DNA of 39,289 nucleotides from Planctomycetota bacterium (GTDB lineage Bacteria > Planctomycetota > Planctomycetia > Gemmatales > Gemmataceae): NCBI GenBank assembly GCA_016873095.1, contig VGYC01000054.1, positions 1 through 39,289 of the forward strand, given 5' to 3'. The position numbers and the translations under genes are program-made. The first letter of the stretch is position 1. Every line of letters starts with the position of its first letter. Of this stretch, positions 1 to 39,289 are shown in pieces. Below the pieces are notes generated by a model that saw only the letters and a list, made by a program, of their open reading frames with translations, was not told where the DNA came from and searched no databases.

Positions 1-96
1 ACGTACGGCAAGATGAAGTTGTCGCCCATCGCTAAATCGCTGCGCGCCCTGATCCAAGCACCCATGGCGCCGACCGAGCAAGACGCCGCCGTGTAA
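1..96 (+). CDS. C-terminal tail of an unidentified protein (partial)
   Basis: An open frame enters from the left edge and runs 31 codons to a TAA at 94-96. The visible residues (TYGKMKLSPIAKSLRALIQ and onward, ending DAAV) match nothing I recognise. It is only the end of a gene whose body lies outside the window, so no function can be given. The next gene is convergent. Confidence 0.45.
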   Translation, partial: TYGKMKLSPIAKSLRALIQAPMAPTEQDAAV

Positions 97-327
97 CGTC
101 CACGCCTCCGACCCGCGCTCACCCCCTGGTCCCGTCCCCCGTCCGCATCGCGTGCCCGGCCTCTCCGCGCCCGCGTCGCGTCATCCCGTCACCCCGCGGC
201 CCCGCGCCTGCCCCCCCCCGCCGGCCCAGCAACGCAACTGGCTCGGTCGCGTGTCGTCCGCAATTTGGTCTGTCGTTCGCGAATGAGTTGCGGCAAAGGC
301 GCGAATGACAACAACGGCGTAGATCGG
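97..327. other. Convergent intergenic spacer, C-rich
   Basis: About 230 bases separate the end of the left-edge gene from the stop of the radical SAM gene, which points toward it. The sequence is strongly C-rich on the plus strand, with a run of C near 210-219. I see no gene or convincing terminator hairpin. A long plus-strand frame starting at 265 runs antisense through the radical SAM gene and is not credible. Confidence 0.4.
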
Positions 328-1902
328 CTAGGCGTAGGCCAGGCTAGCCACTTCGTTCAGTCGCGGTGCATGCTTGATTGTCTCGGCATGCAGATAAGCA
401 TTTGGTTCGTGGTCGATAGCCCCTGGCGGCAGCCAGCGAAACATCGGCCCGAGGTCCTTGCGGATCATGTCGAGGTAGAATTGTGGCAGCCGCGTCGATT
501 CTTGCTCAAAGAAGGGGGAAAACTCCGGATCGCGGTCGAGTCGGCGGCGGACTTCGCGGTAATAGCGGAGCCGGCCGAAGCCTTCCGTCGAGACCGCGCG
601 CACCAGGTTCATCCAGCGCGGGATGGCGCGGCGCGTGCCCAGGAATCGCTTGAAAATGCTGCGCCAGGAGAACGAGTAGCGCGTCAGGTCGATGACCTGG
701 TCATAGAACTCGGTCCAGCGATAGTTCTTGGGCCGGATATTCATCGCCTGGTTGTTATTGAGGAAATGAAACGGAAAGGGCAGGATGCGTCCGGCCCGCT
801 GATATTCCAGGTTCAGGGGGGCCGCCTGGCCAAAGGCCGACAGCAGCGAGAAGCCAGGAAAGGCGCCGGGCGCCAGGTCGAGGAAACGCTTGGTCAGCTC
901 GAAAGGCTCGGGGCCTTCATCGACGTCCAGGCCGAGCACGAAATTGGTCTGCACATAAGGGACGTAGCGCAAGATGGTGTTGACGTGGTCGGCCACCTGT
1001 TTAACCTTGTCAAGTCCGCGCTTGACGCCGGTCCTGGATTTGTTGCCCATGTCGTACCAGGACTCGATGCCCGGCAACAGCGCCTTGAAGCCGTTGTGCC
1101 GCAGCCGCTTGAGGTGCGGCTCCGTCAATAGCGACAGGCTGCTCTCGGCGATGAAGTCGATCCGGTCCGGCGGCACGGACGCTTCGATGGCATCCATCGT
1201 GTCGCCGAAGCGAACGCCGAAATTCGGATCATGCCAGGCCACGCGCGGCCGGCGGAATTTCGTCAACAAGAAACGTAAGTCTTCGCGGATGACATCGAAA
1301 CCCAGCGGTTGATAGGGGATGGCGGCATCGATGCAGAAACTGCACGTGTACGGGCAGCCCAGGCTGCCGATCATGGGCACGATCTTGATGGTCGGCGCCT
1401 TCTTGAGTGTTTCCTCGATGAACGGCCAGCGCTCGCGCACGCCGGGTAGCGTCTGTGGCTGACGCGCGGCGCTCACGTGCAGGCCCAGCGGCCGATGCGG
1501 CTCGCAATCCGCAAGGATGTCGCGAATGGACTCGCGATCGGTGAAGCCCAGGACGTAGTCGAAGAAGCGCTGGCTGTCTTGCGGATAGCAGCGCGCGTGC
1601 GGCCCGCCCAGAACGGTGACCGCGCCTCGGGCTCGGTAGAAGTTACTCAACGCATAGGCGACGTGGGCCGACTCCGTGAAGCAACCGATGAAAACCAGAT
1701 CGACGTCCGCAGGCAACACCGCGGCGAGGTCCTCAAAGCCGGTGTAGCACACGAGCGACACGTCGTGGCCGGCTTGCCGGCACCACACACCCAGCACCTG
1801 TGGCATGATGCTGGCTAGATTGGCGTTCATCACGCGGGCAAACAAGGCGCGCGTTGGGCCCCTGGCCACCAGATCGACTATGCCGATCCGTAGTTTCTTC
1901 AT
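328..1902 (-). CDS. B12-binding-type radical SAM protein
   Basis: A 524-residue protein that probably carries out a radical S-adenosylmethionine reaction. Residues 1-140 look like a cobalamin-binding Rossmann domain (MKKLRIGIVDLVARGPTRAL start, FIGCFTESAHVAYAL, VTVLGGPHARCYP). The radical SAM cluster motif CxxxCxxC follows as C183, C187 and C190 (GCPYTCSFC). The C-terminal 250 residues have the usual barrel and helical tail. The frame extends 30 codons upstream to 1992, but the MKKLRIG start at 1902 fits the beginning of the B12-binding fold. No SPASM-type cysteine cluster is evident. The substrate cannot be told from sequence; relatives act in methylation, lipid or cofactor modification. It is transcribed alone, divergently from the next gene. 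Confidence 0.8.
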   Translation of the reverse strand: MKKLRIGIVDLVARGPTRALFARVMNANLASIMPQVLGVWCRQAGHDVSLVCYTGFEDLAAVLPADVDLVFIGCFTESAHVAYALSNFYRARGAVTVLGGPHARCYPQDSQRFFDYVLGFTDRESIRDILADCEPHRPLGLHVSAARQPQTLPGVRERWPFIEETLKKAPTIKIVPMIGSLGCPYTCSFCIDAAIPYQPLGFDVIREDLRFLLTKFRRPRVAWHDPNFGVRFGDTMDAIEASVPPDRIDFIAESSLSLLTEPHLKRLRHNGFKALLPGIESWYDMGNKSRTGVKRGLDKVKQVADHVNTILRYVPYVQTNFVLGLDVDEGPEPFELTKRFLDLAPGAFPGFSLLSAFGQAAPLNLEYQRAGRILPFPFHFLNNNQAMNIRPKNYRWTEFYDQVIDLTRYSFSWRSIFKRFLGTRRAIPRWMNLVRAVSTEGFGRLRYYREVRRRLDRDPEFSPFFEQESTRLPQFYLDMIRKDLGPMFRWLPPGAIDHEPNAYLHAETIKHAPRLNEVASLAYA

Positions 1903-2219
1903 GAATAACTGCCACTGGTATTTCGTGGGAATGCGATGTCTCGAATTGTATGTCGCCGGCGCTAGATGGCCAGGGCAGACCGGCAAGTCCACGCGGTCGC
2001 CGTCTTCACAGCGCCCGTCAAGATGGGCAATCTGCCATACCTGACGGTTTGACGCAGTTTCCGTCGCGTCTAGTCACCATTGCGACTCCCGATCTTTAGT
2101 CTTTTTTGGCAAATTCCTGAGTTTTCATCAAGTCGGGCAGCGTTACAACCGATGGTTCTCCTAAAGTCGGTCCATTTTCCGTTCGGGGGGACGGACCGCA
2201 ACGCTTGCGGGGAGGTGCG
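1903..2219. other. Divergent intergenic region
   Basis: This 317-bp gap lies between two genes read outward, so it must hold both promoters. On the minus strand a TACAAT hexamer (plus-strand ATTGTA, about 1946-1951) lies upstream of the radical SAM start, but its -35 is poor. On the plus strand the inverted pair CGGTCC (about 2168-2173) and GGACCG (about 2193-2198) could form a leader hairpin just before the Shine-Dalgarno of the 2220 gene. I see no other gene here. Confidence 0.35.
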
Positions 2220-3818
2220 ATGATGGGATGGGGAGCGTTGACACTGGCCGGCCTGATGGTCGTCACGGGACAGAGCGCGGACCACCTGAATCAGCGCGCC
2301 CAGCGCGTGCCGATCAACATTGAGCCTGGACAGGTCAGGAACATCCGCGAGATGATCCTTTACGTCTCGCCGGACAAGGGCAAGACCTGGCAACAGCACA
2401 GCGTGATTCAGCCCGACAAGGACGGCTTCATTTATCATGCTCCCTCAGATGGCGAATACTGGCTCAAGGTGGCCGTAATCAATCAACAAGGCAAGCAGGA
2501 CCCGGAGAACCCCTACCAGGGGCAGCCCGATCGCATCATGGTCATCGACACCATGAAGCCGATCATCAAACTTGGTACGCCGCAAAAGCAAGGAGACGAG
2601 GTGCTGGTGACCTGGGAGATCCAGGAAGAGCATCCCGATCCAAGCTCACTGAAGCTGGAATATCAGACGGCGACGTCGGCGGGCTGGGTGTCTGTGCCGA
2701 TCAAGCCGGGTCCGACTGGCCAGGCGCGGTTTCGTCCAGGAGCAGGTTCCGTGTCTTTGCGAATGACGTTCAGTGACATGGCCAAGAACACGTCAATGGC
2801 CATGGCGGACCTTGGCGGCGCGTTGGCCCCCGCCAGTTTCGCTCAGGGCGGAAGCAGTTCGAATGATCAAGGCGTAGCGCCACCTTTCGAGCCGCCGTTG
2901 CCGACGCATGGTACCTCGAACGTGGCAGGGCACGTGACGCCACCGCCCACCATGCCGACGCAAGGGCCAAGTCTGCGCACGACTCCGCCACCCATTGACA
3001 GCACTCCTCCCGTCGGAGTTCGGCCGCCGTCCGAACGGGTTCGCACGCAGCCTCCGGGCCAAGCGGCGCCGCCGATCGATACGAACCATCGGCCCGTGGC
3101 GTCCACGGAAACGCCGCCGCCCAGCGTACCGACGACAGGGAGCACCTATTCCAGCCGCAAACCGCTGCCCAGCGTGCAATATGCCAACAATCGAGAACTC
3201 ACGCTCGAATACGAGCTGGCGAAAGTCGGGCCGTCGGGCATCGGCAGCGTGGAGTTATGGTGGACGGCGGACGATGGCAAGGTATGGGAACGGGCCCCGA
3301 GTCCTGACATGAAAGACACCGTGAAGGGCGGGCGCTACACGCGCAACGTGGAGCTGCAGGAAGGCGACGGAGTCTACGGATTCGCGATCGTTGTGAAGAG
3401 CCGGGCTGGAATCGGCAAGCCGGCGCCGCGTTCCGGCGATGTTCCCGAGATGCGCGTCGAACTGGACACGACGCCACCTATCGCCGAGTTGTATGCGCCG
3501 CGCGCCGATCCCAATCACCGCGATTCCATCATGTTGCACTGGGTCGCGAAAGACAAGAACCTGTCGCCAACGCCGATCAGCCTGGAATGGTCGGAGCGCG
3601 TTGACGGACCGTGGCAGCCGATCGCAACCGACATTGCCAACACCGGACAGTATAGCTGGCAGATTCCCTCGGGCATTCCGGTGTCCGTTTACTTCCGCTT
3701 GCGGGTTCGCGATCTGGCCGGCAATGAAAGCGCGCCCGTCACGAACCAGCCGCAACTCGTGGACCTGACCGAGCCGGAAGGACGCCTGGTCAACGTCACG
3801 GTGACGCCGCGGCGCTAG
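2220..3818 (+). CDS. Exported protein with duplicated beta-sandwich-like modules and a Pro/Thr-rich linker
   Basis: About 532 residues. The start is ATG 2220 (or 2223), set by GGGGAGG at 2209-2215; an in-frame TTG at 2205 lies before that site and is unlikely. The N-terminus (MMGWGALTLAGLMVVTGQSA) reads as a signal peptide. Two similar halves flank a proline/threonine-rich linker (roughly residues 205-315). Each half has a segment of the type 'hydrophobic strand, DxGKxW' (YVSPDKGKTWQ; WWTADDGKVWE), then a D-T-x-x-P-I turn (IDTMKPIIKL; LDTTPPIAEL) and an Ig/fibronectin-like stretch ending in SDMAKNTS or RDLAGNES. This suggests a periplasmic or surface adhesive or structural role. I do not recognise a named family and assign no enzymatic function. 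Confidence 0.7.
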   Translation: MMGWGALTLAGLMVVTGQSADHLNQRAQRVPINIEPGQVRNIREMILYVSPDKGKTWQQHSVIQPDKDGFIYHAPSDGEYWLKVAVINQQGKQDPENPYQGQPDRIMVIDTMKPIIKLGTPQKQGDEVLVTWEIQEEHPDPSSLKLEYQTATSAGWVSVPIKPGPTGQARFRPGAGSVSLRMTFSDMAKNTSMAMADLGGALAPASFAQGGSSSNDQGVAPPFEPPLPTHGTSNVAGHVTPPPTMPTQGPSLRTTPPPIDSTPPVGVRPPSERVRTQPPGQAAPPIDTNHRPVASTETPPPSVPTTGSTYSSRKPLPSVQYANNRELTLEYELAKVGPSGIGSVELWWTADDGKVWERAPSPDMKDTVKGGRYTRNVELQEGDGVYGFAIVVKSRAGIGKPAPRSGDVPEMRVELDTTPPIAELYAPRADPNHRDSIMLHWVAKDKNLSPTPISLEWSERVDGPWQPIATDIANTGQYSWQIPSGIPVSVYFRLRVRDLAGNESAPVTNQPQLVDLTEPEGRLVNVTVTPRR

Positions 3819-3912
3819 GCGACTCGTCCTTTGCAGCGATTCCGGCAAGTCCTGCTGTTAGACGGACTGTCTATGTTCGTCTTTCCGGGCACGAGCATTC
3901 GGGGGGGGCGAC

Positions 3913-4116
3913 ATGAGTCCATACATCCGATTTCGCTGCCACGATTGCGGCGCGCGCATCAGGGCGCCCCTGGACATGGCAGGGCAAACGCACAAGTGTC
4001 CACAGTGTGCGCGCGAGCTGGTCGTCAGGTGGCAGCCTCCAGAAGACGAAGGTCCCATGCTGGCGGTAAGCAACAACAGTTCAAACCTGCCACACGATAT
4101 CTTGAACCGCCGATGA
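3913..4116 (+). CDS. Small zinc-ribbon protein
   Basis: A 67-residue protein with four cysteines in two CxxC knuckles (C9/C12 and C29/C32), the expected pattern for a structural zinc ribbon. The segment between them (GARIRAPLDMAGQTHKCPQC) resembles the ribbons that begin the larger proteins at 20894 and 32615. A G-rich run ending GGCGAC lies directly upstream of the ATG and can serve as a ribosome-binding site. There is no membrane segment. Its role is unknown; it may be a stand-alone copy of the ribbon module common in this genome. A small gene follows three bases after its stop. Confidence 0.6.
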   Translation: MSPYIRFRCHDCGARIRAPLDMAGQTHKCPQCARELVVRWQPPEDEGPMLAVSNNSSNLPHDILNRR

Positions 4117-4119
4117 CGC

Positions 4120-4335
4120 ATGATCGAAATCGTGCTGCACAGGAGCGGCAAGTGGCTTATCGCCCTCAATCCGTGCCATGAGAAGGGCGACCTCATCTTC
4201 GAGTACGCCTGGACTGGCTGGACCTGGGCCAAGGGGAGCGAGCTGTTCCTGTACTTTGACTCAAGAAGCGATGCGTGCGCGCACTTGAAAGCAAACCGCA
4301 ATCAGCTCGAAATCGAATTCTTCAGGGTCAAGTGA
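4120..4335 (+). CDS. Small hypothetical protein
   Basis: A 71-residue frame starting three bases after the stop of the zinc-ribbon gene, so probably translated with it. It is rich in aromatic residues (several W, F and Y) and alternates hydrophobic and charged residues like a small beta protein (GKWLIALNPCHEKGDLIFEY). I see no signal peptide, membrane helix or known motif. The tight spacing and sensible composition support it as a gene; its function is unknown. Confidence 0.5.
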   Translation: MIEIVLHRSGKWLIALNPCHEKGDLIFEYAWTGWTWAKGSELFLYFDSRSDACAHLKANRNQLEIEFFRVK

Positions 4336-4397
4336 GCGCTGCGCCACGTTGACTTGCCGCGACGATCCGAATAGCCGGCAAGATGGGCCTCGATGCG

Positions 4398-5300
4398 TCA
4401 TCGCTCGATTTCGGGGGCTTTAAGGAGCTGGACCTTGTCGCCCTGCGAGACGGCGTACTGGAAATTGGTGCGAGGAGTACAGGCAGCGCCCGTGCGGCCC
4501 TTCGGGTCGAGGGCAATGAAGGCGACCCGGGCCGGGTGGACGCCGCGACGTGCGGCAACACTGTGCACGCGGCGCACGGCCAGCTCGCAAGCTTCTTGCG
4601 GCGACCGGCCCTGACGCATCGACTCCACGATGAAAAAGCTCCCACCCACACGGATGATCTCCTCGCCAACGCCCGTTGCCCCGGCGGCCCCGGCCGTATC
4701 GTCCACGTACAACCCGGAGCCGATCAACGGCGAATCGCCGACGCGGCCCGGCAGCTTGTGTGCCAGCCCCGAGGTCGTGCACACTCCGCCCAGCGAGCCC
4801 TTCTGATCCTGCACCAGCACCGTGACGGTGTCATGCGAGGTGTCGCCTGGATCGCGCTCTTGCTGCTGCCTGGGCGCGCGTGCCGGCTTGGGACGCGTCT
4901 TGCGCCATTCGGCGAGACTGTCCGGGGTCAACAGCGTGTCGAGCGGAAAGCCTTCCTTGACCGCGAAGGTGCGGGCGCCCTCGCCGACGAGCAGGACATG
5001 CGGCGTGCGTTCCATGACGCGGCGGGCCAGGGCGGCGGCATGGCGCACATTCTCCAGCCCGGCAACGCCGCCACACGAGAGAGTCCGGCCATCCATGACG
5101 CAGGCATCCAGCTGAACGGTGCCGATGGCGTTGGGCAATCCGCCATAACCGACGGAGTTGACGGCGGGGTCGTCCTCGACCGCCTGGGCGCCGGCAATGG
5201 CGACGTCAAGCGCGGGTCGCCCCTGCCGGGCAAGCGGCATGGCGGCGCGCACGGCGGTCTGTCCGAACGGCCAGGTGGCAATGATGGTGGATGCGGGCAT
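4398..5300 (-). CDS. N4-(beta-N-acetylglucosaminyl)-L-asparaginase / isoaspartyl peptidase family (Ntn hydrolase)
   Basis: A 300-residue member of the glycosylasparaginase/isoaspartyl-peptidase family, which hydrolyses the amide of (glycosyl)asparagine or isoaspartyl peptides. These proteins are made as a precursor that cuts itself to expose an N-terminal threonine. Here the cleavage site reads H156-D157-T158 (SHDTVTV), so T158 is the expected nucleophile. Downstream are the substrate-loop motif RVGDSPLIGSG (about 186-196) and GATGVGEEIIR. The start MPASTII at 5300 fits the family; longer frames upstream do not. It lies 17 bp downstream of the DUF1080-type gene on the same strand, so the two are probably co-transcribed. 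No clear signal peptide is visible, unlike many lysosomal or periplasmic relatives. Confidence 0.85.
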   Translation of the reverse strand: MPASTIIATWPFGQTAVRAAMPLARQGRPALDVAIAGAQAVEDDPAVNSVGYGGLPNAIGTVQLDACVMDGRTLSCGGVAGLENVRHAAALARRVMERTPHVLLVGEGARTFAVKEGFPLDTLLTPDSLAEWRKTRPKPARAPRQQQERDPGDTSHDTVTVLVQDQKGSLGGVCTTSGLAHKLPGRVGDSPLIGSGLYVDDTAGAAGATGVGEEIIRVGGSFFIVESMRQGRSPQEACELAVRRVHSVAARRGVHPARVAFIALDPKGRTGAACTPRTNFQYAVSQGDKVQLLKAPEIER

Positions 5301-5317
5301 TGGATCCTCAATTATTT

Positions 5318-6385
5318 CTACGGCGTTCGCAGCGTTTGCACTCGGATGTCGCGCACCGCGCCGGCGGTGCGCCAGGTGGCGACGCCGAACGGTCGGCACA
5401 GGTCGCACTCGATGCGGATGCTGATCTTGCGATCCTTGGTCTCGACATCCACGAACGGCTTGTCGTCGATCCAGGCCTTGATGCGGTCGGGGACGACCTG
5501 GATGCGGATGCGGTACCACTTGTCTTGCTTGAAGGTCTGATACTTGGTGGTTTCATTCTCGGAGGCGTCGGCGAAGTTGAGACTGGACAGCCCAACGACG
5601 GTGCCGCCCCAGCCGCCCACCACCAGCGAGCAGAAGTTGTCGCCGACGGGGAACGTCGTCGTGCAGAAGAAGTCGTTGCCGGCCAGTTTCTTGCCTTCGA
5701 GCGTGACCTCGTAGTTCATCTTGGGGAAGTCGCCCTTTGTGTAAGTGATGCCGGTCATGGCCTCGCCGCGTTCCATTACGATGGCGCCCTTCTCGACGCG
5801 GACCTCGCCCTCGCCGCCGAACTTCGCGGACTTCCAGCCGGTCAGCGACTTGCCGTCGAAGAGCAGCTTGCCCGTGTCCTTCTTGGCGTCCTTGTCTTTT
5901 TTCTCGTCGTCCTTCTTTTCGGGCTCTTTTTTCTCGGGTTCCTTCGGGGGCTGCACCGGGCCGGCGCGTTTGAGCACGAACAGCCAGGCATCCTTGCTCT
6001 CGAACTTGGCGGGACGTTTCTTGCGATCGGCGGACACGCAGACCTTGAGTGTGTCGCCGGCGAACTCGTAGATGGCGGAATCGTACGGCGAGATGATGTC
6101 CTTGCCTTCGCGGTAGTCCCAGACCAGCGGCGTCTGCCCGGACGACAGTTTGATCGTGCCGGAGGCGATGGTCTTCTTGCCCGCGAGGATGGTCAGCTTG
6201 TCGCCATCGAACTCCCAGCGCATGCTCTTGACGGCCTTGTCGGCGACGGGCTTGCCCTCCTTCTCGAGCGAGACGACGGCCCACGCGCCGGCCAGCTTTT
6301 TCCTGGCCGCCTCAATCGGGGCGGGATCCTGGTCCTGAGCGACGAGCAAGCAGCAACCAAACAGCAAGCATTGCGCGAGGTACAT
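5318..6385 (-). CDS. TIGR03067-type domain fused to DUF1080 (3-keto-disaccharide hydrolase-like) domain
   Basis: A 355-residue exported protein. After a short signal-like N-terminus (MYLAQCLLFGCCLLVAQ), residues about 20-140 resemble the planctomycete TIGR03067 domain (KKLAGAWAVVSLEKEGKPV, KMRWEF-type strand, GTIKLSSGQTPLVWDY). A very charged Lys/Glu/Asp linker (about 145-170) leads to a DUF1080 jelly-roll (GKLLFDGKSLTGWK; WYRIRIQVVPDRIKAWIDDK). DUF1080 proteins include 3-keto-glycoside hydrolases and sugar-binding domains of planctomycete secreted proteins. GAGG-like GAGGAC sits 8 bases upstream of the ATG. Cysteines in the first 12 residues could allow lipidation, but no clean lipobox is seen. 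The asparaginase gene follows closely. Confidence 0.75.
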   Translation of the reverse strand: MYLAQCLLFGCCLLVAQDQDPAPIEAARKKLAGAWAVVSLEKEGKPVADKAVKSMRWEFDGDKLTILAGKKTIASGTIKLSSGQTPLVWDYREGKDIISPYDSAIYEFAGDTLKVCVSADRKKRPAKFESKDAWLFVLKRAGPVQPPKEPEKKEPEKKDDEKKDKDAKKDTGKLLFDGKSLTGWKSAKFGGEGEVRVEKGAIVMERGEAMTGITYTKGDFPKMNYEVTLEGKKLAGNDFFCTTTFPVGDNFCSLVVGGWGGTVVGLSSLNFADASENETTKYQTFKQDKWYRIRIQVVPDRIKAWIDDKPFVDVETKDRKISIRIECDLCRPFGVATWRTAGAVRDIRVQTLRTP

Positions 6386-6487
6386 GGCCGTGTCCTCATC
6401 GGTATTGGAGAATCACCGAAGCCAATGCAGTGAATACTATCAAAGACGCATGACCCGCGATGGTGTCACGGAGAACCGTGGCAAACT

Positions 6488-7186
6488 TCAGGCCCCAGGA
6501 TCGAGTCGCCGCCCCGCCTTCGCGGTTTCGACCAGGCGCAGCACTTCTGGGCCGCCTCCATTTTTGGCCATTTCGCCCAAGCTGAAAAGGACATCGTTGC
6601 TGATCTCATCGGCATGGCTTTGCACAATGCTGATGAAGTCGGCTTCATCGAGGGCTTTCTTGACGGCAGCGCGGAGAGGCGACACCATCGCCGCGTACTT
6701 GCAAGCCAAGGCCATCTCCAGGTTCGGCACGTGATGCGTCTTGCCGACGGGCACCGGAGCGCGGAAGACCTCCTGATAGAGCGGCTCTTCAGGCTTCATC
6801 AAGTCGATCACCGGCTTGCCGTCGAGCGGATCGAGAAAGCGCGTCACCACGGGCAGTTCCACCGACTGCAGTTCCGGGTAGGCCTTCTGGATTGCCTTGA
6901 TCGCCTTGCGATGGTGGCTCTTGCGGACGAGCACATCGACATCCTGAGTGGCGCGCGGCTCGCCGCGCCAGCCACTGATGCCGTGCGTCCCCATGAGGAC
7001 AAAGCCGATCTTGGCGCGGTTGAGGACGCGGATGACGTCTTCGGGTGAGATCATGGCGGCGGCCGGCTTGTACATGCGGCGATAGATTTGCGTCAGCTCA
7101 CTACTGATGCGCATGGCGCCTAGGTGGCCATTCTTGCCGTTGCTTGGCGCGGCGGGCTTGCGGCGGACGCGGGATCTGACAGCCAT
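6488..7186 (-). CDS. Nucleotidyltransferase-like protein (AbiEii / DUF6036-like fold)
   Basis: A 232-residue protein with a nucleotidyltransferase-type core. GFVLMGTHGISGWRGEPRAT is followed by QDVDVLV, matching the G-x-x-x-h-x(n)-R-x-T-x-D-h-D signature of minimal nucleotidyltransferases that handle RNA or proteins in toxin systems. A second conserved acidic position may lie in GKPVIDLMKP. The N-terminal 30 residues are basic and low in complexity; an internal ATG (MRISSEL) is an alternative start. There is no antitoxin-like partner next to it, so a toxin role is not supported here. It follows the two M16 genes by 41 bp on the same strand. Confidence 0.6.
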   Translation of the reverse strand: MAVRSRVRRKPAAPSNGKNGHLGAMRISSELTQIYRRMYKPAAAMISPEDVIRVLNRAKIGFVLMGTHGISGWRGEPRATQDVDVLVRKSHHRKAIKAIQKAYPELQSVELPVVTRFLDPLDGKPVIDLMKPEEPLYQEVFRAPVPVGKTHHVPNLEMALACKYAAMVSPLRAAVKKALDEADFISIVQSHADEISNDVLFSLGEMAKNGGGPEVLRLVETAKAGRRLDPGA

Positions 7187-7227
7187 GTCGCTAGTTTGGC
7201 GAAAAGTGTTGTGCTCAGCAAGTCCAG

Positions 7228-8484
7228 TTACTTCTTGCCGTTGCCGCTCGGCTTGCGCAGCTTTTCCAGCGGGCCCAGCGCCAGAGTCGTCGCCTGGACA
7301 AGTGGGTAGCGGTCGAGCACTTGCCGGATCTTCTTGCGGGTGACGGCCTGAAACGCCTTCAGTTCGTCATCGACGCTGCGATACTCGCCCAGGTAGGTCC
7401 AGGACATGCCGAGGGCCTGCATGCGGCCCATGGGGCGTTCGCTGCCGCGGACCACGCGCGACAGGATCTTGTTCTTCGCCTGCTTCAACTCCTCGTCGCT
7501 GACGCCGTCTTCCTGCACTTGGCGAAGCAACCCCTGGACAATTGAAAGGTTCTTCGCCGTGCGCGCCGGTTCGCAGCTAAACGAGACGTAAAAGGCGCCG
7601 GTGCCTTCGTACTCATGGAAGCTGAGGTCGGCCGACTCGGCGTAGCCGGGATCGACCAGCGCCCAGTGCAACCGGCTACCGGAGTCATCGCCCAGGATCA
7701 TGCTCAGCGTGTCGGCGGCATGCCGGAGCGGCGAGTTGGCGGAGGGCCCTGGAGCGATGAGATAGACATGCTCCTGGGTGACCTTGTCCCTGGTGACGAC
7801 CTTGAAGCGGTCGGCGGCCGGGGCCTCGCGGATGCCCTGCCGCGGAGCAGGCTGTCCCGGCCAGTCGCCGCAATGATCCTCCACCAGCGCCACAAGGTCC
7901 TTGAAGGCAAACCTTCCGGCTGCGGCTACCGTGATGTTCGGGGCCACGTAACGGCGGTCGAAGTATTCCGCCATCTGGTCGCGCTTGAGCGCCGTGATGC
8001 TGTCCGGCGTGCCCAGGATGCTGTTGCCCAGCGGGTGCTCGGCGAAGAACTCCTTCTTGGCGTGATCGTAGGCGGACCAGCCCGGTTGGTCCTCGTACAT
8101 GCCGATCTCCTCGATGATGACCTTCTTCTCCATGTCGAAGTCACCCTCGCGCAGACTCGGGCGAAGGATGTCGGCCAGGATCTCGACAGCCGGCGGCAGG
8201 TACTCCGGCAGCACGGCTGCGTAAAAGACGGTATTCTCCTCGCTGGTGTAAGCGTTGTACTGGGCGCCGATGCGATCGAAATCGCGGTTCACGTCCAGCG
8301 CCGTGCGGTTCGGCGTCCCCTTGAACACCATGTGCTCGAGGAAATGCGTCACGCCTGACACTTCGGGGACTTCATCGCGCGACCCGGTGCGGACGAAAAA
8401 ACCGAGAGCCAGTGACAGTGCCGACGGGCTGGTCTCGGCGATGATGTTGAGGCCGTTCTTCAACCGATGCTGCTGGAAGGGCAT
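7228..8484 (-). CDS. M16 family zinc peptidase, catalytic (HxxEH) subunit
   Basis: A 418-residue processing-peptidase/insulinase family protein. The inverted zinc motif is complete: H47-F-L-E50-H51 (THFLEHMVFKGT), with a downstream glutamate in IIEEIGMYED about 75 residues later, as the family requires. The C-terminal half has the second M16 fold, but the usual R-G-L-x-Y substrate pair is not recognisable: the equivalent region reads VDPGYAESADLSFHEY. AAGGAA lies 6 bases before the ATG. The gene directly upstream encodes a partner with the opposite defect, so the two probably form a heterodimeric protease. There is no signal peptide. Confidence 0.85.
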   Translation of the reverse strand: MPFQQHRLKNGLNIIAETSPSALSLALGFFVRTGSRDEVPEVSGVTHFLEHMVFKGTPNRTALDVNRDFDRIGAQYNAYTSEENTVFYAAVLPEYLPPAVEILADILRPSLREGDFDMEKKVIIEEIGMYEDQPGWSAYDHAKKEFFAEHPLGNSILGTPDSITALKRDQMAEYFDRRYVAPNITVAAAGRFAFKDLVALVEDHCGDWPGQPAPRQGIREAPAADRFKVVTRDKVTQEHVYLIAPGPSANSPLRHAADTLSMILGDDSGSRLHWALVDPGYAESADLSFHEYEGTGAFYVSFSCEPARTAKNLSIVQGLLRQVQEDGVSDEELKQAKNKILSRVVRGSERPMGRMQALGMSWTYLGEYRSVDDELKAFQAVTRKKIRQVLDRYPLVQATTLALGPLEKLRKPSGNGKK

Positions 8485-8519
8485 ATGGGTTCCTTGACGT
8501 AGTAATCGATTGCCTGTTG

Positions 8520-8565
8520 TCAGAGTTCCGATTTCGTTTCCTGCTGAAAACGGAACACTGAAAAC
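8520..8565. repeat. GTTTTCAGTGTTC-type spacer repeat
   Basis: The plus strand reads CTGAAAACGGAACACTGAAAACTC, i.e. two CTGAAAAC units around GGAACA, between the two M16 genes. Similar sequence occurs at 9848-9872 in the opposite orientation and at 37921-37937. Confidence 0.55.
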
Positions 8566-9831
8566 TCATACTGCCGCCTTGCGTCGCGCCACCCCTCGCC
8601 TCGGAAAGCGCAACGGCTTTGGCCCGAGCGTGACCATGGTGAAATCCCCGGGCGGGAAGCGCCGCAGATGGTTGACGATCTTGCGCGGCGTGAGCGCGTC
8701 CACGGCATCCTGAATCTCTTGCAGGCTGCGCACACGCCCCAGGTAGTACCAGTCGGATGCCAGGGCGCCGGCGCGGGCCGAGGTTGATTCCTCCTGCATG
8801 ATCAACGACGACTTCAGGCCGGCCTGTACGCGTTCCACTTCCTCGGCGAAGATGCCGTCTTCGAGCCGGCAGACCTCCGCCAGCGTGACATTGAGAGTCT
8901 CCTGGGCTCGCTCGTTGGTGGTCCCTGCGTAACAGAGGATGCAGGCGAGTTCCTTGTATGTCTGATAGCTGGCCCAGACCGCGTAGCACAGGCCGCGCTT
9001 TTCACGGACCTCGGTGAACAGCCGCGCGCTCATACCGCCAGAAAGCACCTGGACGGCCCCCTGCGCGGAGAAGTAGTCAGGATGACCAATGGGCACGCTG
9101 GGGTAGGCGAGGGCGATCTGGGTCTGTGTGGTTTCCTTGGTAAGGTGAACGCGGCCGCCGCTGGGCTTGCCCAGCTTTATCGGCGTCGCGGGCGGGCCGT
9201 CCCAGTCGCCGAACAGCTTCTCCACTTGGTCGCGCAGCTTCTTCCAGTCAATTTGCCCGGCAACCGACAAGATTGTTCCGTGCGGGCGAAAGACGCTCTG
9301 GTAGTGTCGGCGAACCTTGTCGATGGTCAACGTCTCCAGCCCCTGAAAAGTGCCGCGACGATCGCGGTTGAGTGGCGGCGGAAAATGCCGTTGCCTCAGT
9401 TCGACAATGACCTTGTGCCGCGGCTCGTCGTCCAGGCTTTGCAGGTCTTGCAGGGCCAGAGCTCGGACAGCATCGATTTCCTCGGCTGGCAGCGCCGGTC
9501 GGCGCAGGATATCCGCATAGATCTCCAGGGCGGCCGGCAGGTTATCGGCGAGCGTCGCACCCCAGAATCTCATGTGCAACGAGCCCGCGCTGGTGTCGCG
9601 GTCGAGGCCGAGGTTGTCAAGCGCCAGCGAAAGCTCACGGCTGCTGCGCTTGCCGGCGCCGCGCGTGATCAGTTCCGACAGGACCGATGTCAGACCCAGC
9701 TGCGCTGGTGGATCGTGGGCGTAGCCGGCCGGCACCAGAAAATTCAGGGCGGCCGAGCGAACGTGTGGCATCCGCTCCGCCAGCAACGTCAAGCCATTGG
9801 GGAAGGTGTGGATATGAACGTCCTGTGCCAC
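8566..9831 (-). CDS. M16 family peptidase-like protein, non-catalytic R/Y subunit
   Basis: A 421-residue M16 protein that lacks the zinc site. At the position of HxxEH it reads S49-V-L-S52-E53 (GLTSVLSELITRG). It keeps the C-terminal substrate-binding signature EKRGLCYAVWASY (R and Y, around residues 280-290). By comparison with described two-chain M16 enzymes, it should supply the substrate-holding residues to the catalytic subunit encoded next. Translation starts at a GTG (9829-9831) with AAAGG seven bases upstream. The stop codon lies at the edge of a GTTTTCAGTGTTC-type spacer repeat. Confidence 0.85.
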   Translation of the reverse strand: MAQDVHIHTFPNGLTLLAERMPHVRSAALNFLVPAGYAHDPPAQLGLTSVLSELITRGAGKRSSRELSLALDNLGLDRDTSAGSLHMRFWGATLADNLPAALEIYADILRRPALPAEEIDAVRALALQDLQSLDDEPRHKVIVELRQRHFPPPLNRDRRGTFQGLETLTIDKVRRHYQSVFRPHGTILSVAGQIDWKKLRDQVEKLFGDWDGPPATPIKLGKPSGGRVHLTKETTQTQIALAYPSVPIGHPDYFSAQGAVQVLSGGMSARLFTEVREKRGLCYAVWASYQTYKELACILCYAGTTNERAQETLNVTLAEVCRLEDGIFAEEVERVQAGLKSSLIMQEESTSARAGALASDWYYLGRVRSLQEIQDAVDALTPRKIVNHLRRFPPGDFTMVTLGPKPLRFPRRGVARRKAAV

Positions 9832-9847
9832 GCCGAGCCTTTCAAAG

Positions 9848-9916
9848 TTTTCAGTGTTCAGTTTTCAGTGTCAGGATTCAGTCCTTTACTGAACTCTGCA
9901 AGCTGAACAGTGAGAA
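9848..9916. repeat. GTTTTCAGTGTTC-type spacer repeat
   Basis: GTTTTCAGTGTTCAGTTTTC followed by further TTCAGT/CTGAAC pieces fills the 90-bp gap between the GNAT gene and the M16 R/Y-subunit gene. It is the same unit as in the gap at 8520-8565, but inverted. Confidence 0.55.
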
Positions 9917-9921
9917 CTACG

Positions 9922-10554
9922 TCATGTTTGCGGTTGCAACAACGCCGAGTCGCCCAGCCAGTCCCGCGACGGTTCGGACCAAGGGCACAACGCCGTGGCC
10001 CCCTTTTCGACAGCCTTGTACAGGGTCTTGCGGCTGCGGAAGCCCAGCCGGCGATAGAGGCGAATCGCGTCGCTGTTGCTTGCAGTCACTTCCAGGATGG
10101 CGCGATGCAGGCTGGTTTGCCGGAAGCCATGCAACGCCTGCAAGAGCAGGGCCGCGCCCAGTCCTCTGCCTCGATGCGCCGGGACAACGCCGAGGTTTTG
10201 AATGGCGCCGATCCCACTGGCGGCACGCACGCCTTGCACCGTGCCGCAGAAGCCTTCGCCACAGGCGATCAGCCAGGTGGCCTCCGGGCGAAAGCCGGAC
10301 TTGCGTGTGATCTCGTGCATCAAGTATGAGCATCCTTGCCGGCTACCCAAACTGGGAAAAACTGCAGCATCGATTTCTTCGACAAAACAGCTAAATTTCA
10401 CCTCGGCGTGTGCTTCCAGCAACGACGGGCTCCACGCCACCCAGGAATAGCCAGGCGGCAGGGCGGGTTCTCCAAGCTGTCCCTGGAGATCAATCTCCAT
10501 GCGGTAGCGCTTGTAGTACACGGTTTGAGGCTCAACTTCCGGGAGCAGCAGCAT
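9922..10554 (-). CDS. GNAT family N-acetyltransferase
   Basis: About 210 residues from ATG 10554; the frame is open 41 codons further upstream but that part looks unlike protein. The acetyl-CoA loop of the GNAT fold is clear: NLGVVPAHRGRGLGAALL (motif A, R/Q-x-x-G-x-G), followed by motif B LEVTASNSDAIRLYRRLGF. The N-terminal half (YYKRYRMEIDLQG) is a divergent GNAT-like arm. The acceptor substrate is unknown. It precedes the M16 pair on the same strand with a 90-bp gap that contains the GTTTTCAGTGTTC-type repeat. Confidence 0.75.
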   Translation of the reverse strand: MLLLPEVEPQTVYYKRYRMEIDLQGQLGEPALPPGYSWVAWSPSLLEAHAEVKFSCFVEEIDAAVFPSLGSRQGCSYLMHEITRKSGFRPEATWLIACGEGFCGTVQGVRAASGIGAIQNLGVVPAHRGRGLGAALLLQALHGFRQTSLHRAILEVTASNSDAIRLYRRLGFRSRKTLYKAVEKGATALCPWSEPSRDWLGDSALLQPQT

Positions 10555-10742
10555 GTTCCACCTCACCGCGGGGCCAGATGGGATTTTATCAGGCTGATGC
10601 GCTGTGGTCAAAGGCCGTTGGCGGGAAAACCTCAATCGCTTGCGGTCCAGGGCGGCCGAATCGGCCGGAGAGACCACGGCATCGACGCCAGCGGTTTTGA
10701 CTCCGATTGAGAATCCGTGACGAAGGATGGCAGCATCGGTGT

Positions 10743-11828
10743 CTAGCGAGAACGCACTCGCAGAATCACCACGCTACCGTCGTCCAGTGCCGCGGCCAGG
10801 TGCCGACCATCGCCCGCAAATGATACGCCGCGAATGCCCTGGGCAAAATCGTATTCATGCAAGACCTTGTGGCCGGCCATGTCCCAGAGCACGATGCGGC
10901 GGTCCGGCCGCGCGATGGCCAATAGATCACCCTTGGGCGCGAACGCCAGCCAGGGGCCGACCCCCGGTGCCAGTCCCGCCGCCAGGCCGCCGACGAGTAG
11001 CTTCGCTTCCTTGGGCTTGGCGAGGTTGACCAGCGTTACCGCATGATCGGCGGCGGCGCACGCGAGGCTCTTGCCGTCCGGCGACCAGGCGATGGCGCGG
11101 GCCGCCCGCGGCATCAGTGGTATCTCCTCCATGTACTTGCCGGCAACATTCCACAGGCGCAGCGAGCGGGCGCCCGCGAAGCTGCCGGCGGCGAGCTGTT
11201 GGCTATCCGGCGAAAACGCCAGCGCCGAGATGCCGAGCGTGGCAGCGCGCATCTCGTCCAGCACGGCCCACGCCTCGACAGTGTCGTCCGCCAGTTTCCA
11301 GATGCGGACCTGCGGCGTGTGACAGCCGCTGGCAAGCATCTTGCCGTCCGGGGAGAAGACAAGCGAGAAGGGTCGTTGCCGATGTCCTGCCAGGGCGCGG
11401 AGCTTGCGCGGCTTGTCGCCGGACACATTCCAGAGGAACACGCCGGTCTGCGGATTGCCCGCCGCCAGCATCTTGCCGTCGGGAGAGAATGTCACTCCGC
11501 TGGCACTGCCGGGCAACGTCTCCCATTCCATGGGCCGCGCGTCGCCGAGTTTCCACAGCCGGACGGTATTGTCCCAGGCGGATGACGCCAGCAGTGTTCC
11601 GTCGGGGGAGAAGGCCACCGCCGCCGCCGCCCGCGTGTGCCCCGGCAGCACCGCCACGACCGCCTTCGGGGCCGTGGCGAGAAAGTCCTTGTCGATGATC
11701 TTACCGCGGTCGAGGCGATCAAGAGGGGACGATTTCTGATCTTGAGCAAGGCCGCCCCTCGCGAGGGTGGACAGGATCAGACAGGAGATTGTCATTCGCA
11801 TCCGTCTTCTCTTTTCCGAGATTCGCAT
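10743..11828 (-). CDS. Exported WD40-repeat protein (seven-bladed propeller)
   Basis: About 361 residues. Seven WD40-like repeats are visible, each with F/W-S/A-P-D/K-G-x-x-L-A followed by a strand ending LW or its equivalent ([35 protein letters not shown]; and so on), enough for one complete beta-propeller. The start is uncertain: ATG 11828 ([12 protein letters not shown]) gives a basic n-region and the hydrophobic stretch [16 protein letters not shown], a plausible signal peptide, and has a purine-rich upstream. ATG 11801 or 11795 would also work. The role is likely protein-protein interaction outside the cytoplasm. Its gene is divergent from acetyl-CoA synthetase. Confidence 0.8.
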
Positions 11829-11933
11829 GTCTCTCTTCTTCCCATTAAACCCATAGCCTTTAAAATGGCCAACGATCTTTACCCGACACTCTGGCGCAGC
11901 GTGCGGCACGCGTTGTGCCCAAGGAGACAATTG

Positions 11934-13892
<1,959 letters not shown>

Positions 13893-13927
13893 TCGTAGCG
13901 ACAAGCTGCTAGCTTGTCAGCTCTTGC
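13893..13927 (+). repeat. Palindromic repeat, left copy of an inverted pair
   Basis: A 35-bp element starting right after the acs stop. It contains a perfect internal palindrome, GACAAGCT-GCT-AGCTTGTC (13900-13918). Its reverse complement occurs at 14347-14381 with 34 of 35 bases identical. The two copies frame the 127-aa gene. As RNA each copy would fold into a strong hairpin and could act as a terminator or mRNA stabiliser for acs. Confidence 0.85.
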
Positions 13928-13973
13928 AACGGCGTGACGCCACTCACAAAAGCAGACAACGTCGGAAGCCGAG

Positions 13974-14357
13974 ATGTCAGATTTCGAACCGGACCGCGAC
14001 GAGACGGCATTTTTGGCGGGATGCGAGGCGGCGCGAGCCGATATCGCAATCGGTCGGCTGATCTACCGCTGGACAGGGCACGCCGGCCACTGGGGACATG
14101 GGATCGTCACCCAGCTTGCGCACCGGTTTGGCGTCGAGGTGAATGAGGGCTTCGGAATCTGCTTTGTCGATACATCGAGTCGCTCATTTGATGAAGGGTA
14201 CAATAACGTCTTGGTCGCCGAAATTGAACGCCGGCACGGGAGCGGCGCATTTGAGTCGCTTTTGAAGGAGTCCAGGTCGCAGTCTGAGGAAAGTCTCTGG
14301 GACGCGAAACAAGCCTGGCAGAATCGTCAGCAGTTGGGCGAGCGGGGCAAGAGCTGA
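13974..14357 (+). CDS. Hypothetical protein framed by inverted repeats
   Basis: A 127-residue protein I do not recognise (MSDFEPDRDETAFLAGCEAA start). It is acidic and mostly helical in look, with an aromatic/His-rich patch RWTGHAGHWGHGIVTQLAHR around 33-52 and a Gln/Ser/Arg-rich tail. There is no signal peptide or membrane helix. The last codons and the TGA (14355-14357) fall inside the right-hand copy of the palindromic repeat, so the end of the reading frame may have been set by insertion of the repeat. It could be a small cassette gene or an ordinary orphan. Confidence 0.55.
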   Translation: MSDFEPDRDETAFLAGCEAARADIAIGRLIYRWTGHAGHWGHGIVTQLAHRFGVEVNEGFGICFVDTSSRSFDEGYNNVLVAEIERRHGSGAFESLLKESRSQSEESLWDAKQAWQNRQQLGERGKS

Positions 14358-14381
14358 CAAGCTGGCAGCTTGTCGCTACGA
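14347..14381 (-). repeat. Palindromic repeat, right copy of an inverted pair
   Basis: The inverted partner of 13893-13927, with one difference in 35 bases (G at the position that would be A). It contains the palindrome arms GACAAGCT and AGCTTGTC around GGC/GGC-type loop bases, and overlaps the end of the 127-aa gene. It sits between that gene and the convergent GNAT-aminotransferase gene, where a bidirectional hairpin terminator would be useful. Confidence 0.85.
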
Positions 14382-14407
14382 CATTTGGCGCTTTCGTCCG
14401 AGTTAGC

Positions 14408-16111
14408 CTATCCCGCCGCGCCGGTCAGCATCGGCTTGCGGGACAGCCATTCGGCGAGATGATCGAAGAGCGGAGCGCACACGTCCTTGGTGACGGCGCC
14501 CATGGTGGCGATCTGCACGAAGCGACGTTGCGCGAGGTAGGCGCTTTCGCCGCCGATGGCGTAGCCCCACCAGCGGCAGCGGGCGACGAAGGCTTCGGAC
14601 GCCTCGTCTTCCGGCGGCGCGAACGTCGTCACCACTGGACTGGCGCAGTCTTCTCGCGCCAGCGGTAACAGCCCGAGGTCGGCGAGCCGGTCGCGCACCC
14701 AGCCACCCAGCTCCTGGTAGCGGGCGTAAGCGGCTTGCGCTTTCTCCGGGGTCGAGTACTCCTTCAAGGCCGCTTCGAGCGCGAGCAGCGTCGGCGACGG
14801 GAAGGTGTAGCAGGGACCGTCGCTGCGCAGGGCGGCGAGCACGTCGAAGTAGCTGGGAATGCCGCCGCGGTTGACGCGTGCCAATGCCTCGCGATCGGCG
14901 AAGATGATGGCTGCGCCCGCGTAGGCGCCCAGCGACTTGCCGGTCGCGCCCGTGGCCATGTACACCTGGCTTAGATCCAGCGGCACAGCGCCCAGGCTGC
15001 TGATGCAATCTACGCACACGCGGATGTCGCGAGCGCGCGCCGCCGCGACAAGTCCCGGCAGGTCGTTGACCACGCCGGTGCTGGATTCCTGATGGACGCC
15101 CCAGATCCAGCTGCCGGCCGGCTCCTCGTCGAGCGCCGACTCGATCTCGGAGAGGTCCCATGGCTCGCCCCAGGGCCAGGACAGGATGCGCGGCTCGCGT
15201 CCGAAGCGCGTGGCTTGCCGTGCCAGCCTTTCGCCGAACTCGCCGTTGATGAGCAGCACGCCGCGGCCGGTTTTCGTCGCGGCCTGCTCCGCCGCCAGCG
15301 TGGCAGCGACCGTTTCATTGCCCAGCGTGCCGCTGCCGTTCAAGAGGGCGACGTCTCGGCCGCCGACCATCCTGGCCAACGCGCGGCGGACTTCCTGAAA
15401 GCGATGGATGAACTCCGGGCCGCGATGATAGATCGCCGGCTGGTGGAACGCTTGTCGCACTTGTTCGGACGTCGTCACAGGGCCGGGAAGAAGGCAAACG
15501 GGCTCGCGGGCCGACACCTCGGCTGACTGCTCGGGGGGCGACAACTTGTCGAGGTGCGTTTCCCACAACTGCTTGACACGCTGGATTTTCATCGGCAGAT
15601 TTCCGATCGTCAGAACCATGGGCACGAAAGCTGCCTTGCCGCACGGCACCGCCGGTCCCAGAGCCTCGAAGCCCAGTCGGCGGTACAGCTCCAAGCGATC
15701 CTGCACTCCTGATATATAGAGGTGCGTGAATCCGTGGGAGCGGGCGTGCTCGTAAAGCGTCCAGATGAGCCCGAAAAACATCGTGCTGTTGCGCTCGGCC
15801 GGTTCGATGGCCAGCAGGCGGACTTCGAGCGGCCGCGCGCCATTTCGGGTCAGCACTTCCGGATCGTTCAGTCGATCCGCGACCGAGAAGGGCGGTTCGT
15901 GGTGGGCGCTCAGCATTCCGACGACGCGCAGGTCGCGCAGCACGATGAAATAGGCGTTCTTGTGGTGGAACTTATCGACGAGCACGCCGTTGCCCGGATC
16001 GGCGTGCTGCGGAATCTCTTCGACGAAGGTGCGATGGTTGAGGCGGTGGACCTGCTCAAGCTCTTGGTTGGTTTCCGCGCGTTTGAAGAGGTAGTGGCCG
16101 ACGCGAAACAT
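14408..16111 (-). CDS. Fusion of a GNAT-type acyltransferase domain with a class V PLP aminotransferase
   Basis: About 567 residues from ATG 16111, which has GGAGG nine bases upstream. Residues 1-172 resemble FeeM/autoinducer-synthase-like GNAT acyltransferases (VGHYLFKRAETNQELEQVHRL, HRTFVEEIPQH, VDKFHHKNAYFIVL, LYRRLGFEALG). From about 205 a fold-type I aminotransferase begins with LLPGPVTTSEQVRQAF, includes the PLP-contacting aspartate D368 (RVCVDCISSLGA), and has the likely Schiff-base lysine K392 (TGATGKSLGAYAG). Alanine-glyoxylate and 2-aminoethylphosphonate transaminases are the closest group in style. One chain could therefore make an amino compound and acylate it, or the reverse. Both halves look intact. 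It stands alone, convergent with the orphan gene and divergent from tatC. Confidence 0.75.
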   Translation of the reverse strand: MFRVGHYLFKRAETNQELEQVHRLNHRTFVEEIPQHADPGNGVLVDKFHHKNAYFIVLRDLRVVGMLSAHHEPPFSVADRLNDPEVLTRNGARPLEVRLLAIEPAERNSTMFFGLIWTLYEHARSHGFTHLYISGVQDRLELYRRLGFEALGPAVPCGKAAFVPMVLTIGNLPMKIQRVKQLWETHLDKLSPPEQSAEVSAREPVCLLPGPVTTSEQVRQAFHQPAIYHRGPEFIHRFQEVRRALARMVGGRDVALLNGSGTLGNETVAATLAAEQAATKTGRGVLLINGEFGERLARQATRFGREPRILSWPWGEPWDLSEIESALDEEPAGSWIWGVHQESSTGVVNDLPGLVAAARARDIRVCVDCISSLGAVPLDLSQVYMATGATGKSLGAYAGAAIIFADREALARVNRGGIPSYFDVLAALRSDGPCYTFPSPTLLALEAALKEYSTPEKAQAAYARYQELGGWVRDRLADLGLLPLAREDCASPVVTTFAPPEDEASEAFVARCRWWGYAIGGESAYLAQRRFVQIATMGAVTKDVCAPLFDHLAEWLSRKPMLTGAAG

Positions 16112-16260
16112 TCCTGATCCACCTCCGACGCTGCTGCTCGCGAGACTGCTGCTCGCCGCGGCCGCTGACACCGGCGCGCAGGCGCAGCATGTCCTAGGGT
16201 GAGAGGTTACAAACACCTGCCCGTTTTTGCAAGAACCTCAGCCATTTTCCGCGAAGGAAC

Positions 16261-16279
16261 TTTCACAATTATTGTGAAA
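16261..16279. promoter_or_regulatory. Operator-like palindrome
   Basis: TTTCACAA-TTA-TTGTGAAA is a perfect 8-bp inverted repeat around three bases and stands out as AT-rich in GC-rich DNA. Symmetry and size fit a dimeric repressor or activator site of helix-turn-helix type. It lies 150 bp upstream of the fusion gene start and 263 bp upstream of tatC, so it could serve either. No cognate regulator gene is present in the window. Confidence 0.4.
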
Positions 16280-16448
16280 CCTTGAAGCTTGTGCCAGCGA
16301 ACGGACCCGGGCCAGGGAAGCAACTTCCGCATGGTCGGCAATGTCCGCTCCTCTTGCCCAGCTTCGTTTACCGCCGAGCATCACGCGATTGTCCCGGCAC
16401 TGTAAATGCAGAGAAACGCTTTGCCAGCGTGAAACGTACCCCGCGCGC

Positions 16449-16477
16449 TTGTAGCCGTAAGACGCGATTGCTAGGAT
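16449..16477 (+). promoter_or_regulatory. Candidate sigma-70-type promoter of tatC
   Basis: TTGTAG (16449-16454), a 17-base spacer and TAGGAT (16472-16477). The match to consensus is 4 of 6 in each box. Transcription would start near 16484, giving a leader of about 58 bases before ATG 16542. Confidence 0.3.
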
Positions 16478-16541
16478 GTAACGTGGGTGTTTGGTCCAGC
16501 AATTGCTCCCTCCCAAGCCTGCCCTCCCCGAATCGAGTCTT

Positions 16542-17714
16542 ATGATGGCCGCGACCAACAAGATCATCGATCCGGACGATATGTTTGAAGAAACGCGCAT
16601 GTCTTTCGGTGACCATATCGAGGACTTGCGCAAACATCTCATTCGCGCCGTGGTGGGCTTCGTGATCTGCGTGGCCGCCAGCTTCCTGATCGCCCCCAAG
16701 GTGCTCATCTTCATCGCCAAGCCGGTAGACCGGCAGCTGCAGGGGTACTGGAAGCGCTACTATGCGGAAAGGCACAAGCAACTGCTCAAGCAGGCGCTGC
16801 AGGGAAATGGCAGCACATCCGGCCCGCAGATTCGCATGGACGTGAAGGTACGCAAGAGCGAATTCCGCGATCTGATTGTCGGCATCCTTTCAGACGAGTT
16901 TCCGAAGTTCGAGAAAATGCCGCGCAGGGAGCCCGAACTTGACCTGTTTCCAATGATCGAGGCAACGATTGTTAGCCTCGGCCTCGAGAATGCGGTCAAC
17001 TGGGACGAGGTTCAGCCCTACCGCTGGGTGGAATTGAAAGGGACACGCATCGCCAACCCGCTGGCGTTTGCCCTGCACATGCAGGAAATCATGCAGCAGA
17101 TAAAGCCCCCATCGTTGACCAGCCTGAGCGTGCAGGAGCCGTTCGTCGTTTACTTCAAAGTCAGTCTCCTGACGGGTTTCATTCTTGGCAGCCCGTGGAT
17201 TTTTTATCAGATCTGGTCGTTCATCGCGGCCGGGCTCTATCCGCACGAGAAAAAGTATGTGAACGCCTTCCTGCCGTTCAGCCTCGGCTTGTTCCTCGGC
17301 GGCGTCGTGCTGTGCGAGTTCTTCGTCATGGACAAGGCGGTGGAGGCCCTGTTGTGGTTCAATGAGCTGCTCGACATTGCTCCTGACCTGCGCTTGAACG
17401 AATGGCTCGGCTTCGCCCTGTTCATGCCGCTGGTTTTCGGAATATCGTTCCAGACGCCGCTCGTGATGTTTTTCATCCAGCGCATGGGCATCCTGTCAGT
17501 GGCGACCTTCCGCGAGAAACGGCGCATCTCATGGTTTCTGCTTGCGGTATTTGCCGCCGTCATCACGCCGTCGGTCGATCCGGTCAGCATGAGTTTGCTG
17601 TGGCTGCCGATGGGACTCCTGTACGAACTCGGCATCTGGCTGTGCGTCTACCTGCCGGGCAAACCGCTCCTGGAGTTCGGTTTCGATGAACCGGACGAGC
17701 AGGTCGAGGTGTAG
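16542..17714 (+). CDS. tatC: Sec-independent (Tat) translocase subunit TatC with enlarged first periplasmic loop
   Basis: A 390-residue TatC, well above the family's usual 240-260. TatC binds twin-arginine signal peptides in the inner membrane. The cytoplasmic N-terminal motif is present (HIEDLRKHL, residues 25-33), then TM1 (about 34-58). The canonical QEPFVVYFKVSLLTGFILG start of TM2 comes only at 198, followed by SPWIFYQIWSFIAAGLYPHEKK, the later helices, and ITPSVDPVSM near 341-350. The stretch 60-197 is about 100 residues longer than normal, rich in Lys/Glu/Arg, and must face the periplasm. ATG 16542 or 16545 is the likely start. No tatA or tatB lies in the window. Confidence 0.88.
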   Translation: MMAATNKIIDPDDMFEETRMSFGDHIEDLRKHLIRAVVGFVICVAASFLIAPKVLIFIAKPVDRQLQGYWKRYYAERHKQLLKQALQGNGSTSGPQIRMDVKVRKSEFRDLIVGILSDEFPKFEKMPRREPELDLFPMIEATIVSLGLENAVNWDEVQPYRWVELKGTRIANPLAFALHMQEIMQQIKPPSLTSLSVQEPFVVYFKVSLLTGFILGSPWIFYQIWSFIAAGLYPHEKKYVNAFLPFSLGLFLGGVVLCEFFVMDKAVEALLWFNELLDIAPDLRLNEWLGFALFMPLVFGISFQTPLVMFFIQRMGILSVATFREKRRISWFLLAVFAAVITPSVDPVSMSLLWLPMGLLYELGIWLCVYLPGKPLLEFGFDEPDEQVEV

Positions 17715-17803
17715 CATGAAATAGCAGCGCATGAGCAAGCGTCCGGCTGATCCGGCAGTCGGCCACGCGAAGGTGTTCATCTTGTCCAATCGAGGCAGCA
17801 TCC

Positions 17804-19342
17804 TTGGCGACTAGCGCGAACTGCGGCATCGTATATCTCGTGGGTGCGGGGCCAGGCCATCCGGGGCTCATGACCCTTCGCGGCCTCGAGTGCCTCCAGC
17901 AAGCTGAACTGGTGATCCACGACAAGCTGGTTTCCCCGCGCCTGCTCGATTATGCTCCGGCAAGCGCGACGCGAATCTGCGTGACCGACCTGGCAGAATG
18001 CCATGTCGAGCGTCATCGCCCCGTGCAGAAAGCCATGATCAATGCGGCCAGACAAGGGAAAACGGTGGTTCGCCTCAAAGGGGGCGACCCGTTGCTCTTC
18101 GGCCGTGGCGGCGAAGAGGCGCAGGCTCTTGCCGAGGCCGGCGTCCCTTTCGAGATCGTCCCTGGCGTGACGGCGGCTCTGGGCGCGGGCGCCTGCGCCG
18201 CAATCCCGCTAACCCATCGCGCTCATGCCAGCGCCGTCGCATTCATCACCGGGCACGAAAAGCCGGACAAGCCGGAAAGCGCCATTGACTGGGAAGCGCT
18301 GGCGCGTTTTCAGGGAACGCTAGTTATCTACATGGGGATCTCGCGACTCGGACAGATCGTGGAAGCGCTCATCCGGCACGGCAAGCCGGCCGACACGCCC
18401 GCGGCCGTCGTGCACTGTGCGACCACCGGCGAGCAGAGCACGGTTGAAGCCCCCTTGCGCGAATTGCCGGACGCCGTGCTGAAGGCCGGCCTTGCCGCGC
18501 CGGCCATGATCATCATCGGCTCGGTGGTCGAGCTGCGCCGTGAGCTGAGCTGGTTCGAGCGCCGGCCGTTGTTCGGCAAACGCGTCCTCGTCACTCGTCC
18601 GCGTCACCAGGCCCGCGACCTGGTGCATCGGCTCGAAGGTCTCGGCGCTTCAGCATACGTCTTGCCAGCCGTCGAGATCCACGAGCCATCGGACTGGTCC
18701 GCGGTCGATGCCGCGATTGGCAGGCTGGCCAGCTTTCACTGGCTGGTGTTCACGAGCGCTAACGGTGTGCATGCTTTCATTGGCCGACTCAAGAAGCTGG
18801 GCAACGACCTGCGTGCTCTGGGCACGCTGCGCCTGGCAGCCATCGGCCCCAAGACCGCCGAGGCATTGCGGCATTATCATCTGAAACCGGACCTGGTGCC
18901 CGAGCGTTATCAATCAGAAGACCTGGCCGGCCTGCTGGCGGCAACCATCGTGCCAGGACAGCATGTTCTGCTCGCTCGCGCCGACCGTGGGCGTGAGCTG
19001 CTGCGCGATGAGCTGTCCCGGCTTGCCCATGTCGAGCAGATCGCAGTCTACTGCCAGGCCGACGCCATCGACGTCACCAGTCCGGTGCTCGCCAACCTGC
19101 GCCGCGGAGAAATCGATTTCGTCACGCTTACCAGCTCCAATATCGCGAGGGCGTTTGTCGCAGCGCTCGATGACGTTGCGCGGCTGCGATTGCACGCCGG
19201 CGACACCAGGCTGGTCACAATCAGCTCAGTGACCAGCGAGGAAGTCCGCAAACTCGGAGTCCCAGTCGCAGCCGAGGCGAGCGAGGCCACAGCGGAAGGC
19301 ATCGTCGATGCGCTGGTTCACCTGGCAAGTGCCCGGCCATGA
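17804..19342 (+). CDS. Uroporphyrinogen-III C-methyltransferase / uroporphyrinogen-III synthase fusion (CobA-HemD)
   Basis: A 512-residue bifunctional tetrapyrrole enzyme. Residues about 8-245 are a SAM-dependent uroporphyrinogen-III methyltransferase ([55 protein letters not shown]), which makes precorrin-2 for siroheme and B12. Residues about 260-510 are a HemD-type uroporphyrinogen-III synthase ([45 protein letters not shown]). The start is a TTG at 17804: GAGG stands eight bases upstream, and the first in-frame ATG would delete the GAGPG SAM-binding loop. It follows tatC by 89 bp and is convergent with cinA. Confidence 0.9.
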
Positions 19343-19388
19343 CTCGGCCGGGATGCATGCAGCCTCGCTGCGCGACAGCGGCGTGTTG

Positions 19389-20630
19389 CTAGGCGCCGAC
19401 AAGTAGCAAGCGTACGCGGTTCAAGGCCATCTTGGCGGTACGGCTCTGAATGTGCGCGCGAGTGCCGCCCCAGCTAAAGGATTGTGAATCGACACCGCCG
19501 CTCCAGGCAAGGCCGACGTGGACGGTGCCGACGGGTTTGTCTGCGCTGCCGCCGTCAGGGCCGGCGATGCCGACGGTGCTGACCGCGAGATCCGTTCGAA
19601 AGCGCGTCCGGCAAGCGACCGCCATCGCTTCGGCCACCGCGGCGCTGACCGCACCATGCTCGTCGATCAGCGCTTGCGAAACTGCCATCATCTCGAGCTT
19701 AATGCGGTTGTCGTAAGCCACGATCGCGCCGCGGAACCAGCGTCCGGCCCCGGGCACGCGGCAGAGTTGCTGAGCTACCAGTCCGCCGGTCACGCCTTCC
19801 GCGACTGACAGCGATTGACGCTTCTCCGCCAGAAGGCGCACGACCACGTCGCGCAACTCTTCATCGCCGAAGCCGAAGACGATGTTGCCCAAACGGTCGA
19901 GAATGATGTTCTCAACAGGCGCGATCTGCAGAGTGGCCAGTTCGAGACTGGCGCCGCGGCCGAAGATGCGCAGCGAGATGACGGCATCGCTGGCGGTGAT
20001 GCCGACCTCCGGGACGTGGCCGCGGCGCGTGATGTCGAAGAGCTTCTCCTCGACGGCCGACTCGCCCCAACCGAACGTGTTTATCTTGCGTTGCACGAGG
20101 ACGCCGCCGCTGAGGCCCAGCTTCTCCAGTCGCGGGCGAACCTGTTCCTCAAACATGGCGTACATCTCGGCCGGCACGCCTGGCATGGCGACGAACGTGC
20201 AGCCCGCGTGCTGCAGCCAGACTCCCGGGGCGGTGCCGTGATCATTACGGATCGGCGCGCTGCCTAGCGGGAATTGCGCCTGCACGCGATTGCGCTCCGG
20301 CATGGCGCGATTCCGCCTCGCGAACATCGCCTCAATCTGCCTGAACGACTCCGGGTCAGAGACGAGTTCGACGCCTGCCATCTGCGCGAGCGCTTCGCGC
20401 GTGAGATCGTCCTGTGTCGGTCCCAGTCCGCCGCTGATGAGGACAAGGCGCGAGCGTCCGCCGGCAATGCGAAAAGCGGCGATGTTATCATCGAGGTCAT
20501 CCGCCAGCGTCGTGTGCCAGCCGACGGCGATGCCCATCTCGCCCAGTCGCCGGCTTAGCCACTGGCTGTTCGTGTCCAGGTTCTGCCCGCTGGTCAACTC
20601 GCTGCCAATGGAGATGATCTCTGCCTTCAT
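19389..20630 (-). CDS. cinA: CinA family protein (competence/damage-inducible; NMN deamidase-type)
   Basis: A 413-residue CinA of standard length. The N-terminal half is a MoaB/MogA-like domain (MKAEIISIGSELTSGQNLDT; SGGLGPTQDDLTREAL), which in characterised members hydrolyses ADP-ribose or CoA-type nucleotides. The C-terminal half is the CinA domain (SVAEGVTGGLVAQQLC; YDNRIKLEMMAVS; AVSTVGIAGPDGGSADKPVGTVHVGL), which deamidates nicotinamide mononucleotide in pyridine-nucleotide recycling. The cytoplasmic start at ATG 20630 is directly the conserved MKAEIISIG. Transcribed alone, divergent from the next gene. Confidence 0.92.
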   Translation of the reverse strand: MKAEIISIGSELTSGQNLDTNSQWLSRRLGEMGIAVGWHTTLADDLDDNIAAFRIAGGRSRLVLISGGLGPTQDDLTREALAQMAGVELVSDPESFRQIEAMFARRNRAMPERNRVQAQFPLGSAPIRNDHGTAPGVWLQHAGCTFVAMPGVPAEMYAMFEEQVRPRLEKLGLSGGVLVQRKINTFGWGESAVEEKLFDITRRGHVPEVGITASDAVISLRIFGRGASLELATLQIAPVENIILDRLGNIVFGFGDEELRDVVVRLLAEKRQSLSVAEGVTGGLVAQQLCRVPGAGRWFRGAIVAYDNRIKLEMMAVSQALIDEHGAVSAAVAEAMAVACRTRFRTDLAVSTVGIAGPDGGSADKPVGTVHVGLAWSGGVDSQSFSWGGTRAHIQSRTAKMALNRVRLLLVGA

Positions 20631-20893
20631 AAGACCGAAGGGTGATGAATCTTGTGGTGAGGGTCACGCCATGGACCAGCAGGGGTAACATAGGCGCGGA
20701 TGGCACAGCCGACGAGTGCGAGGGGGCGTGTCGGCAGGCAAGGTCGAGGAACGGTAGCTCATGTTTCCCGAAACTTGATCAGCCATTCCGCTCGTGTTAC
20801 AACCGGAACAATCGCTCTTCTCACCGTACGCGGAACAATGTCACGCGCGGTTGTCCTTTATTTTGCAGGATTCGGCCTATAAAATGAACAGTC
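20631..20893. other. Divergent intergenic region between cinA and the LolA-like gene
   Basis: A 263-bp region holding both promoters. An AT-rich stretch just before 20894 contains TATAAA (20878-20883), but the nearest -35-like TTGTCC (20851-20856) is 21 bases away, too far for a standard promoter. I see no gene. Confidence 0.3.
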
Positions 20894-22444
20894 ATGGCCA
20901 TTCAGGTTTACTGTCCCAATTCAGTGTGCGCCAATCACACGCGGCCTCGAGCGGTGCCGGATGAGATGGCCGGCCGGCAGGTCAACTGCAGGGCGTGCGG
21001 GCTGGTGTTGACCATCCCGCAAGCGCGCTTCAGTGCGAGGGCTGCGTGGTGGCTGATGCCGTTGGCAGGCGCCATCGCGGCGGCGGTCGTGCTGGCCGCA
21101 GTCGCCTGGGTCTTGCTCGGCATGGGGGCCGGCGCGGACAAGAAGGACGAGACCCCTACAGTGGCGGCGTTGCCTGATCCCGTCTTTGACGCCGGTCGCG
21201 ACCGCAAGAATCCGTCAGTGCCGGAACTGCTTCCCCCGCCGCCGGTCGCCGCCCCGGAAGCGATCGCAGTTCCCAAGCTCACGCCGCCGCCGATCCAAAC
21301 GCATACAGAACGCGAGATTGTCAAGCCGCCTGTTGTCGAGCCAGCGCCGGCACCGGAGCGCCGTCCGGAACCCAGGCCGCAAGCGCCACCGCCCCCCAGG
21401 CGTGAGCGACCGGCGTCGGCAAGCGACACGAAATTCATCATTCCCTTCGACGCGGTTGGTCCGGCCGCCAAGCTGGACAGGATCAAGGTCACGCAGGTCG
21501 AGGGCCGATTCAGTTTCGCCGGCTCGACGGCGGTGAATCCAGTGACCATGACCTGGCAATCGACCACGCGCTTCAAGTGGCACGAGAAGGCGACCAGCCT
21601 GGACATCGCCTTCCTGGTCGATGGCAACAAGGGCTGGTTCGGCGACGGCCGCAAGGTCCGTCCAATGGAAGCCGATGGCTTCTCGTTCTATCAGAACCTG
21701 GCCTACTCGATTTCGCTCAGCAACCTGCTGCCGCTGCGCGACAAGGGCTTCGAGATCGTGAAGGGAGAAGACGTGAGCGTGCGCGGCCGCAACTGCCTGC
21801 TGGCGCGCGTCAAGGCCGAAGGTCGGCCGGAGATGAAGATGTATTTCGACAAGCAGACCGGCTTTCTAACCAAGGCCGAGTTTCGCGGCCGATTCTTCAG
21901 CTTCAATGACCTCAAGTTGCAAAAGGAAGCCACGCTGCTCGAAAACTATTTCAGCAATTACAAGAAGATCGACGGCGTCAATCACTGGCGGCGCTATGAG
22001 CAATACCGCAACGGCGTCAAGTACGCCGAGCTGAACCTGGACCGCGTGCAATTCTTCGACAAGATCGATGACAAGTGGTTCTCGTTCGACAAGAGCCGGC
22101 CGCCAGGCCTGGACCCTGGCAACGGCGAGTGGAAGATCACGCGCCTGCTGCCCGAAAAGAAACGGGCCGGCGTGAAGTCGCCCGCGCTGCAAGTCACAGT
22201 CATGTTCAATGGCACTCAAGCGCCGTCCAAGGTGGGCAAGAGCTACCGAGTCGTGGACGCCGACGGTCTGGTTCTTGACAAGTGCAATCTGCGCTTCACC
22301 TCCTCCACACGCCGCTATGGCACGCTGTCGTTCGAGCGCATCCTGGCCGGCAGCGATGCGTCGCTGCGATTCGACGGCCTGTTCCTGGAAGATGACGTGG
22401 GCCGGCGCGCCGCGCTGCAACTGGGCGCGGCGGCGCGGAAATAG
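20894..22444 (+). CDS. Membrane-anchored protein: zinc ribbon, one TM helix, Pro-rich stalk, LolA-like domain
   Basis: A 516-residue protein with four parts. A cysteine ribbon lies at C7, C12, C32 and C35 (CPNSVC; CRAC). A single membrane helix spans about 52-77. A proline-rich stalk covers about 85-175. A beta-rich C-terminal domain with the feel of LolA/LppX-type lipoprotein carriers follows (KVTQVEGRFSFAGS; TTRFKWHEKATSLDIAFLVD; KMYFDKQTGFLTKAEFRGR). The ribbon would be cytoplasmic and the large domain periplasmic. It may bind lipid or a lipoprotein, but this is inference from fold style only. The ATG at 20894 has no strong ribosome-binding site. The arg operon starts downstream on the same strand with its own promoter. 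Confidence 0.7.
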   Translation: MAIQVYCPNSVCANHTRPRAVPDEMAGRQVNCRACGLVLTIPQARFSARAAWWLMPLAGAIAAAVVLAAVAWVLLGMGAGADKKDETPTVAALPDPVFDAGRDRKNPSVPELLPPPPVAAPEAIAVPKLTPPPIQTHTEREIVKPPVVEPAPAPERRPEPRPQAPPPPRRERPASASDTKFIIPFDAVGPAAKLDRIKVTQVEGRFSFAGSTAVNPVTMTWQSTTRFKWHEKATSLDIAFLVDGNKGWFGDGRKVRPMEADGFSFYQNLAYSISLSNLLPLRDKGFEIVKGEDVSVRGRNCLLARVKAEGRPEMKMYFDKQTGFLTKAEFRGRFFSFNDLKLQKEATLLENYFSNYKKIDGVNHWRRYEQYRNGVKYAELNLDRVQFFDKIDDKWFSFDKSRPPGLDPGNGEWKITRLLPEKKRAGVKSPALQVTVMFNGTQAPSKVGKSYRVVDADGLVLDKCNLRFTSSTRRYGTLSFERILAGSDASLRFDGLFLEDDVGRRAALQLGAAARK

Positions 22445-22559
22445 CAAGCGGTCCCATCAACGCGAATCACCAGATTTGACTGGCAAGTCCGTGGCCTCCT
22501 TAAGAAAACGGCTCCGCGCATTGAACCTTCGGCAACACGGCGGCGTCTCGGAACGGCCA

Positions 22560-22587
22560 TTGACACCGCCTGGCAGTCACCTACAAT
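22560..22587 (+). promoter_or_regulatory. Sigma-70-type promoter of the arginine operon
   Basis: TTGACA (22560-22565), perfect to consensus, a 16-base spacer, then TACAAT (22582-22587), five of six. Transcription should start near 22594, giving a leader of about 110 bases before argB. This is the best promoter in the window by eye. Confidence 0.65.
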
Positions 22588-22604
22588 CAAATTTTTCCCT
22601 TTAC

Positions 22605-22626
22605 GGGCAAGCAGCATGACTTGCCC
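22605..22626 (+). promoter_or_regulatory. Leader hairpin / operator-like inverted repeat before argB
   Basis: GGGCAAG (22605-22611) and CTTGCCC (22620-22626) form a perfect 7-bp inverted repeat around eight bases, about 11-33 bases into the predicted transcript. It could be a DNA operator or an RNA stem. It does not resemble the AT-rich ArgR box. Confidence 0.4.
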
Positions 22627-22704
22627 ATCGAGGGCGGGCGCAAGGGCGGACTCACCGCCGCGGCAGACGTGACATGCGTGACGCTCGCCCCGCGAGACGA
22701 ATCG

Positions 22705-23592
22705 ATGGATGAGGCCATTCGCAAGGCGGAAGCGCTCATCGAGGCCCTCGGCTACATCCGCAGGTTTCGGGACAAGCTGACGGTCATCAAGCTGGGCGGC
22801 AGCGCCATGGAGGAGCCCGAGGCGCTCAGGGCCACGCTGCAAGACGTGGTCTTCATGGCCACGGTGGGCATGCGGCCGATCCTGGTGCATGGCGGCGGCA
22901 AGGCCATCGACCGAGCCATGGCGGACGCCGGCCTCAAGCCGAGAAAAGTCCAGGGCCGGCGCTTCACCGACCAGGCCACGCTAGACATTGTCGTCCGCGT
23001 CCTCATGAAAGAGATCAGCAGCGACATCGAGGCGAAACTGCGCGAACTGGGAGGCCGGGCCGTCAGCCCGCACCAGGGCTCGCTCCATTATCTCCACGGG
23101 GAAAAGACGGGCCTGGCCGGACTCGGCGGTGAAAATATCGACCTGGGCCGTGTCGGCCGGGTGACGCGCGTGAATGTCCCGCTCATCCACGACTTCTGCG
23201 CCGGCGGTGTGGTGCCGGTCATACCCTCGGTTGCCGTCGATGATACCGGCGGCTGGCTGAACATCAACGCGGACACAGCCGCCGCCGCGGTGGCCGGGCA
23301 GGTGGGCGCTGAAAAGCTTGTGTTGCTAACGGATACGCCGGGGATTCTGCTGGACCGCCGCGACGAGCGCTCGCTGGTCCGCAGCCTGGATGCTCGCCAG
23401 TGCCGCGAGTTGATGGCCAGCGGCATCATCGACGAAGGCATGATCCCGAAAGTCGAGGCCTGCCTGGACGGATTGCAGGCGGGCGTGCGCAAGACGCACA
23501 TCATCGACGGCCGGCTGTCGCATTCCCTCCTCCTGGAAATCTACACCGACCGCGGCGTCGGCACGGAGATCCTTCTTCAAGGAAAATCTTGA
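22705..23592 (+). CDS. argB: Acetylglutamate kinase
   Basis: A 295-residue enzyme phosphorylating N-acetyl-L-glutamate, the second step of arginine synthesis. Amino-acid kinase motifs are clear: VIKLGGSAME (phosphate-binding Lys/Gly loop), ILVHGGGKAID, FTDQATLDIV, NINADTAAAAVAGQVGAEKLVLLTDTPG (acetylglutamate and ATP sites) and GMIPKVEACL. The start ATG 22705 (MDEAIRKAEALIEAL) matches the N-terminal helix of arginine-sensitive family members; the frame is open 28 codons upstream. An N-terminal helix of this kind usually goes with hexameric, arginine-inhibited enzymes, so feedback inhibition is likely. First gene of argB-argD-argF. Confidence 0.95.
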   Translation: MDEAIRKAEALIEALGYIRRFRDKLTVIKLGGSAMEEPEALRATLQDVVFMATVGMRPILVHGGGKAIDRAMADAGLKPRKVQGRRFTDQATLDIVVRVLMKEISSDIEAKLRELGGRAVSPHQGSLHYLHGEKTGLAGLGGENIDLGRVGRVTRVNVPLIHDFCAGGVVPVIPSVAVDDTGGWLNINADTAAAAVAGQVGAEKLVLLTDTPGILLDRRDERSLVRSLDARQCRELMASGIIDEGMIPKVEACLDGLQAGVRKTHIIDGRLSHSLLLEIYTDRGVGTEILLQGKS

Positions 23593-23678
23593 AAGGAATA
23601 ACTAGAAGAAGGAACAACCATGGACGAAGCAGTAATGCTTTTGCTTTTTTACTCTTGCCCTTCTGCTCGGTGTTAGCC
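23593..23678 (+). other. argB-argD spacer with a short leader-like reading frame
   Basis: The 86-bp gap contains an 18-codon frame, ATG 23620 to TAG 23674-23676 (MDEAVMLLLFYSCPSARC), preceded by AGAAGGA and ending two bases before the argD ATG. The stretch is T-rich, unlike the surrounding genes. It could be a translated leader coupling to argD or simply a low-complexity spacer. Confidence 0.3.
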
Positions 23679-24866
23679 ATGACCAGCCAGGAAACCATCC
23701 AGCTCTTCGGCCGTTATGTTATCGGCAACTACACGCGCTACCCGGTGTGTCTGGTGCGCGGCGAGGGCTCGTATGTCTGGGACGCGGAAGGAAAGCGTTA
23801 TCTCGATTTCTTCCCCGGCTGGGGGTGCGACCTGCTCGGACACTGCCCGCCGCGCATCGTCGAGGCGGTGCAAGATCAAGTCGCCAAGCTGATCCACGTG
23901 CCCAACACCTGGTACATGGAGGCGCAGGGGCAGCTGGCCAAGGCTCTGAGCGAACGCGGCGGCATCGACGGCCGCTGCTTCTTCTGCAACAGCGGCGCCG
24001 AGGCAGTGGAGGCGGCGATCAAGCTGGCCCGGCTCAACGGCAAGCCGGGACGCTACAAGATCATCACGATGCTCAATAGCTTTCACGGCCGGACCCTCGG
24101 GGCCCTGAGCGCCACCGCGCAGCCAAAGTACCATAAGGGCCTCGAGCCGATGCTCGCCGGTTTTTGCTACGCGCCCTTCGGCGATCTGGATGCCGTCGCC
24201 AAGCTCATTGACGGTGAAACCTGCGCGATCCTCGTCGAGCCCATCCAGGGTGAGGGCGGCATCAATTTGCCGCCGCCCGGCTACCTGGAAGGGTTGCGTG
24301 ACCTGGCAGACAAGCACCACCTCGTGCTCATCTTCGACGAGGTGCAAAGCGGCATGGGCCGCACCGGGCAGTGGTTTGCCTACCAGAACTGGAACGTCTT
24401 GCCGGACGCCGTGACGCTGGCCAAGGCGCTGGCGGGCGGCGTGGCTTGCGGCGGACTTGTGGCCCGGCCACAATTCGCAGACAAGCTCGTGCCCGGTACG
24501 CACGCCGCCACGTTCGGCGGCAATCCCATCGCCTGCCGGGCCGCGTTCGCCACCATCGAAACCATCGACCAGGACGGCCTGCTCGAGCGTGCCGTGCACA
24601 TCGAGAACGGTTTCCGGCAGCGCTTCGAGGCACTGCGGCCGCGCTGTCCGCTGATTCACGACATCCGCATCAAGGGCGCCATGATCGGCATCGAGCTAAC
24701 TGTCGAGGGCGCTGCCATCGTCAACCGCTGCCTGGAGAAAGCCTTGCTCATCAACTGCACGCACGGAACCACGCTGCGGCTGCTGCCGGCATTGAACCTT
24801 ACCGACGAGCAACTTGACGCCGGCTGCGACATTCTGGAGGAAGTTTTGCTGTCCCACAAGCCGTGA
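23679..24866 (+). CDS. argD: Acetylornithine aminotransferase
   Basis: A 395-residue class III PLP aminotransferase converting N-acetylglutamate semialdehyde to N-acetylornithine. Motifs: FFCNSGAEAVEAAIKLAR (PLP phosphate site), NSFHGRTLGALSATAQ, EPIQGEGGI, LIFDEVQSGMGRTG (PLP-binding Asp) and the Schiff-base lysine K249 in VTLAKALAGG, with HAATFGGNPIACRAA after it. The start ATG 23679 (MTSQETIQLFGRYV) is the usual position; the long upstream open frame overlaps argB and is not used. Encoded between argB and argF, as is common in bacteria. Confidence 0.95.
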   Translation: MTSQETIQLFGRYVIGNYTRYPVCLVRGEGSYVWDAEGKRYLDFFPGWGCDLLGHCPPRIVEAVQDQVAKLIHVPNTWYMEAQGQLAKALSERGGIDGRCFFCNSGAEAVEAAIKLARLNGKPGRYKIITMLNSFHGRTLGALSATAQPKYHKGLEPMLAGFCYAPFGDLDAVAKLIDGETCAILVEPIQGEGGINLPPPGYLEGLRDLADKHHLVLIFDEVQSGMGRTGQWFAYQNWNVLPDAVTLAKALAGGVACGGLVARPQFADKLVPGTHAATFGGNPIACRAAFATIETIDQDGLLERAVHIENGFRQRFEALRPRCPLIHDIRIKGAMIGIELTVEGAAIVNRCLEKALLINCTHGTTLRLLPALNLTDEQLDAGCDILEEVLLSHKP

Positions 24867-24881
24867 GCGGCACGGGGCCGA

Positions 24882-24947
24882 CCGAGTCTTCGGGGGCCGC
24901 CCCGGGACGGCATGATTGGCAAGAACTGGTGAGTCCCGAAGACTCGG
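24882..24947 (+). repeat. Inverted repeat between argD and argF
   Basis: CCGAGTCTTCGGG (24882-24894) and its exact reverse complement CCCGAAGACTCGG (24935-24947) are separated by 40 bases. Transcribed, they would form a 13-bp stem with a large GC-rich loop that can itself fold. No U-tract follows, so a simple terminator is unlikely. Options are an mRNA stabiliser or processing site, or a dispersed intergenic repeat. Confidence 0.6.
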
Positions 24948-24974
24948 CTCACCTTACCCGTCCAGCTATTAAAC

Positions 24975-25925
24975 ATGATGAAGACCAAGACACGCGCTGC
25001 CAAGACGCCGGCCGTCCGGCATGTTCTCGACCTGTTCGATTTCACTGCCGAGGAGATCGAGCATTTGCTGGAGCGGGCGGCCAAGCTCAAGAAAGCACAT
25101 CACCGCCAGGCCGACAAGCCGCTTCTGCAACGCCGCGTGGTCGGCTTGATCTTCGAGAAGCCGTCGCTGCGGACGCGGGTCAGCTTTCAGGCTGCCGTCG
25201 CCCAGCTCGGCGGCACAAGCCTGTTCATGGCCGGCAACGAGGCGGGGCTCGGCGTTCGCGAGACCGTGGCCGACTTCGCGCGCACGCTCGCCAACTATGT
25301 CGATGCTGTCGTGCTGCGCGTCTTTCGACATCAGACGGTCGTTGACTTCGCTGCCTTCTCGAGCGTCCCGGTCATCAACGGCCTGTCCGACTATTCCCAT
25401 CCATGCCAGGCGCTTGGCGATCTGCTGACGATGCGGCAGACCTTCAAGGACTGGCACAAGCGCACGGTGGCCTTCATCGGCGACGGCAATAACGTGGCCC
25501 GCTCCCTCGCCGTCGGCTGCGGCAAGCTGGGGATCCCGTTCATTCTGGCCGCTCCCGACGGCTACGGTTTCGATGAGCCGTTCCTCGAAGAATTTCGCGA
25601 GCGCCTCCCCGATGCCAGGCTCGAGCAGACGCAGGATCCGAAGGAAGCGGCGGCGGCCGGCGACTTCATCTACACCGATGTCTGGGCCAGCATGGGTCAG
25701 GAAGACGAGCGCGAGCAACGACGCAAGAGCTTTGCCTCCTTCCAGGTCAACGGCAACTTGCTCGCCCTCGCCCCGCCCGACGCACGCTTCATGCACTGCC
25801 TCCCCGCCCATCGCGGCGAGGAAGTCACCGACGACGTCGTCGACAGCGAGCGCAGCATCGTCTTCGCGCAAGCCGGCAACCGCATGCACGCCCAGAAGGC
25901 ACTGCTGGCGTGGCTGCTGCGCTGA
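24975..25925 (+). CDS. argF: Ornithine carbamoyltransferase
   Basis: A 316-residue enzyme joining carbamoyl phosphate and ornithine to give citrulline. The carbamoyl-phosphate loop reads FEKPSLRTRVSFQ (S-x-R-T-R), followed by VLRVFRHQ, the HPCQALGDLLT motif, the second-domain FIGDGNNVARSL, and the ornithine-site HCLPAHRGEEV near the C-terminus. All active-site motifs are present. ATG 24975 and 24978 are both possible starts, neither with a strong Shine-Dalgarno. Last gene of the arg operon; the gap after it is gene-free for 659 bp. Confidence 0.95.
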   Translation: MMKTKTRAAKTPAVRHVLDLFDFTAEEIEHLLERAAKLKKAHHRQADKPLLQRRVVGLIFEKPSLRTRVSFQAAVAQLGGTSLFMAGNEAGLGVRETVADFARTLANYVDAVVLRVFRHQTVVDFAAFSSVPVINGLSDYSHPCQALGDLLTMRQTFKDWHKRTVAFIGDGNNVARSLAVGCGKLGIPFILAAPDGYGFDEPFLEEFRERLPDARLEQTQDPKEAAAAGDFIYTDVWASMGQEDEREQRRKSFASFQVNGNLLALAPPDARFMHCLPAHRGEEVTDDVVDSERSIVFAQAGNRMHAQKALLAWLLR

Positions 25926-26167
25926 GGGCAACACCCTAACGGGGCACCTCTGACGGTTCTTGGAGACCGACCCAGTGTGGCGGCATGGGTGACAGCCGGC
26001 CGAGGTTGGCGGCCAATCGCAAACTGTGTCTTGTGAATCGCTTACGGCACGCTTTCGAGTGGTCGGCCAAGTTGCACGTGGATCACGACAGATCGCGACT
26101 TGAAAGATCGGCCACCCCAGCCCGCCGCTCCGGCGAACTCCACGTGGAACGCTTCCATCTGTTCAGA

Positions 26168-26212
26168 GGATTCGTCCAGGATTCGTCCAGGATTCGTCCA
26201 GGATTCGTCCAG
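26168..26212 (+). repeat. Tandem 11-bp repeat, four copies
   Basis: GGATTCGTCCA is repeated four times without change (26168-26211). The unit length is not a multiple of three, so it is not a coding repeat. The lack of any difference between copies points to recent slippage. Confidence 0.9.
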
Positions 26213-26308
26213 ATACCGACATACACCCCCTCGGCAAATCCTCCCAAATGGGAGCCCATCACGTAACCGACTACCCGGTCAATGGTTACATTATTCCAGC
26301 TATCAAAT

Positions 26309-26383
26309 TGCACGACGACGACCAGGTTGATGTCCACCGGCTTGTAGGTGGGCGGCACGCCGGGGAGAAACCAGTCCATCTGC
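26309..26383 (-). pseudogene. Duplicated 75-bp fragment of the SnoaL-like gene
   Basis: 26309-26383 matches 26670-26744 in the intact downstream gene at 71 of 75 bases and in the same orientation. It encodes the same peptide core (MDWFLPGVPPTYKPVDINLV) but lacks the rest of the domain on both sides. It is a partial duplication, not a working gene. Confidence 0.8.
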
Positions 26384-26396
26384 GAATGATCCATGT

Positions 26397-26507
26397 GGCC
26401 GCAAGAAACGCAAGGAGCCGAAAGAAGCAAGATATCTCGCTGCAGTTATCAAATCGCACAGCTCACGATTCGCGAGGCTCTTGGGACTTTTTGCGTTTCT
26501 TGCGGCC
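26397..26507. repeat. 17-bp inverted repeat, GGCCGCAAGAAACGCAA type
   Basis: GGCCGCAAGAAACGCAA (26397-26413) recurs as its exact reverse complement at 26491-26507. The A-rich 'AAGAAACGCAA' style resembles low-complexity spacer sequence. The 77 bases between hold part of an imperfect direct repeat. Confidence 0.7.
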
Positions 26508-26520
26508 AAAGAAAACAAAG

Positions 26521-26578
26521 AGAGAACAAACGGAGAGAACAAACGAGAGAACAAACGGGACGCAGCTGGGACGCAGCT
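26521..26578 (+). repeat. Tandem 12-bp and 10-bp repeats
   Basis: AGAGAACAAACG occurs three times (26521-26532, 26534-26545, 26546-26557), followed by GGACGCAGCT twice (26558-26567, 26569-26578). They end just before the stop of the SnoaL-like gene and look like slippage products. Confidence 0.85.
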
Positions 26579-26584
26579 CGTTTT

Positions 26585-27022
26585 TCAGCTTGCCAGCAAG
26601 CCCACCTGCCGCAGCACGGTCGCCTGGTCCCAGTAGATGCGTTCGCAGGCGAGCTTGTCGCCCTTGAACTGCACGACGACGACCAGGTTGATGTCCACCG
26701 GCTTGTTGGTGGGCGGAACACCGGGGAGGAACCAGTCCATCTGCTTCTTGTGGGTGAAGCGCAGCCGCAATTCCTCAACAAGCTGGCTGTCGCCGATGAC
26801 GCGGTTGACCAGTTCCATGTTGAGGTCGTCCGGCCACGACGGGATGAAGACATCGCGGTAGAAGACGCGCAGCTCGTCCTTGCCCTTGCCGCCGGTGTGC
26901 ACCGGCACATGATCGACAGAGGCATCCGGCACCATGGTAGCCAGCGTCGCCTCCACATCCTTCGTGACAAACTCGCCGGCAATGTGCTCGGCCCAGATTG
27001 CTTCGAGCTCTTGGGAAGTCAT
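26585..27022 (-). CDS. SnoaL-like / NTF2-fold protein
   Basis: A 145-residue protein of the SnoaL-like polyketide cyclase or NTF2 superfamily. It opens with MTSQELEAIWAEHIAGEFVTKDVEATLATM and has VPDASVDHVPVHTGG, then a strand-rich half ending CERIYWDQATVLRQVGLL, the usual closing helix of this family. Such proteins form small alpha-beta barrels binding hydrophobic ligands; the substrate is unknown. Its ATG overlaps the stop of the PepSY gene by four bases (ATGA), so translation is probably coupled. A 75-bp internal piece is duplicated downstream. Confidence 0.8.
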   Translation of the reverse strand: MTSQELEAIWAEHIAGEFVTKDVEATLATMVPDASVDHVPVHTGGKGKDELRVFYRDVFIPSWPDDLNMELVNRVIGDSQLVEELRLRFTHKKQMDWFLPGVPPTNKPVDINLVVVVQFKGDKLACERIYWDQATVLRQVGLLAS

Positions 27023-27582
27023 GTTACACCAGTCTGGTCGGTTACTTGGATCTTGTGCAAATGGGCGGCTGAGCGCCGACGCTGCCAGCGCACCGCAAGC
27101 GGCAAGAAGAACAGATAGATACCGGTTGCCCAGAGCATCAGCACAACGATGGCGACGGGCAGGAAAACCCAGAGCTTCACGCGATCGCTGAACCAGGAGC
27201 CATCGTGCAAGGACTCGATCACGTCCGATCGTCGGAATGCAACCTGCAATACCTTGGCAGTTTGCAGATCAATCTGGATCTCGTAGCGGTTCCTGGCCTG
27301 CACCTTCACGATGCCGCGTGCCGGACGGACATCGAGGCGATCCACGTCGCGCCAGCTCTCGATCCTGGCCTCGGGAACTGATCGAGCGACTTGCAGCACG
27401 GTCGCAAGCGAGATTTCCGGAGTGGTACTCGTCCCGCGCGTCATTGCTGGCTGGACCCATGCCCATTCCTTCTTCAGTTGCAACAGCACACCCGTCACAG
27501 CCACGAGCAAGAATGGCAGCGCTATCAGGATCGCGCCCCAGCGGTGACATTTCCTGGCCAGGATACGCGGATTCAAACTCAC
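27019..27582 (-). CDS. PepSY-associated membrane protein
   Basis: About 187 residues. The N-terminal helix WGAILIALPFLLVAVTGVLLQLKK and the C-terminal helix VKLWVFLPVAIVVLMLWATGIYLFFLP flank a periplasmic PepSY-like region (PEISLATVLQVARSVPEARIESWRDVDRLDVRPARG; YEIQIDLQTAKVLQ). The HDGSWF motif sits before the second helix as in PepSY_TM proteins. The best start is GTG 27582 with GAGG seven to eight bases upstream; a TTG at 27612 is open but has no such site. PepSY_TM proteins often accompany iron or redox functions. The gene lies between a flavin monooxygenase-like gene and the SnoaL-like gene. Confidence 0.75.
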   Translation of the reverse strand: MSLNPRILARKCHRWGAILIALPFLLVAVTGVLLQLKKEWAWVQPAMTRGTSTTPEISLATVLQVARSVPEARIESWRDVDRLDVRPARGIVKVQARNRYEIQIDLQTAKVLQVAFRRSDVIESLHDGSWFSDRVKLWVFLPVAIVVLMLWATGIYLFFLPLAVRWQRRRSAAHLHKIQVTDQTGVT

Positions 27583-27633
27583 GGATTGGCCTCGGGTCGG
27601 GTTGGGCAGCAAACATTGTCCACACAGGTCGAA

Positions 27634-28680
27634 CTACACAAATGCCGGCAGCACATGCCGTGCAAACAGGTCCTGCGTCTTGATGACCTTCCAGTGCTCC
27701 AGGCCGCCGAAGTTGCTGACGATGGCCAGTTCGCTGATGGGCGCTTGTGCTTGCAGTCTCTTGATCTGAGCGGTGACCTCGGCAGGGGTGCCGATGAAGG
27801 CGATCTCTTGCTCGCCGATGTCCTGATAGCTCAGCTTGGTCAGCGATTCCAGGGCGCCGCTGGCGTAGAAGGCGTAGCCCTTGGCGAGCAATTCGTCGCG
27901 CGGCGGCAGGCCTTTCACCGGGCTGGCGTTGCAGGCCAGGAATCTCAGCAGCGCCGGCTTGACCTCGCGCTCGATCTCGGCAGGCTCGTTGCCCAGGTAG
28001 ACCGGGCGGATGTAGACGATGCGCGGCTGTTGCTTGGCCTTCTCGGCCGCTTCCAGGTAGGCGTTGATCGACGGCTCCATGACCTTGAAGGGCAGCAGCG
28101 GCGGCAGGAACATGCCCCAGCCGCGCCGGCCCGCGAGCTCATAAGTCGACAGGCTGGTGCCGCCGGTGAACAGCGGCGGATACGGTTGCTGCAACGGCCT
28201 GGGTACGATCGACAGGTCGCGGCAGCGATAATACTTGCCTTCGAAGCTGAAGCGCTCCTCGGTCCAGGCGCGGATGAGGATCTCGACGGCCTCGTTGAAG
28301 CGGTCGCGGCTCTCGGCCAGGTCGGCGTTGCTGGCGGGATACAGCCAGGCGTGGCCGCGGCCCAGGCCGGTCTCGAGCCGGCCGCCGCAGATGATGTCCG
28401 CCGCCGCGATCTCGCCGGCCAGACGCATGGGATTGACGAGCGGCAGCGTGTGCAGCGCGACGCGGAAGCGGATGCTGCGCGTCCGCTGGGCCGCCGCGCA
28501 GATGAGCGCCAGCGGATTGGCCGAGATCGAGAACTCCTGGAAGAAGTGATGCTCGATGACGGAATAGACCGCGAAGCCCACGCGATCCGCGTGCTCCATC
28601 TGCTCGAGAAACTCGCGATAGAGCTCGGCGTGCGGCTTTTCAGGCGGCGACTGCAGCTCTGCATAAAGTCCAAATTGCAT
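27634..28680 (-). CDS. Luciferase-like (LLM class) flavin-dependent oxidoreductase
   Basis: A 348-residue TIM-barrel monooxygenase of the bacterial-luciferase group, which uses reduced flavin (FMNH2 or F420). It shows MQFGLYAELQSPPEKPHAELYREFLEQ, VGFAVYSVIEHHFFQEFSISANPLALICAAAQRT, RVALHTLPLVNPMRLAGEIAAADIICGGRLETGLGRGH and the late GTPAEVTAQIKRL segment, all typical of the family. The E-H-H near residue 43 is the usual flavin/substrate pocket. The native substrate is unknown. It leads a three-gene set with the PepSY and SnoaL-like genes, spaced 51 bp from the former. Confidence 0.85.
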   Translation of the reverse strand: MQFGLYAELQSPPEKPHAELYREFLEQMEHADRVGFAVYSVIEHHFFQEFSISANPLALICAAAQRTRSIRFRVALHTLPLVNPMRLAGEIAAADIICGGRLETGLGRGHAWLYPASNADLAESRDRFNEAVEILIRAWTEERFSFEGKYYRCRDLSIVPRPLQQPYPPLFTGGTSLSTYELAGRRGWGMFLPPLLPFKVMEPSINAYLEAAEKAKQQPRIVYIRPVYLGNEPAEIEREVKPALLRFLACNASPVKGLPPRDELLAKGYAFYASGALESLTKLSYQDIGEQEIAFIGTPAEVTAQIKRLQAQAPISELAIVSNFGGLEHWKVIKTQDLFARHVLPAFV

Positions 28681-28843
28681 GGATTCAGGCTATGCCAAGG
28701 ACAGGCGGACGGAAAGAACACAACCACAAAGGTCTCAAAGATCACGAAGAATAGCGAGGCTTCGCGCTCAACGCCCCGTGCCAGCTTGTCTGGCAGGAAG
28801 CAAGTTTGGTGGCTACGGGCCGGAACCCGCGACTCCTCCCCGC

Positions 28844-28882
28844 CGTCGTCGGCTCCGCCGCAATGCGGCGGAGCCGACGACG
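28844..28882. repeat. Perfect palindrome with 18-bp arms (REP-like hairpin)
   Basis: CGTCGTCGGCTCCGCCGC (28844-28861) and its exact reverse complement (28865-28882) are separated by AAT. The hairpin would be extremely stable in either transcript. It lies about 130 bases past the stop of the 1201-aa gene, so it may end or protect that mRNA. No clear U-tract follows on either strand, which argues for a REP-like element. Confidence 0.75.
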
Positions 28883-28938
28883 ACAGGCAGGGGCAGTCTC
28901 ATGTCATGGCCCCTGCGGTTAGCCCTGCAAACGATTCA

Positions 28939-28959
28939 CCCGCCGGACGAGCCGGCGGG
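28939..28959. repeat. Short GC-rich hairpin
   Basis: CCCGCCGG (28939-28946) and CCGGCGGG (28952-28959) form an 8-bp stem with a five-base loop. It lies 50 bases beyond the stop of the DUF1559-type gene and may be part of its 3' end. Confidence 0.5.
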
Positions 28960-29009
28960 GGTCTTTCGAACGAGAAGTGTCAGATGTGTGCTTCCTGGTT
29001 GCATTTGGG

Positions 29010-32000
29010 TCAATTCTTGCCGGGCTTCGGCGCTTTCTTGAATTCGGCAGCCGTCATCGAGCGGACACTGGCATCGGCCATGAGGACCATGCCGCCGCGC
29101 GTTGCGGCGTCCTTCTCGTGTCCCAGCACCGTATTGGACGTGCCCTTCGGGAGCTTGAGAAGCTGCACGTTCCAGTAGACCTTGATGTCGCCCTTCTTGA
29201 TCGCGTCGGTGATCTTGGCGTCGTTCTCGTAGAACGGCTCCAAATCCTCGACCTTGCCGGGCGCCTTCTTCTTGACATCGATACAACTGTGGTAGGCCAG
29301 GCCGATCTGCTTGAGCTGATTGGTGAGCAGCTGCTTCTGAGCGGCGTTCTGCGCGGGAACCTTGGCGCCTTCTTTGGCGGCGGGCAGCGACTCCTTCTTC
29401 GCCGCCGGCGCTGCGGCTTCCTTTTGGTCGGCTTCTTGCTTGTCGGCCGGTTCCAGATCCGGTTCCTTGCCCGTCTTGGCGGCGGTCTTGGGCGGCACCA
29501 GCGGCGCCCAGTCATCGATGCCGGCGGGGGCGGCGGCCTTCACTGCGCACATCGCCTTGAAGACATCGTCGCTGATCTTGGCGTCGATGAAGCGGACGGA
29601 TCCGTCACTCATGATGGCAAACGTGCCGCGCTTGCTCTTGTGAGTGATGTCGTTGCCGTCGCGATCCTTGGTCAGGACAAAGGGGGCGATGGAGTTGGTC
29701 TCCGGCACGCCGCGGAGAGTGCTGCCGCCGCCGGCGATCCAGGGCGTGACGCCGACCGGACCGTCGTGCGGTGCTTGAATGAGTAGGATGGTGTTGGCAA
29801 GACCGCGACTGTCCTTGACGACGCGCAGGGCCTGGGAGCCATCGTAACCGAACACGCCGCGCTTGGCATCGAGGCTGGGATCGCTGGGCGAATAGCTGGC
29901 GGCGTCAAGGCCGATGCCGGCGATGCCGACAAAGTGCGTGGCTGCCGCTTCCATGGGCAATCCCGTCTGCCGCACGCGGAACGAGCTGGAAGGATACATC
30001 GGATCGAGAAACTCAGGGACGATGGTGCCGGCTGCCAGCCAGTTGGCCGGGTCGCGCCACGACCTGTCGAAGTTGATTCGGTTGTAGAGCTGCTCCTGAC
30101 CCAGGTATGGGAGCAGGCCGGCCATCCAGCTCACGCGCTGGCCGGGCTCGCGCGCCAGGCGATTGCTGGTGTCTTGGCGCTTGAAGGCTCCCGGCGGATA
30201 CATCCCCGGCGGCAGGCCGCGATCCGGCAAGCCCTGCTCGGGCAGCAGAAATGCCGCCTTGCCCAGGCCATGTCGCGACGACGTGCCCGCTGCCAGGTTC
30301 AGCTCGTTGCGTAAACCAAGAAGCATCAGCGATGCGGCATTGGCCAGGTTCGTGAAGCGCGCCTGATCGAGTACCAGATCGACCGTCATGCGCACCTGCT
30401 CGGCGCGACGGCCGACGCGGATGCGCGACGTTTTCGGATTGGCGTCGTCACTGGGCTGCGTCTTGGGTTGCTGGGGTTGCTTGGGTTGCTGGGGCACGAT
30501 CCCTCCCCCATTGGGAAACTGGCCGGGAATGCCGGGCTGACCGCCGGTTGCCGGCCCCTTCTTCGGCTGGGGCGGAACCTCATCGACCGGTAACTCCACC
30601 TTGATCCCCAGTAGCTGGCCGACAAAGTTTGCCAGAACCGGTGCTCCATGGTCGTAGAGTTCATCCTGGATCGCGATCGCGTCGTTGTTGCTGGCGCATG
30701 CCAGCTGATTCATCAACCGGTAGGCGTTGTCTCGCTGCAGGAGGGATGCGCCGAGATGACGAATCTGCGGGCCGCGCTTGGTCAGCAGATTGGTCACATC
30801 CCAGAGCTGGCGATACTGCCACAAGGCCTGATCCTGGAATTCAGGGTCGCGCACGGAAAGCCGGGCCGCGGTCATGTCGGTCGCCATGCTGAAGATCAGC
30901 TCGTCGCGCGAATCGACTGGCTTCTGCTCCACGCTGTCGAGCATTGCCTTCAAGTGCGGGCTGATCGTCATGTAGGTGTTGACGGGAACAACCACGATAG
31001 GCCGGTTGTCGGGAGGCGTGCCTCCGGGCGTGGTCCCGGGGTTCGTGCCAGGATTCGTTCCGGGTTGGCCGCCCTTGCCGGGGAAGCCGCCTCCAGGACT
31101 ACCCGGAAAACCTGGTCCCTTACCGGGGAAACCAGGGCCGCCCTTGCCAGGGAAACCGCCCGGCGGTTGGCCGCCGCCCGGAAATCCGCCTGGAGGCTGT
31201 GCGCCGCCGGGAAATCCACCGGGGGGTTGTGCACCTCCTGCGGGCGGCTGAAAACCGCCGGGAACCTGGTCATTGAATGTCTTGGGTGAGCCGGCCGGCG
31301 CTGCGCCAGGAGGCACCGCACCTGGCGGCACCACGCCTGGAGGCGTCGTTCCTGGCTGTTTCGGGGTTGTCCCCGGGGGATTGAAGCCACCAGGCGGAAA
31401 TGCCGGCGGAGTTGTTCCCGGCGGAGTCGCTCCAGGGGGACTTGTTCCAGGTGGAAATGCGGGCGGTGTCGTACCGGGAGGCAGCTGCGTTCCCGACTTC
31501 GGATCCGGCGTCGGCTGGGTCGGCGCCTCGCTCTGGTGCTTGAACTTGCCCTCGGCCTCGAGGAAAGCCATCATCGGCACTTGATCGGCAAAGATGACCG
31601 TGTTCGGATTGTGCAAGCGCACCAGGAACGGCTGTGTCTTGGCACGCTCCCGATAGTTGCGCAAGAAGTGTGGCGCGCCAAACGAGAACTGTCCCAGCTG
31701 CTCCAGGTACGCTTCCTGCTTGCGCGAGCCTTGCCGGTAATACTTCTGGTTCTTGACCGGATCGGGAGACTCGCTCAAGCCAAGCGCGTTCACGAGCGCC
31801 TTTTCATTCACGGGCCGGCGCGAATGGACCACCGTGAAGGACCAGGATGGTTCGGTGAAGCGCTCCGCGCGAATCACGTCGTCCACCGACTGAACGTCCA
31901 GCCCGAGACGAGCATTGAGGTCGCTCTCCACGAGCGCGCCCGGCGCGAAGGCCAGCTTGCCAATCGGGTTGGCGGCGCCGAACACGTTCTTGAAGAAAAC

Positions 32001-32615
32001 ATGAATGACGTGCTCGGAGCTGGGCGGCAGCAGATTGGTGAGTTCCGGCCCGGCCGATGCGAAATTCTCCGGGAACGGATCGACAGGCCGTTCGTTTCCG
32101 TCCTGTTTGGGATCCTTCTTGTCTTGCTTGCCCTTGGGGTCGGGCGACGTGCCGGGCAGTTGCGTGTTGCCTTGCGGATTTGGCTTGAAAACGACCGCGT
32201 CGTTCTTCTTGCCGCCGAGGATGAGGAAACCCGCGACGGCGAGCACGGCCAGGCCGACAGCGCCAAGTCCCAGGCCCAGGACAAGCTTCTTGGAGCCGGC
32301 TGCGTCCTTCTTCTTGGCTGGCTTTTCGCTCGCCTCGTCGCCGGCATCTTCGTCGGTATCGCGCCCCTTGGCAGACTTGCCGTTCTTGCTCGGAGGTTTC
32401 GCTTTCTTGGTCAGCGCCGCCAGTGCCGCCTCGTCCATCTCCGGCGCGTCTTCCTCCTCCGGCGCCGCGGACTCGGGTTCCCCAGGTTCTTCGACGACGA
32501 AGCGGTACTTGCACTTGGGGCAATCGATCTTCTTGCCCACCAGGCTCGGGCTCTTGATTGGCACCTGTGCCTCGCAACTCGGGCACGCCTGCTTGAATGC
32601 AACCTTTACCGCCAT
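29010..32615 (-). CDS. Large DUF1559-type membrane protein with N-terminal zinc ribbon and Pro/Gly-rich region
   Basis: A 1201-residue protein. In order: a zinc ribbon (C11, C14, C32, C35), an acidic then Lys-rich cytoplasmic stretch, one membrane helix (about 111-134), a globular region of about 200 residues, a long Pro/Gly/Thr-rich low-complexity region (about 365-540), another helical region, and a DUF1559-type domain (GQRVSWMAGLLPYLGQEQLYN; HFVGIAGIG; TILLIQAPHDGPVGVTPW; GTFAIMSDGSVRFI). The last 150 residues repeat a DUF1559-like ending (TVLGHEKDAATRGGMVLMAD, then ASVRSM). GGAGAGG precedes the ATG at 32615. DUF1559 is typical of planctomycetes and linked with pseudopilin-like surface proteins. 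The cell-surface role is inference. Confidence 0.8.
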   Translation of the reverse strand: MAVKVAFKQACPSCEAQVPIKSPSLVGKKIDCPKCKYRFVVEEPGEPESAAPEEEDAPEMDEAALAALTKKAKPPSKNGKSAKGRDTDEDAGDEASEKPAKKKDAAGSKKLVLGLGLGAVGLAVLAVAGFLILGGKKNDAVVFKPNPQGNTQLPGTSPDPKGKQDKKDPKQDGNERPVDPFPENFASAGPELTNLLPPSSEHVIHVFFKNVFGAANPIGKLAFAPGALVESDLNARLGLDVQSVDDVIRAERFTEPSWSFTVVHSRRPVNEKALVNALGLSESPDPVKNQKYYRQGSRKQEAYLEQLGQFSFGAPHFLRNYRERAKTQPFLVRLHNPNTVIFADQVPMMAFLEAEGKFKHQSEAPTQPTPDPKSGTQLPPGTTPPAFPPGTSPPGATPPGTTPPAFPPGGFNPPGTTPKQPGTTPPGVVPPGAVPPGAAPAGSPKTFNDQVPGGFQPPAGGAQPPGGFPGGAQPPGGFPGGGQPPGGFPGKGGPGFPGKGPGFPGSPGGGFPGKGGQPGTNPGTNPGTTPGGTPPDNRPIVVVPVNTYMTISPHLKAMLDSVEQKPVDSRDELIFSMATDMTAARLSVRDPEFQDQALWQYRQLWDVTNLLTKRGPQIRHLGASLLQRDNAYRLMNQLACASNNDAIAIQDELYDHGAPVLANFVGQLLGIKVELPVDEVPPQPKKGPATGGQPGIPGQFPNGGGIVPQQPKQPQQPKTQPSDDANPKTSRIRVGRRAEQVRMTVDLVLDQARFTNLANAASLMLLGLRNELNLAAGTSSRHGLGKAAFLLPEQGLPDRGLPPGMYPPGAFKRQDTSNRLAREPGQRVSWMAGLLPYLGQEQLYNRINFDRSWRDPANWLAAGTIVPEFLDPMYPSSSFRVRQTGLPMEAAATHFVGIAGIGLDAASYSPSDPSLDAKRGVFGYDGSQALRVVKDSRGLANTILLIQAPHDGPVGVTPWIAGGGSTLRGVPETNSIAPFVLTKDRDGNDITHKSKRGTFAIMSDGSVRFIDAKISDDVFKAMCAVKAAAPAGIDDWAPLVPPKTAAKTGKEPDLEPADKQEADQKEAAAPAAKKESLPAAKEGAKVPAQNAAQKQLLTNQLKQIGLAYHSCIDVKKKAPGKVEDLEPFYENDAKITDAIKKGDIKVYWNVQLLKLPKGTSNTVLGHEKDAATRGGMVLMADASVRSMTAAEFKKAPKPGKN

Positions 32616-32803
32616 GTAACCTCTCCATCAAGAGATGAGCGCAGCTTCCCCGCGCGTTGAATGCGGGCTCCCTGCATTGTTTTATTATCTTAATCGCTCA
32701 TGCCGCCGTCTTGCAAAGGGAAATCCCAAAAAACAGGCGATCCCCGCGTCCGGACGACGCAGCTCATCAAGCAGTCAACAAGCATTTTCGTACGCTATGG
32801 CCA

Positions 32804-34207
32804 ATGGCATCACTGGCACCCAACCAGGTGGCAGCCCGGCTCGATCGCTTGCCGGCGGGCGCGTTCCATCGGCGTTTTCTGATGTGGATCTCGCTGGGTG
32901 CATGGTTTGATTACTACGACAACTTCGTGGCCGGCGCCCTGGCCGTCGTGCTGCCGCGGGCCGGCATCGTTCCCGAGACCCAGGCGGGAGACTGGATTTC
33001 ACCGCTCGGTCTGTTCATGGCCACGCTGCCCCTGGGCATGTTCTTCGGCACGATGTTCGTGGGCCTGGCCACCGATCACATCGGCCGGCGGCTGGGGTTC
33101 ATCGCCATGTTGCTGCTGTACTCGCTGGCGACCCTTGCTGGCGGCGCCGGCTATTATCCAGTGGAATCCTGGCTTGGCGCCGACGCCGCCTGGATGCTGC
33201 TGCTGATCACGCGCTTCCTGGCCGGTGCCGGCATCGGTGCGGAGAACGTCATCATCGACGCCTACCTCACCGAGGTCATGCCCCGGCAGGTTCGAGGCCG
33301 GGCCGTGGCCATGTCGCATGCGCTGGCGTTCACGGCCTTGCCGGTGGCAGCCATCCTGGCCCGCTGGCTGGCGCCGCGCCAGGCGCCGCACGGCTGGTGG
33401 CTGCTGCTGACGATCGGCTCGCTTGGTGCGCTGTGGACGTGGTATTTTCGCCGCCGCCTGCCGGAGTCGCCACGCTGGCTGGCGGCCGCCGGTCGGGGCG
33501 ACGAGGCTGCCGCAGTCGTGCAACAGATGGAAGCAGCCGTCGAGCGCGAGACCGGCCGGCCACTCCCGGCAGTCGATGTTATGGCCCAGCCAGCACCGCG
33601 CCGGTTGCCGTTTCGTGCCATCTGGTCTCCCGAATACCGGGGGCGTACGCTGCTGCTCATCGTCTTTCAACTTCTGCAAACCGTCGGGTACTATGGCTTC
33701 ATGCACTGGCTGGCGAAGTTTCTCGAGACCAAGGGCTTCTCGAGTGACGAGGCGCTGACGATGAGCTTTGCCGCCTCGCTGCTCGCGCCGGTGGGACCGT
33801 TGCTGGGCGTGTGGTCGATCGAGCGCTGGCAGCGAAAATGGCTGATCGCCGGCCTGAGTGCCGTGCTGGCCATCGGGCAGCTGGTCTTTGGCTGGCTGGC
33901 GAACAGCGTGGCCTTGACCATCGTGGGCGGCCTGGTGGTCGTCGGCTGCAACTGGTTTTCGGCCGTGTTCCACGCCTATCAGGCCGAGCTGTTCCCAACG
34001 CAGGCGCGCGCCACCGGCATCGGCTTCACCTACGCCTGGAGCCGTTTCAGCATGGTGCTGCTCAACTTGTTCATGCCGGGCTTGCTGGCAACGTATCAGC
34101 CGGCGGCTTTCGTACTCACGGCCGGCGCGTTTGTCGGCGTTGCAGTGCTCATCGGCATTTTCGGGCCCTTGACGAATGCGCGGCCGCTGGAGGAACTGTC
34201 GAGCTGA
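32804..34207 (+). CDS. Major facilitator superfamily transporter
   Basis: About 467 residues with twelve probable membrane helices. The loop 2-3 signature reads FVGLATDHIGRRLG (G-x-x-x-D-x-x-G-R-R), and AGIGAENVIIDAYLTEVMPRQVRGRAVA matches the sugar/metabolite transporter subgroup's loop after helix 4-5. The second half has a second copy of the fold (EYRGRTLLLIVFQLLQTVGYYGF; ELFPTQARATGIGFTYAWSR). The substrate cannot be read off; sugar, aromatic acid and metabolite:H+ symporters share these features. The start is taken as ATG 32804; an in-frame TTG at 32657 is possible but gives unlikely sequence. Divergent from the DUF1559-type gene. Confidence 0.85.
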   Translation: MASLAPNQVAARLDRLPAGAFHRRFLMWISLGAWFDYYDNFVAGALAVVLPRAGIVPETQAGDWISPLGLFMATLPLGMFFGTMFVGLATDHIGRRLGFIAMLLLYSLATLAGGAGYYPVESWLGADAAWMLLLITRFLAGAGIGAENVIIDAYLTEVMPRQVRGRAVAMSHALAFTALPVAAILARWLAPRQAPHGWWLLLTIGSLGALWTWYFRRRLPESPRWLAAAGRGDEAAAVVQQMEAAVERETGRPLPAVDVMAQPAPRRLPFRAIWSPEYRGRTLLLIVFQLLQTVGYYGFMHWLAKFLETKGFSSDEALTMSFAASLLAPVGPLLGVWSIERWQRKWLIAGLSAVLAIGQLVFGWLANSVALTIVGGLVVVGCNWFSAVFHAYQAELFPTQARATGIGFTYAWSRFSMVLLNLFMPGLLATYQPAAFVLTAGAFVGVAVLIGIFGPLTNARPLEELSS

Positions 34208-34444
34208 TTGCCCCTGCCGTTCGGCCGACTCTTGCATGACAAGCTGCGACGGTCTTGCCAGGCATGCGCACGGTACGTGACGTGACAGGGCGGGATTGCG
34301 CCTTTTTGCGAAATCGGCTCAAGTTGCGTTGCATCGGCTCCGGCTGGACCGTATTTTTCCTTCGTCATCGGGGATGACTCACTTCCATTTTGAGCTAGAC
34401 CGTAACCTTTCCGCGATACCGTTTCTTTCGGAGCGAGAAGAGCC
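34208..34444. other. Intergenic region upstream of the coiled-coil gene
   Basis: 237 bp after the MFS gene with no gene visible. It contains the candidate promoter at 34329-34357, listed separately, and a partial match to the GACAAGCTGC repeat core near 34238 that lacks the second palindrome arm. Confidence 0.3.
34329..34357 (+). promoter_or_regulatory. Candidate promoter of the coiled-coil TIGR03000 gene
   Basis: TTGCAT (34329-34334), a 17-base spacer, TATTTT (34352-34357). Transcription would start near 34364, about 80 bases before the ATG at 34445. Confidence 0.35.
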
Positions 34445-35659
34445 ATGCACAGTGTTTTCTTGACGGCGTTGCTGTCGGGGACGGCGTTGGCGCCGGCCCA
34501 TGAGCCATTCGGGGGTTATGCCGGATATGACGGCCGACACCCACAGGTCGCTCCCTTGCGACCCTACTGCCCCCCGGGCGGGCCCTGTCCCGGCGCCATG
34601 CCGGCCGCCTGTCCTGCCGGCATGCCTCAGGGCGTGCCGCACGTTCCCTGCTTTCCGGTGTTCGGTGGAGTCCTCGTCGGTGAGGACTCCGACCGGCTTG
34701 ACGACATCGACCGCACTCTCGACCAGCTTCGCAAGCTCATCAAGGACCTCAGCCATCGACTGGGCCGGCTGGATGATCGCCAGGATCGCAACGACAGCCA
34801 GGTCAAGACACGCCTGGACGCCAGCGAGAAGGCCATCACCCAGCTCACCATTGGTCAGGAAGAACTGCACGACATGATCGAAACGTTCGAGGCCAAGCTC
34901 AGCGAGCGCGTCAAGTTGCTGTCCAAGACCCTGGATTTCCGGATCATGGAAGAGCGGCTGCGGAATGGCATGGAAGCCCTGAAGGACCGCGAGAAGACGC
35001 TGGAAGTCAGCCTGCGCTTGAAGGAGATCGAGAGCGATATCCGGCAGGGCCGCGACGCTTTCCAGCGCGAACTGAAGCAGATCGAAGACAAGTTCGCCGC
35101 CGTTCAGGCCCGCAAGTCCGAGGACGCCGAAGCGCGTGCTCAGCTTCGCGGCTGCGAGGAGAAGATCGCCTCGTTCCAGGCCATCAAGGCCCGGCTGGAT
35201 GCGGTCGAAACCCGCATCACCGAATCCCAGGCGGAGCGTGCTTCCGGCCAGATCGACCGCGTGGAAAAGGACTTTGGCCGATTGCATGAAGACTTCCGGG
35301 CCATCGACAGGCGCATCCAGGAAATTGAAGGCCGGATCAAGTCGAATCCGGTACCTGGTCCAAATCAGGGCTACCAGCTGCCGGCCAACCGCGCGCTGGT
35401 CGTCGTCAACCTGCCGCAGGGCGCCAGGCTTTACCTCGAAGGCAAGTTGACGAAGGGCGACGCCACTCTGCGTGCTTTCGTCACGCCCGACCTGGAGTCC
35501 AGTGCGACCTACTCCTACACGCTCAAGGCTGAGATTCAGCGCGACGGGCGCATCGAAGCGCACACGCGCACCGTCTACTTCCGTGCCGGCAACGAGATCC
35601 GCGTGGACTTCGTCGCCATACCGGAAAGCATGCCGGCGGCTGTCCGCAACGGCAACTGA
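34445..35659 (+). CDS. Exported coiled-coil protein with C-terminal TIGR03000-type domain
   Basis: A 404-residue protein. A short signal-like start (MHSVFLTALLSGTALAPAHE) is followed by a Cys/Pro/Gly-rich segment (about 38-68, four cysteines) and a long heptad-rich coiled coil (about 80-310, e.g. DIDRTLDQLRKLIKDLSHRL). The final 80 residues match the planctomycete TIGR03000 domain in style: ALVVVNLPQGARLYLEGKLT, AFVTPDLESSATYSYTLKAE, TVYFRAGNEIRVDF. TIGR03000 is a small beta domain of unknown role found at the end of planctomycete exported proteins. The coiled coil suggests an oligomeric surface or periplasmic spacer. It ends before a clear terminator. Confidence 0.8.
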   Translation: MHSVFLTALLSGTALAPAHEPFGGYAGYDGRHPQVAPLRPYCPPGGPCPGAMPAACPAGMPQGVPHVPCFPVFGGVLVGEDSDRLDDIDRTLDQLRKLIKDLSHRLGRLDDRQDRNDSQVKTRLDASEKAITQLTIGQEELHDMIETFEAKLSERVKLLSKTLDFRIMEERLRNGMEALKDREKTLEVSLRLKEIESDIRQGRDAFQRELKQIEDKFAAVQARKSEDAEARAQLRGCEEKIASFQAIKARLDAVETRITESQAERASGQIDRVEKDFGRLHEDFRAIDRRIQEIEGRIKSNPVPGPNQGYQLPANRALVVVNLPQGARLYLEGKLTKGDATLRAFVTPDLESSATYSYTLKAEIQRDGRIEAHTRTVYFRAGNEIRVDFVAIPESMPAAVRNGN

Positions 35660-35985
35660 GATAACCATCACACAGCGTGGTAAGTCGATGATGGCGCGTC
35701 CGGCTTCGAGCCGGGCGCGCCTTGTTATTTCTGCTCCCGATTCGACGCATGTGGACTGACGCTTGACCGGCAAGCCGCTATTTGGGGCGCCGCTTTGCGG
35801 AAGCTGCATGTGCGGTCACGGGATGAATATTTAACAATTCGAGAGAATTTCTGTTTTCCTTTTGCCTATTTTCGGGTATTCTCTATCCCTTCATCGAGGA
35901 GTTCTGAGGTCGGGGACCCGGTGCGTTGCCCCGTTGCCGTTGGACCGGCTGGCCAAGGCCAAAACGGCTACCAAGGAGGATGCCC
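35660..35985. other. Intergenic region with terminator, upstream of the hydrolase gene
   Basis: 326 bp with the terminator at 35693-35731 and a notably AT-rich stretch around 35825-35895 that probably holds the hydrolase promoter; TTGCCT/TATCCC near 35862-35890 is possible but weak. No gene is convincing. Confidence 0.35.
35693..35731 (+). terminator. Rho-independent terminator
   Basis: GGCGCG-T-CCGGCT, loop TCG, AGCCGG-G-CGCGCC gives a 13-bp stem (one T-G wobble), then TTGTTATTTCT. It lies 34 bases after the stop of the coiled-coil gene and is the clearest terminator in the window. Confidence 0.85.
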
Positions 35986-37029
35986 GTGGTTTGGTTTTGG
36001 GTTGCTTTGAGCGCCTGCACAATCGTTGTTCTGCTCGCATATCTCGGTCACCGATACGTGCTGCGTCGGTACTTGCCCCCAACCATGCGCATCTTCCAGG
36101 AGAAGCCCCTCTTCGTCATCCCCTTCGGCCAGCCCACCAGCGATGCCGAGACCGTTTCTTTCCGCACGACCAACAACCTTACCTTGCAAGGCTGCTACCT
36201 CAAGACGGTCGGTCCGCGCAAGGGCGTGATTCTGTTCGGTCTCGAGTTCGGCTCGAACCGCTGGTCGAGTTCGCCGTACTGTGATTTCCTGCGCGAGGAA
36301 GGCTTTGACATCTTCGCCTTCGAGGTTCGCAATCAGGGGGATAGCGATTCATTGCCCGGCTACGAACCGCTGCAATGGGTGACGGATTACGAGGTGGAAG
36401 ACTACCGCGCGGCCCTGGCATATCTGAAGTCGCGGCCGGACGCCGACCCGCGCGGCATCGGCCTGTTCGGCATCAGCAAGGGCGGTAGCGCCGGCCTGCT
36501 CGCCGCCGTCGACGATCCCTATGTCCGCTGCTTCGTCACCGACGGCATCTTCGCGGCCCATACCACCATGGTGCCGTACATGCAGAAGTGGATCCTCATC
36601 TATTGCCGCAGCTCACGCATCGCCCAGGCCGTGCCCGGCTGGTATTACCGTCTCATGGGCCTGATCGCCATCCGCCGCACCGAGAAGGAGCGCAACTGCC
36701 ACTTTCCGCATCTGGAGCACGTCATTCACCAGCTGGCGCCGCGCCCGCTGCTGATGATCCACGGCGGCGGTGATAACTACATCAAGCCCGAGATGGCCAA
36801 GGCGCTGTTCGATCTCGCCGGCAATCCCAAGGAGTTCTGGCTGGTCGAAAACGCCAAGCACAACCAGGCGTTCCAGCTGGCCAACGGAACCTACAAGGAA
36901 CGTGTCCGGTCCTTCTTCCTCAAGCACCTCGCCGCCCCGACCGCCATTCTCCATCAGGCCCACGGCGTCAACGGACTGCCCGCCAAGGAGTTGACTCCCG
37001 CCGCAGTCGAAGTGAGTCGCGCGTCCTGA
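35986..37029 (+). CDS. Membrane-anchored alpha/beta hydrolase
   Basis: About 347 residues. An N-terminal helix (about 2-21) anchors the protein. The hydrolase fold follows with RKGVILFGLEFGSNRWS (oxyanion region), the nucleophile elbow G162-I-S164-K-G166, the acid D263 (HGGGDNYI) and the base H292 (ENAKHNQAF), all in order. It looks like an active serine esterase or peptidase; the substrate is unknown. Start choice: AAGGAGG (35973-35979) touches the ATG at 35980, leaving no spacing, while GTG 35986 sits six bases downstream of it and is preferred. ATG 35980 would add two residues. Confidence 0.8.
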   Translation: MVWFWVALSACTIVVLLAYLGHRYVLRRYLPPTMRIFQEKPLFVIPFGQPTSDAETVSFRTTNNLTLQGCYLKTVGPRKGVILFGLEFGSNRWSSSPYCDFLREEGFDIFAFEVRNQGDSDSLPGYEPLQWVTDYEVEDYRAALAYLKSRPDADPRGIGLFGISKGGSAGLLAAVDDPYVRCFVTDGIFAAHTTMVPYMQKWILIYCRSSRIAQAVPGWYYRLMGLIAIRRTEKERNCHFPHLEHVIHQLAPRPLLMIHGGGDNYIKPEMAKALFDLAGNPKEFWLVENAKHNQAFQLANGTYKERVRSFFLKHLAAPTAILHQAHGVNGLPAKELTPAAVEVSRAS

Positions 37030-37257
37030 GCATCCCACATCACACCACCGTGATCGCCACGGTATCCGTATCGGTCCTGGGCCAGTGTTGACCTGGTCTT
37101 CGCAGGTGAGTCGGCGGCAATGTGCCTCTCGACGATTCGACGTCTCGACGGTGTCGAGCAGAAGATGGCTCGCATGTCTCGCGATTTCGCCAACGATGCG
37201 CCGCCGAGCGTGTTTCAAGGAGGGGACAGGTCATTGTCACTGCGAAGGAGTCTTGTC

Positions 37258-37839
37258 ATGGGCAATCAGGGTTTTGGTGCGAAAAAGCTGGTGTGTCTGA
37301 GTCTGATGTCGCTTGTTTTCGCATCATGGGCCACGCCCGTGAGTGCTCGTCCGCCCCAGGCGCCCAAGGCGGCGCGGGCAGCCCAAGCTGGCGCAATGCC
37401 AGACCTGACGACCGAGATTCATCATTTGGTGGATCTGCTGGCTCGGTCGGGTAACATGCAAAAAGGCGTCCAAAACCACGTGTACCAGGCCCTGCATCAG
37501 CTCCTGCTGGCCATGCGGCATGGGGGAATGAATTCCGACGGCTTCGCAAACGACAAACGCAATGGCAGCGGTCGTAGCGCCAAGGGCAAAGCCGCGGTCA
37601 GCAAGAACAACAAGGGCGGCAAGAAGAATGGCGGTAAGGTCACCAATTTCGCCAGCGGTGCCGGCAAACGGGCAGCCGGCAAGTCAGGCAAAGGCCCAAC
37701 GGCTGGCATGGTTAACGCCGCCCGGATGCCTTTCAATTCATTTCAGATGGTGCAGGGTTTTCAGCTAACCCAGGCTCCCGCCCAGGCCGGCAAGCGTGCG
37801 GCAACCACCGCGAAAGGACGCAAGCCAGCGAGAAAGTAG
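37258..37839 (+). CDS. Small exported, strongly basic protein
   Basis: A 193-residue protein from ATG 37258, chosen because AAGGAG stands seven bases upstream; the frame is open 46 codons earlier. A signal peptide is clear (KKLVCLSLMSLVFASWATPVSARP), with a likely cut after VSA. The mature part has a short helical region (LTTEIHHLVDLLARSGNMQKGVQ) and then a long Lys/Gly/Ala/Asn-rich tail (about 100-165) that resembles histone-H1-like or cell-wall-binding tails. It may bind nucleic acid or an acidic polymer outside the cytoplasm, but no family is recognised. It stands alone. Confidence 0.65.
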   Translation: MGNQGFGAKKLVCLSLMSLVFASWATPVSARPPQAPKAARAAQAGAMPDLTTEIHHLVDLLARSGNMQKGVQNHVYQALHQLLLAMRHGGMNSDGFANDKRNGSGRSAKGKAAVSKNNKGGKKNGGKVTNFASGAGKRAAGKSGKGPTAGMVNAARMPFNSFQMVQGFQLTQAPAQAGKRAATTAKGRKPARK

Positions 37840-37935
37840 TAGGCCGGACCGGCGGTTTTCCATCAAGCAAATAGTGAGGTCGCCCAGGCAAGGCGGCCGT
37901 ACCAGGGCGCGATCGTCTTTCTGAAGACTGAAAAC

Positions 37936-39192
37936 TCAATGATTGAAGATGAACTCAGGACAGTTCAGCAACGTCCAGAGAAGGTCTTCGAGGCCCTCCT
38001 GGCGGGTGGGGGCGGAGGAGAGCAGACTCGCGATGGTCACTTCTTCGCGGGCATTGGGCAGACGTGATAGCGTGGCCAGGTACAGCTCCCGGGCAATTTC
38101 CAGGTTGCTCTTCTTTGCGGCGAGCAGGCGGGCGACGCGACCGGTCTTGTCGGTCAGCTTCGCATGCAGTGTTTCGCTGTTGATGAGGTGCAACGCCTGT
38201 CGAAGGTCCGGCGCGCTGGCGCGGGCGCACTCGCATGTCGAGGTGCGGATCGGCCGGCCGAATGTCTCCAGGAAATACGACACGACCGACGGATCGGGCA
38301 AGGCGATGGCCCGTGTCCCCGGTGCCACGCCGGTGAACTTCTCATCCACGCCGGCCGCCTGGTTGATGGCGTCGAGCAGCACCTCCGCCTGCATGCGCCG
38401 AGGCCGGAAGTGCGTGAAGAACGTGCCATCGGCATCGCGCTTCGGAGCAATCTCGGAGGCAAGCTGATACGCGCGCGAGTTGCACAGCGTCCGCAGCAAA
38501 TGCTTCAAGTCGAAGTTGTGAGCGACGAAATCCTTGGCCAGCGCGTCGAGCAGCGCGGGATGCGATGCCGGATTGGTCGCCCGCAGATCGTCGATCGGCT
38601 CGACCAGGCCCCGGCCGAAGAGATAGCCCCAGTAACGGTTGACGATGTTGCGGGCGAAGAACGCGTTGTCCCTGGCTGTCAGCCAGGCTGCGAGGGCTTC
38701 GCGGCTATCGTCGCCGGGCTTCGTCTGGACGGCGTCCTGCCCCAGCGGCCGGGGGTAGATGGCTCGTTCGGTTCCGGGGAAGCGCATGATGCCCTTGCCG
38801 GACAGGCTGACCGACTGGCTGCCGCCGAACTGGCCCTCCTCCTTGGTGTCCTTGCGCTGCACACGCGTGAAGAACGCAGCCATGCCGTAGTAGTCGTCCT
38901 GGCTCCAGACCTCGAATGGATGATGATGGCACTTGGCGCACTGCAGGCGGATGCCGAGAAAGATCTGCGTCGTCGTCTCGGCCAGGTCTTCCGGGTTGGT
39001 GTCGATGAAGTAGTAGGCGACCGGGCCGTTGGTGTAGAGGTTGCCGCGGGCCGTGAGCAACTCGCGGACCATGCCGTCGAGCGGGCGGTTGTCGCGCAAC
39101 CCTTGCCGCAGCCAGCCGTTGAAACTCTTGAGCCCCTTCTCGCCGAGCGCCCGGCGATGGGCGCGAAGCAGGTCGCCCCACTTGAGCGACCA
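37936..39192 (-). pseudogene. DUF1549/DUF1553 protein, 5' part cut off by an insertion
   Basis: About 419 codons of a planctomycete DUF1549-DUF1553 protein, a family of large exported proteins often paired with DUF1501 sulfatase-like genes. The DUF1549 end is visible as WSLKWGDLLRAHRRALGEKG (from 39192), then LRDNRPLDGMVRELL and RLQCAKCHHHPFEVWSQDDY. DUF1553 follows (NRYWGYLFGRGLVEPIDDL; ETFGRP; NSETLH; LYLATLSRLPNAREE; LLNCPEFIFNH). The frame is stopped by a TGA at 39202-39204, only three codons before W, where family members continue. A TTG at 39099 is inside the domain and is not a real start. The stop codon lies in a GAAAACTCA-type spacer repeat. Confidence 0.7.
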
Positions 39193-39289
39193 GGTAACCG
39201 TTCACGCCTTGGCCAGCAATGGTGCTGGTTTTCCAGCCATTTGGGCTTCGACGGCGGTTGTCAGCCATGCAAAAGCATTGTGTGACTGG
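39193..39289 (-). mobile_element. End of an insertion sequence (probably IS66-like), partial
   Basis: On the plus strand the element begins at 39193/39194 with GTAACCGTTCACGCC, which has the 5'-GTAA start known for IS66-family inverted repeats. On the minus strand a frame enters from the window edge, reads QSHNAFAWLTTAVEAQMAGK and ends AKA-TGA at 39202-39204. That is like the C-terminus of an IS66 transposase (x-N-x-F/Y-A-W/Y-L). The stop lies inside the terminal repeat. The other end and target duplication are outside the window, so the family call is tentative. Confidence 0.45.

Follow-up and report, generated by a model that had tools for sequence, protein, structure and literature searches.

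Does a long open reading frame of this DNA encode a genuine two-domain enzyme, and what might such an enzyme make? The window, by which we mean the whole stretch of 39,289 nucleotides that was analysed, carries on its minus strand (14408..16111) a single uninterrupted frame of 567 codons plus stop, in which a GNAT N-acyltransferase domain is joined to a class V PLP domain. The frame stays open upstream as far as 16216; translation probably starts from the ATG at 16111, since it is preceded at a distance of 10 nt by GGAGG, a probable ribosome-binding site (16122..16126, minus strand), and since M(F/L)xVGxY stands at the start of the relatives as well. The gene is solitary in the window, with a convergent gene at 13974-14357 and, beyond its start, a divergent gene for TatC. 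In that TatC gene (16491-17714, plus strand) a 208-position Pfam match is spread across 333 residues, indicating a large insertion. Elsewhere in the window we observed a tandem pair of M16-type peptidase genes (7228-8484 and 8566-9831, minus strand) and a 1201-residue protein (29010-32615, minus strand) in which DUF1559 (PF07596) is matched at residues 805-1011 only, distant from the N-terminus.

Relatives were sought by scanning one genome per species for the motifs TFV[EGD]EIPQ and VD[KR]FH[HDK][KE]N, a choice that inflates invariance at those motifs; at least 515 were confirmed and the 80 most similar to the window protein were kept, from which 77 sequences could be aligned and 78 loci used for gene neighborhoods. 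Among these best 80 of at least 515, the fused architecture could be aligned from end to end at 33-70% identity in about a dozen bacterial phyla, including Planctomycetota, Verrucomicrobiota, Bacillota, Thermodesulfobacteriota, Chloroflexota, Acidobacteriota, Gemmatimonadota, Myxococcota and Sumerlaeota. The window's own genome has a single copy, and 8 of 36 other genomes of the same family have the fusion, a count that includes two truncated where their contigs stop and one with the halves in different frames. It is also present on a plasmid of Cytobacillus spongiae (690-kb record). As the frame is intact and conserved, we rejected an annotation artefact, and conservation of the whole architecture at such identities across phyla likewise excluded a chance fusion peculiar to this genome. 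The joining of both activities in one protein, as claimed in the original prediction, is therefore real. That prediction had allowed that relatives might encode the halves as separate, unlinked genes; where we found separate genes, in three Planctomyces-like loci (L042, L043 and L044), they were adjacent and in the first two overlapped by 4 bp, which provides independent support for a joint function. In one further locus (L011 of genome G033, about 1501-3250) the halves lie side by side in different frames, representing either a natural split or a frameshift. The absence of a standard named family with this architecture also held: no NCBIfam model was passed by the window protein in the profile search, and the open-licence literature yielded nothing relevant on this architecture or on PlsY-aminotransferase clusters. 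Singly the domains are of known kinds; their combination, and the linkage to PlsY described below, are undescribed as far as these tools show. We concluded that the fusion family is real, conserved and unnamed in the libraries that we searched.

An AlphaFold2 model of the fusion gave two domains (mean pLDDT 92.2) connected by a flexible linker at about residues 189-202 (15506..15547, minus strand), which has low pLDDT and varies in length among the relatives. The GNAT domain occupies residues 1-188 (15548..16111, minus strand) and also folded confidently by itself (mean pLDDT 89.8). Its residues 21-167 match the Pfam family FeeM (PF21926) with 47.2 bits against a gathering cut-off of 27, and 75 of the 77 aligned relatives (from the best 80 of at least 515) match this family at E <= 0.001. 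FeeM and OlsB-like GNATs transfer acyl chains from acyl-ACP onto amino groups, and PF13444 is a family of aminolipid N-acyltransferases (PMC11631085); the latter is matched by 66 of the same 77 at E <= 0.001, while the window protein reaches 16.9 bits against a gathering score of 22.4. When the lone GNAT model was used for a structure search, the nearest folds were the acylhomoserine lactone (AHL) synthases BjaI (Z 19.3, rmsd 2.3, 176 aligned) and RpaI (Z 19.2), followed by FeeM (Z 18.9) and LasI (Z 18.3), bearing out the predicted autoinducer-synthase/FeeM-like character of this domain. Neither the window protein, with matches taken up to E <= 1, nor any of the 77 relatives matched an autoinducer synthase model of Pfam. 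The suspicion that this half might lack an acyl-donor site was not borne out, as E96, R98 and R107 on the acyl-donor side are invariant in all 77 aligned sequences of the best 80; by likeness to AHL synthases, the E96-x-R98 pair (15818..15826, minus strand) would lie on the strand that runs up to the acyl-donor loop. A short-chain acetyltransferase, serving detoxification or regulating the PLP half and unconnected with lipids, could account for the matches of generic GNAT models and for a fold common to many acetyltransferases. We consider this quite improbable, because AHL synthases and FeeM mostly outrank ordinary acetyltransferases in structural similarity (Z 17.5-19.3 versus mostly 14-17) and because PlsY is linked to the fusion across phyla.

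The C-terminal half (residues 203-560; 14432..15505, minus strand) is, by its modelled structure, a class V PLP enzyme of the AGT/PhnW fold. Residues 220-412 match Pfam Aminotran_5 with 36.8 bits (cut-off 21.5), and the structure search returned top matches with Z 42-46, among them PH1308 (Z 45.9) and PhnW (Z about 43). D368 (15008..15010, minus strand), by homology the partner of the PLP pyridine nitrogen, and K392 (14936..14938, minus strand), by homology the Schiff-base lysine, are where the original prediction placed them and are invariant in the 77 aligned members of the best 80 of at least 515. The term aminotransferase in that prediction stood only in part: the fold and the PLP residues agree with it, but the substrate site is altered. 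Enzymes of the AGT and PhnW type hold the carboxylate or phosphonate of the substrate with a conserved arginine. In human AGT this is Arg360, which forms a salt bridge with the substrate carboxylate (PMC9340776); its counterpart here is Q533 (14513..14515, minus strand), which is glutamine in all 77 aligned fusions of the best 80, whereas the equivalent residue is arginine in all five solved templates aligned and in 19 of the 20 free-standing homologues in which the site could be read. From this uniform replacement we propose that the PLP pocket of the fusion has probably been re-purposed, and a standard transamination of amino acids should not be taken for granted. In another locus we noted a class V PLP protein that stands alone (L139, 1237-2646, minus strand) and has equivalents of both Q533 and N265; its convergent neighbor (886-1707, plus strand) resembles a CDP-alcohol phosphatidyltransferase, which is once more a lipid setting.

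The altered pocket raises the alternative that the PLP half is another kind of class V enzyme, of the lyase, racemase or decarboxylase type, whose amino substrate is acylated by the GNAT half. Besides the loss of the carboxylate arginine, the position of the window protein far under the cut-offs of the aminotransferase equivalog models is in keeping with this idea; nevertheless, the nearest models and folds are aminotransferases, and the H229-R230 pair, invariant in the aligned fusions of the best 80 and present in AGT-type homologues too, could bind a carboxylate instead. On balance we regard a non-aminotransferase as unlikely, while keeping it in view. Formation or acylation of 2-aminoethylphosphonate (AEP) by the fusion, acting as a phosphonolipid enzyme, was suggested by the top NCBIfam match, PhnW-AepZ (TIGR03301), with an E value of 2.5e-50. 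However, the score of this match was 171.9 bits against an equivalog cut-off of 360.8, Q533 stands where the substrate-site arginine would be, and a search for PEP mutase gave no match above the strict cut-off in any of 15 fusion-bearing genomes; matches below it occurred in the E. coli and B. subtilis controls too. We therefore judged a phosphonate route to be very improbable.

To what the domains indicate, the gene neighborhoods add a connection with lipids. Neighboring genes were called by a simple longest-ORF script, and in 52 of 78 loci (from the best 80 of at least 515) a gene of the PlsY family (PF02660) lies directly upstream of the fusion on the same strand, in several loci abutting it or overlapping it by 4 bp. 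On the gene tree the PlsY-linked fusions come from nine phyla or more, and the upstream PlsY retains the PlsY motifs GSG..GA.N and GGKG. Long upstream frames in some loci raised the possibility of PlsY fused to the enzyme, which we rejected since PlsY is read there in another frame that overlaps the long one. With one or two PlsY genes among thousands, the recurrence of one beside the fusion in this many phyla is not a matter of chance. When PlsY copies were counted in 14 fusion-bearing genomes, all 10 genomes with PlsY adjoining the fusion had 2-5 PlsY genes each, those with unlinked fusions at L036, L039 and L105 had one each, and that of L047 gave no PlsY match. Further lipid-related genes recur nearby: among the best 80, an LplT-Aas-type cluster of MFS, PlsC and AMP-binding protein in seven loci, an LTA-synthase-like sulfatase near the fusion in four Bacilli, and TMEM164. 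In Pfam tallies of the neighbors of these best 80 of at least 515, no regulator or third invariant partner was common to most loci. Two other features were noted in Dadabacteria-type genomes: one or two Yip1-domain membrane proteins downstream of the fusion at L045, L047 and L088, and a DCC1-like thiol oxidoreductase preceding it at L045 and L047.

These neighborhoods bear on whether the product is a signal or a lipid, both of which had been put forward. Production of a diffusible N-acyl signal, or of an antibiotic-like N-acyl amide, in place of a membrane lipid would fit the nearness of the GNAT fold to AHL synthases and FeeM, and also the absence of a linked second acyltransferase from the window's own clade. 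On the other hand, it is acyltransferases and not regulators that recur beside the fusion, and PlsY normally acylates glycerol-3-phosphate in the synthesis of membrane lipids. The presence of a PlsY-type acyltransferase upstream in two-thirds of the loci, together with the recurring lipid genes, led us to favor lipid synthesis; a lipid or N-acyl amide enzyme is more likely than a signal synthase, which we think rather unlikely.

For the window itself the argument is weaker. On the gene tree the window and eight other Planctomycetota form a clade that a long branch with full support separates from the other sequences. In those of its loci long enough to judge (one contig was too short) no PlsY adjoins the fusion, and in the window there is none upstream, the only PlsY of the genome being on another contig. 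Because of this lack of a linked second PlsY, the lipid interpretation reaches the window by homology only. Roughly a dozen positions also set the clade apart from the other relatives, among them H70 and P73 of the GNAT domain in place of R70 and R73, and these differences suggest that its acceptor and product may not be the same as those of the other relatives.

We propose, with a probability of about 50%, that the fusion is a bifunctional enzyme whose product, an N-acyl amide, serves lipid synthesis. Its PLP half would form or process a small amino compound and hand the amine to the GNAT half, which, to judge from its fold and family, would join to the nitrogen a fatty-acyl chain from acyl-ACP or acyl-CoA. 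The PlsY encoded upstream in most relatives, a dedicated second one (PlsY2), would then acylate a hydroxyl to give a two-chain lipid; in the window's clade the end product may be a single-chain N-acyl amide, or may be finished by an unlinked enzyme. The two-step transamination-acylation route originally suggested is plausible, and we infer each of its chemical steps, substrates and product from the domains and their linkage. Two considerations count against the proposal. Owing to Q533, a usual amino-acid donor may not be accepted by the PLP half; and the known aminolipid O-acyltransferases are PlsC-like (PF01553) or belong to PF19576 (PMC11631085), not to the PlsY family, so that the route would be a variant. 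More tentatively, and with distinctly less assurance, the fusion and PlsY2 might constitute an undescribed pathway, present in about a dozen phyla, to a membrane lipid with two acyl chains, one attached through an amide and the other through an ester; a candidate product is an N-acyl phosphatidic acid analogue built on an aminated triose phosphate. If the proposal is correct, a widespread unnamed enzyme family would be linked to a lipid or N-acyl amide outside the current bacterial lipid catalogue, and PlsY2 plus the fusion would form a short gene set, tractable in culturable Bacilli and Geomonas, for finding the product. The family is also of value for its class V PLP pocket, where every aligned member has glutamine at the site of the substrate arginine.

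Comparison with known systems places the fusion between several of them. The GNAT half resembles FeeM (PDB 2G0B) both in passing its Pfam cut-off and in fold, but FeeM stands alone, whereas the domain here is fused to a PLP enzyme and, in relatives, linked to PlsY. AHL synthases (LasI, BjaI and RpaI) are its nearest solved folds and have a similar E-x-R and acyl-donor loop; the fusion differs in having a PLP domain attached and no AHL synthase Pfam match, and nothing suggests SAM as a substrate. With OlsB/OlsA, OlsF and GlsB it shares the pairing of an N-acyltransferase with an O-acyltransferase, and most relatives share PF13444; in contrast, its partner is PlsY and not PlsC/OlsA, a PLP domain has been added, and the window protein itself falls short of the PF13444 score. 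The C-terminal half has the fold and PLP residues of PhnW/AepZ and AGT1 (Z 41-43), but with Q533 in place of the substrate arginine and scores far under the equivalog cut-offs. Finally, fusion of an AGT-fold domain to another enzyme has precedents in PntC-AEPT (6PD1) and in the MetRS-AGAT of Mycoplasma penetrans (9OS7), and aminotransferase activity has been demonstrated for the appended domain of the latter (PMC7694997, PMC13215547); in those proteins the partner is a nucleotidyltransferase or MetRS, whereas here it is a GNAT acyltransferase.
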